Made by a program: the position numbers and the translations under genes. From an uncultured Aequorivita sp. (GTDB lineage: Bacteria > Bacteroidota > Bacteroidia > Flavobacteriales > Flavobacteriaceae), in assembly GCA_937125455.1 (NCBI GenBank), contig CAKZLK010000001.1, forward strand, positions 1-48,731: a stretch of 48,731 nt of DNA. Reading direction: 5' to 3'. Under the pieces are notes generated by a model that saw only the letters and a program-made list of their open reading frames with translations, ran no database searches and was not told the DNA's origin. Shown in pieces: positions 1 through 48,731 of the stretch. The number at the start of each line of letters is the position of its first letter. The stretch's first letter is position 1.

Positions 1-486
1 CAGGTTGAACTGTTGCCGTTCACATCGGTTACTGTTAATGTTACTGTGTTTGGACCTACGTCTGCACAGGTGAAGTCGGTTACGTCTATGCTCGTGCTTG
101 CTATACCACAGGCATCGGTGCTTCCGTTTTCAATATCGCCTACTGTAATGCTTGCATCTCCGTTGGCATCCAATTGGATGGTGAACGGTGCGGCGCAATT
201 GGCAACCGGCGGCACATTGTCTTCAACTGTTACAATCGTTGTGCAGGTTGAACTGTTGCCGTTCACATCGGTTACTGTTAATGTTACTGTGTTTGGACCT
301 ACGTCTGCACAGGTGAAGTCTGTTTTGTCTATACTCGTACTCGCTATTCCACACGCGTCGGTGCTTCCGTTTTCAATATCGCCTACTGTAATGCTTGCAT
401 CTCCGTTGGCATCCAGTTGGATAGTGAACGGTGCGGCACAGTTGGCAACCGGGGGTTCGATATCGTTTATTGTTACAGTAAATGAA
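1..486 (-). repeat. Near-identical 243-bp HYR-type tandem repeats
   Basis: The stretch from position 1 restarts almost base for base at 244, a period of 243 bp or 81 residues. A more diverged third copy begins near 1789. The units encode a segment with paired cysteines that reads through TVTLTVTDVNGN, typical of HYR-like beta-sandwich repeats. The much higher identity of the two edge copies suggests recent duplication or gene conversion. The array may continue beyond the window. Confidence 0.85.
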
Positions 487-3400
487 CACGTGTTTGTGTT
501 TCCTGATGCATCGGTCACCACAAACGTATTGGTCGTGGTTCCAATTGGATATAGTACTCCTGAGCCCAAACCAGCGGTTTGTACTGTAGCAGCACCTGAG
601 CAATTATCTGTTCCAACAGGAACAGCATACGTTATTACTGCACCACAAACTCCAGGGTCATTATTCTGGGTAATGTTTCCAGGACAAGTGATTTCCGGAG
701 CTTCGGTATCGTTTACAGTTACAGTAAATGTACAAGTATCCGTGTTTCCTGATGCATCGGTTACTACAAACGTATTAGTTGTGGTTCCAACAGGGAAAGT
801 ACTTCCTGAAGGAAGACCAGCCGTTTGGTTAGGGGCCACTGCTATATTCCAAGTAATGGTAACCTCACCATTACCTGATCTAATACCAGCGGTTGCTGTT
901 GCATTATTTACACCTCCAATATATGAAGTACCGCCAGCACCACCGCCGCCAGACCATGCGCCACCGCCACCGCCAGCGCCACCGCCGCCGCCGCCGCCAG
1001 CGTAATAGCCGCCACCGCCGCCACCGCCGCCAGATCCAGTAAATCCACCACATCCTATTTTACCATCTCCACCATTACCCCCAATTGCTAAAGCACCATT
1101 AGTTCCTGAACCTCCAGTATCACCACAATTAGAGTTTCCTAAACCTCCTGTTCCACCCATCATATCGGTAGCACCTATTCCTCCAGTTCCTCCTGGGCTG
1201 CAACCACTTCCTGTAGTTCCAGAACCTCCTAATAAAATATCACCTCCATTTCCTCCGTTTCCACCTGGACCAACTGCACAGCTTCCTTGAGGTCCGCCTG
1301 TACCACCACCACCACCGGCAGCAATAATAATTCTATCATTTATGGTTCCTCCACCAATTCTTACATCACTGGCACCACCACCGTGACCTGAAATATTAGG
1401 TCCACTAACACCTGGGTTACCTCCTCCATTAAATCCATCACTTCCGCCTACATATATTGTTAAAACATCGCCAGGAGTTACTGATAGTTCTCCATTGGCC
1501 ATAGCTCCAAAGCCACCAGTACCAAAACTTCCTCCAATGCCAGACTCTCCTTGGGCACCAAAGGCTTCAATTGAAATAGAGGTAACACCAGCTGGAACAG
1601 TGAAATTTTCCATAGCGCCAGTATATGTGAAAGTTTGTGATACAGGAACAGTTGAGCTACAATTGTCTGTTGCGGTTACTGTATAATTTACAACGGCGCC
1701 ACAAACACCTAGGTCATTACTTACAGTAATATCTCCAGGACAAGTAATTACTGGTGGAATATTATCTTCAACTGTTACAATAGTAGTACAGGTTGAAGAA
1801 TTTCCGTTTACATCGGTTACTGTTAATGTTACCGTGTTTGGGCCTACATTACTACAGTCAAAATCTGATTTATCTATAGAAGTGCTTCCAACCCCACAAT
1901 TGTCCGTACTGCCATTTTCAATATCGGCTGTCGTGATACTGGCCATTCCATTAACATCCAATTGAATTGTAAATGGAGCTGCACAGTTTGCAACTGGAGG
2001 TTCGGTATCCGCTACAGTCACAGTATCTGAATCGCTATTTGCACATCCATTAGCGTCGCTAAATGTATATGTTAAAGTATGTGTTCCATTACCCGCAGCC
2101 CCTGCATCGAATGTATATGTCATACCATTTCCATCATCCGTAACACCAGGACCACTATAAACACCTCCCATTGGAGTTCCTCCTCCTTGGCCAGTTAAAA
2201 CTGCACTCGGACAAACAGGGCTCGCTGGCGCTGAAAATGTAACTGTTGGTAATGCATTTATGGTTACGCTAACACTTGAACTGTTCGGACAATTTCCAGC
2301 TGTTGTGTAAGTAACAGAGTATGCTCTAGGTGTACTAGCAGATACATCTATTGTTCCTGTAGAAGCATTAATTGATAAACCTGCTGGTGATGAAGTGAAA
2401 GTTCCTCCACCTAACCCTGTAATGGTTGGTGTTGGATCTGACGCATCTACACAATATGCAGCTGCACTGTAGTTAAACGAAGCATCATCCAATGCATTTA
2501 TTGTAACACTAACATTAGAACTATTCGAACAAACTCCAGCCGTTGTATAAGTAACGGTGAATGCTCCAGGTGTACTGGCGGACACATCAATTACTCCTGT
2601 TGAAGCATTAATTGCCAAGCCTGCTGGGGCTGAAGTGAAAGTTCCCCCACCTACACCTGTAATGGTAGGTGTAGGGTCTGCCGCATTTACACAATATGCA
2701 GAAGCACTATAGTTAAACGAAGCATCATCCAATGCATTTATAGTAACACTTACGCTAGAACTATTTGGACAAGTTCCAGACGTTGTGTAAGTAACTGTGT
2801 ATGCTCCAGGTGTACTGGCGGACAAATCAATTGCTCCTGTTGAAGCATTAATTGCCAAGCCTGCTGGTGCTGAAGTGAAAGTTCCACCAGCCAAACCAGT
2901 GATTGTTGGGGTAGGATCTGCACCAGCTATACAATAGGAAGCAGCACCGTAGCTAAACGAAGCGTCATCTAATGCGTTTATAGTAACACTAACCCCTGAA
3001 CTATTTGGACAAGTTCCAGCTGTTGTATATGTAACTGTATATAATCCAGGTGTACTAGCTGATACATCAATTGCTCCTGTTGAAGCATTAATTGATAAGC
3101 CTGCTGGTGCTGAAGTGAAAGTTCCACCAGCTAAACCTGTAATGGTTGGCGAAGGATCTCCAGCACTAACACAATATGAAGCAGCACTGTAGTTAAATGA
3201 AGCATCATCCAAAGCATTTATAGTAATACTCACACCTGAACTATTTGGACAAGTTCCAGACGTTGTGTAAGTAACAGTGTATGTTCCTGCTGTACTGGCG
3301 GATACATCAATTGCTCCTGTTGAAGCATTAATGGACAATCCTGCTCCCGAAGTGAAAGTTCCTCCTGCTAAACCTGAAATGGTTGGAGTAGGGTCTGTAT

Positions 3401-5267
3401 CATTTGCGCAATAGGAAGCAGCGCTGTAGCTAAAAGAAGCGTCATCCAATGCAAAGACTTCAATATCATCTGTTGCAGAATTTCCACTTTCTGTATAAGT
3501 TAAAGTGTGTACTCCAACTCCTGCCGCAGCAGGGTCGAAACTGTAAGTTGTGCCATTACCGTCATCGGTTACTCCTGGACCACTGTATACACCACCAGTA
3601 GGCGTTCCTCCTCCAAGACTAGTTTGCACTCCAGCATCAACACATAAATCAGCTGGAGCTGTAAATGAGGTAAGTATTACTGAATAACCACAGCCAGAAT
3701 TTGCAGTAGGCACGAATTCATTGGTGTCATTACTTATCCAATATTGAATATCATTGATTATTGCCGAAATTTGAGCAGCAGTCCCAGTAATTGGAACTCC
3801 TCCAGGCACGGAAGAACAATCAAACTGCCAGTTGTCAACCTCTGTTTCAGGAGATCCTGCAACATAAAGCCTAATGGCGTTTACGCCGTTGGTTAATTGA
3901 TCTGGTAAGGAAGTTGTTGTGTTTGAAGTATTTGCTCCGTCCCAATCGGCATCGTTTGTAACGCCTGGGTCTACATTACTATGTATTCCAGTAATAAAAT
4001 TGGGGGAAGCAGCTGTGCCTTGATAAGCAAATAGTTGATCTCCAATGGAGGACAAAACACTCCCAGACATAAAACTTCCCGGCAGGGTAACAATATCTCC
4101 TGCACTCATTGCAGAGGAAGCGTACCAAGTTGCACTGGCATCACCACCTCCAGAACCTGCACATGTAATTGTATTTGGGTTTGAAACACCGCAATCGGTG
4201 AATTTTATATTTGTTCCTGCAATTATATCTTTCAAAATTATAAAAGCAAAAGAATCAGTTCCATCTAAATTAAAGCCCACAAAGGCAATGTCGCCTGCAG
4301 CTAATGTTGTGGAAGGTGGTTCGTTTATTGTTACATTTATGGTGCACGTAGCACTATTTCCAGCTTCATCAGTAGCAGTTAAAATAACCGCAAAAACACC
4401 AACACCGACCATAGTGCCAGCGGTTGGAGATTGTGTTATTGTAATATTTGCTGGAGCAGAACCACCAGGATCGGTTGCAGTTGTCCCAGTTACTAAATCT
4501 GGTATCGCAGCCAGTCCATTAGTTCCTGCTGTAATAGGCGCAGGAGTAGGCGCACATGAAATTACAGGTGGAGTGGTATCTGCACCAGTAGTAACCGTAA
4601 AAGTACATCCTGATTCCACTGCAGGATTATAAACCGTAGTATTATCGCTTACCCAATTTGCCCTATTATTTACAATTGCCCTAATATCAGCTGCTGTTCC
4701 AGATACTGCACCTCCAGCAATCATACAACTAAACTGCCAGTTATCTGCCTCTGGGACTAACCTTACTGCGGTAGAACCAGTAACCAAAGCATTTGGGAGG
4801 GCCGAAGTGGAATTGCTATTTGCAACACCATCCCAGTTTGCATCATCGCCTCCACCAGTTATATCGTTGGATTGCATACCAGCAATAAATACTGGAGCGG
4901 CTGTGGAACCTTGAATTGCAAAAATTTGGTCCCCAATGGAGCTATAGGATGCCGTTGCTGGCATGGCGCTCATATCTACTGTTATAACATCACCTGCGCT
5001 CCTCGCTGAACCAGAGGTCCAAGTAAACTCGCCATCACCATTGGTTGCAAAAAAACCAGTGCCATCATTCCAACCCATATCGGTAAAAATAATAGTAGTG
5101 GCGGCGTCAATATCCTTAAGAAGAACAAAAGTCACGTTGTCATCAGCACTTAGTGTATAATCTGAATTACTGCCTATAAAAGCAATATCTCCCGCGGTTA
5201 AAGTTGTTTGGCTATTGCCTATGAATGTAGCAAAAAGTAGGATAATTAATAGGGTAATTTTTTTCAT
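1..5267 (-). CDS. Giant secreted repeat protein (HYR/adhesin-like), C-terminus outside window
   Basis: The frame is open without a stop from the ATG at 5267 to the left edge, giving at least 1755 residues. A hydrophobic signal peptide (about residues 1-20, ending near Asn-Ser-Gln-Thr) points to Sec export. Two related domains of about 180 residues follow (roughly 20-200 and 290-480), each opening with an AGDIAF motif. Next come five 80-residue repeats (about 607-1006), HYR-like beta-sandwich segments with paired cysteines, a very glycine-rich block (about 1215-1450) and more HYR-like copies running to the edge. Such proteins in Bacteroidota are normally surface or secreted adhesins. A type IX sorting domain would be expected at the missing C-terminus but cannot be seen. 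The gene lies 60 bp downstream of two collar-domain genes on the same strand, so it may be the last gene of that operon. The exact substrate or ligand is unknown. Confidence 0.9.
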   Translation of the reverse strand, partial: MKKITLLIILLFATFIGNSQTTLTAGDIAFIGSNSDYTLSADDNVTFVLLKDIDAATTIIFTDMGWNDGTGFFATNGDGEFTWTSGSARSAGDVITVDMSAMPATASYSSIGDQIFAIQGSTAAPVFIAGMQSNDITGGGDDANWDGVANSNSTSALPNALVTGSTAVRLVPEADNWQFSCMIAGGAVSGTAADIRAIVNNRANWVSDNTTVYNPAVESGCTFTVTTGADTTPPVISCAPTPAPITAGTNGLAAIPDLVTGTTATDPGGSAPANITITQSPTAGTMVGVGVFAVILTATDEAGNSATCTINVTINEPPSTTLAAGDIAFVGFNLDGTDSFAFIILKDIIAGTNIKFTDCGVSNPNTITCAGSGGGDASATWYASSAMSAGDIVTLPGSFMSGSVLSSIGDQLFAYQGTAASPNFITGIHSNVDPGVTNDADWDGANTSNTTTSLPDQLTNGVNAIRLYVAGSPETEVDNWQFDCSSVPGGVPITGTAAQISAIINDIQYWISNDTNEFVPTANSGCGYSVILTSFTAPADLCVDAGVQTSLGGGTPTGGVYSGPGVTDDGNGTTYSFDPAAAGVGVHTLTYTESGNSATDDIEVFALDDASFSYSAASYCANDTDPTPTISGLAGGTFTSGAGLSINASTGAIDVSASTAGTYTVTYTTSGTCPNSSGVSITINALDDASFNYSAASYCVSAGDPSPTITGLAGGTFTSAPAGLSINASTGAIDVSASTPGLYTVTYTTAGTCPNSSGVSVTINALDDASFSYGAASYCIAGADPTPTITGLAGGTFTSAPAGLAINASTGAIDLSASTPGAYTVTYTTSGTCPNSSSVSVTINALDDASFNYSASAYCVNAADPTPTITGVGGGTFTSAPAGLAINASTGVIDVSASTPGAFTVTYTTAGVCSNSSNVSVTINALDDASFNYSAAAYCVDASDPTPTITGLGGGTFTSSPAGLSINASTGTIDVSASTPRAYSVTYTTAGNCPNSSSVSVTINALPTVTFSAPASPVCPSAVLTGQGGGTPMGGVYSGPGVTDDGNGMTYTFDAGAAGNGTHTLTYTFSDANGCANSDSDTVTVADTEPPVANCAAPFTIQLDVNGMASITTADIENGSTDNCGVGSTSIDKSDFDCSNVGPNTVTLTVTDVNGNSSTCTTIVTVEDNIPPVITCPGDITVSNDLGVCGAVVNYTVTATDNCSSTVPVSQTFTYTGAMENFTVPAGVTSISIEAFGAQGESGIGGSFGTGGFGAMANGELSVTPGDVLTIYVGGSDGFNGGGNPGVSGPNISGHGGGASDVRIGGGTINDRIIIAAGGGGGTGGPQGSCAVGPGGNGGNGGDILLGGSGTTGSGCSPGGTGGIGATDMMGGTGGLGNSNCGDTGGSGTNGALAIGGNGGDGKIGCGGFTGSGGGGGGGGYYAGGGGGGGAGGGGGAWSGGGGAGGTSYIGGVNNATATAGIRSGNGEVTITWNIAVAPNQTAGLPSGSTFPVGTTTNTFVVTDASGNTDTCTFTVTVNDTEAPEITCPGNITQNNDPGVCGAVITYAVPVGTDNCSGAATVQTAGLGSGVLYPIGTTTNTFVVTDASGNTNTCSFTVTINDIEPPVANCAAPFTIQLDANGDASITVGDIENGSTDACGIASTSIDKTDFTCADVGPNTVTLTVTDVNGNSSTCTTIVTVEDNVPPVANCAAPFTIQLDANGDASITVGDIENGSTDACGIASTSIDVTDFTCADVGPNTVTLTVTDVNGNSST
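2251..3447 (-). repeat. Five tandem 240-bp repeats inside the giant protein gene
   Basis: Unit boundaries recur at 2251, 2491, 2731, 2971 and 3211, exactly 240 bp apart. The last unit (3211-3447) is 3 bp shorter. Each unit encodes 80 residues starting near DDASF, containing an SYC cysteine, a Gly-rich turn and a second cysteine in a CPNSSG motif. The copies differ by scattered substitutions, many at third codon positions, so the array is older than the last few replications but is still being kept in register. Confidence 0.9.
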
Positions 5268-5327
5268 GATTTTTAATTTACGTTAAGCTTTATCTGGGGA
5301 GATTTTGGCATTAAATAAAGGGGTTGA

Positions 5328-5834
5328 TTAATTTCTTGAAGGGAAAATACCTACGGTCGCAATACAGTAGTTTACTACCAGATAAGGATTTTGTATGTTA
5401 AAAGGTATGCTTCCTCCATTATTTCCAATTGAAGCAGCTGCCATTTGGGTATCTGCAGAAGTTCCAAAAGCGCTTGTGCCATCTCCAGCTATATAAGTAC
5501 CACCCGGTGTATCGGAATCTCCTTCTTCCTTTGCAGCAAGAGAATGGTTGTGAGAAGGCATTTCAGGAATTGTAAGGGTGTGTGTTTCTGAACCAGCTCT
5601 TTGTCCAATGCTTACTGGACTTAGTCCTGGGCCAGTCCCTTGATGGCGACCAGATCTACCTCTAAGGTCTGGAAGCGCAAAAGTTGTTCTTCCATCACCA
5701 CCGTAAGTAGTTCCTATAAGTGAAAATAATGCTGTGTTCGAGCTAATAGCTAAAAGTTGTCCGTCGCATTTTGCCCACCCACGTGGTGCAAAATTAAATC
5801 CGAATGCTTGAATTTGTCCAATTAATGGGTCCAT
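5328..5834 (-). CDS. Phage tail collar domain protein (MdpB/microcystin-dependent type), copy 2
   Basis: This 168-residue protein starts MDPLIGQIQAFGFNF and carries the collar-domain signature around residues 17-60 (GWAKCDGQLL, then TTYGGDGRTTFALPDLRGR). The C-terminal half is Gly/Ser-rich and ends in NPYLVVNYCIATVGIFPSRN. It has no signal peptide. The collar fold is known from phage tail fibres and from bacterial 'microcystin-dependent protein' homologues whose role is unsettled. It is nearly identical to the upstream neighbour at 5880-6386, with a 45-bp gap between them, so the pair is a recent tandem duplication. No other phage genes are nearby, so a cellular or surface role is more likely than a prophage remnant. 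Confidence 0.9.
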   Translation of the reverse strand: MDPLIGQIQAFGFNFAPRGWAKCDGQLLAISSNTALFSLIGTTYGGDGRTTFALPDLRGRSGRHQGTGPGLSPVSIGQRAGSETHTLTIPEMPSHNHSLAAKEEGDSDTPGGTYIAGDGTSAFGTSADTQMAAASIGNNGGSIPFNIQNPYLVVNYCIATVGIFPSRN

Positions 5835-5879
5835 AATTTTTTTGTTTTAGAGTGAAATATAAAATTTACGTTTGAATAA

Positions 5880-6386
5880 TTAATTTCTTGAAGGGAAAAT
5901 ACCTACGGTTGCAATACAGTAGTTTACTACCAGATAAGGGTTTTGTATGTTAAAGGATTGATTTCCTCCATTATTTCCCACGGCGTTAGCTGCCATTTGG
6001 GTATCTGCAGAAGTTCCAAAAGCGCTTGTGCCATCTCCAGCTATATAAGTACCACCTGGTGTATCGGAATTTCCTTCTTCTTTTGCAGCAATAGAATGGT
6101 TGTGAGAAGGCATTTGAGCAGTAGTCAAGGTATGTGTTTCAGCCCCTCCCCTTTGCCCAATGGTTACTGTACTTAGCCCCGGACCTGTTCCTTGATGACG
6201 TCCAGATCTACCTCTAAGGTCTGGAAGTGCAAAAGTTGTTCTTCCATCACCACCATAAGTGGTTCCTAATAAGGAGAACAGCGCTGAGTTTGAACTAATA
6301 GCTAGAAGTGTACCATCACATTTAGCCCAGCCACGTGGTGTAAAATTAAATCCGAATGCTTGAATTTGTCCGAGAATTGGGTCCAT
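5880..6386 (-). CDS. Phage tail collar domain protein (MdpB/microcystin-dependent type), copy 1
   Basis: This is a 168-residue paralogue of 5328-5834, of identical length and nearly identical at both ends. Differences are concentrated in the middle (residues about 92-110) and near 130-145. It carries the same GWAKCDG and LPDLRGR collar signature. It starts 19 bp after the intradiol-like gene ends, which suggests cotranscription: dioxygenase-like protein, collar copy 1, collar copy 2, giant adhesin. The lack of an export signal leaves open how, or whether, it reaches the surface. Confidence 0.9.
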   Translation of the reverse strand: MDPILGQIQAFGFNFTPRGWAKCDGTLLAISSNSALFSLLGTTYGGDGRTTFALPDLRGRSGRHQGTGPGLSTVTIGQRGGAETHTLTTAQMPSHNHSIAAKEEGNSDTPGGTYIAGDGTSAFGTSADTQMAANAVGNNGGNQSFNIQNPYLVVNYCIATVGIFPSRN

Positions 6387-6405
6387 AATTTTTTGTTTTA
6401 GGTTT

Positions 6406-6957
6406 TTAAATTGAAATGTTGAAGTGTACGGTTGATTGATTTAAAAAGTCTTCTTTCTTAGGAAACAATTTATCTCCCAACTGCTTATTTTTTTTCCAAT
6501 GTTCACAAGTAATATGTGCTCCAGAATTATTTAAAATTAATTCTGTGAAACTAGAATCTTCAGCATTTGAAACTTTGAAATATATTCGTGGGGCTTTCCC
6601 TTCTTCCTTATTCGGAAAATCAGTTATAAATTCATAATTTCCCACATCATCAGTTTGAAGTTTTGCGCGATGCCTATATTTTGAAGAATTTGGCGAAAGA
6701 TGCCAAACTTCTATACTTGCATTTTTTATAGGTGTGTCACCATCTTTTTCATAGATAGTTCCTTTTATAGTAATTGAATTAGAGTCAAAAATACCTGCTC
6801 TTAAATCATTTTTAGTTTCGGCATACGGATTATAGCCTAAAAAAGGACTTTCAGATTCCGTAAAAGCACTGGCAATGGAGGGAGTCAATACGGTTAGCCC
6901 CGTTATGGCAAAAGCAGAATTGCGCATAAAGAGCCTTCGCGAAGTAGTGTTTTTCAT
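6406..6957 (-). CDS. Tat-exported intradiol ring-cleavage dioxygenase-like protein, iron ligands degenerate
   Basis: The protein has 183 residues. The N-terminus has a twin-arginine motif (SRRLFM, residues 6-11), a hydrophobic stretch and an Ala-Ser-Ala-type cleavage site near 31, so Tat export is likely. Residues 62-130 match the intradiol dioxygenase core: GTIYEKDG, IEVWH (82-86), KYRHRA (93-98) and TDDVGNYEF (102-110). In active enzymes Fe(III) is held by two Tyr and a His-x-His pair. Here Tyr94 fits the first ligand, but the region of the second Tyr is replaced by Asn/Lys/Glu residues and the HIH motif reads Arg124-Ile-Tyr126. Catalytic ring cleavage is therefore doubtful, and a structural or binding role of the beta-sandwich is more likely. 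It is probably the first gene of the collar/adhesin operon. Confidence 0.85.
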   Translation of the reverse strand: MKNTTSRRLFMRNSAFAITGLTVLTPSIASAFTESESPFLGYNPYAETKNDLRAGIFDSNSITIKGTIYEKDGDTPIKNASIEVWHLSPNSSKYRHRAKLQTDDVGNYEFITDFPNKEEGKAPRIYFKVSNAEDSSFTELILNNSGAHITCEHWKKNKQLGDKLFPKKEDFLNQSTVHFNISI

Positions 6958-7017
6958 ATTTTGGTTAGTTAGTATTTAAGAATCATTTTATTAAATAACA
7001 GGTTTAAAACGTGCATT

Positions 7018-7032
7018 TTAATGAAACATTAA
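7018..7032. promoter_or_regulatory. Inverted repeat TTAATG-N3-CATTAA between divergent genes
   Basis: A perfect 6-bp dyad with a 3-bp centre lies in the 191-bp region between the divergent genes at 6957 (minus) and 7149 (plus), about 60 bp from the minus start. The AT-rich setting makes chance occurrence possible. Confidence 0.3.
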
Positions 7033-7081
7033 TTCTTAAATATTTATTTCTGCAAGTTAAAAGATATATTTAAAAAAAACC

Positions 7082-7099
7082 ATACGTAGTACTACGTAT
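7082..7099. promoter_or_regulatory. 18-bp perfect palindrome, candidate operator
   Basis: ATACGTAGTACTACGTAT is its own reverse complement over all 18 bases. It lies 50 bp upstream of the PRMT-like gene at 7149, in the divergent promoter region. Its size and position suit a dimeric repressor or activator. I do not recognise the cognate regulator. Confidence 0.55.
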
Positions 7100-7148
7100 A
7101 TTCGTTTATCGAATATATATGTATATTATCGGCATTAAAACTTAACTT

Positions 7149-8186
7149 ATGATTAACAAAAAGGCAAAGAAAAAACTGGGAGAAATCACTCAAAATTTAA
7201 TTTCTGAAAAAGTAGATTCTAAAGCCATAAAAAGTTCCATTGAAGCATTAAAGCTTCTTTTAGAAACAGTTTCGGAGCAAAGCCAAGAGACTCCAGGTAA
7301 TTCGGAAAATATATTCTTAGCTGCCGGAAAAGCAATCAGCCCCAAATGGGCGGGAATGTGTCTTAAAGACGCACAACGCACAAATAAATTTATGATAGGG
7401 TTAAACCAAGCTGTGCAGAAGGTTCTTAATAAAACTCCTGGGAAACCGGTTACCATACTTTATTCAGGCACGGGTCCCTTTGCAACTTTAATCTTACCGT
7501 TATTAACACTTTATACACCTTCCGAATTACAACTTATTTTACTGGAAGTAAACACGTCTAGCATTGAAAGCTTAAAAAATATTATTAAAGGCTTCGGGGT
7601 TCAAGACTATGTAGCTGCAATCTATAATTCTGACGCTTCAAATTTTATTATACCCAAAGAATTTGAAGTAGACATTCTGTTAGTGGAATGTATGCAACAC
7701 GCTTTGATGAGGGAACCACAAGTTGAGATAATCTACAATCTGCTTCCACAAATAAAAAAGGAAGTTATTTTGATTCCCGAAGAAATTTCCTTGCATTTGG
7801 CGCTTGTTGATATAGACAAAAAAAACAAATATCAATCAATAGAAGATAATAAAAGTAAAAAGGATTATTATGAAAATTCCGAAGCAGTTTTCACACTTAA
7901 TAAAGCAGAAGTACTTCAGAATAATTTAAACTTTAAAAAGGAGGGTTTTCAATTTCCCGAAAAGGAGACCTACTTTTCCAAAGAGCAACTCAACAATCAC
8001 GACTTTATAGCCATTACAACCGAAATTACTATCTTCAAAAATATTTCCTTAAATATTGACGAAAGCGGACTCACGGTTCCATTATTTTTGGCAGATTTAA
8101 ACAACGATCAAACCGTAATCGGAGCCAAAACACAATATATTGTAGGTCCAGAACCGGGTCTTGACTCACAATTGGTTCGATTTTAA
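7149..8186 (+). CDS. PRMT-like SAM-dependent methyltransferase
   Basis: This 345-residue protein has the class I SAM-methyltransferase layout of protein arginine methyltransferases. MCLKDAQRT (residues 70-78) parallels the N-terminal MLKDxxRT segment of PRMTs. YSGTGPF (105-111) is motif I, and Glu133 ends strand beta-2. ECMQHALMRE (180-189) reproduces the PRMT 'double-E loop' with two Glu exactly nine residues apart, the pair that grips the substrate guanidinium. A beta-rich C-terminal part (about 205-345) could be the barrel domain, but I see no THW loop. PRMTs are mainly eukaryotic and bacterial members are little described. The substrate is unknown; arginine or another amine methylation is an inference. 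The gene has its own upstream region with a palindrome and lies 101 bp ahead of a histidine kinase gene. Confidence 0.7.
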   Translation: MINKKAKKKLGEITQNLISEKVDSKAIKSSIEALKLLLETVSEQSQETPGNSENIFLAAGKAISPKWAGMCLKDAQRTNKFMIGLNQAVQKVLNKTPGKPVTILYSGTGPFATLILPLLTLYTPSELQLILLEVNTSSIESLKNIIKGFGVQDYVAAIYNSDASNFIIPKEFEVDILLVECMQHALMREPQVEIIYNLLPQIKKEVILIPEEISLHLALVDIDKKNKYQSIEDNKSKKDYYENSEAVFTLNKAEVLQNNLNFKKEGFQFPEKETYFSKEQLNNHDFIAITTEITIFKNISLNIDESGLTVPLFLADLNNDQTVIGAKTQYIVGPEPGLDSQLVRF

Positions 8187-8258
8187 TTGCTGGTTTTTTC
8201 ACATTCTTTTACTTTTTTTGAGCAAGCCTTATAGCAATGTACAAACGTTATAATTTGA

Positions 8259-8266
8259 TACCTTTG
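8259..8266 (+). promoter_or_regulatory. Candidate -7 box (TACCTTTG) for the kinase gene
   Basis: It matches the Bacteroidota TAnnTTTG consensus 21 bp upstream of the kinase ATG. No clear -33 TTTG sits at the expected spacing, so the assignment is tentative. Confidence 0.4.
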
Positions 8267-8287
8267 AAAAAAGAATGAAGGTGTTTT

Positions 8288-9376
8288 ATGACTTTAGAAA
8301 AAAACCTTAAGGAGCGCATTAAAGAGCTTACCTGTTTGTATGAAGTTTCTTCCATTATCGTAAATAACGATTATAAAGAACTGGACAAAACGCTTTTTTC
8401 TATTGCACTCAGTATCAGAAAATCATTGCAATACAGCAAACATGCCACAGTTGAAATCTGCTCAGGTACTTTCCATCTTATTTCTTCAACACTTACGAAA
8501 AAAACGGTTTTTATTGAGAGCAACATTACTATTTTCAATGAGTCGAAAGGATATATAAAAGTTTATTATCCTGCAGATAAATTTACCAAAAAAGATTTTT
8601 TAAAAGAAGAGAAAAAATTATTGAAAAATGTGGCAATCAATGTTGGTGATTTGTTGGAACGCGTGACCATTCGTGAAAATGAAGCCATTGTAAAGCGAAA
8701 AATGGAACACGCAGACCGATTGAGTATTTTGGGGGAAATAACCGCAGGAATTGCACATGAACTAAACACGCCACTCGCAAATATTTTGGGCTTTGCCGAA
8801 CTTTTAAAAAGCAAGGAAGCCGGAAGCACACAAGCAAGTAAGGACCTTGATAAAATTATAAACAGCGCAATATTTTCGCGTGAAGTTGTTAAAAAATTGA
8901 TGTTTTTCGCTTGCGAAATGCCACAAAATTTAGGGCTAACAGATATAATTCCAGTGATAAACGAAGCGATGAATTTGCTGGATCCAACTTTTAAAAAGAC
9001 CGAAGTAAAATATAAAGTAACTCTTCCAAAAAGCCCCGTTTTATTAAAAGCTGACACCATTCAACTCACGCAGGTAATTTTCAATTTGGTACTGAACGCC
9101 ATTTATTTTTCACCAAAAGGTGGTTTGATTAAAATCATTTTGGAAGAAGCAAAAAAGAAAATAATTTTAAAAATTTCTGACGAAGGCCCGGGCATTTCCG
9201 CTGAAGATGTACAGAAAATATTCCAACCCTTTTTCACAACAAAAACTGTTGGCGATGGTTCTGGCCTTGGGTTGAGCGTGGTTCACGGAATTATACGCAG
9301 CCACCGTGGAACTATAGATTACCAACCAAATAATCCTACGGGTGCCATTTTTATTATTACTTTTCCGAAACAATAA
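8288..9376 (+). CDS. Soluble sensor histidine kinase, NtrB-like
   Basis: The protein has 362 residues and no membrane segment, so it senses a cytoplasmic signal. The N-terminal 120 residues resemble a small GAF-like sensory domain, linked by a helical connector. The H-box has phospho-acceptor His157 (AHELNTPL). The catalytic domain shows the N-box (NLVLN, about 266-270), G1 (DEGPGIS, 298-304) and G2 (GDGSGLGLS, 322-330). The gene ends 5 bp before the sigma54-type response regulator, so the two form a cognate pair. Their position just upstream of a sigma54 promoter and a glutamate dehydrogenase suggests a nitrogen or redox cue, but nothing in the sensor domain identifies a ligand. Confidence 0.93.
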
Positions 9377-9381
9377 AACCG

Positions 9382-10698
9382 ATGCTTAAAAAGGAAAATA
9401 TACTGATAGTAGATGACGACATCAACATTTTGGAGTTGCTCCAACGGCATCTGCATTCGTTGGATTACCACACTTACAAAGCCATTTCGGTTAAAGAGGC
9501 CGTCGCCATTTTGCGCGATACGGAGATAGATTTACTGATAACCGATCTAAAAATGCCCGAAGTTGATGGGTTTCAGCTTATTCAATTTGCTTCGGAACAT
9601 TATCCAAACATGCCAAAATTGGTGGTTACAGGGTATCCTTCAGTGCAAGACGCACTTTCGGCAATCAAGTCCGGAGTGGTTGATTATATAGTGAAACCTT
9701 TTACGAAGGAGGAATTGAAACAGGGCGTGCTTAAATCGCTTTCCATAAAAGCTAAAAGAAAAACCTCAACCGACTCTGCAGAAACAAAAAAATACAACGA
9801 AATTATTGGTGAAAGCGAAGCTATTAAAAACGTTACCCAAATAATTGACCGCGTTAAAGACAACAAAGCTACTATTTTCATTAGTGGTGAAAGCGGCACG
9901 GGGAAAGAACTTGTGGCCCGTTCCATTCACTATAACGGTAAATTTTCCCGTGCGCCATTTATTGCTGTGAACTGCGGTGGAATTCCAGAAAATCTCCTGG
10001 AGTCTGAGCTTTTTGGATATGTGAAAGGCGCCTTCACCGGAGCCAACGATAACCGCGAAGGGTTTTTTCAAGCTGCAGATGGCGGAACTATTTTTTTAGA
10101 TGAAATAGGAAACGCTTCGCTAGCTGTTCAATCCAGACTCTTGCGTGTTTTACAGGAAAAAGAGGTTATGAAGGTTGGCGACCGAAAAACCGAAAAAATT
10201 GAAGTGCGTGTAATTGCAGCTACCAATAGCAATTTAAAAGAAATGATTGCAAAGGAAACGTTTCGGGAAGATCTTTTTTATAGATTAACTGTCGTGGAAA
10301 TTGATGTGCCCCCACTTCGGCAGCGAAAAGAAGATATTCCGTTGTTGGCTGATAAATTTCTTTTTAAATATGGCAATGAGTATAAAGGTCGCTATATTAC
10401 TATAGACCCTGAAGCACAAGTCCTTTTGCAACGCTATGATTGGCCAGGAAACATTCGTGAACTGGAAAATGTGATTCAGCGGGCTGTAATTATGTGCGAC
10501 AGAACCATTGGCATAAAGGATTTGCCGGACAATTTAAAATATCAAATAAATTTCCCCGAAGAAGGACTACTCTCTTTAAAGGAAATGGAGAAAAAGTACA
10601 TCCAAAAAGTACTTGCGGCTACCGATAACAATCAAACTAAGGCTGCGGAGATTCTTAAAATTGACCGCAAAACACTTCGCGGGAAAACTAAAGAATAG
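9382..10698 (+). CDS. Sigma54-dependent response regulator, NtrC family
   Basis: The protein has 438 residues in three domains. The receiver domain (1-120) has acidic residues Asp11-13, phospho-acceptor Asp55 and Lys105. The AAA+ domain has Walker A GESGTGKE (169-176), the sigma54-contacting GAFTGA loop (216-221), Walker B (FLDE, about 238-241) and an arginine-finger region. A short Fis-type helix-turn-helix at the C-terminus (403-438) ends abruptly at RKTLRGKTKE. All residues needed to activate RNA polymerase-sigma54 are present. A canonical sigma54 promoter lies 206 bp after its stop, with dyad sites between, so the four-Cys peptide/GDH unit is the obvious target. The activator's own regulation is not evident. 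Confidence 0.95.
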   Translation: MLKKENILIVDDDINILELLQRHLHSLDYHTYKAISVKEAVAILRDTEIDLLITDLKMPEVDGFQLIQFASEHYPNMPKLVVTGYPSVQDALSAIKSGVVDYIVKPFTKEELKQGVLKSLSIKAKRKTSTDSAETKKYNEIIGESEAIKNVTQIIDRVKDNKATIFISGESGTGKELVARSIHYNGKFSRAPFIAVNCGGIPENLLESELFGYVKGAFTGANDNREGFFQAADGGTIFLDEIGNASLAVQSRLLRVLQEKEVMKVGDRKTEKIEVRVIAATNSNLKEMIAKETFREDLFYRLTVVEIDVPPLRQRKEDIPLLADKFLFKYGNEYKGRYITIDPEAQVLLQRYDWPGNIRELENVIQRAVIMCDRTIGIKDLPDNLKYQINFPEEGLLSLKEMEKKYIQKVLAATDNNQTKAAEILKIDRKTLRGKTKE

Positions 10699-10717
10699 TA
10701 TCAAAAAACAAATCTCA

Positions 10718-10760
10718 AATCCCAAAAAAAAGTATTTTGGAGTTTGGGATTTTTTCTTTT
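10718..10760 (+). terminator. Rho-independent terminator after the two-component genes
   Basis: The arms AATCCCAAA (10718-10726) and TTTGGGATT (10743-10751) form a 9-bp stem with a 16-nt loop, followed by a T-rich tail. It separates the regulator gene from the sigma54-driven unit. Confidence 0.85.
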
Positions 10761-10837
10761 ATTTGAAATTTGCCCTGATTGGGTAATTTCTCCCCAATGC
10801 AATAAATAATCCCCGCTTTATTCACTCTAATTATTTC

Positions 10838-10873
10838 ACAGTAAACTATTTAGATCACTGTTTTTTAGACAGT
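10838..10873 (+). promoter_or_regulatory. Candidate enhancer (UAS) half-sites for the sigma54 activator
   Basis: Three half-sites alternate in orientation: ACAGT at 10838-10842, ACTGT at 10857-10861 and ACAGT at 10869-10873. The last two form an ACTGT-N7-ACAGT dyad. They lie about 55-95 bp upstream of the predicted start site, the usual place for NtrC-type activator binding. The match to a specific regulator is inferred from position only. Confidence 0.45.
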
Positions 10874-10903
10874 TAATTGTTGTTTTTAAAATGCTTCTCT
10901 GAA

Positions 10904-10918
10904 TGGCACACAGGTTGC
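10904..10918 (+). promoter_or_regulatory. Sigma54 (-24/-12) promoter
   Basis: TGGCACACAGGTTGC matches the consensus TGGCAC-N5-TTGC at every defined base, with GG and GC exactly ten bases apart. Transcription should start near 10930, 17 bp before the small ORF at 10947. The sigma54 activator encoded immediately upstream supports its use. Confidence 0.87.
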
Positions 10919-10946
10919 CAATAACGATTGCAAACAATAAGTACCT

Positions 10947-11120
10947 ATGAATACAAATTCTATAAATCTTTGCAATGGATGTGTGCACGCTGCTTATTGC
11001 GTATTGACGCACACCAAAAGCGCGGTGTTTTCATGTAGTGAATTTGACGAACTACAGCACCAAACCCCCACCCCGATTAAAAAAATTAAAAAAAGAAAAC
11101 CAGAACTGGCGACAGTTTAA
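10947..11120 (+). CDS. 57-residue four-cysteine peptide under the sigma54 promoter
   Basis: This short ORF is easily missed. It starts ATG 17 bp after the predicted sigma54 start site and ends TAA at 11118-11120, 13 bp before the GDH ATG. The cysteines are Cys9-X2-Cys12-X5-Cys18-X11-Cys30, with NLCNGCVHAAYC at residues 7-18 and CSEF at 30-33, which is the pattern of a small metal-binding or redox-sensing knuckle. The C-terminal third is Lys/Arg-rich (IKKIKKRK, 44-51). It has no signal peptide or membrane segment. I recall similar short CxxC...C...CxEF peptides in other bacteria but cannot name a family. Being the first gene of the unit, it could modulate GDH, act as a metal or redox sensor, or serve as a leader. 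Coding status rests on the cysteine pattern and position. Confidence 0.7.
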   Translation: MNTNSINLCNGCVHAAYCVLTHTKSAVFSCSEFDELQHQTPTPIKKIKKRKPELATV

Positions 11121-11133
11121 AAAAACAATTAAA

Positions 11134-12429
11134 ATGATAAACGGACAAACAGTGGAAAAACCTAAACCTGTAAAAAGAGGAATGTTGGACAACGTGTTAG
11201 AACAATTCAACCACGCTGCAGACGAAATAGATCTAAATCCAAACGTTCGCAAAATTCTTAGCATTACCAATACTGAAATTATTATTCACTTTCCAGTCCG
11301 CATGGACAACGGCGATGTAGAAATATTTACTGGTTACCGCGTGCAACATAATAATGCACTAGGTCCCTATAAAGGCGGTCTTCGTTACCACCCAACAGTA
11401 GATATTGACGCAGCTCGTGCTTTGGCAATGTGGATGACCTGGAAAACATCTTTGGCAGGCCTGCCTTACGGAGGCGCAAAAGGAGGAATCCAGATTGATC
11501 CTTCAAAATATTCAAAAAGTGAATTGGAGCGGATTACCCGAAGATTTACGTATGCTTTAGGTGAAAACATTGGTCCAGAACACGACATTCCAGCGCCAGA
11601 CGTAAATACAAACGATCAAACCATGGCTTGGATTGCTGATACGTATATGAGTACCAAAAACACCAGCGAGCGTTCCAAAAATCAACACGTAGTTACAGGA
11701 AAACCTGTGGGCAGCGGAGGTTTGGAAGGTCGCGACCGCGCTACTGGTTATGGGGTATTTTTGACCATTAAATTTTGGGCAGAAAAGAACGATGAAACCC
11801 TAAAAGGAAAAACCTTTATCGTTCAAGGTTTTGGAAACGTAGGTTATTGGGCAGCACATTTCCTTGAAACCGAAGGCGCAAAGATGGTCGGTGTTCAGGA
11901 TGCTTTTGGAAGTGTTCAAAACAAAGAAGGTATTATTGTTGAAGATCTTTTCAACTATGGAAAAGCAAACAATGGTAGCATCTTAGGTTTCCCCGAAGCT
12001 TCGGCTATGAAAGGTAAGGATTTCTTTGGTTTAGATTGCGATATCTGTATTCCTGCAGCTTTAGGCAATCAAATTACAAAGGAGAACGCAGCTTTAATAA
12101 AAGCAACTTTAATCGCTGAAGGTGCAAATGGTCCAACAGATGTTGAAGGCGAAAAAATACTTATAGAGCGCGGCATCACAATTATTCCAGACATTATGTG
12201 TAATTCTGGCGGAGTGATTGGAAGTTATTTTGAATGGCTTCAGAACCGTAACGGCGAGCTTTGGCAGATGGACGAGATTCTGGAAAAACTGGAGAAAAAG
12301 CTTAAATCTACTTTCAAAAAAGTAACCACATATTCTGAAGAAAACGGAGTCGATATGCGCACTGCAGCATTTGCAATTGCCATAGAACGCATTGAAAAAG
12401 CATACATATTAAGGGGAATCTTCCCATAA
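11134..12429 (+). CDS. Glutamate dehydrogenase, NAD-type (RocG/GudB-like)
   Basis: The protein has 431 residues from the ATG at 11134. The same frame extends upstream to a GTG at 11038, but that stretch overlaps the four-Cys ORF and lies before the normal N-terminus, so the ATG is preferred. It catalyses reversible oxidative deamination of glutamate to 2-oxoglutarate and ammonium. The substrate lysines lie in GPYKGGLRYH and PYGGAKGGI; the dinucleotide fold shows GFGNVG followed by an acidic VQDA, as expected for an NAD-preferring enzyme. It resembles catabolic Bacillus-type GDH rather than the second, NADP-type GDH at 26985-28328. It is cotranscribed with the four-Cys peptide from the sigma54 promoter and followed by an inverted repeat. 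The transhydrogenase genes downstream could turn its NADH into NADPH. Confidence 0.93.
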   Translation: MINGQTVEKPKPVKRGMLDNVLEQFNHAADEIDLNPNVRKILSITNTEIIIHFPVRMDNGDVEIFTGYRVQHNNALGPYKGGLRYHPTVDIDAARALAMWMTWKTSLAGLPYGGAKGGIQIDPSKYSKSELERITRRFTYALGENIGPEHDIPAPDVNTNDQTMAWIADTYMSTKNTSERSKNQHVVTGKPVGSGGLEGRDRATGYGVFLTIKFWAEKNDETLKGKTFIVQGFGNVGYWAAHFLETEGAKMVGVQDAFGSVQNKEGIIVEDLFNYGKANNGSILGFPEASAMKGKDFFGLDCDICIPAALGNQITKENAALIKATLIAEGANGPTDVEGEKILIERGITIIPDIMCNSGGVIGSYFEWLQNRNGELWQMDEILEKLEKKLKSTFKKVTTYSEENGVDMRTAAFAIAIERIEKAYILRGIFP

Positions 12430-12446
12430 TTAAAAATCTGGGTTGA

Positions 12447-12501
12447 TGGAACACCCAATTTTGAATTCATTCTAAGAATATAATGTTTAGAGGGTGTTCC
12501 A
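12447..12501 (+). terminator. Long inverted repeat after GDH, probable terminator or processing hairpin
   Basis: TGGAACACCC (12447-12456) and GGGTGTTCCA (12492-12501) are perfect 10-bp complements around a 35-nt loop. The following bases are only mildly T-rich (TTTAACTT), so termination may be partial, allowing some read-through into the Rnk-like gene 24 bp on. Confidence 0.55.
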
Positions 12502-12525
12502 TTTAACTTAAAAAGTTAGAAAAAC

Positions 12526-12942
12526 ATGAAATACGGAAACTTGATATTGGAAAAAAAAGAATACGTTTTTTTAAAGCGCCTCTTAAATGTTACTGGCTAT
12601 TACAAAGACCAAAACACGAAAGATTCATTAAAAAAATTAAGTGGGGAGCTAACAACTGCTATTATTTACGACAATGAAGAAATGCCAGAAGATGTCATTC
12701 GTTTCAATAGCATTGTTACTGTAAAGTCTGGTACATGGAGAACCGAATTTCAATTAGTCATTCCCACGGCACGGGATATATCCGTCAATAAAATTTCCAT
12801 ATTGGCTCCTATGGGCTCGGCAGTTATGGGTTATGCGGAAGGCGATTCAGTATCATGGAATTTTCCAAACGGCACTAAAGAACTTCAAATAACAAGTGTG
12901 AAACAAGCAGAAAGACCCATTGATATAGACGTACTATTATAA
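12526..12942 (+). CDS. GreA/GreB C-terminal-domain protein, Rnk-like
   Basis: The protein has 138 residues. The second half (about 60-138) matches the FKBP-like C-terminal domain of GreA/Rnk proteins, including APMGSAVMGYAEGDSVSWNFPNG at roughly 99-122. The N-terminal coiled-coil needed for GreA RNA-cleavage activity is absent; only a short helical segment precedes the domain, as in Rnk. Rnk-type proteins bind RNA polymerase without cleavage activity. It lies between GDH and the transhydrogenase genes, which suggests membership of the same metabolic unit, but the mechanism is unknown. Confidence 0.8.
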   Translation: MKYGNLILEKKEYVFLKRLLNVTGYYKDQNTKDSLKKLSGELTTAIIYDNEEMPEDVIRFNSIVTVKSGTWRTEFQLVIPTARDISVNKISILAPMGSAVMGYAEGDSVSWNFPNGTKELQITSVKQAERPIDIDVLL

Positions 12943-12985
12943 GTTTTACGTAGTGAAAATTTAAAAATCAGTAAAATTTTAAATC

Positions 12986-13366
12986 ATGCAGATTTACGAC
13001 CACGACACTCCGGAGACAATCACCTTTAAGAATAATTGGATTGAATTGGATAATTGGATTGGCCACTTGGAATACATTGAGAAAGAAATAGTAAACCTCC
13101 TAAACCTTAGTAATGGGGAGCTTTTTAATATTTTGGAGGAACAACCAGTTTTGATGAGACTTTCTATAAAAAAGGAAGAAAACAGGATTAATCTGAATGC
13201 TTTTAGAAAATATAAAAATAGCCTACCGCTCGCTACGGAATGTGAAGATGTGGACTGCGATATGTTTTATATAAGCGAACACGAACGCTACAGAAAAATT
13301 TATTTATACCATTTGGAAAAATACAGAAGAGTTAAAGAAGAGTATTTCAATATCCTAAACAAATAA
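12986..13366 (+). CDS. Conserved hypothetical protein, 126 aa
   Basis: I do not recognise a family. The protein is acidic and probably all-helical. It has aromatic-rich segments at the start (WIELDNWIGHLEYIEKE, about 17-33) and end (HERYRKIYLYHLEKYRRVKEEY, about 98-119), and a CEDVDCDMF motif near 84-92 with two cysteines that could pair or bind metal. It starts 43 bp after the Rnk-like gene and ends 28 bp before pntA, so it is probably in the same operon. A partner role for the Rnk-like protein or transhydrogenase is only suggested by position. Confidence 0.75.
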   Translation: MQIYDHDTPETITFKNNWIELDNWIGHLEYIEKEIVNLLNLSNGELFNILEEQPVLMRLSIKKEENRINLNAFRKYKNSLPLATECEDVDCDMFYISEHERYRKIYLYHLEKYRRVKEEYFNILNK

Positions 13367-13394
13367 TGCTTTGAATATAAGTACAACAAAAATT

Positions 13395-14528
13395 ATGAGC
13401 GAACAGCCACAGCCAATGACAATAGGAGTTCTTAAAACCCCAAATGATTCGAGGGTTTGTTTGTTACCCAAAGAAGTTAAACGTCTTACTGGGGAATTGG
13501 CACTCAACATTCTTTTTGAGTCCGGGCTGGGCAGTTCGCTAGAAATTGAAGATGACGCATACCTACAGGCTGGAGCCAAATGCCAATCGCGAGAATCAAT
13601 TTTTAGAAATTCGGATACCATAGTATCAATTAACCATACTTTTAGCGAAGTGGAAATGAAGGGGGGTTGTTGCTTCATTGGTATTTTCAATCCCCTTTTT
13701 CATGATTCCAAATTCGTTATTTATAAAAAACATAGTGCTACCGTTTACAGCTTAGATTTGCTACCCCGAACCACATTGGCGCAGCCTATGGATGTGCTTT
13801 CTTCAATGGCTTCATTAGCGGGGTATAGGGCTACTGTAAAAGCTGCTGAACTATATAATAGCGTGTTCCCTATGTTTACAACAGCCGCGGGAACACTTAC
13901 TCCTGTTAAAATTTTAGTACTCGGAGCTGGTGTTTCAGGTTTACAAGCCATTGCCACAGCACGACGTATGGGCGCAATAGTAGAAGCTTTTGATGTGCGT
14001 AAATCTGCTGGAGAAGAAGTAAGAAGCCTCGGTGCCACATTTATTGAAGTGGAAGGCTATACCGAATCTTCAAATGCCGGAGGTTATGCCGTGGAACAAA
14101 GTGAAGCATATCAAAAAAAGCAGAAAGAGTTGATCCACAATCATATTCTAACGGCAAACATAGTTATCAGTACAGCAAATATTCCTGGAAGAAAAGCCCC
14201 TTTACTTATTGAAACGCACTCCGTGGAAGCCATGCAACCCGGTAGTGTAATCATTGATCTTGCTGCCGAACAAGGCGGAAATTGCGAACTTTCAAAAAAT
14301 AACGAAACTATAAGTCACAATGGAGTAACTATTTTAGGAAACTCAAGTCTTTCTACTGAAATTCCCTCTGCTGCTTCAAAATTGCTTTCCAATAACTTTT
14401 TCTCCTTTTTAAAATATAAACAAAAAGCAGAAAGTCAAGAAGATGATCCATTGCTAAACGCCTGCCAAATAATGAACGAAGGCGAATGGACGCATCCTCA
14501 TTTTACCAAACAACTACAACCCGCCTAG
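13395..14528 (+). CDS. pntA: Proton-translocating NAD(P) transhydrogenase, alpha subunit 1 (NAD-binding domain)
   Basis: The protein has 377 residues from the ATG at 13395; a TTG in frame at 13371 lies upstream but is less likely. It has an AlaDH/PNT N-terminal domain (about 8-135) and an NAD-binding Rossmann domain with GAGVSG near 180 followed by an acidic VEAFDVR. It is the soluble domain I of transhydrogenase, which passes hydride from NADH to NADP+ using the proton gradient. In this split form the membrane part of alpha is a separate gene two bases downstream. The organisation pntA1-pntA2-pntB is typical of many bacteria. Confidence 0.93.
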   Translation: MSEQPQPMTIGVLKTPNDSRVCLLPKEVKRLTGELALNILFESGLGSSLEIEDDAYLQAGAKCQSRESIFRNSDTIVSINHTFSEVEMKGGCCFIGIFNPLFHDSKFVIYKKHSATVYSLDLLPRTTLAQPMDVLSSMASLAGYRATVKAAELYNSVFPMFTTAAGTLTPVKILVLGAGVSGLQAIATARRMGAIVEAFDVRKSAGEEVRSLGATFIEVEGYTESSNAGGYAVEQSEAYQKKQKELIHNHILTANIVISTANIPGRKAPLLIETHSVEAMQPGSVIIDLAAEQGGNCELSKNNETISHNGVTILGNSSLSTEIPSAASKLLSNNFFSFLKYKQKAESQEDDPLLNACQIMNEGEWTHPHFTKQLQPA

Positions 14529-14530
14529 CT

Positions 14531-14827
14531 ATGGATTTTATAAATCAAAACATTCAAGAAATTTACTTTGTTCTCTTCTGTGTCTTTATCGGCATTGAGG
14601 TTATTGCAAATGTTCCCGCTATTTTACACACACCATTAATGAGCGGCGCTAATGCTATTAGTGGTGTTATTTTGGTTGGAGCCATTATTGTGATGCTTCG
14701 GGTTCCAGCAGACGATTACCTCAATCTTACTTTGGGAGGAATTGCTGTTTTTCTCGGCACACTTAATATTTCTGGAGGTTTTTTTGTTACCGGAAGAATG
14801 CTGAAAATGTTCAGTTCAAAAAAATAA
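14531..14827 (+). CDS. pntA2: NAD(P) transhydrogenase, alpha subunit 2 (membrane part)
   Basis: The protein has 98 residues from the ATG at 14531; the upstream in-frame extension overlaps pntA1 and is rejected. Four hydrophobic segments (about 9-28, 35-55, 58-75 and 78-90) fit the membrane portion of the alpha subunit. The sequence around ANVPAILHTPLMSGANAISG is characteristic of this family. Together with PntB it forms the proton channel (domain II). It is 2 bp after pntA1 and 6 bp before pntB, so translation is probably coupled. Confidence 0.93.
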   Translation: MDFINQNIQEIYFVLFCVFIGIEVIANVPAILHTPLMSGANAISGVILVGAIIVMLRVPADDYLNLTLGGIAVFLGTLNISGGFFVTGRMLKMFSSKK

Positions 14828-14833
14828 TCTAAG

Positions 14834-16222
14834 ATGTACGCAATTATTGAAGTAGGCTATTTACTGGCCACTATTTCCTTTTTAGGGGGGTTGAAGTTTA
14901 TGAGTTCTCCAAAAAACGCAAAAACAGGAAACCTAATAGCGGCTATGGGTATGGTGCTGGCAGTTGTGCTCACTTTTGTAGCAGCAATTACTGCTACGGT
15001 TCCCTATACAAATTTAACTATAATGTTTTTAGCAATTGCCATTGGAACCCTCATTGGCAAACGCCTTTCGGACAAAGTTGAGATGACCGGAATGCCACAA
15101 CTGGTTTCACTTTTCAATGCAACTGGGGGTGGTTGTGCAATGCTTTTAGGATTAGTTGAGGCCAATCAAATGGATATTACAACTTCAATTTTGGGAAATC
15201 AAATCTTGCTTATTGCGGGTTTGGTTACCGGTGCGATTGCCTTAACAGGAAGTATAATTGCAGAGCGAAAACTGGCTGGAAAAGTGAAGGACAGGCGCAG
15301 CAAATCGGTTATTTTTTCAGCAAGAATACTTTTGGGATTGATGGTGTTGTTGCCCGTGCTTTATTTCTTCGGAATCATTCCAATTGGCTTTACCGCTTTT
15401 ATGTATGTTTTGGCAACGCTCGCTATGGTTTATGGCGTTCTTTTCGTACTTCCTATTGGTGGCGCAGATATGCCTGTTGTAATTTCACTATTAAACAGTA
15501 TTACAGGTATCGCAACTGCTTTCGCAGGTTTTGTTTACGGGAACAAGGCAATGATAGCCGGTGGAATTTTTGTAGGTGCCGCAGGAATTTTGCTTACGCT
15601 TTTAATGTGCAAAGCGATGAATCGTTCATTATTAAAAGTTCTTGCCGGAACGTTTAAAAAAAGTAAAAACGGTATTGTTGAAGAAGAACAGGATATTAAA
15701 GAAATCAGTATTTCAGAAACAGCAATGTCGCTTTCATTCGCGCAAAAAGTGGCAATCGTTCCCGGTTACGGACTTGCCGTTGCACAGGCGCAACATATTT
15801 GTGGACAATTGCAACAGTTATTGGAAAAACGCCATGTTGGGGTAGATTACATTATCCATCCCGTTGCAGGTCGTATGCCCGGCCATATGAACGTGCTTCT
15901 TGCCGAAGCCAATGTGGAATATTCTCACCTAAAGGAAATGGACGAGGGCAATGAAAACATGGAGCAATATGATGTTGTCTTAGTTCTAGGTGCAAATGAT
16001 GTGGTAAACCCCGCTGCCGAAAACAACCCCGACAGCCCAGTTTACGGCATGCCAATCATCCGTGTTTATGAAAGCAAGCAAGTAATTGTTATTAAACGAA
16101 GTATGAACAAAGGCTACGCCGGAGTGCAAAACGACCTCTTTGGATTGGACAATTGCTGTATTCTTTTTGGGGATGCGAAAGTTTCTTTGCAGGAAATTGT
16201 GAATCAGTTGAAACTAATTTAA
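14834..16222 (+). CDS. pntB: NAD(P) transhydrogenase, beta subunit
   Basis: The protein has 462 residues, the usual length. Residues 1-260 hold eight or nine membrane segments of the proton pathway. The C-terminal domain III (about 285-462) binds NADP(H) through PGYGLAVAQAQ (about 305-315), with the conserved HPVAGRMPGHMNVLLAEA, LGANDVVNP and GYAGVQNDLF segments. It completes the enzyme that makes NADPH from NADH at the cost of the proton gradient. Its position downstream of an NAD-type GDH suggests coupling of glutamate oxidation to NADPH supply. Confidence 0.95.
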   Translation: MYAIIEVGYLLATISFLGGLKFMSSPKNAKTGNLIAAMGMVLAVVLTFVAAITATVPYTNLTIMFLAIAIGTLIGKRLSDKVEMTGMPQLVSLFNATGGGCAMLLGLVEANQMDITTSILGNQILLIAGLVTGAIALTGSIIAERKLAGKVKDRRSKSVIFSARILLGLMVLLPVLYFFGIIPIGFTAFMYVLATLAMVYGVLFVLPIGGADMPVVISLLNSITGIATAFAGFVYGNKAMIAGGIFVGAAGILLTLLMCKAMNRSLLKVLAGTFKKSKNGIVEEEQDIKEISISETAMSLSFAQKVAIVPGYGLAVAQAQHICGQLQQLLEKRHVGVDYIIHPVAGRMPGHMNVLLAEANVEYSHLKEMDEGNENMEQYDVVLVLGANDVVNPAAENNPDSPVYGMPIIRVYESKQVIVIKRSMNKGYAGVQNDLFGLDNCCILFGDAKVSLQEIVNQLKLI

Positions 16223-16240
16223 TCCAACTGATTTATAAAG

Positions 16241-16870
16241 CTACTCAAAACTATTAAGACAAACTTCAAGTATTTCCAAATCTAGGAAGTCATACTCAAA
16301 AATGGCGTTATTAGTAAAGAAAAGACAGTTAATTTTTTCACCTACAAAACGCTCGCCCCATAACTTTTCAAAAATAGCTCTAAAGGCATTATCCAATTTG
16401 TCATCATCCACTTCCGCAAGGTTCAAAGGAAGTAATATTAAAAGATCAAAAATACCCTTTTCAGGATCCCAGGAATAAACCGTAAAACGAATATCTTTTG
16501 GCGTTATGCTAAAGTCGTCAGATTTAAATGGTTCAGACATTATATTTGGGTCTTTTTCAATTTTGCCCGCTACCAAAGCTTTGATCTCCCAATGTTCAAT
16601 TTCGGGCGCCATGTCTACCAAACGATTCACATATAACAGCAAATCCATTTTGCCAGAACACGATATGGTTAAAATATACTTTTTGTTCGTGTTCTTTCCT
16701 AAAATTGAAGCAATTGGGCTAAGACCAAGACAATAATCATCCAGCTGTGCACATAGGTATGAAAAGGTGCTGGATTTTTTTTCTTCCCCCATAAAATCCA
16801 TATCGAGGCGCAGGCTTTCCTCAAAATCCTTGAAGTCATCCCAAAATTCCTTTGCTGTCATAACAAACAT
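16241..16870 (-). CDS. Conserved hypothetical protein, 209 aa
   Basis: No family is recognised. The protein is acidic and soluble, mixed alpha/beta, with a run of Asp/Glu/Phe at the start (EFWDDFKDFEESL) and strand-like segments such as KKYILTISCSG and DIRFTVYSW. A second ATG three codons in (16861) is an equally good start. It converges on pntB with an 18-bp gap and has no obvious terminator. It is probably monocistronic. Homologues in other flavobacteria would be expected but cannot be checked here. Confidence 0.75.
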   Translation of the reverse strand: MFVMTAKEFWDDFKDFEESLRLDMDFMGEEKKSSTFSYLCAQLDDYCLGLSPIASILGKNTNKKYILTISCSGKMDLLLYVNRLVDMAPEIEHWEIKALVAGKIEKDPNIMSEPFKSDDFSITPKDIRFTVYSWDPEKGIFDLLILLPLNLAEVDDDKLDNAFRAIFEKLWGERFVGEKINCLFFTNNAIFEYDFLDLEILEVCLNSFE

Positions 16871-16959
16871 TTTAGGGTCGCAATCTTTGCGAGTGATTAG
16901 CTATCCTAAATTTAAGAAAAAGATTTAATACCTTTAAACTCCAATTATAAATTCTATAC

Positions 16960-18528
16960 ATGAGAACTTTTTCTGCCAAAATTGCAATCCTTTCCGTTCT
17001 ACTTCTATCCTTTAATTTTTCAGTCAATGCGCAAGCTTTAACCGGGCCACAGATTGACAGCCTGGTTCAAAAAACAATGAAAACCTTTGACGTTCCCGGA
17101 ATGGCGGTAGCGGTTTTAAAGGATGGTAAAATTTATCATAAAAACACCTATGGAGTTCGTTCGCTAAAAACAAATGCCGTTGTAAATGAAAACACACTTT
17201 TTGGCGTTGCCTCAAACACCAAAGCTTTTACTACCGCAGCTTTGGGACAACTGATTGACCAAGGAAAACTAACTTGGGACACGAAAGTAACCGATATTAT
17301 TCCCGAATTTAAACTTAACGATGCCTACGTTACCAACGAATTCACAGTGCGTGATCTTATTACACATAGAAGCGGTTTGGGTCTTGGCGCTGGCGATTTG
17401 ATGGTTTTTCCTGCTTCAAACACAACCACCAAAACCGAAATGATCCACAATCTTCGCTATTTGAAACCTGTTTCCTCTTTCCGAAGCAAGTTTGATTATG
17501 ACAACTTGCTGTACATTGTTGCTGGTGAAGTAATCGCGCGGGTTTCAGGAAAATCCTATGACGATTACATTTCAGAAAACTTTTTTAAACCATTGGGAAT
17601 GAACCGTTCCTTTCTTTCCATTCCTGAAATAAAAGCAGACAATAATAGAATTGACGGCCACGCTCCAGTAAACGGAAAATTGGAATTAACAGCAGATACT
17701 TTCACCCAAATCGCAACGCCCGCTGGCGGGATCTTTGCTTCAATAAACGATATGAGTACTTGGGTTCAGGCACAATTAAACGATGGGAAATACGGCGAAA
17801 ATTTAAAGAACAGGCTTTTCAGCGAAAAAGTGCACAACGAAATGTGGACACCACAAACTATTTTAAGAAGTGGGAAAGGGCCATACAATACTCACTTTTC
17901 AGCATATGGGCTGGGTTGGTTTTTGAGTGACGTAAACGGTTATTTTCAAGTTACCCACACAGGAGGATTGAACGGAATTGTTAGCCAAGTTACCCTTATT
18001 CCAGAAATGGATCTGGGAATTATCGTGCTTACAAACCAACAAAGCGGAGCCGCTTTTACAGCAATTACCAACTCAATAAAAGATGGGTATTTCGGCATAA
18101 AAGGCGAAGACAGGATAAAACAATATAACGACCGACGTCTTGCGGGAGAACGAAGGGAAGACAGCATTGTTTCCGCAGTAGAGAAAAATATTGCTGCGCA
18201 ACTTAAAAGTAAAGCTCCAAAACCCAATCCGGCAGATTATATAGGCACTTATAAAGATGTTTGGTTCGGCAATGTTTTAATCAGCAATCAAAATGGTAGT
18301 CTTCATTTTAAAGCGGAAAAATCTCCAGACTTAACCGGAACAATGACTTATTATAAAGGAACAACCTATGTAGTTCGTTGGAATGACGCTTCGCTAAAAG
18401 CGGATGCTTTTGTAAATTTCAATTTGGATACTGAAGGCAAGGCGGAAGGTTTCACAATGAGCCCAATTTCACCATTGACTGATTTTAGTTATGATTTTCA
18501 GGATTTGGAATTTAGGAAAGTAAAATAA
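16960..18528 (+). CDS. Exported serine hydrolase of the beta-lactamase/class C family
   Basis: The protein has 522 residues. A signal peptide (about 1-25, ending NAQA) predicts periplasmic location. The active-site triad of the family is visible: Ser85-Asn-Thr-Lys88, Tyr180-Asp-Asn182 and His-Thr-Gly-Gly near residue 331. The C-terminal 100 residues form a lipocalin-like DUF3471-type domain (PADYIGTYKDVWFG...). Members act as esterases, peptidases or penicillin-binding-like hydrolases; true beta-lactamase activity is not implied. A near-consensus -7 box (TACCTTTA, 16929-16936) lies just upstream. Confidence 0.9.
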   Translation: MRTFSAKIAILSVLLLSFNFSVNAQALTGPQIDSLVQKTMKTFDVPGMAVAVLKDGKIYHKNTYGVRSLKTNAVVNENTLFGVASNTKAFTTAALGQLIDQGKLTWDTKVTDIIPEFKLNDAYVTNEFTVRDLITHRSGLGLGAGDLMVFPASNTTTKTEMIHNLRYLKPVSSFRSKFDYDNLLYIVAGEVIARVSGKSYDDYISENFFKPLGMNRSFLSIPEIKADNNRIDGHAPVNGKLELTADTFTQIATPAGGIFASINDMSTWVQAQLNDGKYGENLKNRLFSEKVHNEMWTPQTILRSGKGPYNTHFSAYGLGWFLSDVNGYFQVTHTGGLNGIVSQVTLIPEMDLGIIVLTNQQSGAAFTAITNSIKDGYFGIKGEDRIKQYNDRRLAGERREDSIVSAVEKNIAAQLKSKAPKPNPADYIGTYKDVWFGNVLISNQNGSLHFKAEKSPDLTGTMTYYKGTTYVVRWNDASLKADAFVNFNLDTEGKAEGFTMSPISPLTDFSYDFQDLEFRKVK

Positions 18529-18616
18529 AATTACGAACCAAAACCCTTAAAAAAAGGATAATTACTTTGAATACTTTCGGTATTTGTTTAATTTCATAGT
18601 GATTAAAAAAATTATT

Positions 18617-19078
18617 ATGAAAATTCCAGAAAGATTAGATGCAGCTTTGAGCAAACTATACACTGCCTTTCATAACGAAACATTAAATCCCGAATGCTGT
18701 AACCATTGCGCAGTAGGTAATATTTGTAATAATACCGACAGCTGGAAACACCTCAGCGACGACCACGGTTCGCTGCAATTGAACTATGTTGGCCTTGTTC
18801 ACGAAAATTTGGGACGTAAATTTCACGGATATAGTCCTTCGGAACTCCTAAAAATTGAAGCTGAATTTTTAAAAGGCTGTGGCTATATTCTTCCTTTGAA
18901 TCACAAAAATCCCAAACCAAAATATCCTACTTCTAAGGAAACACTATTTAATGGCCTTTCCGCCGCCATTTCATACCTATGTGCTTTGGATAATGTGACA
19001 AATATTATGGATTATTCGCCATTGTTCCCAAAAGAAGTTACGGACTCCACAAGTAAAATATTGACCCCCATCAATTAA
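18617..19078 (+). CDS. Conserved small Cys-rich protein, 153 aa
   Basis: The ATG at 18617 (MKIPERLDAALSKLY) is preferred to the in-frame upstream start at 18584. A cluster CCNHCAVGNIC lies at about residues 27-37, with another Cys in GCGYILP, a pattern compatible with metal or Fe-S binding. The protein has no membrane segment or export signal. I recall Bacteroidota homologues sometimes labelled as a Na+-translocating NADH-quinone reductase subunit, but nothing here (no flavin or ferredoxin motif) supports that name. Function unknown. Confidence 0.8.
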   Translation: MKIPERLDAALSKLYTAFHNETLNPECCNHCAVGNICNNTDSWKHLSDDHGSLQLNYVGLVHENLGRKFHGYSPSELLKIEAEFLKGCGYILPLNHKNPKPKYPTSKETLFNGLSAAISYLCALDNVTNIMDYSPLFPKEVTDSTSKILTPIN

Positions 19079-19308
19079 AAAATATCCTCCATATCAGGCA
19101 GATTTTTATTTTTCAGTTGAATTTGCTATTGCTCACGCGCTGCGGGAATTTTGTTGTTTTCATCAATACTTGGTACTTTCGCTATAGGTTGAGATGATAA
19201 CATCTCACCTTCTGAAGTGCCTTCCATCGTAGGGCTTTTAAAAACCGAATATTTCAATAAGAAGAGCAGTAAGAAGGAAATATTCTTATTAATGAGTTGA
19301 TATTGATG
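19075..19308 (-). pseudogene. Possible remnant of a small membrane-anchored protein
   Basis: In the 297-bp gap before 19376 the minus strand has a frame open from 19308 except for one TAG, which falls after PAAREQ and before QIQLKNKNLPDMEDIF. Upstream in the same frame is a hydrophobic run (ISFLLLFLL) followed by a polar stretch, as in a short anchored protein. There is no ATG at the 5' end. It may be a decayed gene or chance; nothing else was seen in this gap. Confidence 0.25.
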
Positions 19309-19375
19309 TTATTTAAAGATAAAATAGTGCTGAACAGCGCAGGCAAATAGATTGATACTATAAATACTGAAATTG

Positions 19376-20254
19376 ATGAATTTAAAAAATAACGAAAATA
19401 CAATCGCATTTATATTAGTAGCTTCGGTCCTCATTTTGACGAGCTTTCTGTGGTTTGCATTTCAGGATGCAAATGGAAACCCACCTTTGGAAAAGGAAGC
19501 GTATACCATTGAAAAAAAATGGAAAATGCCCGAAGAGTTGGATGAAATATCGGGCATCACTTGGGCGGACGAAAACCAGCTTGCCTGCATTCAAGATGAA
19601 GATGGAATTATATTTATTTATAATCTCATCTCAAATAATGTTGTAAAAACTGTGAAGTTTTCAAAATCGGGAGATTATGAAGGCATTGCCATTATAGACA
19701 GTACTGCATTTGTTTTACGAAGTGATGGCAAGTTGTTTGAAATTGCAAATTATCGAAGTGATGAATTCTACGTGAAAACTTATGATACGCCTTTCTCCGG
19801 AAAAAATAATATGGAATCCTTAACTCCAGATAAAGAAAACAATAGGTTGTTGTTAATTCCAAAAGATAAAGGCTTGGAAAGCAAGGATTATTTGGGAATT
19901 TATGCATTCAACTTAGAAACAAAACAGATTGAAAAAAATCCTTTAGTAAAAATAAAACGCAAGAATTCAATTTTTGAAAACAATAAAAAAGGTGACGATA
20001 AGAAGTCTTCATTTAAGATTCACCCTGCAGATGTTGCCATAAACCCAATGAATGGAAATATTTATATTGTTGACGGTAAAAATCGCAAATTAATGATTCT
20101 CGACAGTAAAGGCACAACAGTGAAACTGTATGATTTGCACAAAAAAACATTCAATCAGCCAGAGGGAATTATATTTTCGCAAGATGGGAGCATGTATATC
20201 TCAAATGAAGGTAAAAATGGAACTGCCAATATTTTAGAGGTAGAACTTAACTAA
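19376..20254 (+). CDS. SdiA-regulated-domain protein (beta-propeller-like), membrane-anchored
   Basis: The protein has 292 residues from the ATG at 19376. One hydrophobic N-terminal segment (about 10-28) anchors or exports it. The rest matches the SdiA-regulated domain: LDEISGITWADENQLACIQDEDG near 55-77, DYEGIAI near 98, and FNQPEGIIFSQDGSMYISNEG near the end. These repeated blades resemble phytase-like or esterase-like propellers. Its role in flavobacteria is not established. It converges with the PPOX gene across a bidirectional terminator. Confidence 0.85.
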   Translation: MNLKNNENTIAFILVASVLILTSFLWFAFQDANGNPPLEKEAYTIEKKWKMPEELDEISGITWADENQLACIQDEDGIIFIYNLISNNVVKTVKFSKSGDYEGIAIIDSTAFVLRSDGKLFEIANYRSDEFYVKTYDTPFSGKNNMESLTPDKENNRLLLIPKDKGLESKDYLGIYAFNLETKQIEKNPLVKIKRKNSIFENNKKGDDKKSSFKIHPADVAINPMNGNIYIVDGKNRKLMILDSKGTTVKLYDLHKKTFNQPEGIIFSQDGSMYISNEGKNGTANILEVELN

Positions 20255-20346
20255 AAAAAATTGAAAGCTCCTAGAGGCTTCAGATTAAACATCCAGATTT
20301 TTGTTTCTTTTAAACGCAGTGTAATAAAAAGAAAAAACCACAAACT

Positions 20347-20393
20347 AAAAATTCCTTTTACAATCCAATAACTGGACTGCAAAAGGATTTTTA
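20347..20393. terminator. Bidirectional terminator between convergent genes
   Basis: AAAAATTCCTTTT and AAAAGGATTTTT form a stem with one bulge between the plus gene ending at 20254 and the minus gene ending at 20416. A/T runs on both outer sides would serve both strands. Confidence 0.6.
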
Positions 20394-20415
20394 TTTCTTT
20401 CAAATAGGCTTTTAT

Positions 20416-20916
20416 TTATACCTTCAAATCGCCATGCTCCCCCAAATCTGGTTCGTTTCCCGTTATCGCTCCTTGAGCCATTTTTAATAATGAAATCACT
20501 TTCCCATTTTTGGTGTCCCAATAATGTGCATCATCAGGTTGAACCATAATTGCCGTAATATTTGGGTCATCAACACCATCGAACCAAGCGTTATCGGCAC
20601 TTCCGTAAAGTTCTTTGATTCTGTTATGGTCTGTGCTGATGGAGGCACGACCATAAATGCTTAGAAATTCAAAGTTTCCTTTATCAGCATAAATCAATTG
20701 GGTCTTATTTTCTCTTTCAATGTTTTTATTGTGCTCGCTGTTTTTGTTACTGAGAAACCAAATGTTTCCACTATCGTCCACTTTTTTCGTACTCATTGGC
20801 ACTACGTGAAAAGGTTGGCTCTTCAGGTTCGTTGCCATCATTGTAAAGTCAATGGACTCTGCCATTTCCTTAATTTTATCTTTTGCTTCTGTATTACTAA
20901 GGTTTTTTGTGCTCAT
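20416..20916 (-). CDS. Pyridoxamine 5'-phosphate oxidase-family stress protein
   Basis: The protein has 166 residues with a split-barrel flavin-binding fold typical of 'general stress protein 26'. Visible segments are IDFTMMATNL, HVVPMSTKKVDDSGNIWFLSNKNSEHNKNI and GNFEFLSIYGRASIS. Substrate-binding residues of true PdxH are absent, so it probably binds flavin or F420-like cofactors without PLP synthesis. It is probably monocistronic. Confidence 0.88.
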   Translation of the reverse strand: MSTKNLSNTEAKDKIKEMAESIDFTMMATNLKSQPFHVVPMSTKKVDDSGNIWFLSNKNSEHNKNIERENKTQLIYADKGNFEFLSIYGRASISTDHNRIKELYGSADNAWFDGVDDPNITAIMVQPDDAHYWDTKNGKVISLLKMAQGAITGNEPDLGEHGDLKV

Positions 20917-21077
20917 AGTTTTTTATTTTGAAGATACTAAACTATAAACTTGTGACCTTTTAAGGAAATCATAAAGTTTATCAATTTAGCGAATAGTTTG
21001 AACAAAATAATTTTTTGAATGCGTTCATCTTTAACTTATCCGTAAAGTATAAGCGAAGCAGTAATTGCAAACATCAA

Positions 21078-22472
21078 TTAGCTTTTAAGGCGCATAATTG
21101 CTTTCGTATTCACAAATTCCTTCATTCCAAATCCACCATGCTCGCGGCCATAACCAGAATCTTTCACTCCTCCAAACGGCATGTTTGGTTGTGCAAGACC
21201 GAAACTATTTATAAAGACCATTCCCGTATCAAAATATTTGCTGGCCAATTCCATTGCTTTCTCTTCATCTTTTGAAAAAATCCCACCCCCAAGGCCGTAT
21301 TTACTGTCATTGGCGATTCGCATTGCATCATCCATATCCTTTGCTTTAATCAATGATGCAACTGGGCCAAAAAGTTCATCATCGTAAGCGGGCTGACCGG
21401 GTTTTACATTCTCAAGCACCGTTGCTGGATAAAAGAACCCTTTCCCCTTTGGCATTTCGCCACCGCAGAGAATTTTTGCGCCTTTTTTCACGCTTTTTTC
21501 AACCTGCTCGTGCAGTGTCTCTCGAAGATCTTCCCTTGCAATCGGTCCTATTTTTGAATCTTTATCAGTTGGGTCGCCATGTTTCATTTTCTTCATCTGT
21601 TCTACGAACGCTTCTTTAAATGCATCGTAAACTTTATCAACCACCACAAACCGTTTTGCAGCAACGCAGGTTTCTCCATTGTTATACGTTCTTCCTTGCA
21701 CGCACATTTTTACGGCTAGGTTTAAATCTGCATCTTCCAAAACAATGTATGCGTCGTTACTTCCCAACTCCATAACGGTTTTCTTTAACGCAGCTCCAGC
21801 TTTTTTTGCAATATCTCTTCCTGCACCAGGGCTTCCGGTAAGGGTAACACCACGAACCAATTTGTGCTTTATAATTTCATCGCTCTGTTTGTGTGTTATT
21901 TTAAGTACTGTGAAAAGGTCTTTTGGGAGCCCTGCTTTCTCATATATTTTTTTAAGCATTAACGCTGATCCAGTAACATTTTCAGCATGTTTTAGAAGTA
22001 CACCATTACCCGCCATTAAATTGGCAATGGAATACCGAATTACTTGATATACTGGAAAATTCCAGGGTTGAATACCATAAATAACCCCAATAGGAGAATT
22101 GGTAATAACCCCTTTCCCTCCGCCAGGAATTTCGCGTTCTTCATCTTTCAAGCTTTCTGGACCATTTGCTGCCGTCCAATCACAAATTCCTGCGCAAAGT
22201 TCAATTTCCTGTTTGCTTTGTTTTAGCAATTTTCCCATTTCATCGGTCATCAATTTTGAAAGTTCATCAGTACTTTCCTTCAACTCCTTCCCGACGGCTT
22301 TGATTATTTCAGCTCTTTCTTTGGATGAAACCAAGCGCCAATCCATAAATGCCTTATGACATTTTTCCACGGCTTCATCAGCTTGTTTATCGGTCATTAT
22401 GGGATATTTCTTAATCTCTTTTCCTGTAGTTGGATTAATTGTAACGAGGTTTTTTTGTTCTTCTTTTTTCAT
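21078..22472 (-). CDS. NAD(P)-dependent aldehyde dehydrogenase, succinate-semialdehyde type
   Basis: The protein has 464 residues. The active-site Cys269 lies in NNGETCVAAKR and the general base Glu235 in MELGSND (the usual second Gly is Ser here). The cofactor region includes PWNFPVYQ and GSPGAGRDIAKKAG. The C-terminus has the PFGGVKDSGYGREHG signature. The sequence fits the GabD/Sad group, which oxidises succinic semialdehyde to succinate, but related semialdehydes are possible. No GABA transaminase is nearby. Confidence 0.88.
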   Translation of the reverse strand: MKKEEQKNLVTINPTTGKEIKKYPIMTDKQADEAVEKCHKAFMDWRLVSSKERAEIIKAVGKELKESTDELSKLMTDEMGKLLKQSKQEIELCAGICDWTAANGPESLKDEEREIPGGGKGVITNSPIGVIYGIQPWNFPVYQVIRYSIANLMAGNGVLLKHAENVTGSALMLKKIYEKAGLPKDLFTVLKITHKQSDEIIKHKLVRGVTLTGSPGAGRDIAKKAGAALKKTVMELGSNDAYIVLEDADLNLAVKMCVQGRTYNNGETCVAAKRFVVVDKVYDAFKEAFVEQMKKMKHGDPTDKDSKIGPIAREDLRETLHEQVEKSVKKGAKILCGGEMPKGKGFFYPATVLENVKPGQPAYDDELFGPVASLIKAKDMDDAMRIANDSKYGLGGGIFSKDEEKAMELASKYFDTGMVFINSFGLAQPNMPFGGVKDSGYGREHGGFGMKEFVNTKAIMRLKS

Positions 22473-22597
22473 AATCTTTTTCTTTTATAGGAAATATATT
22501 ATTTTACATCAAAAGACTATCTTAAGAAACTGTTATACTTTAAAAAGTAAAAATTGATTCATTTCCAAAGCATTCCGCTTTTAGTTAATCTACAATT

Positions 22598-23176
22598 ATG
22601 AAAAGTGATATAAATAGAAATATCCGCCCCGCCCGTCCTGAAGATTATAAACTTGTAGCTCCTCTAATTATTCAGGCAATGGAAGACTTGGCCTGCACTT
22701 TCGCCAATACAGAAGATCCACAAAAAGCAATTCCCCTGTTTGAATATTTTTTTCAGCAAAAAGCCAATCAATACAGTTATGAAAATTCGCTGGTTTATGA
22801 AGAAGACGGTTTAATTGTAGGTTCAATTATTGTTTATGACGGCTCACTGCTTCCGCTTTACCGCGAACCTTTTTTGGAATATATAGCATTACATTACAAT
22901 GTGAAAGATTTGATAATCGAAAATGAAACACTAGAAGGAGAATTATATATCGACACTTTGAGCGTTTATCCCAAACATCAGGGAAAAGGAATTGGCAGTA
23001 AGCTTTTAGTAGCTATAAAGGATAAAGCTAAAAAGGAAGGGCATAAAAAAGTAGGGCTTTTGGTGGATTATAAAAACCCCAATGCCAAAAAATTATATTC
23101 GGCATTGGGGTTTGAAAGTGTGGGTAAAAAACAACTTGGCAATAGTGTTTATGAACACTTGCAGCTCAAGTTGTAA
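22598..23176 (+). CDS. GNAT-family N-acetyltransferase
   Basis: The protein has 192 residues. The acetyl-CoA binding motif A is clear at about 133-150 (LSVYPKHQGKGIGSKLLVAI), followed by KKVGLLVDYKNPNAKKLYSALGFESVG, the usual motif B. The N-terminal half starts IRPARPEDYKLVAPLIIQAM, common in this group. The substrate is not predictable. It converges on the ferritin gene with a 6-bp gap. Confidence 0.9.
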   Translation: MKSDINRNIRPARPEDYKLVAPLIIQAMEDLACTFANTEDPQKAIPLFEYFFQQKANQYSYENSLVYEEDGLIVGSIIVYDGSLLPLYREPFLEYIALHYNVKDLIIENETLEGELYIDTLSVYPKHQGKGIGSKLLVAIKDKAKKEGHKKVGLLVDYKNPNAKKLYSALGFESVGKKQLGNSVYEHLQLKL

Positions 23177-23182
23177 AGGTAT

Positions 23183-23734
23183 TTATGGATTGTCAACGCT
23201 TGCCTCGCGGGCAAGATCTGCATCGTCTTCTTGTTTGCCAATCTTACTGTCTAAATAAAGCAATGATTCACTGCTAGCTTTTGGTCCTCCGGCAATTTTT
23301 AGTTTATCTAAAAGATCCATTACCAACGTTTCTTCTTCAATTTGTTCTTTTACGAACCATTGTCCAAAATTCCATGTGGCCCAATCTTTTTCAGTTTGGG
23401 AAAGGTTTACTATTTCATAAATAGCGGTAGTATTATCCACTTCGTGCTGAAATATTTTTTCAAAACATTCCTGAAGGTTTTTTGGATCTTTTGGTGGAGC
23501 AGATAAAGCTGAAATTTTTGCCCTTCCTCCACGTTCCTGAATATATTCGATCACTTTCATCATATGGTTGCGCTCTTCACCAGAATGTCTAAAAAGTAAA
23601 TTTGCTACGCCGCCATAACCTTCACTGTCGGCCCAAGTAGCGTACGAAAGGTAAATCTGTGCTGCATCAGCTTCCTTTTTTACTTGTTTATTTAAAATGT
23701 CTTCAATTGATTTTGAGAGTCTGTTAGTATTCAT
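23183..23734 (-). CDS. ftnA: Ferritin (iron storage)
   Basis: The protein has 183 residues and forms a four-helix bundle. Ferroxidase ligands are visible in EADAAQIYLSYATWAD (Glu near 21), SGEERNHMMK (EExxH near 53-57) and EKDWATWNFGQWFVKEQIEEE. It stores Fe(III) after oxidising Fe(II). An extra acidic C-terminal tail (KQEDDADLAREASVDNP) follows the fold. An inverted repeat upstream (23761-23795) may be the iron-responsive operator. Confidence 0.9.
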   Translation of the reverse strand: MNTNRLSKSIEDILNKQVKKEADAAQIYLSYATWADSEGYGGVANLLFRHSGEERNHMMKVIEYIQERGGRAKISALSAPPKDPKNLQECFEKIFQHEVDNTTAIYEIVNLSQTEKDWATWNFGQWFVKEQIEEETLVMDLLDKLKIAGGPKASSESLLYLDSKIGKQEDDADLAREASVDNP

Positions 23735-23760
23735 AATATTAATTTTAACCCTAAATTAAT

Positions 23761-23795
23761 TAATGTTATGTATAGCGCTTGACACCTTAACATTA
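23761..23795 (-). promoter_or_regulatory. Inverted repeat TAATGTTA-N19-TAACATTA upstream of ferritin
   Basis: Perfect 8-bp arms lie 27-61 bp before the ferritin ATG, in the 95-bp gap to recO. This could be an operator or a promoter-proximal hairpin. The AT-rich context limits confidence. Confidence 0.4.
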
Positions 23796-23829
23796 CGTTA
23801 GTGCAATTTTATATAAAAATGGCGTTTTT

Positions 23830-24549
23830 TTATGAAAACAGTTGGTTTAACACTGCCAGTGATTTCGGTTTTTGATACCCCTGAATATGGAAACTGTAAT
23901 AGGCCAGAATTAATTCCAGCAATTCGTTGCGTCCATTTTGGGAAAGTTTTAAAGTTCTTAAGCTATCGTGATTTATTCCGAATAATTTCTTGAAATTCTC
24001 AATGTGCGAACCGTCCAAACAATAGTTTCCTGTATTTTTAGATTGAAAATTACCTTCCATTATATTGAAATATTCATCTTCAATATTCGTGGCATCTGGA
24101 TAAAAACCTAAATACATACTTAATTGCAATAAAAAGTAAATATGAAAATTGGCAACTCCATCATTTTCGTCAAGCCATTGAAATGAATTTTCTAAAAAAA
24201 TATAAAGTTCTGGGTTGGCTTCTTCCTCGCGAATACAGTTTTTAAGGATTTCTGACAAAAACATAACTAGCCCAGATTTTACAATATCTGTATGCAGGGT
24301 TTGATAAGGATGAAAGACTTTTGCTTCTTTAATATATTCCAGAGTACCCTTGTTTTTATGATCTGCAATAATTTCTAATTGGGTGAGCGGCTGAAAATAA
24401 GATGCTTTTAATTTGCCTTTTTTAGATTTCAGAATATTGCGCAGCAAATAACTTTTGATTCCTGCAACTTCAGTATAACAACTAACAATGAGATCTGCTT
24501 CGGAATATTTTATGGATGAAAAAACAATAGCTTTGGTAGCAACAACCAT
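23830..24549 (-). CDS. recO: DNA repair protein RecO
   Basis: The 239-residue protein has the RecO layout: an OB-fold N-terminus (ATKAIVFSSIKYSEADLIVSCYTEVAG) and a helical C-terminal part. RecO works with RecF and RecR to load RecA onto SSB-covered single strands. The four-Cys zinc site of some RecO proteins is not evident. Its ATG shares one base with the porZ stop (TGATG), so translation is coupled to porZ. Confidence 0.92.
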   Translation of the reverse strand: MVVATKAIVFSSIKYSEADLIVSCYTEVAGIKSYLLRNILKSKKGKLKASYFQPLTQLEIIADHKNKGTLEYIKEAKVFHPYQTLHTDIVKSGLVMFLSEILKNCIREEEANPELYIFLENSFQWLDENDGVANFHIYFLLQLSMYLGFYPDATNIEDEYFNIMEGNFQSKNTGNYCLDGSHIENFKKLFGINHDSLRTLKLSQNGRNELLELILAYYSFHIQGYQKPKSLAVLNQLFS

Positions 24550-26849
24550 CAGCGAATTATCATTATTTTTGAAACTTTGGTTTCTAAATTATCATCAGTG
24601 GTAACCAAAACTAAATAAACTCCAGACCTAACCTTATACTTTCCAAAAGCTGTGGTGTCCCACAAAACGCTTCCACCTTCAGATGTTTGTTCAAAAACTA
24701 GGCTTCCATTTATATCAGTTATTTTTACGTTAGCTTTAGCCGTAAGTCCATCAATAGTAACGTTTCCATAAAATCCGGGACGTACAGGATTTGGAAAAGC
24801 ATGTACATTTTCAAGATTATCACTAGGTGCAGTAGCGCTTCCTTTGTAGGCTACAAGACCTTGTGTGGTAGCAAAATAAACAACTCCTGTAAAAGGGTCA
24901 ATCGCCATATCCTGTACATTATTCGTAGGTAATGGCGAATTGTCTTTAGTGAAGCGGAGTAAAGTTTCCTGCCCATTGGGAGACAAATAAAACACTCCTG
25001 CAGTAGCTGTGGCAATCCATTTATTGTTAGAACCATCCACTTCAATATCTGTAATGGATTGCTCATACAAAAGCTCTTGTGCTACTCCGTTTTCAAGAAT
25101 AATAATCGGCTGGGTTTCTGGAGTTTGTCCTTCATCAAAAAAACTACCGGGACTATAAAGAACCCTAAGTCCTTTTAAGGTTCCAATCCAAAGCCTGTTT
25201 TGGGCATCAAATGCCAAAGCACGAACTCCTGTGGACGGAAGGTTACCCGATCCAGAACCATTTCCTGATTTATTAAATGAATCAGTTCTTGGATTATAAC
25301 CCAATAAGCCATTTTTATAGGTTCCAAAAAAAACATTATTCTCTCTACTTATAGCTATTTTGGTCAATGCTATTTCGCTTATGGGATCTATGATATTTGA
25401 AATATCAAAATTTTGAAATTGTCCGTTAGGTGTCAATTTATATAGCCCTTTGTCCAATTTGCTCTGTAAAAACCACAAATTGCCCTGACCATCAAATTCA
25501 GAACCAAATAATCGAATACCGGCATCAACAGTTCCTATTAAGGCTCTATCCAATGGACTATTAGTTTCGTTATAAAGAATGGTGGGGTTTTCTTCTACAA
25601 TTTTTAAAAGTCCTTTTTCAAAAGAACTCATAAAAACCTCATTAGGGTCTTCAGGATTGATCGTAACTTTTACCAAATCGGTTGGCTCACCTCCACCCAC
25701 TGAAGCTCTCAAATCCTCATAAGGGATGTTGGTCCAAAGTGTATCTTTTAAATGGCTTATGCCATAACGAGAAAGTGGATAAGGATTATAATCAATATCT
25801 ACTTCTCCAAAACTTACCCATAGTTGCCCAGGAGAGGCATCTAGCGCAAAAGGTCTGTTTCTTATTGGCCCGTTTGGAAGTATTTGTGAAGGTAGCGTGC
25901 TGCCAAATGGAACTATCAACAAACCATCTTCTGCAGTTCCCAGATAAAAATTAGAACCAAAAGCATAGCCAGAAAGTAAGTTGAGATCAAAATCCTGAAC
26001 ATTGGTAACGGAAGCTTCCTGCACAAAGCCTTCAGAATATGATTGGATTGAATTAGCCGTGGTAATGGTCAACAGATCATCTGCCAATCTAAATTTAAGC
26101 ACGTTGGATGTAAAAGTCTGAACATTGGTTGTGGTTCCATTCGGTGTGAATCGCAAAATAGTATTGGCCCCATTGGCGGCATAAAGTTCATTGCCCAATT
26201 TTTCTACCGCACTAAAACTGCCACCCATAATTGTGGTCCAATTTTGGTAATCGATCAAATTATCATCTGCAACCAATGCCCTTCGCATTCCATTAGAAGC
26301 ACTGGCTGCAAAAATATATGGTTCCTGTACTGTGGTTTGTGTAATGTTTATTTGAGTGCCTCCATCTCCAATGTAATAAGTATCTCCAAACTCCAAGGCC
26401 GCTAGATCATAAACAGAGATACCATATTTTGTGGCAATATAAAGTTTGCCATTGTATTCGTTAAAGTTATTGATGCGTTTTTTATCTGGTGGAATGGTTT
26501 GTTTTTCCAAAATATCCACCACTTTCAAGATGTTTTCTTCGCCGTCTTTTACAATTTCTATCAGCCCATTTTCATAACCAATAATCAACAATTTAAAGGC
26601 TTCACTATAATGAATTGTAGTAATAAATTCCCCAGAAAGCCCATTAACAGTGGATAGGGTTTTTATTTGCTGTGTGGAAAGGTCATAAGTAAACACTGCA
26701 TTTTCTGCGCCTACAAAAATTTTATTATCGCCCTGTGAAATATCTTTTACAGAAACATAGGAAAAATAACCCGTCCAACGGTCTTCGAAATTCTGTGAAG
26801 CTGCCAGAAACGGAATCAATAAAAGGAAAGCAATAGCCCACTGCTTCAT
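24549..26849 (-). CDS. porZ: Type IX secretion system protein PorZ (two-component-propeller type)
   Basis: The 766-residue protein has a signal peptide (about 1-18). Two seven-bladed propellers with repeated two-component-regulator blades follow (for example YNGKLYIATKYGISVYDL and NRLWIGTLKGLRVLYS). A C-terminal sorting-like domain (HAFPNPVRPGFYGNVTIDGL, about 682-701) completes it. PorZ is an outer-surface component of the T9SS attachment complex; in Porphyromonas it helps deliver anionic LPS to secreted cargo. Length and domain order match. It is cotranscribed with recO, a pairing common in Bacteroidota. Confidence 0.9.
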   Translation of the reverse strand: MKQWAIAFLLLIPFLAASQNFEDRWTGYFSYVSVKDISQGDNKIFVGAENAVFTYDLSTQQIKTLSTVNGLSGEFITTIHYSEAFKLLIIGYENGLIEIVKDGEENILKVVDILEKQTIPPDKKRINNFNEYNGKLYIATKYGISVYDLAALEFGDTYYIGDGGTQINITQTTVQEPYIFAASASNGMRRALVADDNLIDYQNWTTIMGGSFSAVEKLGNELYAANGANTILRFTPNGTTTNVQTFTSNVLKFRLADDLLTITTANSIQSYSEGFVQEASVTNVQDFDLNLLSGYAFGSNFYLGTAEDGLLIVPFGSTLPSQILPNGPIRNRPFALDASPGQLWVSFGEVDIDYNPYPLSRYGISHLKDTLWTNIPYEDLRASVGGGEPTDLVKVTINPEDPNEVFMSSFEKGLLKIVEENPTILYNETNSPLDRALIGTVDAGIRLFGSEFDGQGNLWFLQSKLDKGLYKLTPNGQFQNFDISNIIDPISEIALTKIAISRENNVFFGTYKNGLLGYNPRTDSFNKSGNGSGSGNLPSTGVRALAFDAQNRLWIGTLKGLRVLYSPGSFFDEGQTPETQPIIILENGVAQELLYEQSITDIEVDGSNNKWIATATAGVFYLSPNGQETLLRFTKDNSPLPTNNVQDMAIDPFTGVVYFATTQGLVAYKGSATAPSDNLENVHAFPNPVRPGFYGNVTIDGLTAKANVKITDINGSLVFEQTSEGGSVLWDTTAFGKYKVRSGVYLVLVTTDDNLETKVSKIMIIR

Positions 26850-26907
26850 ATTAAAGTGGTTTTGTTTATTAACACGCTAAAATACTATTTATTGCTGTAT
26901 ATGAACG

Positions 26908-26961
26908 AAAAAGCCTTTCCATATCTTTTTTATTACATAAAGATAATTAGAAAGGCTTTTT
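26908..26961 (-). terminator. Terminator after gdhA
   Basis: The arms AAAAAGCCTTTC (26908-26919) and GAAAGGCTTTTT (26950-26961) form a 12-bp stem. The 30-nt loop contains a second partial stem. On the minus strand the distal arm ends in T5, giving a gdhA terminator; symmetry allows action on both strands. Confidence 0.8.
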
Positions 26962-26984
26962 ACCTATCTATTAAAATTTGAGCA

Positions 26985-28328
26985 TTATACCACTCCTTGA
27001 GCAAGCATTGCCTCGGCAACTTTTACGAAGCCTGCAATATTTGCACCTTTTACATAATCTACGTAGCCATTAGCATCTTTTCCATATTTTACACAAGCTG
27101 CGTGTATATCATTCATGATGCCGTGGAGTTTTTCGTCAACTTCCGCCGCGGTCCAACTCAATCTCAAAGAGTTTTGAGACATTTCCAAGCCAGAAGTTGC
27201 TACACCACCAGCATTTGACGCTTTTCCTGGGGAAAAAAGAATCTTCGCTTTTTGGAAAGCTTCGATAGCTTCTGGAGTGCAAGGCATGTTGGCTCCTTCG
27301 CCTACACACATACAACCGTTATCCAAAAGCATTTTAGCTTCTTCACCGTTCAACTCGTTTTGAGTTGCGCAAGGAAGTGCGATATCACATTTAACTTCCC
27401 AAGGGCGCTTGCCTTCAACATACTTTGCACTTGTATATTTTTTTATGTACTCAGAAATACGACCGCGCTTTTCATTTTTCAAATCCATCACAAAGGCAAG
27501 TTTTTCTTCGTTGATGCCTTCAGAATCATAAATATATCCGGCAGAATCTGAAAAAGTAACTACTTTTCCACCAAACTGAATTGCTTTTTCAGCAGCGTAT
27601 TGCGCAACGTTTCCAGAACCTGAAACAACAACTGTTTTTCCTTTGAAGCTTTCGCCTTTAGTTTCAAGCATGTTTTTTGCAAAATACACATTTCCATAAC
27701 CTGTTGCTTCTGGACGAATAAGTGAGCCCCCATAAGAGCTTCCTTTTCCGGTAAGCACTCCCGTAAATTCGTTACGAATACGTTTGTACTGGCCAAACAT
27801 AAAGCCAATTTCACGGCCACCAACACCGATATCTCCTGCAGGAACATCAGTATCTGGACCAATGTGTCTTGAAAGCTCTGTCATAAAACTTTGACAGAAA
27901 CGCATAATTTCGTCATCACTCTTTCCTTTTGGATCGAAGTTAGAACCACCTTTTCCACCACCCATGGGAAGTGTTGTAAGACTATTCTTAAAAGTTTGTT
28001 CAAAACCTAAAAACTTAAGAATGCTTAAGTTTACAGAAGGGTGAAAACGCAAACCTCCTTTGTACGGGCCAATGGCTGAATTAAACTCAATACGGTATCC
28101 CTTGTTTACTTGTATTTCACCTTTATCATCTGTCCAGGGCACACGAAAAAGTATGGTACGCTCAGGCTCTACCATTCTTTCCAATAGTTTTTTATTGGCA
28201 TATTTTTGGTTTTCTTCGATGAACGGAATTACGGTTTCAGCAACTTCTGTTACCGCCTGAAGAAATTCAGGTTCATTAGGATTGAGTTTTTCAACTTCAG
28301 AAATGAAATCTTTTATACTTTGCTTCAT
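26985..28328 (-). CDS. gdhA: NADP-specific glutamate dehydrogenase
   Basis: The 447-residue protein is of the hexameric anabolic type. Substrate and catalytic lysines lie in GPYKGGLRFHP and PMGGGKGGSNFDPKG. The cofactor fold shows GSGNVAQYAAEKA followed by TFSDSAGYI, where a Ser takes the acidic position, fitting NADPH preference. It assimilates ammonium into glutamate. Together with the NAD-type GDH at 11134-12429 the organism has separate anabolic and catabolic enzymes. It is divergent from an outer-membrane protein gene with back-to-back -7 boxes. Confidence 0.95.
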   Translation of the reverse strand: MKQSIKDFISEVEKLNPNEPEFLQAVTEVAETVIPFIEENQKYANKKLLERMVEPERTILFRVPWTDDKGEIQVNKGYRIEFNSAIGPYKGGLRFHPSVNLSILKFLGFEQTFKNSLTTLPMGGGKGGSNFDPKGKSDDEIMRFCQSFMTELSRHIGPDTDVPAGDIGVGGREIGFMFGQYKRIRNEFTGVLTGKGSSYGGSLIRPEATGYGNVYFAKNMLETKGESFKGKTVVVSGSGNVAQYAAEKAIQFGGKVVTFSDSAGYIYDSEGINEEKLAFVMDLKNEKRGRISEYIKKYTSAKYVEGKRPWEVKCDIALPCATQNELNGEEAKMLLDNGCMCVGEGANMPCTPEAIEAFQKAKILFSPGKASNAGGVATSGLEMSQNSLRLSWTAAEVDEKLHGIMNDIHAACVKYGKDANGYVDYVKGANIAGFVKVAEAMLAQGVV

Positions 28329-28459
28329 TGTTTAAATTTTTATTTTACTTTTAGCGAATTCCTTTTGGCACCTGTACTTTACAATGTTTTTTATCAAAAA
28401 ACTTATATTCAAATTTGAGAAAAAAGACACATTAAATTAGCATTTACACAAGGAAGGCA

Positions 28460-28494
28460 CAAATATAAGCGTTATGATAAAAATTGTGCGTCAA
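28460..28494 (-). promoter_or_regulatory. Candidate gdhA promoter
   Basis: On the minus strand TATATTTG (28460-28467) matches the TAnnTTTG -7 box; a TTG at 28492-28494 lies 24 bp further up, slightly longer than usual. The predicted leader is about 120 nt. Confidence 0.45.
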
Positions 28495-28549
28495 TTTTGT
28501 ACAAATTAGCTAAATAGCATTATTAATTTTACTGTTAAACATGTTTTTA

Positions 28550-28557
28550 TATATTTG
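28550..28557 (+). promoter_or_regulatory. Candidate -7 box (TATATTTG) for the outer-membrane protein gene
   Basis: It is an exact TAnnTTTG match 29 bp upstream of the ATG at 28587. It also argues against the upstream GTG at 28560 as the start, since that would leave almost no leader. Confidence 0.5.
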
Positions 28558-28586
28558 TTGTGTCTCAATCTAAACCCATATTTATA

Positions 28587-29363
28587 ATGAATACCAGATT
28601 TTTGTTATTGGTATTTTTCTTGTTGGTTTTTTCAAAACAAGAAGCTTACAGTCAATTTGGCTTTTCTCACGAGGTGGGTTTAATTACCGGGCCTGTAGTT
28701 TTCTACTCAGATTTTGGCCAGCGAAACAATTTTGAAACCAATGGTAAAAACACAGGTTTTGGCATTGGTCTTATTCACTATCTCAATTTTTCTTATCGTG
28801 CTGACTGTAATTGCTACACACGAGATAAATATTTTAATGACCATTTTAAAATCCGTAATGAAATTGATTACCATAAGACTAGCCTGAAACATTATGGCCG
28901 TTGGGTAGAGCCCGATCAAACGTCATTGTTTGCAGATCAACTTCGTGCCATGAGCGGTTCCGTGAGTGTCTTTGAAATTGGTTCACAACTTGAATATTTC
29001 CCTTTGAGCATTCGTGATTTTGCTGCTGGAGCTTATAAAATTGCACCATTCATTAGTTTTGGTGCGCATTATGTGAATTATGATCCTCAAGTTGAATCTT
29101 CTTTAGGACCTTTAAATAGTCCTATTTCTACACCCGATAAATATTTTGATTCCTTCCAACAAGACCCTGGTTCCACATGGTCCGTGGTAGGAAGTGTGGG
29201 AATTCGTTATAAATTGACCCCTTTGAGCGATTTGATGCTTGATAGCCGTTGGGAATATTATTTCAGCAATTGGGTAGATGGACTAAACCCCGATGTGCCT
29301 GAAAACAAAGCCAATGAATGGATTTATTGGCTTAATATTGGATATGTTTATTATATAGATTAA
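28587..29363 (+). CDS. Flavobacterial outer-membrane/secreted protein (THC0290_0291-like)
   Basis: The protein has 258 residues from the ATG at 28587. A signal peptide (about 1-23, ending AYSQ) is followed by FGFSHEVGLITGPVVFYSDFG and alternating aromatic/polar strands, ending LNIGYVYYID, as in small outer-membrane beta-barrels. I recall this as the flavobacterial family labelled THC0290_0291, which often sits beside gdhA and is sometimes mislabelled glutamate dehydrogenase by association; I cannot confirm this here. Function unknown. Confidence 0.8.
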   Translation: MNTRFLLLVFFLLVFSKQEAYSQFGFSHEVGLITGPVVFYSDFGQRNNFETNGKNTGFGIGLIHYLNFSYRADCNCYTRDKYFNDHFKIRNEIDYHKTSLKHYGRWVEPDQTSLFADQLRAMSGSVSVFEIGSQLEYFPLSIRDFAAGAYKIAPFISFGAHYVNYDPQVESSLGPLNSPISTPDKYFDSFQQDPGSTWSVVGSVGIRYKLTPLSDLMLDSRWEYYFSNWVDGLNPDVPENKANEWIYWLNIGYVYYID

Positions 29364-29380
29364 AAATCATATTTTATAAA

Positions 29381-29415
29381 AAAAAGGTCGGATTTAAATA
29401 ATTCGACCTTTTTTT
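29381..29415. terminator. Bidirectional terminator between convergent genes
   Basis: AAAAAGGTCG and CGACCTTTTTTT pair around an AT-rich loop, flanked by A and T runs suited to both the plus gene ending at 29363 and the minus gene ending at 29437. Confidence 0.85.
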
Positions 29416-29436
29416 GTTTTCTATTACTAAGTATAA

Positions 29437-30579
29437 TTATCCTATTGCTTGCTTTAAATCTTCAATCAAATCTTCTGCATCTTCTATACCCACGGAAAGA
29501 CGTATTAACGAATCTACAATTCCAGTTTTTTCGCGCTCCTCTTTCGGTATGCTGGCATGCGTCATACTCGCTGGGTGGCCTGCAAGACTTTCCACACCAC
29601 CAAGACTTTCTGCTAAAGTGAAAATTTTAAGGTTCTCCACTATTCTTGTGGCTTCTTCATAATTGTTTCCTTTGGTTACAAAGGAAAGCATTCCCCCAAA
29701 ATCCTTCATTTGCTCTTTAGCTATTTTATGATTGGGATGACTTTCAAAACCTGGCCAATATACTTTTTCAATTTTTGGGTGCTTCGCCAAATATTCAGCA
29801 ACCGCTTTCCCATTTTCGCAATGACGCTGCATACGTATGTGTAATGTTTTCAAACCGCGCAATACCAAGAAACTATCCTGCGGCCCACATATAGCTCCAC
29901 TTGCATTTTGAATGAAATAAAGTCTTTTTGCAAGATCTTTATCTTTTACAACCAAAGCACCCATTACCACATCGCTATGCCCGCCAAGGTATTTTGTGGC
30001 GCTGTGCATTACAATATCTGCGCCAATTTCCAAGGGTTGCTGTAAATACGGTGTTGCAAAAGTATTGTCTACAGCAAGCAAAACTTGGTGTTTTTTAGCA
30101 ATGGAAGCAGTTTTTTTAATGTCGAGAATGTTCATCATTGGATTGGTTGGCGTTTCCAGCCAAATGAGTTTTGTTTTTTCGTTTATGTAATCTTCAATTT
30201 TATCAGCATTTTCCATTCCGATGAAATGAAACTTAATTCCAAAACCTTCAAAAATCTTAGTAAACAAACGGTATGTTCCACCATAAAGATCGTTGGTGGA
30301 AATTACCTCATCGCCAGGTTTTAAAAGCTTCATAACCGTATCAATTGCCGCAAGGCCACTTCCGAATGCAAGTCCGAATTCACCGTTTTCAATACTTGCA
30401 AAAGCGCGCTCTAAAGCAGCTCGTGTTGGGTTTCCACTTCTGGAATATTCAAAACCCTTGTGGCCACCCGGCGTAGTTTGTGAATAGGTCGAGGTTTGGT
30501 AGATAGGTGGCATTACCGCACCATAGGCTGGATCAACATTGTGTTGGCCTCCGTGTATTGTTTTGGTGTTAAATTTCAT
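29437..30579 (-). CDS. metB: Cystathionine gamma-synthase / PLP-dependent Cys-Met enzyme
   Basis: The 380-residue protein belongs to the Cys/Met-metabolism PLP family. The N-terminus has TIHGGQHNVDPAYGAVMPPIYQTSTY; the PLP-lysine lies in MHSATKYLGGHSDV (about residues 188-201). Typical of cystathionine gamma-synthase or gamma-lyase; the two cannot be told apart securely by eye. It makes cystathionine from an acylated homoserine or cleaves it. A -7 box TACATTTG lies at 30687-30694. Confidence 0.85.
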   Translation of the reverse strand: MKFNTKTIHGGQHNVDPAYGAVMPPIYQTSTYSQTTPGGHKGFEYSRSGNPTRAALERAFASIENGEFGLAFGSGLAAIDTVMKLLKPGDEVISTNDLYGGTYRLFTKIFEGFGIKFHFIGMENADKIEDYINEKTKLIWLETPTNPMMNILDIKKTASIAKKHQVLLAVDNTFATPYLQQPLEIGADIVMHSATKYLGGHSDVVMGALVVKDKDLAKRLYFIQNASGAICGPQDSFLVLRGLKTLHIRMQRHCENGKAVAEYLAKHPKIEKVYWPGFESHPNHKIAKEQMKDFGGMLSFVTKGNNYEEATRIVENLKIFTLAESLGGVESLAGHPASMTHASIPKEEREKTGIVDSLIRLSVGIEDAEDLIEDLKQAIG

Positions 30580-30673
30580 AGAGATGCTGTAAATTTTAAA
30601 AAAATAATCAGCAATGTCAAAACTATATTTTAGGTTTTAATATAACTTTCACAATAGCTGATTTTAAAGTTAT

Positions 30674-30681
30674 TACTTTTG
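30674..30681 (+). promoter_or_regulatory. Candidate -7 box (TACTTTTG) for the lipoprotein gene
   Basis: It is an exact TAnnTTTG match 56 bp before the ATG at 30738. The -33 element is not clear. Confidence 0.4.
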
Positions 30682-30686
30682 AATTG

Positions 30687-30694
30687 CAAATGTA
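30687..30694 (-). promoter_or_regulatory. Candidate -7 box (TACATTTG) for the cystathionine enzyme gene
   Basis: Read on the minus strand this matches TAnnTTTG, about 108 bp before the ATG at 30579. It sits back-to-back with the plus-strand box at 30674-30681. Confidence 0.4.
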
Positions 30695-30737
30695 AAAGTT
30701 TCGTTTGTGATAGCTAACCATGTATTCCTTTTAACGT

Positions 30738-31496
30738 ATGAATAACAAATTTACGGTCGTGGCTTTGATTGCATTCATAACTATGGGCTGCAATCAAGAA
30801 AAAAATATTGAGTTTTCTTCGGAAAGTTTCACTGAAAAGGAACTTTCAATTTGCAAAAACAGCAAGTGTCCTGAAGTTACAATCAATTATGTGGAAGTTT
30901 TTGGAGATGATGAGGTTTCTGAAAAAATAAATAAAAAAATAAAAAACTTTATTTTCAGTTCGCTGCTTATGGGCGAAGACACCATTCCCACAGCCAAAAC
31001 CATTCAAGAAGCAGCTTCTGCTTTTATAGAATCATATAATGCAGATAAATCGCAGTTTCCAGATATGGCTGGGGAATATTTTGCTGAAATTTCGGTAAAT
31101 GAAATTTATTCTTCAAAAGAACACTTGTGCTTTGAAATGCGGCAATATCTTTTCACAGGTGGTGCGCACGGCTATGGCACAACTTCTTTTATGAATATTG
31201 ATCCAAAAACTGGGGAAGAGCTTACTTCAAAAGAACTTTTTAAAAACAGTGAAAGATTCACCGCTTTCGCAGAAAAGAAATTTCGTGCACAACAAAAAAT
31301 AGAACAAAACAATTCCATAAACGAAAATGGATTTTGGTTTGAAAATGATAAATTCTATCTTCCGGAAAGTGTTGGCTTCACACAGGACAGCCTTATTTTT
31401 GTTTACAACCAATACGACATTGCAAGTTATGCAGATGGCCCTATCGAACTTAAAATTGCACTGAAAGAAGCTGAACCTTTCCTTAGTATTGATTAA
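30738..31496 (+). CDS. Lipoprotein with DUF4163/DUF3298 (RsiV/PdaC-like) domains
   Basis: The 252-residue protein has a lipobox at FITMGC18, so the mature protein is lipid-anchored. The body carries a DUF4163-type N-terminal part and a DUF3298-type C-terminal part, the latter marked by YLFTGGAHGYGTTSFMNIDPKTGEEL (about 136-161). Related domains bind peptidoglycan or lysozyme in RsiV and PdaC. Function here unknown. The ArsC-like gene follows after 9 bp. Confidence 0.85.
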   Translation: MNNKFTVVALIAFITMGCNQEKNIEFSSESFTEKELSICKNSKCPEVTINYVEVFGDDEVSEKINKKIKNFIFSSLLMGEDTIPTAKTIQEAASAFIESYNADKSQFPDMAGEYFAEISVNEIYSSKEHLCFEMRQYLFTGGAHGYGTTSFMNIDPKTGEELTSKELFKNSERFTAFAEKKFRAQQKIEQNNSINENGFWFENDKFYLPESVGFTQDSLIFVYNQYDIASYADGPIELKIALKEAEPFLSID

Positions 31497-31505
31497 TTTT
31501 GAACT

Positions 31506-31862
31506 ATGCAAAAAGTATATTATTTATCAACTTGTGATACCTGTAAGCGCGTAATGGACGAAATCCAAATTCCTTCGTCATTCATAAAACAAGACATAAA
31601 GGTGCAGGGTATCACCGAAGAGGAGTTGGACGAACTCTTCAACCTAACGGATAGTTATGAGAAGCTCTTCAGCCGAAGAGCAAAACTATATCAAGAGCGA
31701 AGTTTAAAAGATGAAAACCTGCTAGAAAATGACTACAAAGGGCTCATCTTGGAGCATTACACTTTTTTAAAGCGTCCCGTTATAATAAATAATGACGAAA
31801 TTTTTATAGGAAGTAGCGCGAAAACAGTTGCTGCTGCCAAAAAATCTATCCATAACAATTGA
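31506..31862 (+). CDS. ArsC/Spx-family thioredoxin-fold protein
   Basis: The 118-residue protein starts QKVYYLSTCDTCKRVMDEI, with a CxxC (Cys10, Cys13) at the first helix as in glutaredoxin-linked arsenate reductase relatives and Spx. The central LFSRRAKLYQE segment resembles the ArsC 'RxxxxxY' region. Arsenate reduction is possible, but there is no ars operon. Its TGA stop overlaps the TTG start of the EamA transporter (TTGA), so the two are translationally coupled. Confidence 0.82.
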   Translation: MQKVYYLSTCDTCKRVMDEIQIPSSFIKQDIKVQGITEEELDELFNLTDSYEKLFSRRAKLYQERSLKDENLLENDYKGLILEHYTFLKRPVIINNDEIFIGSSAKTVAAAKKSIHNN

Positions 31863-32761
31863 CCAACAAACGCATCTTTGCACTTTTGGCGGCAACTGCC
31901 GCAAGTACCATTTATGGGGTAAACCATACAGTTGCCAAAGGCTTGATGCCAGATGTCATCAAGCCGTTTGGTTTTATTTTGCTTCGCGTTTCTGGTGCAG
32001 CCATGATTTTTTGGATTATAAGCCTTTTCTTTCCGTCTGAAAAAGTGGAACGCCGCGATTGGTTTCGATTAGTAATCTGCGCTTTCTTCGGAATGGTTTT
32101 GAATATGCTTGCCTTTTTTAAGGGATTAAGCCTTTCCACACCTATCAATAGCTCCGTGATTATTACTATTTCACCAGTATTGCTCTTGGTGCTTTCGGCT
32201 ATTATTTTAAGGGAAAGAATAACTTGGGTGAAAAGTCTTGGTATCTTTCTAGGACTTGGCGGCGCATTGGTTTTAATTCTTTTTAGCTTAAAGGAACAAC
32301 CAAATGCCCCTAATATTCCGCTCGGAAACCTTCTCTTTATCGTAAACGCCACCTCCTATTCTATCTATTTGATTTTAGTGAAACCATTAGTTCCAAAATA
32401 CAGTTCCATTACTTTAATGAAATTTCTCTTTCTGTTTGCATTCCTAATAAATCTGCCAATCGGAATTTCAGAGTTTACTGAAGTAGCATGGACCAGCCTT
32501 CCATTCGAGGATCTGTGGAAACTAGCCTTTGTGGTAATCTGCACAACGGTCATGACCTATCTTTTAAATATCTATGCATTGAAACAATTAAGTCCATCCA
32601 CTATTGGCGCATTTATTTATTTGCAGCCCGTAATTGCGGTGATTTTTGCTATTATTGTTGGCGCAGATAGTCTCACTTCATTAAGAATTGGCGCAGCAGC
32701 ATTAATATTTTTGGGTGTTTATCTTTCCACGATAAAACGTTCCCGTAAATTTTCAAATTAA
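31859..32761 (+). CDS. EamA/DMT-family transporter
   Basis: The 300-residue protein has ten hydrophobic segments in two EamA repeats (about 1-140 and 150-290). Segment LSTPINSSVIITISPVLLLVLSAIILRERI ends the first repeat, and LSPSTIGAFIYLQPVIAVIFAIIVG lies in the second. It probably exports amino acids or small metabolites. The start is TTG at 31859; the first in-frame ATG falls inside the first membrane helix region, so TTG is preferred. It overlaps the upstream gene by four bases and shares TTAA with the convergent thioesterase stop. Confidence 0.88.
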   Translation: MTNKRIFALLAATAASTIYGVNHTVAKGLMPDVIKPFGFILLRVSGAAMIFWIISLFFPSEKVERRDWFRLVICAFFGMVLNMLAFFKGLSLSTPINSSVIITISPVLLLVLSAIILRERITWVKSLGIFLGLGGALVLILFSLKEQPNAPNIPLGNLLFIVNATSYSIYLILVKPLVPKYSSITLMKFLFLFAFLINLPIGISEFTEVAWTSLPFEDLWKLAFVVICTTVMTYLLNIYALKQLSPSTIGAFIYLQPVIAVIFAIIVGADSLTSLRIGAAALIFLGVYLSTIKRSRKFSN

Positions 32762-33231
32762 AGATCTATTGGCCGCTGGCTATACTTTCGCGTGTTTTCT
32801 TTGGTAAGAATTCTGAAGTCATCCGTCTTTTCCAATGAATCGAATTTATCATAAAACTCCTTCGGAAGGTCTACAAGTGTTCTTTTTTTCAAATCAATCC
32901 ACCCTCCCATCATTTCACAACGAGCGCAGTTTTTTCCGTTTTCATCATAAAAATTATGAAGAAATTCAAAATACATTCCACCTTCTGATAGTCCCTTTAA
33001 TTGAAGCGAAACAGTAACTGGTTTACCAGGAAAAAATTCCTTGAAATAATACATATGCTCATAAAATGCCACCGGACCCAAATTGTACTCTGATAAATGA
33101 AACTGATCCATCCCACATTCCATCAAAAAACTCATCCGGGTGTGACTCATGTAGTCTATATAGGCGCTATTGCGCAAATGACGGTTGGCATCTACATCGC
33201 TCCAGCGTATTTCAAATTGTTTTGTATACAT
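32758..33231 (-). CDS. Acyl-CoA thioesterase, 4-hydroxybenzoyl-CoA type (hot-dog fold)
   Basis: The 157-residue protein matches the YbgC/FatB-like hot-dog family; RWSDVDANRHLRNSAYIDYM (about 9-28) carries the catalytic Asp and the long helix. It hydrolyses acyl-CoA or acyl-ACP thioesters. Its stop codon overlaps that of the transporter on the opposite strand. A minus-strand -7 box TAAATTTG lies at 33247-33254. Confidence 0.88.
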   Translation of the reverse strand: MYTKQFEIRWSDVDANRHLRNSAYIDYMSHTRMSFLMECGMDQFHLSEYNLGPVAFYEHMYYFKEFFPGKPVTVSLQLKGLSEGGMYFEFLHNFYDENGKNCARCEMMGGWIDLKKRTLVDLPKEFYDKFDSLEKTDDFRILTKENTRKYSQRPIDL

Positions 33232-33246
33232 CTTCTAATTTTTCTA

Positions 33247-33265
33247 CAAATTTAAAGTACTTTTG
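33247..33265. promoter_or_regulatory. Back-to-back -7 boxes between divergent genes
   Basis: On the minus strand 33247-33254 reads TAAATTTG (for the thioesterase, 16 bp before its ATG). On the plus strand 33258-33265 reads TACTTTTG (for the hydrolase). Both fit TAnnTTTG. The two boxes are only 3 bp apart, so the divergent promoters should interfere. Confidence 0.45.
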
Positions 33266-33317
33266 TTATGCAAGCATAGTAAATATGTTTAGTTTGTGTT
33301 AAAATTCTATCTAGAAA

Positions 33318-34274
33318 ATGTCGCTCATTAAAAGCAATTATAAACCTACATTCCCTTTTAAAAACGGACACTTCTCCACTATTTATTCAGCCAAACTTCG
33401 TCCTTCGCCATCTTTAATCCAAGAACGCGAACGCATACAATTATCCGATGGCGATTTTATGGATATCGATTGGTCTTTTTCTAAAACACCAACACAAAAA
33501 GTAACAATCCTGCTCCACGGTTTGGAGGGAAACGCCCAACGGACCTATATGAAAGGCCAGGCCAAAATTTTAAACCAAAATGACTGGGATGCCGCTGCTG
33601 TAAATTTCAGGGGCTGTAGCGGGGAGGCAAATATTTCTTATCAATCCTACAACGCAGGAAAAACGGACGATCTGGAAGCGGTTATCAATTCGATTCTTAA
33701 AAAAGATAAATACAGTGAAATTGTTTTGGTGGGTTTCAGCCTCGGCGGAAACTTACTTTTAAAATATTTGGGCGAACGCGAATCTTTTCCGAAAGAAATT
33801 AAAAAAGCCGTAGCAATTTCAACTCCATTGAGTTTGAAAGGTTCTTTGGAATCCCTGAATGAATTTTCCAATTGGGTTTATCGAAATTCCTTCTTGATAA
33901 ATCTTCGGAAAAAGTACAAAACCAAAATGAAGGATTTTCCTGAAAAAATGACTCCTTCAGATTATAAAAAAATCACCTCGTTATTACAATTCGATAATGT
34001 CTATACCGCGCCAGCGCACGGATTTAAAGATGCTTTTGACTATTACGAAAAGAATAGCAGCTTACAATTTCTTCCAAATATTGAAATTCCAGTCTATATT
34101 TTGAATGCCGAAAACGACAGTTTCCTTTCTTCAGATTGTTATCCAATAGCATTGGCTTCAAAAATGAAAAACCTCTATCTAGAAATGCCAAAATATGGTG
34201 GTCATGTGGGTTATCATCAAACCAATAAATTGTATTACAGTGAAAAGCGTACTGTCCAATTTTTGAATGAATAA
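33318..34274 (+). CDS. Alpha/beta hydrolase, YheT-like esterase
   Basis: The 318-residue protein has the YheT/EMB8 pattern: HGLEGNAQRTYMKG (67-80), NFRGCSGE (96-103), nucleophile Ser141 in GFSLGGN, an acid in NAENDSF and His in GGHVGY. It is soluble and probably hydrolyses carboxylic esters or amides of lipids. It is probably monocistronic. Confidence 0.9.
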   Translation: MSLIKSNYKPTFPFKNGHFSTIYSAKLRPSPSLIQERERIQLSDGDFMDIDWSFSKTPTQKVTILLHGLEGNAQRTYMKGQAKILNQNDWDAAAVNFRGCSGEANISYQSYNAGKTDDLEAVINSILKKDKYSEIVLVGFSLGGNLLLKYLGERESFPKEIKKAVAISTPLSLKGSLESLNEFSNWVYRNSFLINLRKKYKTKMKDFPEKMTPSDYKKITSLLQFDNVYTAPAHGFKDAFDYYEKNSSLQFLPNIEIPVYILNAENDSFLSSDCYPIALASKMKNLYLEMPKYGGHVGYHQTNKLYYSEKRTVQFLNE

Positions 34275-34338
34275 TTTAAAGAAACCTTTCCATCTAAAAC
34301 CAACACATATCAAACCTTTACCTACCACCTAATTTTCT

Positions 34339-34346
34339 TACCTTTG
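34339..34346 (+). promoter_or_regulatory. Candidate -7 box (TACCTTTG) for yicC-gmk-nadD
   Basis: It is an exact TAnnTTTG match 20 bp before the yicC ATG at 34366, giving a short leader for the three-gene unit. Confidence 0.55.
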
Positions 34347-34365
34347 CCTTCACAAAATAAGGAAT

Positions 34366-35223
34366 ATGATCCAATCCATGACTGGCTACGGCAAAGAAGT
34401 TGTTCAATTGCCTTCCAAAACCATCACCATTGAAATTAAATCGCTAAACAGCAAAGGGCTCGACCTCAACACCCGAGTGCCTTCAAGCTATCGTGAAAAG
34501 GAGCTTGAAATACGCGATTTGCTTGCTAAATCATTACAGCGTGGTAAAGTGGATTTTTCCCTTTACATTGAAGTTACTGGTGAAGAAGTTACAACCAAAC
34601 TAAACGAAAGCGTCGTAAAACAATACATGAAGCAATTATCAAACGTGGTAAGTGGCGATTCAATGGAGTTTTTAAAAATGGCAATACGTATGCCCGATGC
34701 CTTAAAAACCGAACGTGAAGAAATTGACGAAAAAGAATATGAAGCAATTTTAAACGGAATCGATAAAGCGCTGGAAGCCATTAATAAATACAGAACAGAC
34801 GAAGGTTTAGTATTAGAAAACGACTTTTGGGACCGCGCTAAAACCATTTCAAAATTATTAGAAGACGTAATTGCTATAGATCCCGAACGCGTAGATGCGG
34901 TAAAGGAAAGACTTCGAAAAGCTGTTTCAGATTTAAAAGAAAAGGTAGACGAGAACCGTTTTGAGCAAGAGTTAATTTATTACCTTGAAAAATACGACAT
35001 CACCGAAGAAAAAGTTCGTCTTAAAAACCACTTGGAATATTTTGAAGAAGCATTAAAATCACACGATTCTAACGGTAAAAAACTGGGTTTCATAACACAG
35101 GAAATAGGCCGTGAAATCAACACCATTGGTAGCAAAGCAAATTATGCGCCAATGCAACAAGTGGTTGTACAAATGAAGGATGAGCTTGAAAAAATTAAGG
35201 AACAAGCCCTAAATGTTTTATAG
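34366..35223 (+). CDS. yicC: YicC family endoribonuclease-like protein
   Basis: The 285-residue protein has the family N-terminus MIQSMTGYGK and the C-terminus GKKLGFITQEIGREINTIGSKANYAPMQQVVVQMKDELEKIKEQALNVL region (about 236-285). YicC proteins are RNases with a role in sRNA turnover. The gene stop abuts the gmk ATG (TAGATG), indicating an operon with gmk, a common arrangement. Confidence 0.93.
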   Translation: MIQSMTGYGKEVVQLPSKTITIEIKSLNSKGLDLNTRVPSSYREKELEIRDLLAKSLQRGKVDFSLYIEVTGEEVTTKLNESVVKQYMKQLSNVVSGDSMEFLKMAIRMPDALKTEREEIDEKEYEAILNGIDKALEAINKYRTDEGLVLENDFWDRAKTISKLLEDVIAIDPERVDAVKERLRKAVSDLKEKVDENRFEQELIYYLEKYDITEEKVRLKNHLEYFEEALKSHDSNGKKLGFITQEIGREINTIGSKANYAPMQQVVVQMKDELEKIKEQALNVL

Positions 35224-35796
35224 ATGGAAGGAGGAAAATTGATAGTGTTTTCGGCGCCTTCCGGAAGTGGAAAAACAACCATTGTACAGCATTTGTTGAA
35301 ACAGGAAGACTTGAATTTAGAATTTTCTGTTTCCTGCACATCTCGCGAACCACGTGGGGATGAAAAGCACGGAGAAAATTACTATTTCATTTCTTTGAAA
35401 GATTTTAAGCAACACATTAAAAACGATGATTTTTTAGAATGGGAAGAAGTGTATCGCGATAATTTTTACGGTACACTTAAAAGTGAAGTGGAGCGCATAT
35501 GGAGCCACGGAAAAAACGTGATTTTTGACATTGATGTGGTTGGTGGACTGCGCATTAAAAAGAAATATCCCGAAAGAACCTTAGCTGTTTTTGTAAAACC
35601 CCCAAGTATTGACGAACTAAAAATTCGTTTGAAAAAGCGTAAAACAGAAAGCGACGAGCGTATCAATATGCGCATAGCAAAAGCTTCGGTTGAGCTGGCT
35701 ACCGCGCCGCAGTTTGATTACATCATTAAAAACCACGATTTGGAAACTGCTTTAAATGAAGCCCACGATTTGGTGGAAGGTTTTATAAAAGAATAA
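35224..35796 (+). CDS. gmk: Guanylate kinase
   Basis: The 190-residue protein has the P-loop APSGSGKTT (11-19) and the GMP-binding segment SCTSREPRGDEKHGENYYFIS (38-58). It phosphorylates GMP to GDP. It directly follows yicC with no gap and precedes nadD by 16 bp. Confidence 0.95.
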   Translation: MEGGKLIVFSAPSGSGKTTIVQHLLKQEDLNLEFSVSCTSREPRGDEKHGENYYFISLKDFKQHIKNDDFLEWEEVYRDNFYGTLKSEVERIWSHGKNVIFDIDVVGGLRIKKKYPERTLAVFVKPPSIDELKIRLKKRKTESDERINMRIAKASVELATAPQFDYIIKNHDLETALNEAHDLVEGFIKE

Positions 35797-35812
35797 AAAA
35801 TCATATCTAGAT

Positions 35813-36403
35813 TTGAAATCTTCAAAAAAAATAGGACTCTATTTTGGCACCTTCAACCCAATACACATTGGGCATTTGATTATTGCCAACCACATGGTGG
35901 AGTTCAGTGATTTAGATGAAGTTTGGTTTGTGGTTACCCCACACAATCCGCTAAAGAAGAAAAAAACACTTTTGGAAGACCATCATCGGCTTGCGATGGT
36001 TCGTATTGCTGTGGACGATTACCCAAAATTACAGGCCAGTAATGTAGAGATTGACCTTCCACAACCTAATTATACCGTGAATACTCTGGCTTATTTGGAA
36101 GAAAAATATCCTGAAAAAAACTTCTGCTTGATTATGGGTGAGGACAACTTGAAAAGTCTTCACAAGTGGAAAAACTATGAAGTTATTTTAGAAAGATATT
36201 CAATCTACGTTTATCCACGAATTTCTGAAGGAGCTGTGGAAACACAATTTGATAATCATCCAAAGATTAAAAAAGTTGACGCGCCGATTATTGAACTTTC
36301 CTCAACCTTCATCAGAAAAGGCATAAAATCTGGAAAAAACATTCGGCCGATGCTTTCGGCGGAAGTTTGGAAGTATTTGGATGAAATGAATTTTTATAAA
36401 TGA
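35813..36403 (+). CDS. nadD: Nicotinate-nucleotide adenylyltransferase
   Basis: The 196-residue protein has the nucleotidyltransferase signature GTFNPIHIGH (about 12-21) and the SSTFIRKGIKSG motif near the end, both typical of NadD. It makes nicotinate adenine dinucleotide in NAD synthesis. The start is TTG at 35813; no in-frame ATG precedes the first beta-strand, so this rare start is preferred. It is the last gene of yicC-gmk-nadD. Confidence 0.93.
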   Translation: MKSSKKIGLYFGTFNPIHIGHLIIANHMVEFSDLDEVWFVVTPHNPLKKKKTLLEDHHRLAMVRIAVDDYPKLQASNVEIDLPQPNYTVNTLAYLEEKYPEKNFCLIMGEDNLKSLHKWKNYEVILERYSIYVYPRISEGAVETQFDNHPKIKKVDAPIIELSSTFIRKGIKSGKNIRPMLSAEVWKYLDEMNFYK

Positions 36404-36591
36404 AAAACCGCCCCACCAAACTAACACTTGGGGAGCGGCCTCAACTAAATAACCAACCAAAATCATTGAAACTTCTTTTTTGAAGCGAAAATCCATTTCA
36501 ATAATTAAATCCAATAACGACAAGGACCTTAGAAACATTGTACAGGTATTCTTAAGCTACTGTTAAATGTTTCGGAAACTTTAGAATTGTG
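36404..36591 (+). other. Structured intergenic region after nadD
   Basis: No gene is seen. An imperfect G+C-rich hairpin (CCGC-CCCA paired with TGGG/GCGG, about 36407-36438) lies just after the nadD stop, without a T-run, and a short CTTC-T6-GAAG hairpin lies near 36472-36485. It could be a terminator remnant, an RNA-processing structure or a small RNA. Confidence 0.35.
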
Positions 36592-36599
36592 TACTTTTG
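36592..36599 (+). promoter_or_regulatory. Candidate -7 box (TACTTTTG) for gpsA
   Basis: It is an exact TAnnTTTG match 84 bp before the ATG. The predicted start near 36606 falls in the GCTAATT-TAG-AATTAGC dyad (36604-36620). Confidence 0.5.
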
Positions 36600-36619
36600 A
36601 AATGCTAATTTAGAATTAG

Positions 36620-36666
36620 CAAACCAAGGGAAGATGTATAATCTGAGTATCCCATCTTCCGGTTTG
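36620..36666 (+). promoter_or_regulatory. Long hairpin in the gpsA leader
   Basis: CAAACC...GGAAGATG (36620-36636) pairs with CATCTTCC-GGTTTG (36653-36666): an 8-bp and a 6-bp helix separated by a 3-nt one-sided bulge, with a 16-nt loop. It lies 17 bp before the ATG and is followed by a T-rich stretch (ATATTTTTT), so it could act as an attenuator or mask initiation. Confidence 0.55.
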
Positions 36667-36683
36667 TCAAATATTTTTTACAG

Positions 36684-37709
36684 ATGAAATTAGAAGTTAA
36701 GTCAATATCAGAAAAACCAAAATTTGCGGTCTTTGGCGGTGGTAGCTGGGCCACTGCAATTGTGAAAATGCTTTGTGAAAACCTAGATGAAGTTGGTTGG
36801 TACATGCGGAGCAAGGATTCCATTGATTTCATAAAAAAGCATGGACATAACCCCAATTATCTGACTTCGGTAGAATTTAATTTGAAACAAATAAAACTAA
36901 GTAACAATATTAATGAAACCGTTACCAAGGCAGATTATCTAATCTTCGTGATCCCGTCGGCCTTTCTCCATCAAGAGCTTGAAAAGCTAACGGTTTCCTT
37001 AGAAGACAAAGTAGTTTTTTCAGCCATTAAAGGAATTGTTCCAGAAACAAGCCTTATTGTTGGCGATCATTTCAATACCCATTACAAAGTTCCTTTTAAT
37101 AACATTGGTGTCATTTCTGGTCCCTGCCATGCAGAGGAAGTTGCCTTGGAAAGACTCTCCTATCTTACTATTGCCAGCGCTGACGACGAAAAAGCAAAGA
37201 TTGTTGCGAATGTTTTAAGTAGTGACTACATTAAGTGTACAACTAGCGATGATGTGTTAGGGACCGAGTATGCAGCAATGCTTAAAAACATTTATGCCGT
37301 AGCTGCTGGAATTGCGCACGGTCTTGGCTATGGCGACAACTTTCAAAGTGTGTTGATGAGTAACGCCATCCGCGAGATGAAGAAGTATGTGAAGAAAGTA
37401 CACAAGATGAAACGCGACATTAATGACTCTGCTTATTTAGGGGATCTTTTGGTAACGGGCTACTCGATATTTAGCCGAAATAGATTGTTTGGAACTATGG
37501 TTGGGAAAGGCTATACTGTAAAAAGTGCCCAACTGGAAATGAGTATGGTCGCAGAAGGGTACTACGCAACTAAAAGTGCTTACAAGCTAAACCAGCAAAG
37601 AGGCAAGAAAAAGGCAAAAACACCAATAATTGATGCCGTTTACGAAATTCTTTATGAAAATAAAGACCCTAAGAAAACGTTTAAAAAACTAACAGATAAA
37701 TTAGATTAA
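36684..37709 (+). CDS. gpsA: Glycerol-3-phosphate dehydrogenase (NAD(P)+)
   Basis: The 341-residue protein starts its Rossmann fold with FGGGSWATAIVKML (about 14-27). GPCHAEEVA and the catalytic Lys region (EYAAMLKNIYAVAAGIAHGLGYGDN) are conserved. It reduces dihydroxyacetone phosphate to sn-glycerol 3-phosphate for phospholipids. A leader hairpin precedes it and a perfect terminator follows. Confidence 0.95.
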   Translation: MKLEVKSISEKPKFAVFGGGSWATAIVKMLCENLDEVGWYMRSKDSIDFIKKHGHNPNYLTSVEFNLKQIKLSNNINETVTKADYLIFVIPSAFLHQELEKLTVSLEDKVVFSAIKGIVPETSLIVGDHFNTHYKVPFNNIGVISGPCHAEEVALERLSYLTIASADDEKAKIVANVLSSDYIKCTTSDDVLGTEYAAMLKNIYAVAAGIAHGLGYGDNFQSVLMSNAIREMKKYVKKVHKMKRDINDSAYLGDLLVTGYSIFSRNRLFGTMVGKGYTVKSAQLEMSMVAEGYYATKSAYKLNQQRGKKKAKTPIIDAVYEILYENKDPKKTFKKLTDKLD

Positions 37710-37710
37710 A

Positions 37711-37739
37711 AAAAGACCCCAGATCTGGGGTCTTTTTTT
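37711..37739. terminator. Perfect terminator hairpin shared by convergent genes
   Basis: GACCCCAGATCTGGGGTC is a perfect palindrome with A6 before and T6 after, between gpsA and the convergent oligopeptidase gene, whose stop codon overlaps its T-run. Confidence 0.93.
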
Positions 37740-39900
37740 ATTGCTTAATATCTTTATTTATATTTTCGGGTAAATCTTCATATCCCATATTGAACAGTGT
37801 AAAACCAAAAATATCTGCATACTGCTCAATAGTTTTGCTTACGGGAGTTCCTGCTCCATGACCGGCATCAGTTTCAATTCGTATTAAAATTGGATTGTTT
37901 CCTGTTTGTTTCGCTTGAAGTTCGGCGGCAAATTTAAAGCTATGCGCAGGCACTACTCTATCGTCGTGATCACCCGTAGTAATCAATGTTGCAGGATATT
38001 CAACACCTTCCTTTACATTGTGCAACGGTGAATATCCTTTTAGATATTCAAACATTTCTTTGCTGTCTTCAGAGGTGCCATAATCATAAGCCCAACCCGC
38101 ACCAGCGGTAAAGGTGTGATAACGCAGCATATCCAAAACGCCCACTGCGGGAAGCGCTACTTTCATCAAATCGGGTCTTTGGGTCATTGTCGCGCCAACA
38201 AGCAAACCTCCGTTAGAACCTCCCCGAATGGCTAAATAATCGTGTGATGTATACTTGTTATTAATCAAGTATTCTGCAGCAGCTATAAAATCGTCAAACA
38301 CGTTTTGTTTATTCATTTTTGTGCCCGCATTGTGCCATTTTTCTCCATACTCACCACCGCCGCGCAAGTTTGGTACCGCATAAATACCACCTTGTTCCAT
38401 CCAAACTGCGTTGGTGATGCTAAAACTTGGGGTAAGGCTGATATTAAACCCACCATACCCGTAAAGTATGGTTGGATTTTTTCCGTCCATTTTCAAACCT
38501 TTTTTATGGGTAATGATCATTGGGACTTTTGTCCCATCCTTCGAGGTATAAAAAACTTGATGGCTTTCATAATTTTCAGGATTGAAATCTATTTCAGGTT
38601 TTATGTATAATTCGGAAGTACCACTAGCAATATTGTATTTGTAAATACTCCCAGGAGTCACATAATTTGTGAAGGAATAATACAATTCCTTTTCTTCCTC
38701 TTTAGTCCCAAAACCTCCTGCAGAACCAACTCCAGGAAGCTTGATTTCGCGAATTAAATTTCCATCATAATCATACTGCATCACCTTTGAAACGGCATCT
38801 ACCATATATTTTGCAAAAATATTTCCTCCTCCTGTGCTAGGCAAAAGCACATTTTCTGTTTCAGGAAGGAAATCCTTCCAGTTATCAGGAGTTGGATTAT
38901 TAGCATCAGTTGTTATAATTTTGCGGTTTGGAGCGTTTCTGTTGGTAACAATATAGAGCTTAGAACCTACATTTTCAAGAATATAGGTGTCTGAATCCGT
39001 ATCGTCTAAAATGGCAACAAATTTTGAATCGGACTTTGTTAGATCTTTTATAAATAATTTGTTTCCTGTTGTAGAAGTACTTGCGCGTATGATTAAATAA
39101 TTATTGTCCTCGGTTACGGATGCATTAATGTAACGATGTTTCTGTTCTGGCGTATCACCAAAAATTACTTTATCGTCACTTTGTGGCGTTCCCATTTTGT
39201 GATAATACACCTTATGTTGATCAGTCTTAGCGGAAAGCTGACTGCCTTTTGGCTTGTCATAACTGGAATAATAAAATCCCTCCTCCGCTTTCCAAGAAAG
39301 ACCACTGAATTTTACATCATTCAGGGTGTCTCCAATCAATTCCATGGTTTCGGTATTCATCACAAGAACTTTACGCCAGTCGCTTCCACCTTCGGAAATA
39401 CTATAGGCCAATTTGCTGCCATCCTTGGAAAAGCTGGTTTCACCTAAAGAAATGGTGCCATCCTCCTTAAATGTATTTGGATCTAAAAATACTTCTGCAG
39501 TGTTTGGATCTTCTTCGGTTTTATAACGATAAATAACGTATTGATTTTGCAGTCCGTCATTTTTATAGAAATAGGTATAGTTGCCTTCGTGAAAAGGTGC
39601 GCCCACTTTTTCATAATTCCAAAGATCAGAAAGTCGTTTTTTTAAATCTTCACGGAAAGGTATTTTGTTCAAATAATCGAAAGTCACTTCATTTTCAGCC
39701 TTTACCCAAGCTGCGGTTTCTTCACTACGGTCATCTTCCAACCAGCGGTAAGGGTCTTTTACGTCAACACCAAAATAGGTGTCCACCGTATCTACTTTTT
39801 TTGTCTGTGGATAAGTCACGGATATTATTTCTTTTTTGGGTTCTTCTTTGCAGCCAACGAAAGCAAGGATTAAAATTGTGGTAACGATTGAAAATTTCAT
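37738..39900 (-). CDS. Prolyl oligopeptidase (S9A), lipoprotein
   Basis: The 720-residue protein has a lipobox (AFVGC, Cys17), so it is exported and lipid-anchored. A seven-bladed propeller (about 70-430) precedes the catalytic alpha/beta-hydrolase domain. The triad shows Ser in RGGSNGGLL, an Asp in GDHDDRVVP and His in DAGHGAG. It cleaves peptides after proline, working on oligopeptides because the propeller filters access. Length and domain order match the family. Confidence 0.95.
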
Positions 39901-39965
39901 AGGATCTAGTTTATGCGAAATGTAAATATACTGCTTTTAGTGAAAAAAAATCACTCCTAAATTAC

Positions 39966-39997
39966 AAAGGCTTCCTTTTTAGGAAGCCTTTTTTTTA
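39966..39997. terminator. Terminator-like hairpin AAAGGCTTCC / GGAAGCCTTT
   Basis: A 10-bp stem with a short loop lies between two minus-strand genes. The longer T-run is on the plus side, so as a minus-strand terminator for the DoxX gene it is weaker; it may act both ways. Confidence 0.7.
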
Positions 39998-40013
39998 ACA
40001 AATTCATTCAAAT

Positions 40014-40394
40014 TCAATTAAATAACGGCCTGTATACTTTCCAGTGCTTGTAGATAAGAATTGTATTTAAAAAAACAACCACCACAGCTATAATAAGACC
40101 AGGAATATCTAAAAACATATGAAATAGTAGGATATTTACCGAAATGGGCGCTAACAAAAGCAAAGCAAAAGAAACCCATTTGTTAAACAGTAAGAGCAAT
40201 CCAATAAAAATTTCAAAAATTCCAATAACTTTCAGAATATAGCCTGTGTTGCTAAGCGAGTCAATAAAAATAGCTGCCTCACCCGTATAAATGTGGGGCG
40301 GCATAATGTTGAGGTGAATCAATTTGCTCAGTCCGAAAAAGAGTAATCCCAAGCCTAAAATAATTCTCAGGATTTTAGTAAAAGTTGAATTCAT
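40014..40394 (-). CDS. DoxX/DoxD-like small membrane protein
   Basis: The 126-residue protein has four hydrophobic segments (about 8-25, 46-66, 70-88 and 92-112). GLGLLFFGLSKLIHL at the start matches the DoxX family. These proteins are linked to respiration or thiosulfate oxidation in some organisms; the role here is unknown. Confidence 0.8.
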   Translation of the reverse strand: MNSTFTKILRIILGLGLLFFGLSKLIHLNIMPPHIYTGEAAIFIDSLSNTGYILKVIGIFEIFIGLLLLFNKWVSFALLLLAPISVNILLFHMFLDIPGLIIAVVVVFLNTILIYKHWKVYRPLFN

Positions 40395-40436
40395 AGGCTT
40401 TACGTTTAAGGGTTAGTCCTTAAAGATAAGGAAAAT

Positions 40437-40471
40437 AAAAAAACGCACCCTGATTAAAAGTGCGTTTTTTT
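40437..40471 (-). terminator. Terminator after asd
   Basis: AAAAAAACGCAC (40437-40448) pairs perfectly with GTGCGTTTTTTT (40460-40471) around an 11-nt loop, 42 bp beyond the asd stop. Confidence 0.88.
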
Positions 40472-40512
40472 AACAAAATTTTAAAATAATTTCTGTTTTT
40501 TATCTTAAATAT

Positions 40513-41502
40513 CTAGACTAATTGGTTGTTTAACAAATATTCTGCAATTTGAACGGCATTGGTTGCTGCACCTTTGCGAAGGTTATCGCTAACAATCCAC
40601 ATATTCAAAGTATTAGGTTGCGTTTCGTCACGACGGATTCTTCCAACAAACACATCATCTTTATCATGGGCATACATTGGCATTGGATACGTGTTGGTAT
40701 CTGGATTATCTTGAAGGATTATCCCTGGGGTGTCGTGTAATATTTTTCTAACATCGCTCAATTCAAAATCACATTCAAATTCCACGTTTACGGATTCGCT
40801 ATGTCCGCCAGCTGTTGGAATTCTAACTGCCGTAGCAGTAACTGAAAATGTGCGGTCATCCAATATTTTTTGTGGCTCCCGCGCCAACTTCATTTCTTCT
40901 TTGGTGTATCCGTTTTCTTCAAAAACATCACAATGTGGCAATGCATTTTTGTGTATTGGATATGGATAGGCCATTTCACCCTTTATACCAGCTATCTCAT
41001 TCTCCATTTGCTGAACGGCCTTTAAGCCAGTTCCAGAAACAGATTGATAGGTTGAAACCACAACCCTTTTCATTTTATATTTTTTATGAAGTGGTGCTAA
41101 GGCCATTACTAATTGAATGGTTGAGCAATTTGGATTAGCTATTATTTTATCATTTTTGGTCAATAAATACGCATTGATTTCAGGAACGATTAGTTTTTTG
41201 TCTGGCTCCATTCGCCATGCAGAAGAGTTGTCTATTACTGTTGTTCCAACTTCGGCAAATTTTGGAGCCCACTCCAGCGAAGTGCTTCCGCCAGCAGAAA
41301 AAATAGCGATGTTTGGTTTTGCCGCAACGGCTTCCTTTAAACCAATTACTTTATAGGTTTTCCCTTTAAAGGAAATTTCTTTTCCAACAGATTTTTCAGA
41401 AGCTACCAAAAGTAGTTCGTCTATTGGAAAATTCCTTTCCTGCAATACTTTCAACATTACTTCGCCAACCATTCCGGTGGCACCAACCAAAGCTAATTTC
41501 AT
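40513..41502 (-). CDS. asd: Aspartate-semialdehyde dehydrogenase
   Basis: The 329-residue protein has the NADP-binding start LALVGATGMVGEVML (3-17) and catalytic Cys126 in NPNCSTIQ. It reduces aspartyl phosphate to aspartate semialdehyde for Lys, Met and Thr synthesis. Length matches the family. It is followed by a strong terminator. Confidence 0.95.
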   Translation of the reverse strand: MKLALVGATGMVGEVMLKVLQERNFPIDELLLVASEKSVGKEISFKGKTYKVIGLKEAVAAKPNIAIFSAGGSTSLEWAPKFAEVGTTVIDNSSAWRMEPDKKLIVPEINAYLLTKNDKIIANPNCSTIQLVMALAPLHKKYKMKRVVVSTYQSVSGTGLKAVQQMENEIAGIKGEMAYPYPIHKNALPHCDVFEENGYTKEEMKLAREPQKILDDRTFSVTATAVRIPTAGGHSESVNVEFECDFELSDVRKILHDTPGIILQDNPDTNTYPMPMYAHDKDDVFVGRIRRDETQPNTLNMWIVSDNLRKGAATNAVQIAEYLLNNQLV

Positions 41503-41558
41503 TGTTATTGAATTTTAAGCAAAAGTAGCTTATCGCAAGTTATTTTTTCTGAATAAAA

Positions 41559-41599
41559 AGCAAAAAAGAACCCTCCGTAGCTTTACGCGATGGAGGGTT
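41559..41599 (-). terminator. Terminator after mscL
   Basis: The arms AACCCTCC (41569-41576) and GGAGGGTT (41592-41599) form an 8-bp stem; on the minus strand it is followed by CTTTTTTG. Confidence 0.8.
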
Positions 41600-41635
41600 T
41601 AAGGTTAAAATATATAGTGCAGCGGTGGCTGTAAC

Positions 41636-42049
41636 TTATTTTTTTCTTAGCTCGTCTCGGATTTCTTTCAACAAGTCTACTTCTGATGGGCCTGGATCTG
41701 GTGCAGGAGCTGCTGCTTCTTTCTTTGCTCTAACTTTTCCGTAAGCCTTTACTATCATAAATAATACAAATCCAACAATTATAAGGTTAATGATGGAATT
41801 TATCCATTTCCCCCACATTATAGCATTTTCAGGCTTTGTAACCTCACCATCAGGCCCTACTATAGCAGGGTCCAGCACATATTTAAGGTCGGCAAAATCC
41901 ATTCCGCCTGTAAAGTGGCCAACGAGAGGCATAATCATATCATTTGTAAATCCTGTAACAACAAGGCCTACGGCTCCTGCTAAAATTACAGCAACGGCAA
42001 GGTCTACCACGTTGCCAGTCATAATAAAATCCCGAAATTCTTTTAACAT
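41636..42049 (-). CDS. mscL: Large-conductance mechanosensitive channel
   Basis: The 137-residue protein matches MscL: FRDFIMTGNVVDLAVAVILAGAVGLVVTGFTNDMIMP (about 5-41) is the first helix, and a second hydrophobic segment (INSIINLIIVGFVLFMIVKAY) lies near 85-105. The C-terminal helix is charged. It opens under membrane tension to release solutes in osmotic downshock. Confidence 0.95.
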   Translation of the reverse strand: MLKEFRDFIMTGNVVDLAVAVILAGAVGLVVTGFTNDMIMPLVGHFTGGMDFADLKYVLDPAIVGPDGEVTKPENAIMWGKWINSIINLIIVGFVLFMIVKAYGKVRAKKEAAAPAPDPGPSEVDLLKEIRDELRKK

Positions 42050-42125
42050 GTTGATTGGTTTAGTTGTTAATAGCCACTAATTTAGTTAAAAAGAATTCAT
42101 TTCTTAAAAAATTTGTTTAATTAAT

Positions 42126-43235
42126 TTACTTTCTCAGCACTACTCGCTTCACTCTTTGTGAAATTGCAGTTATCAATTCATAAGAAATGGAATTGATCGC
42201 CGCTGCTAATTCTTCAGCAGTTGTGGTAGCGCCAAAAATAATTGCCTCGTCACCTTCTTCGCAATCTATATTAGTAACATCTACCATTATCATATCCATA
42301 CAAACATTGCCTAGAATAGGTGCTTTTTTTCCATTAATAGTAACCCACCCCTTGCCCTTACCATAGGAACGCGGAATTCCATCGGCGTGACCAAGAGCAA
42401 GCGTAGCGGAAAGCGTAGTTTTTTCAGCAATAAAACCTCTATTATAGCCAACACTTTCGCCTATTTCAACTTTGTGGATTTGCGATATGATGGTTTTTAA
42501 TGTTCCGATAGGTTTTAAGTGTTTGTTTTCTTCTGGATCATTGCCAAAGCCATAAATACCAATCCCCGTTCGAACCATGTCAAAATGTGCTTCGGGATAA
42601 TTTATAATTCCAGATGTATTTGCACAATGAAGCAGTGGTTTGTAACCAAGTTTGGCAACCAAGGCGTCAGAAATTTCATTAAATCTTTCAATTTGCTTTA
42701 AAGTGAATTCTTTCTCTTTCAAATCTTCACTTGCAGCGAGGTGCGAAAAAACAGACTTTACTTTTATACTTTGGGTTTTAGAGAGTGTTTCAGTAATATA
42801 AGGAACATCGTCAGCAACAAAACCCAAGCGGTTTAAGCCCGTGTTGAATTTTAAGTGGATGGGATAATTGGTCTGGTTTTTTTCTTCCGCGAAAGCGATA
42901 AATTCTTCCAGCATTTTCCGAGAATAAATACTTGGTTCCATGCAGCGGTTCACAATCATTCCAAAATTTGTAGGTAATGGATGTAGCACCAAAATTGGGG
43001 TTTCAATCTTTGCATCTCGAAGAGTTTCCCCTTCGTGGGGATAGGCAACGGCAAAATAATCGACACCCAATTCCACAAGCTCTTTTGCAATAACTACTGA
43101 ATCACTTCCATAGGCAAAGGCTTTCACAACTGCAAGAACTTTAGTTTCAGGTTTTAATTTTGAAGTAAGGTATTTGTAATTATTGTCGAGTGCGTTAAGG
43201 TCAATCTCTAATAATGTTTCTTTGGCTTTAGGCAT
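42126..43235 (-). CDS. alr: Alanine racemase
   Basis: The protein has 369 residues from the ATG at 43235, one base after the tdk stop; an ATG 14 codons upstream lies inside tdk and is less likely. The PLP-lysine is Lys38 in VVKAFAYGSD (many racemases have VVKADAYGHG). The catalytic Tyr region (VGYNRGF) and the MDMIMVD segment are present. It makes D-alanine for peptidoglycan. It is translated with tdk. Confidence 0.93.
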   Translation of the reverse strand: MPKAKETLLEIDLNALDNNYKYLTSKLKPETKVLAVVKAFAYGSDSVVIAKELVELGVDYFAVAYPHEGETLRDAKIETPILVLHPLPTNFGMIVNRCMEPSIYSRKMLEEFIAFAEEKNQTNYPIHLKFNTGLNRLGFVADDVPYITETLSKTQSIKVKSVFSHLAASEDLKEKEFTLKQIERFNEISDALVAKLGYKPLLHCANTSGIINYPEAHFDMVRTGIGIYGFGNDPEENKHLKPIGTLKTIISQIHKVEIGESVGYNRGFIAEKTTLSATLALGHADGIPRSYGKGKGWVTINGKKAPILGNVCMDMIMVDVTNIDCEEGDEAIIFGATTTAEELAAAINSISYELITAISQRVKRVVLRK

Positions 43236-43236
43236 A

Positions 43237-43896
43237 TTATGCTTGTTTTCCAGTTTTTTCTGAAGATTTTTTTTCAATTATTTCTTCGGCATCTTTCACT
43301 TCTAGTTTCACGACTTTGTCTCGGAGCTGTGCCTTAAAAAAAGCTGCACGGCTCAAGGGTTCATATTCTTCAGTTTCACCAAGCAAAACAAGTGCTTCAC
43401 TTTTGGCTTTTCGGTAGCTGTAGTTGGCAAGATTTCCGGTACGGGTGCAGATGGCGTGTACTTTGGTAACATATTCGGCAGTTGCCATTAAAGCGGGCAT
43501 CGGGCCAAATGGGTTTCCTTTATAATCCATATCGAGCCCAGCAACAATTACACGAACGCCCCGGTTCGCTAGGTCGTTGCACACTTTTACGATTTCATCA
43601 TCAAAAAATTGAGCCTCGTCAATCCCAACCACATCACAGTTGTCTGCTAAAATGGGAATATTGGCAGCAGCAGGAACTGGTGTAGAGCGAATTTTATTAC
43701 TGTCGTGACTAGTAACAGAGTCTTCCGCATAGCGGGTGTCTATGGAGGGAGTGAAAATTTCCACTTTTTGACGCGCAAATTTGGCGCGTTTCAGTCTTCG
43801 GATAAGTTCTTCAGACTTTCCTGAAAACATAGAACCGCAGATTACTTCAATCCACCCAAATTGTTCTTTCTGATTTACGGTATTTTCAAGAAACAT
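43237..43896 (-). CDS. tdk: Thymidine kinase
   Basis: The 219-residue protein has the P-loop [11 protein letters not shown] (about 21-31) and the DEAQFF Walker-B region. The zinc-binding CxxC of type II kinases is replaced by CTRT near 150, and the second C-terminal Cys pair is missing, so the structural zinc seems lost. It phosphorylates thymidine in the salvage pathway. It is followed directly by alr. Confidence 0.93.
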
Positions 43897-44011
43897 AGTT
43901 TAATTTTACACGAAACATTGAGCACCAATAGTATTCCTTCAAAAGAATATTCAACCTGAAAAATACTTGTTCCCATTAAAAGAACGTATTTAAACAAGAA
44001 AACAAAAATAG

Positions 44012-44042
44012 TTGACGTTTACATAAAGGATGCGTAAATTTA
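44012..44042 (+). promoter_or_regulatory. Candidate promoter for the acidic protein gene and rsmI
   Basis: TTG (44012-44014) lies 20 bp before TAAATTTA (44035-44042), one mismatch from TAnnTTTG, a spacing typical for Bacteroidota. The ATG follows 38 bp later. Confidence 0.45.
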
Positions 44043-44080
44043 TAAAAACAAAATAGAAATTCCCTTTAATTTAAAAAGAT

Positions 44081-44872
44081 ATGAAGAAGAAACTCCGCGA
44101 GCAGATAACAGCGCTCGCAAAGCAATTAATTGAAGAAGAAAAAACCTTTAAAACGAATCCTGTAAAGGGATTGGTGGGCAAACTCTATGAAAAGCTGGCC
44201 GTTCTTGAATATCTTGAAAATCAACTGGAAAATCCTTCCGAAGAACCACAAGCGGAATCTTTAGACTCCAAAAGTTTTCGGGAAGAAAACTGGTTTACAG
44301 AGCCAGAACCCGTGCCACAACCCGATCACAAAGAAGACCTTATTGAACCATTAATGGAAAAAATAAAGGACATCGTGGCACAAATGCCCCAAGAAAGTGA
44401 ACGCATTGATGAGTTGCTTGATGAAATGCTTCCAAAAAATCACGACCAAACACGTAACGAACCTGAAGAGAAACCTTCTGTAAAATACATTAAAAATGAT
44501 TTGGAGGAATTTGCTTCAAACTATCAGCAAATGCCAGAGTTTGAACGAAAATCTCCAGAGCTTTTCCCAAAATCTGTTGAGGGAACGGAAGCTAGTAAAA
44601 CCATGACTGAATCTCGCGCAAAATCTTTAAACGATTCCGTAAACAAAGGCTTAAATATTGGCCTAAACGACCGTCTTGCTTTTATAAAACACCTTTTTGA
44701 AGGACAAGTTGAAGATTATTCCCGCGTGCTTTCACAAATAAACACCATGGAAAACTACGAAGAAGCTCAAAGTTTCATCAAAGGAAAAGTAAAACCAGAT
44801 TACAATCACTGGTTGGACAAAGAAGAATATTCTGAGCGGTTTATGAATATTATTGAAAAACGTTTCAATTAA
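44081..44872 (+). CDS. Conserved acidic hypothetical protein, 263 aa
   Basis: No family is recognised. The protein is helical and highly charged: a basic N-terminus (KKKLREQITALAKQ), a long Glu/Pro-rich middle (about 50-150) likely to be disordered, and a C-terminal helical domain (LNIGLNDRLAFIKHLFEG, about 194-211). It has no signal peptide. It ends 18 bp before rsmI and shares its transcription unit. In flavobacteria such proteins beside rsmI are common, but the function is unknown. Confidence 0.8.
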   Translation: MKKKLREQITALAKQLIEEEKTFKTNPVKGLVGKLYEKLAVLEYLENQLENPSEEPQAESLDSKSFREENWFTEPEPVPQPDHKEDLIEPLMEKIKDIVAQMPQESERIDELLDEMLPKNHDQTRNEPEEKPSVKYIKNDLEEFASNYQQMPEFERKSPELFPKSVEGTEASKTMTESRAKSLNDSVNKGLNIGLNDRLAFIKHLFEGQVEDYSRVLSQINTMENYEEAQSFIKGKVKPDYNHWLDKEEYSERFMNIIEKRFN

Positions 44873-44890
44873 AAGCTACCATATCGCCTT

Positions 44891-45562
44891 ATGGCAAAAC
44901 TCTATTTGGTACCCACGCCCATCGGCAATTTAAAAGATATCACCTTTCGCGCTATTGAAGTGCTGAAAGAGGTTGATTTAATACTTGCCGAAGATACTCG
45001 AAACAGTGGAAAGCTTTTAAAGCATTTTGAAATCGGAACCCAAATGCATTCCCACCACATGCACAACGAACACAAAACGGTGGAAGGCATTGTAAAAAGA
45101 ATTCAAAGCGGTGAAAACATTGCGCTAATTAGCGATGCCGGAACTCCAGCCATTAGCGATCCCGGATTTTTATTGACTCGCGCCTGTGTGGAAGCTGGTA
45201 TTGAAGTAGATTGCCTTCCCGGTGCCACAGCTTTCGTGCCAGCGCTCGTAAACAGCGGTTTCCCGAATGATAAATTTGTTTTTGAAGGTTTTCTTCCCGT
45301 TAAAAAAGGGCGTCAAACCCGACTCGAACTTTTAGCCGAAGAAACTCGCACCATTATTTTTTATGAATCGCCGCACAAGTTGCTGAAAACACTTGCCCAA
45401 TTTGTGGAATATTTCGGCGCGGACAGACCAATTTCTGTTTCCCGGGAACTCACAAAGCTTCACGAAGAAACCGTCCGTGGCACTGCTGAAGAAGTATTAA
45501 AGCATTTTGAAAACAAGCCTCCGAAAGGAGAGATTGTGATTGTTGTTTCAGGTAAGAAATAA
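44891..45562 (+). CDS. rsmI: 16S rRNA (cytidine-1402-2'-O)-methyltransferase
   Basis: The 223-residue protein has the tetrapyrrole-methylase fold: KLYLVPTPIGNLKDITFRAIEVLK at the start, EDTRNSGKLL (35-44), SDAGTPAISDPG (81-92) and FYESPHKLL. It methylates C1402 of 16S rRNA using SAM. It is slightly shorter than some orthologues that carry a C-terminal helix-turn-helix; this one ends at the methylase domain. Confidence 0.94.
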   Translation: MAKLYLVPTPIGNLKDITFRAIEVLKEVDLILAEDTRNSGKLLKHFEIGTQMHSHHMHNEHKTVEGIVKRIQSGENIALISDAGTPAISDPGFLLTRACVEAGIEVDCLPGATAFVPALVNSGFPNDKFVFEGFLPVKKGRQTRLELLAEETRTIIFYESPHKLLKTLAQFVEYFGADRPISVSRELTKLHEETVRGTAEEVLKHFENKPPKGEIVIVVSGKK

Positions 45563-45619
45563 GAATTCTTCTTTTGAAAAACATTCAGAAATCAAAAATC
45601 TCCAATCGTTAATCTAAAT

Positions 45620-46210
45620 TCAAATATGCTTTCCTTTATTCCATCCATGCTTCCCAAGATACTGCTCGCCACTTTCCACCGCACCATCTTCAATGGAAGT
45701 CCCCATAGAATCATTCCAACGGTTTAAATAGCCAAACAGTGAAATAACGCCCAGCATTTCTACAATTTCACCTTCGTTCCAGTATTTATAAAGCCGCTGT
45801 TTTATTTCATCATTCACAGCATTGGGCACTTGGCTGGCTGCCAAAGAAAAGTCTAGAGCGGCTCGCTCAGCCTCCGAAAAAGCGGAATGGGTTCTGTACT
45901 CCCAAATATTATCAAGCTGCTCTTGCTCCGCTCCATAACGTTCTGCAGCGCGAATGGCGTGCGCTTGGCAATAGCGGCAACCTGTGGCGTTGCTACTAAC
46001 CCAAGCAATCATTCTTTTTAAAGCTGAAGTAACTCGTCCATCATTCACCATTACCGCTTTATTCAGATTGATAAACGCTTTGCTGATTGCGGGACGGTGC
46101 TGCATCGTGAGCACGCTGTTTGGGCAGAAGCCAAGCGTTTCATTAAAAAATTCAGCCAATTGCTTAGTTTCGGCGTCGTGGTTTGGAGAAAGTGGGGTTA
46201 CTAATGGCAT
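45620..46210 (-). CDS. Carboxymuconolactone decarboxylase/AhpD-like peroxidase-related protein
   Basis: The 196-residue protein has the AhpD-like core CRYCQAHAIRAAERYG (about 78-93), with two Cys and a His typical of alkylhydroperoxidase activity. Helical throughout. It could act in peroxide defence. It is probably monocistronic. Confidence 0.85.
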   Translation of the reverse strand: MPLVTPLSPNHDAETKQLAEFFNETLGFCPNSVLTMQHRPAISKAFINLNKAVMVNDGRVTSALKRMIAWVSSNATGCRYCQAHAIRAAERYGAEQEQLDNIWEYRTHSAFSEAERAALDFSLAASQVPNAVNDEIKQRLYKYWNEGEIVEMLGVISLFGYLNRWNDSMGTSIEDGAVESGEQYLGKHGWNKGKHI

Positions 46211-46288
46211 GATTTAAAATCGTTTGGTGTCCGAAAATACAAAAATTCTATTGTCTATTTCCAAATTCAAAAGTGAAATAAACCTGCT

Positions 46289-47773
46289 TTAATTTTTCAG
46301 TAATCGGAAAACGCTATTTGAAGTCTGCAAAAAATAAATTCCGCTTTGAGCAGCAGAAATATCAATCTGCGATTGCTTTTCATTTAGCTCGCCCAAAGCA
46401 ATAATTTTTCCTGTAACATCTGTTATTTGATAAGCTTCATTTTCTGAATATAAATGACGCTCAATTGTAAAAATTCCGTTTGATGGGTTCGGATAAATAG
46501 TTTTTTTTTGGTTTTGGAATTCGGGAACACTTAATTGTGAATTATTAAAACGTGCTACTAAAACATCTTGAACGCCACTTAAAAAAGGTGTAATACCAGT
46601 GCCTACAATTTTTCCATCATCTTGAACAATGGTTTTACTATCTACAAATTCCAAAAATATATTAAGGGAATAATCTCTATATCCTCCTGGAAAATAACGT
46701 TTAACAGTATATTCACCGAGTTCAAAACAATCAGTAGTGCTACCAATAGCAAGCATTCTTTGATTTTCTTGAATTATTAATTGTGAAATAGTGAATCCAG
46801 TATCCGATAGAATTTGCGTTCCATTATTACCAAAATTTAAATCTGTTTGGCCATCACTTAAATAACGAATAAAATATTGATGAAAAAATGGTTGTAATTG
46901 CATATTGCAGTAACCATAACTTCCAGCAATCACTATTTTCTGATTATGGGTAAAATCAAAACTGGCGTTACGATAGTCCATTGGGTCAATAGATTCGAAT
47001 GTTTTCGTAGTCGTTCCGTTATCACCAAAATTTACATCTATATATCCAGTAGACAAAAATTTCATTAAAATGATATCTTCTGAATAGGAATAATCCCGAA
47101 TTCCTAAAACAAACAAATTATTTTCAGCATCTACTTTTAATTCCTTGATAGTGAAAGACCCTCCTAAAAAGTTAGAAATTGCAACTCCATTTATTCCAAA
47201 ATTGGTGTCTAAAGACCCATTTTCGAGATAATGAAAAAAACCAATCTCATCATTGGCAGTAAGTTTTAAAAATAATAATGAGTTATCTGCTAAAACTAGC
47301 ATTTTACTGAAATTTCCATTCGGAATTGTTAAAACACCATTATCTCCAAAAGAATTTATCAACTCACCATTTGAGTTATATTTTGCAATTTTATACGTTT
47401 GGTTTTGATTTACTGAGAACTTGCCTCCAGTTAGAATGTTCTGTTGTTCATCTAGAAATAAATTGACGTTTTCAGAATAGCCTTCGGCGTAATTAGCAAC
47501 TAACACCCCATTATTTCCAAAAGAATTATCTAAGGTACCATCTGGCATATATCTTATTAAATATGGTTTAGTAATGCTGTTATTTATTAACGTTATTCCC
47601 GAAACAATTAATTTTTGATCAATTTGTTGAACTACAGACGATAAAAGTTCTTCACTATTCTCAATATCGGTAGTAACCACGCCTTCTGTTCCAAATGACA
47701 AATCTGGACTACCATCCTGCCCAAAAGAAACAAGTGACACGATCCCCACTAAAAAAAGTAAATATTTTTTCAT
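46289..47773 (-). CDS. Secreted delta-60 repeat protein with type IX sorting domain
   Basis: The 494-residue protein has a signal peptide (about 1-18). Six delta-60-type repeats are seen, each with a variant of D-x-x-FG-x-x-G (for example LDNSFGNNG, LDTNFGING and IDVNFGDNG), forming a propeller-like array. The C-terminal 70 residues (TIYPNPSNGIFTIERH...) match a T9SS type A sorting domain, so it is exported through the type IX machinery that PorZ belongs to. Ligand unknown. Confidence 0.9.
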   Translation of the reverse strand: MKKYLLFLVGIVSLVSFGQDGSPDLSFGTEGVVTTDIENSEELLSSVVQQIDQKLIVSGITLINNSITKPYLIRYMPDGTLDNSFGNNGVLVANYAEGYSENVNLFLDEQQNILTGGKFSVNQNQTYKIAKYNSNGELINSFGDNGVLTIPNGNFSKMLVLADNSLLFLKLTANDEIGFFHYLENGSLDTNFGINGVAISNFLGGSFTIKELKVDAENNLFVLGIRDYSYSEDIILMKFLSTGYIDVNFGDNGTTTKTFESIDPMDYRNASFDFTHNQKIVIAGSYGYCNMQLQPFFHQYFIRYLSDGQTDLNFGNNGTQILSDTGFTISQLIIQENQRMLAIGSTTDCFELGEYTVKRYFPGGYRDYSLNIFLEFVDSKTIVQDDGKIVGTGITPFLSGVQDVLVARFNNSQLSVPEFQNQKKTIYPNPSNGIFTIERHLYSENEAYQITDVTGKIIALGELNEKQSQIDISAAQSGIYFLQTSNSVFRLLKN

Positions 47774-47795
47774 AATCTTATAATTTAAAGGTTAC

Positions 47796-47885
47796 GGGGA
47801 GAATTATTCCTAAAAGATACTAAATTATCAAATACAGAAGACTCTTAAACTATAGCTATAATTTTGTAATTTTACACTTCTCCCC
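47796..47885. repeat. GGGGAGAA / TTCTCCCC inverted repeat upstream of recJ
   Basis: Two perfect 8-bp arms (47796-47803 and 47878-47885) lie 74 bp apart in the divergent region between the T9SS cargo gene and recJ; TATAGCTATA (47851-47860) is between them. Purpose unknown, possibly operator half-sites. Confidence 0.3.
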
Positions 47886-47950
47886 TTTAAAATTAATAAT
47901 CACAACTAATCCATTGTTTGTAATTTTAAACTTTGGAACTTACAATTTAT

Positions 47951-48253
47951 ATGCGCTGGACCCTAAAACCAAAACCCGAACTTGAAAAAGTGAAATCTCT
48001 TTCAAAAATTTTGAAGGTGGAACCACTAATCGCTTCCCTTTTGGTACAACGTGGTATTGAAACTTTTGAGGAAGCCGAAAAGTTTTTTCGCCCAAGTTTG
48101 AAAGATCTTCACGATCCGTTTTTGATGAAGGATATGGACAAAGCGGTTACACGAATCGAAAAAGCTATCAAAAATGAAGAAAATATCTTAATCTATGGAG
48201 ATTATGATGTGGACGGAACAACGTCTGTTTCCATGATGTATTCTTTTTTAAAA
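47951..48253 (+). pseudogene. recJ: 5' fragment of recJ (single-strand exonuclease), broken
   Basis: The first 101 residues match RecJ: an N-terminal helix region, then ILIYGDYDVDGTTS (about 80-93), the first DHH-family metal motif. The reading should run on for about 560 residues but ends within a few codons of 48253 in sequence that belongs to a transposase. The DHH motif and the rest of the catalytic core are missing. The start at 47951 (MRWTLKPKPELEK) is preferred to 47933. RecJ is important for recombination repair, so its loss, or a contig-end artefact, needs a read-level check. Confidence 0.8.
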
Positions 48254-48504
48254 GTGTTTTTCTTATGATGCTCTTCCTGATTTTCAATGTATCTTTTGGT
48301 TTTATCATGGATTGATGGACTAACAGAAAAAGCGCCATATCCTCCTTGCCATGCAAACGACTCGTAGTAATGATCCAAAGTCTTTATCCATCGACTACTA
48401 TGTCGTTTAACCTCTTCAACCAGCTTAGCCAAAGCAATATTTTTCGACATCACACACAAAATATGTATATGATTGCTTGTGCCATTAATACTGATAGGTA
48501 TTGA
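48239..48504 (-). pseudogene. Internal fragment of an IS200/IS605-type (Y1) transposase
   Basis: The minus-strand frame 48504 to 48239 reads PISINGTSNHIHIL, then SKNIALAKLVEE, SSRWIK, WQGGYGAFSVSP and NQEEHHKKNTFKKEY. The HIH of the HUH nuclease and the following helices are typical of TnpA, but the first 40 or so and last 25 or so residues are missing. It lies between the recJ fragment and an unrelated frame, so it is not a complete insertion sequence. Confidence 0.8.
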
Positions 48505-48731
48505 TTAGGTTTTAAGTTGTACGATTCACCAACATTTATTTTTACGTAATCAGACGACCATTCTTTTTTAAATTGAGAATCAAGGGTTGTATTACCTGAA
48601 ATAGTAAACAGCATCATTTTCTTTTGTTTATTAATCTGATTAAGCCAGAAAGATTCAGTCTCTGTCCGAGAAAGCATGAGCCATTCATGAGGGTGATGGT
48701 TGAGCATTACTCGATTAGTATCATTATTTTC
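48450..48731 (-). CDS. Unidentified partial open frame at the window edge
   Basis: The minus frame is open from the right edge to a stop at 48450, overlapping the transposase fragment in another frame. Only about 75 residues before KPNQ (about 48507) look like genuine coding sequence: NRVMLNHHPHEWLMLSRTE (near 48714-48658), then a Lys/Asn-rich stretch. No family is recognised. The part past 48507 overlaps the transposase and is likely read-through. Confidence 0.35.
   Translation of the reverse strand, partial: ENNDTNRVMLNHHPHEWLMLSRTETESFWLNQINKQKKMMLFTISGNTTLDSQFKKEWSSDYVKINVGESYNLKPNQYLSVLMAQAIIYIFCV

Follow-up and report, generated by a model that had tools for sequence, protein, structure and literature searches.

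A conserved four-cysteine microprotein family at the head of a predicted sigma-54-type glutamate dehydrogenase operon in Flavobacteriaceae

Genes and promoter of the locus

The window, that is, the whole stretch of 48,731 nucleotides analyzed, which comes from an uncultured Aequorivita sp., carries a short ORF encoding a peptide with four cysteines between a two-component system and a glutamate dehydrogenase gene (Table 1). Across the genomes compared, the order of the operon was HK, RR, peptide, GDH, GreA/Rnk-like gene and 126-aa ORF, followed by Usp or by transhydrogenase genes depending on the genome; PntA also followed in the six other Aequorivita loci (L135 to L140). HK preceded RR in the related loci extending that far, and the Gre-like gene came after GDH in most of the loci read. 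The nearest solved relatives of GDH were themselves GDHs (1b26; E, 3.8e-119). For its part, the Gre-like gene gave nucleoside diphosphate kinase regulator as its best NCBIfam match (81 bits, under the cut-off of 109), and the Pfam matches of the 126-aa ORF, including a weak one to Imm42, all fell under their cut-offs. A 345-aa ORF upstream of the kinase (window positions 7149 to 8186) looked by eye like a SAM-dependent methyltransferase; it showed no Pfam match at an E value of 0.01, and a relative with 75% identity was present in G013, a genome without this GDH orthologue. No match at the gathering threshold was obtained in an Rfam scan of the window.

Table 1. Features of the operon in the window and loci of relatives with additional microproteins
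Feature	Position	Strand	Evidence
Sensor histidine kinase (HK)	8288-9376	+	Pfam HisKA and HATPase_c
NtrC-type sigma-54 activator, response regulator (RR)	9382-10698	+	Pfam Response_reg, Sigma54_activat, HTH_8
Predicted sigma-54 -24/-12 promoter element, TGGCACACAGGTTGCC	10904-10919	+	Sequence; same place in 16/17 intact genus copies
Four-cysteine microprotein	10947-11120	+	57 aa, ATG start; Cys9, Cys12, Cys18, Cys30
Core C9-x2-C12-x5-C18-x11-C30, proposed metal site	10971-11036	+	Four Cys and Thr21 invariant, 83/83
Glutamate dehydrogenase (GDH)	11134-12429	+	Pfam ELFV_dehydrog and N-domain
GreA/GreB C-terminal domain protein, Rnk-like	12526-12942	+	Pfam GreA_GreB
126-aa ORF behind the Gre-like gene	12986-13366	+	tblastn relatives, same place in many loci
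NAD(P) transhydrogenase genes	13371-14528, 14486-14827, 14834-16222	+	Pfam AlaDh_PNT_N/C, PNTB (first and third)
Loci with microproteins A/B in the gap	L026, L028; also L024, L027, L029, L030, L032, L036, L037, L039, L040, L043, L046, L134

By itself, the match to the sigma-54 promoter was not significant in the window, where one strict match was found versus 0.25 expected, and 19 of 100 shuffled versions contained at least one. The call is convincing because relatives have the element at the same position: a strict -24/-12 match lay just upstream in 16 of the 17 intact copies of the genus, with L012 off by one base. Strict matches were located 39 to 57 nt before the peptide ATG, except for one additional, more distant match. 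If the usual distance from the GC of the -12 region applies here, as we assume, transcription would start about 17 nt before the peptide ATG. The 250 nt preceding the first Cys were also scanned with up to two mismatches allowed, in 63 loci comprising 52 class I loci from as many genomes and 11 of 22 of the divergent class described below. The element was present in 35 of these loci versus 42 of 1,260 shuffled controls, and the same span contained none in the other 28. The initial annotation had proposed the peptide as the first gene of a sigma-54-driven unit with GDH, and the position of the element in relatives supports that proposal.

Coding evidence, conservation and loss of the peptide

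The same annotation had described a 57-codon ORF with cysteines at residues 9, 12, 18 and 30, ending 13 bp before the GDH start codon. This description was borne out: the spacings between the four Cys residues are 2, 5 and 11, and 13 nt separate the peptide stop codon from the ATG at 11134. It had also been called overlooked. The ORF is indeed real and conserved, but it was already deposited as a hypothetical protein in several Aequorivita and other records; "hypothetical protein" was the name in all the protein database records of the peptide except P0075, which bears an automatic Zn-finger name. A first protein database search with the peptide recovered five close homologues, of which two bear the name Aequorivita, and a third one rendered 318 matches at an E value of 10, the best 120 of which were considered. 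The window protein matched no Pfam family and no NCBIfam family, and searches of PDB sequences with the peptide profile and the core sequence gave no match at an E value of 10.

An intact 57-codon copy was found in 17 of the 28 genus genomes, the window's own included, and all four Cys residues were present in every one of the 17. Silent changes were observed at three of the four Cys codons in these copies. The dN/dS ratio showed a median of 0.19 and a maximum of 0.38 over the 82 usable of 136 genus pairs, the other 54 having dS values outside 0.05 to 1.5. Forward frames +1 and +2 contained 2 to 7 stops in each of the 17 copies. An antisense ORF at 10836 to 11012 was rejected as a true gene, given that over the span of the peptide each reverse frame was stopped in at least 16 of the 17 copies.

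The alignment of the family consisted of 83 sequences, the window's plus 82 of 136 retrieved proteins selected by eye on the basis of their length and diversity. The four Cys residues and Thr21 were invariant in it (83/83), and His14 (79/83), Val27 (82/83) and Ser29 (82/83) were nearly so. The majority pattern of this class (class I) was C-P-x-C-x-H-x3-C-V-L-T-x2-K-x2-V-W-S-C-S-E-[YF], followed by a variable tail.

Losses were also observed. A GDH orthologue was found in 23 of the 28 genus genomes, and 17 of those 23 had the intact peptide. In G015, G023 and G025 the peptide was decayed and its Cys set incomplete, in G001 the promoter was retained and the peptide was reduced to its tail, and G002 and G009 showed no trace of it. 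Judging from a quick GDH tree for which support values were not printed, the peptide may have been lost about four times independently in the genus. HK, RR and GDH were retained where the peptide was lost, which indicates that the circuit runs without it. The five genus genomes without a GDH orthologue (G007, 69% complete, G011, G013, G020 and G026) gave no peptide match.

Three outcomes had been named in the initial annotation that would speak against the gene. Loss of the Cys pattern in relatives was contradicted by the four Cys residues of the 17 intact copies and of homologues throughout the family, and a dN/dS near 1 by the median of 0.19. Broken frames were absent from the 17 intact copies but did occur elsewhere: of the 23 genus genomes with GDH, 4 carried wrecks and 2 no trace. 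That the ORF arose by chance and is not a gene is an idea to which the wrecks without most Cys residues (G015, G023 and G025) and the bare tail in G001 lend something; it is refuted by the homologues, the copies in genus and family, the purifying selection and the invariant Cys residues, and we regard it as extremely improbable. Thus, that the ORF encodes a real protein can hardly be doubted.

Distribution of the family and accompanying genes

Profile A1, built from 14 sequences, found matches in 52 of 299 Flavobacteriaceae genomes, and the broader profile A2, from 34 sequences, in 53. In a phylum-wide draw of 345 genomes only 4 matched, all of them Flavobacteriaceae. The core-only profile A4 yielded 11 matches at an E value of 0.01 in the 345 Bacteroidota genomes, of which 4 were strong and again from Flavobacteriaceae. 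The frames of the other 7, weak and partial and outside that family, were read and judged to be chance matches; the one in G623 (L177), which looked best, had the C-x2-C-x5-C run but its fourth Cys came only after 16 residues, with no in-frame ATG and an antisense position to a 168-codon open frame. None of the 7 had relatives of HK or GDH beside it, and the single RR-like match (L180, 26% identity) was weak. The peptide family may be confined to Flavobacteriaceae, or else the profile search may be too weak beyond them.

In RR-positive genomes missed by the profile (G080, G149, G305 and G290), the same slot contained an ORF with the motif C-F-N-C-D-x4-C-[TS]-W-x7-C-E-H-F. This divergent class (class II), with the core C-x2-C-x5-C-x9-C-E, occupied the slot in Salegentibacter, Christiangramia and others. 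A scan for it by sequence alone, with one genome per species, gave 21 loci in Salegentibacter, Christiangramia/Gramella, Salinimicrobium and Zunongwangia; in all 21, HK and RR preceded the ORF and GDH followed it. The motif was recognized at first in 19 of them, the remaining two ending in C-E-L-F. In G191, a single ORF (L158, 4552 to 4845, minus strand) contains tandem four-Cys motifs, one per class; it directly follows a sigma-54 element and precedes GDH. The two classes are joined by motif, slot and this tandem ORF, the profile link between them not being significant, and we infer that they probably form one family. Both a short ORF with the core C-x2-C-x5-C-x(9-11)-C and a location by HK-RR/GDH were found for the proposed four-Cys GDH-operon microprotein family.

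We read the locus of each of the 53 profile-positive genomes. The commonest order was HK, RR, peptide, GDH, GreA/Rnk-like gene and 126-aa-type ORF, with Usp at the end of the operon in some of them. In seven loci, extra Gre-like genes or longer spans separated RR from the peptide; extra GreA/Rnk-like genes at this place were noted in L117, L122, L123, L126, L129, L133 and L143, so that these operons contain more than one Gre-like gene. A second copy of the peptide was not found with A2 in the 299 genomes, and A1 found one, in G170, with two internal stops.

All 53 A2-positive genomes were among the 69 of 299 with an RR orthologue (threshold E, 1e-150), and none was among the remaining 230. An intact peptide of either class was present in 54 of the 59 genomes with both RR and GDH, the exceptions being G079, G088, G166, G274 and G337; G088 was placed among the exceptions on account of two stops in its match, a decayed copy. 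Among genomes with RR only, 3 of 10 had an intact peptide (G133, G202 and G317), and their GDH matches were all distant, with 30 to 35% identity. Among those with GDH and no RR match at 1e-150 (G090, G102, G129, G142, G301 and G321), 0 of 6 had the peptide, the divergent class being sought there within 700 nt upstream of GDH. Fisher P values, uncorrected for shared ancestry, were 5.6e-6 for 54/59 versus 0/6 and 7.1e-5 for 54/59 versus 3/10. The GDH search behind these counts covered 285 of the 299 genomes; GDH was read from the loci for G335, G337, G344 and G345, and the membership of other RR-positive genomes in the draw is inferred, the non-matching genomes being named in part.

From the three genomes without a GDH orthologue and the 0/6 with GDH only, it follows that the peptide tracks RR at least as strictly as it does GDH. 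The initial annotation had asked, as a check, whether the ORF always stands beside a GDH or an NtrC-like regulator; the regulator was present in all 53 profile-positive genomes, and three genomes had the peptide without this GDH orthologue. The role in glutamate catabolism suggested at first is supported in part, and weakened as a role in catabolism alone, since the dependence on RR is as strong as that on GDH (3/10 and 0/6). In G290 the GDH block was inverted relative to RR and the peptide stayed with GDH, and in G061 peptide and GDH lay together on a contig other than that of RR. In both cases the peptide was on the strand of GDH, as expected for a co-transcribed first cistron.

The gaps between peptide and GDH ranged from 1 to 523 nt, and the long ones in relatives often contained more small ORFs, with up to two basic microproteins, A and B. 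Microprotein B (35 to 54 aa), with KYxERSIxNRLFK or a very similar sequence at its C-terminus, was found in 13 of 20 listed gaps (one shortened, one altered) and also in G088; microprotein A (41 to 48 aa), with SPYRF near its end, was found in 6 of the 20. Within the five genomes containing both, all 10 pairs of A and all 10 pairs of B had a pN lower than pS (0.20 versus 0.71 for A, 0.26 versus 0.58 for B). Scans of one example of each against Pfam and NCBIfam gave nothing above chance level. In L033 (in the gap), L141 (5393 to 5755), L157 and L160, a protein of some 120 aa that looks secreted was inserted between RR and the GDH or Gre gene; the four were alike by eye, and one example gave no Pfam match.

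Proposed role and comparison with known proteins

The peptide is best explained as a genuine microprotein family whose gene opens a sigma-54-type operon and would be co-expressed with it. Its four Cys residues, perhaps together with His14, probably bind one metal center, either a [4Fe-4S] cluster or Zn2+. Metal or redox sensing, as the initial annotation had proposed, is therefore plausible. An AlphaFold model on the 83-sequence alignment was poor (mean pLDDT, 53) and gave no help on cluster geometry. When 34 family members were scanned, Pfam profiles rendered weak resemblances to Zn_ribbon_IS1595 in 12 (best E, 0.0035), to Opy2 in 5 (E, 0.027), to DDE_Tnp_1_6 in 1 (E, 0.003, with a score under its cut-off) and to the NuoG-type 4Fe-4S region in 1 (E, 0.071). 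The zinc-ribbon and transposase-domain resemblances were about as weak as the [4Fe-4S] ones.

We propose, with a probability of roughly 40%, that the peptide is a redox- or metal-sensitive adaptor or feedback element. The kinase and the regulator would fire the operon and the small four-Cys protein would be made; its Cys residues would hold a redox- or metal-sensitive metal center, and the protein would tune the HK-RR-GDH program, most likely by feedback on HK or RR, through which GDH output would be affected. Feedback on HK or RR has a slight edge over binding to GDH, given that the peptide can persist where this GDH orthologue is gone but was unseen in genomes without RR. Against the adaptor, the gene was lost about four times within the genus with HK, RR and GDH still in place, and the peptide remained with GDH and not with RR where the two were separated (G290 and G061), which fits a GDH partner equally.

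Such a partner would bind GDH directly and switch its activity or stability according to the redox or metal state. The peptide lay upstream of GDH on its strand even after GDH had left RR, its stop codon was 1 to 15 nt from the GDH ATG in many genomes, and among RR-positive genomes it was enriched with GDH (54/59 versus 3/10; P, 7e-5, uncorrected for phylogeny). However, intact copies occurred in three genomes where this GDH orthologue was not found, and none of the six genomes with GDH and no RR match carried one, so that we consider direct partnership unlikely. Clearly less likely still is a leader cistron whose translation drives or couples that of GDH and whose residues matter little. The very short predicted 5' leader and the 13 nt to the GDH ATG in the window would suit such a leader, but it is hard to reconcile with the invariant Cys and Thr and nearly invariant His residues of the 83 aligned sequences, the dN/dS of 0.19, the wide range of gaps, the longer of which often hold other ORFs, and the three copies persisting without GDH.

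The neighboring Usp, Gre/Rnk-like and transhydrogenase genes resemble a stress or energy-limitation set, and the gene is dispensable, being lost in some genus genomes; both observations are in agreement with a small Zn- or Fe-S-binding protein that serves a general stress regulon as a metal store, redox buffer or chaperone-like factor and regulates none of HK, RR and GDH. The fixed place of the peptide, found only with one HK-RR pair and nowhere else in the 299 genomes with A2, makes this role rather doubtful. Similarly doubtful is that the peptide is a minimal [4Fe-4S] sensor of oxygen, NO or redox state that gates the sigma-54 two-component program, and that the 5' end of the operon is a cassette in which one Cys-rich and up to two basic microproteins jointly tune kinase, regulator and GDH. 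If true, it would mean that a protein of 57 residues lacking any DNA-binding domain performs FNR-like sensing.

The open PMC literature was searched for the operon, its organisms and the peptide, and neither operon nor peptide was found described. Small, Cys-rich proteins of metal type are already known from regulated operons; the four-Cys family described here and its genomic context seem to be new. A sigma-54-type stress/energy operon thereby gains a microprotein that has no name yet, occurs in many genera of Flavobacteriaceae and has an invariant Cys set of metal type. The question is raised of whether such a Cys protein of 57 residues senses redox or metal conditions on behalf of a two-component system. 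The operon also illustrates that several conserved microproteins can lie between a promoter and the enzyme gene annotated first behind it.

Among known Cys proteins, the zinc ribbon Zn_ribbon_IS1595 (PF12760) shares the CPxC knuckle common to most class I members and was weakly matched in 12 of 34, but the peptide has a single CxxC and no second knuckle, and the window protein itself was unmatched. The NuoG 4Fe-4S region (PF10588) has the C-x2-C-x5-C spacing; its match in 1 of 34 members (E, 0.071) was not significant, and the other parts of NuoG are absent. FNR also has an N-terminal C-x2-C-x5-C run, as in the peptide. It has four Cys residues and an O2-sensitive [4Fe-4S] cluster (PMC4505428). 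FNR is, however, a DNA-binding protein of the CRP family, whereas the 57-aa peptide has no cNMP-like or HTH domain and no Pfam match.

Wbl proteins are likewise small, with four Cys residues in the [4Fe-4S] motif CxnCx2Cx5C, whose last three ligands have the spacing seen in the peptide, C-x2-C-x5-C (PMC7363131). The order differs, the fourth Cys of the peptide coming after this run and the extra Cys of Wbl before it, and the G[V/I]WGG motif is absent from the window peptide and from the 34 A2 rows. Moreover, the peptide has 57 aa versus 80 to 140 aa for Wbl (PMC7363131). Wbl proteins are reported to be restricted to actinomycetes, whereas the peptide is from Flavobacteriaceae. In operon layout and promoter type, the locus is like the NtrC-type HK-RR units with sigma-54-controlled metabolic operons. 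It differs from them in that its RR stayed under the curated cut-offs of all 25 listed of 122 NCBIfam families, and what is new here is that the first cistron encodes a microprotein.
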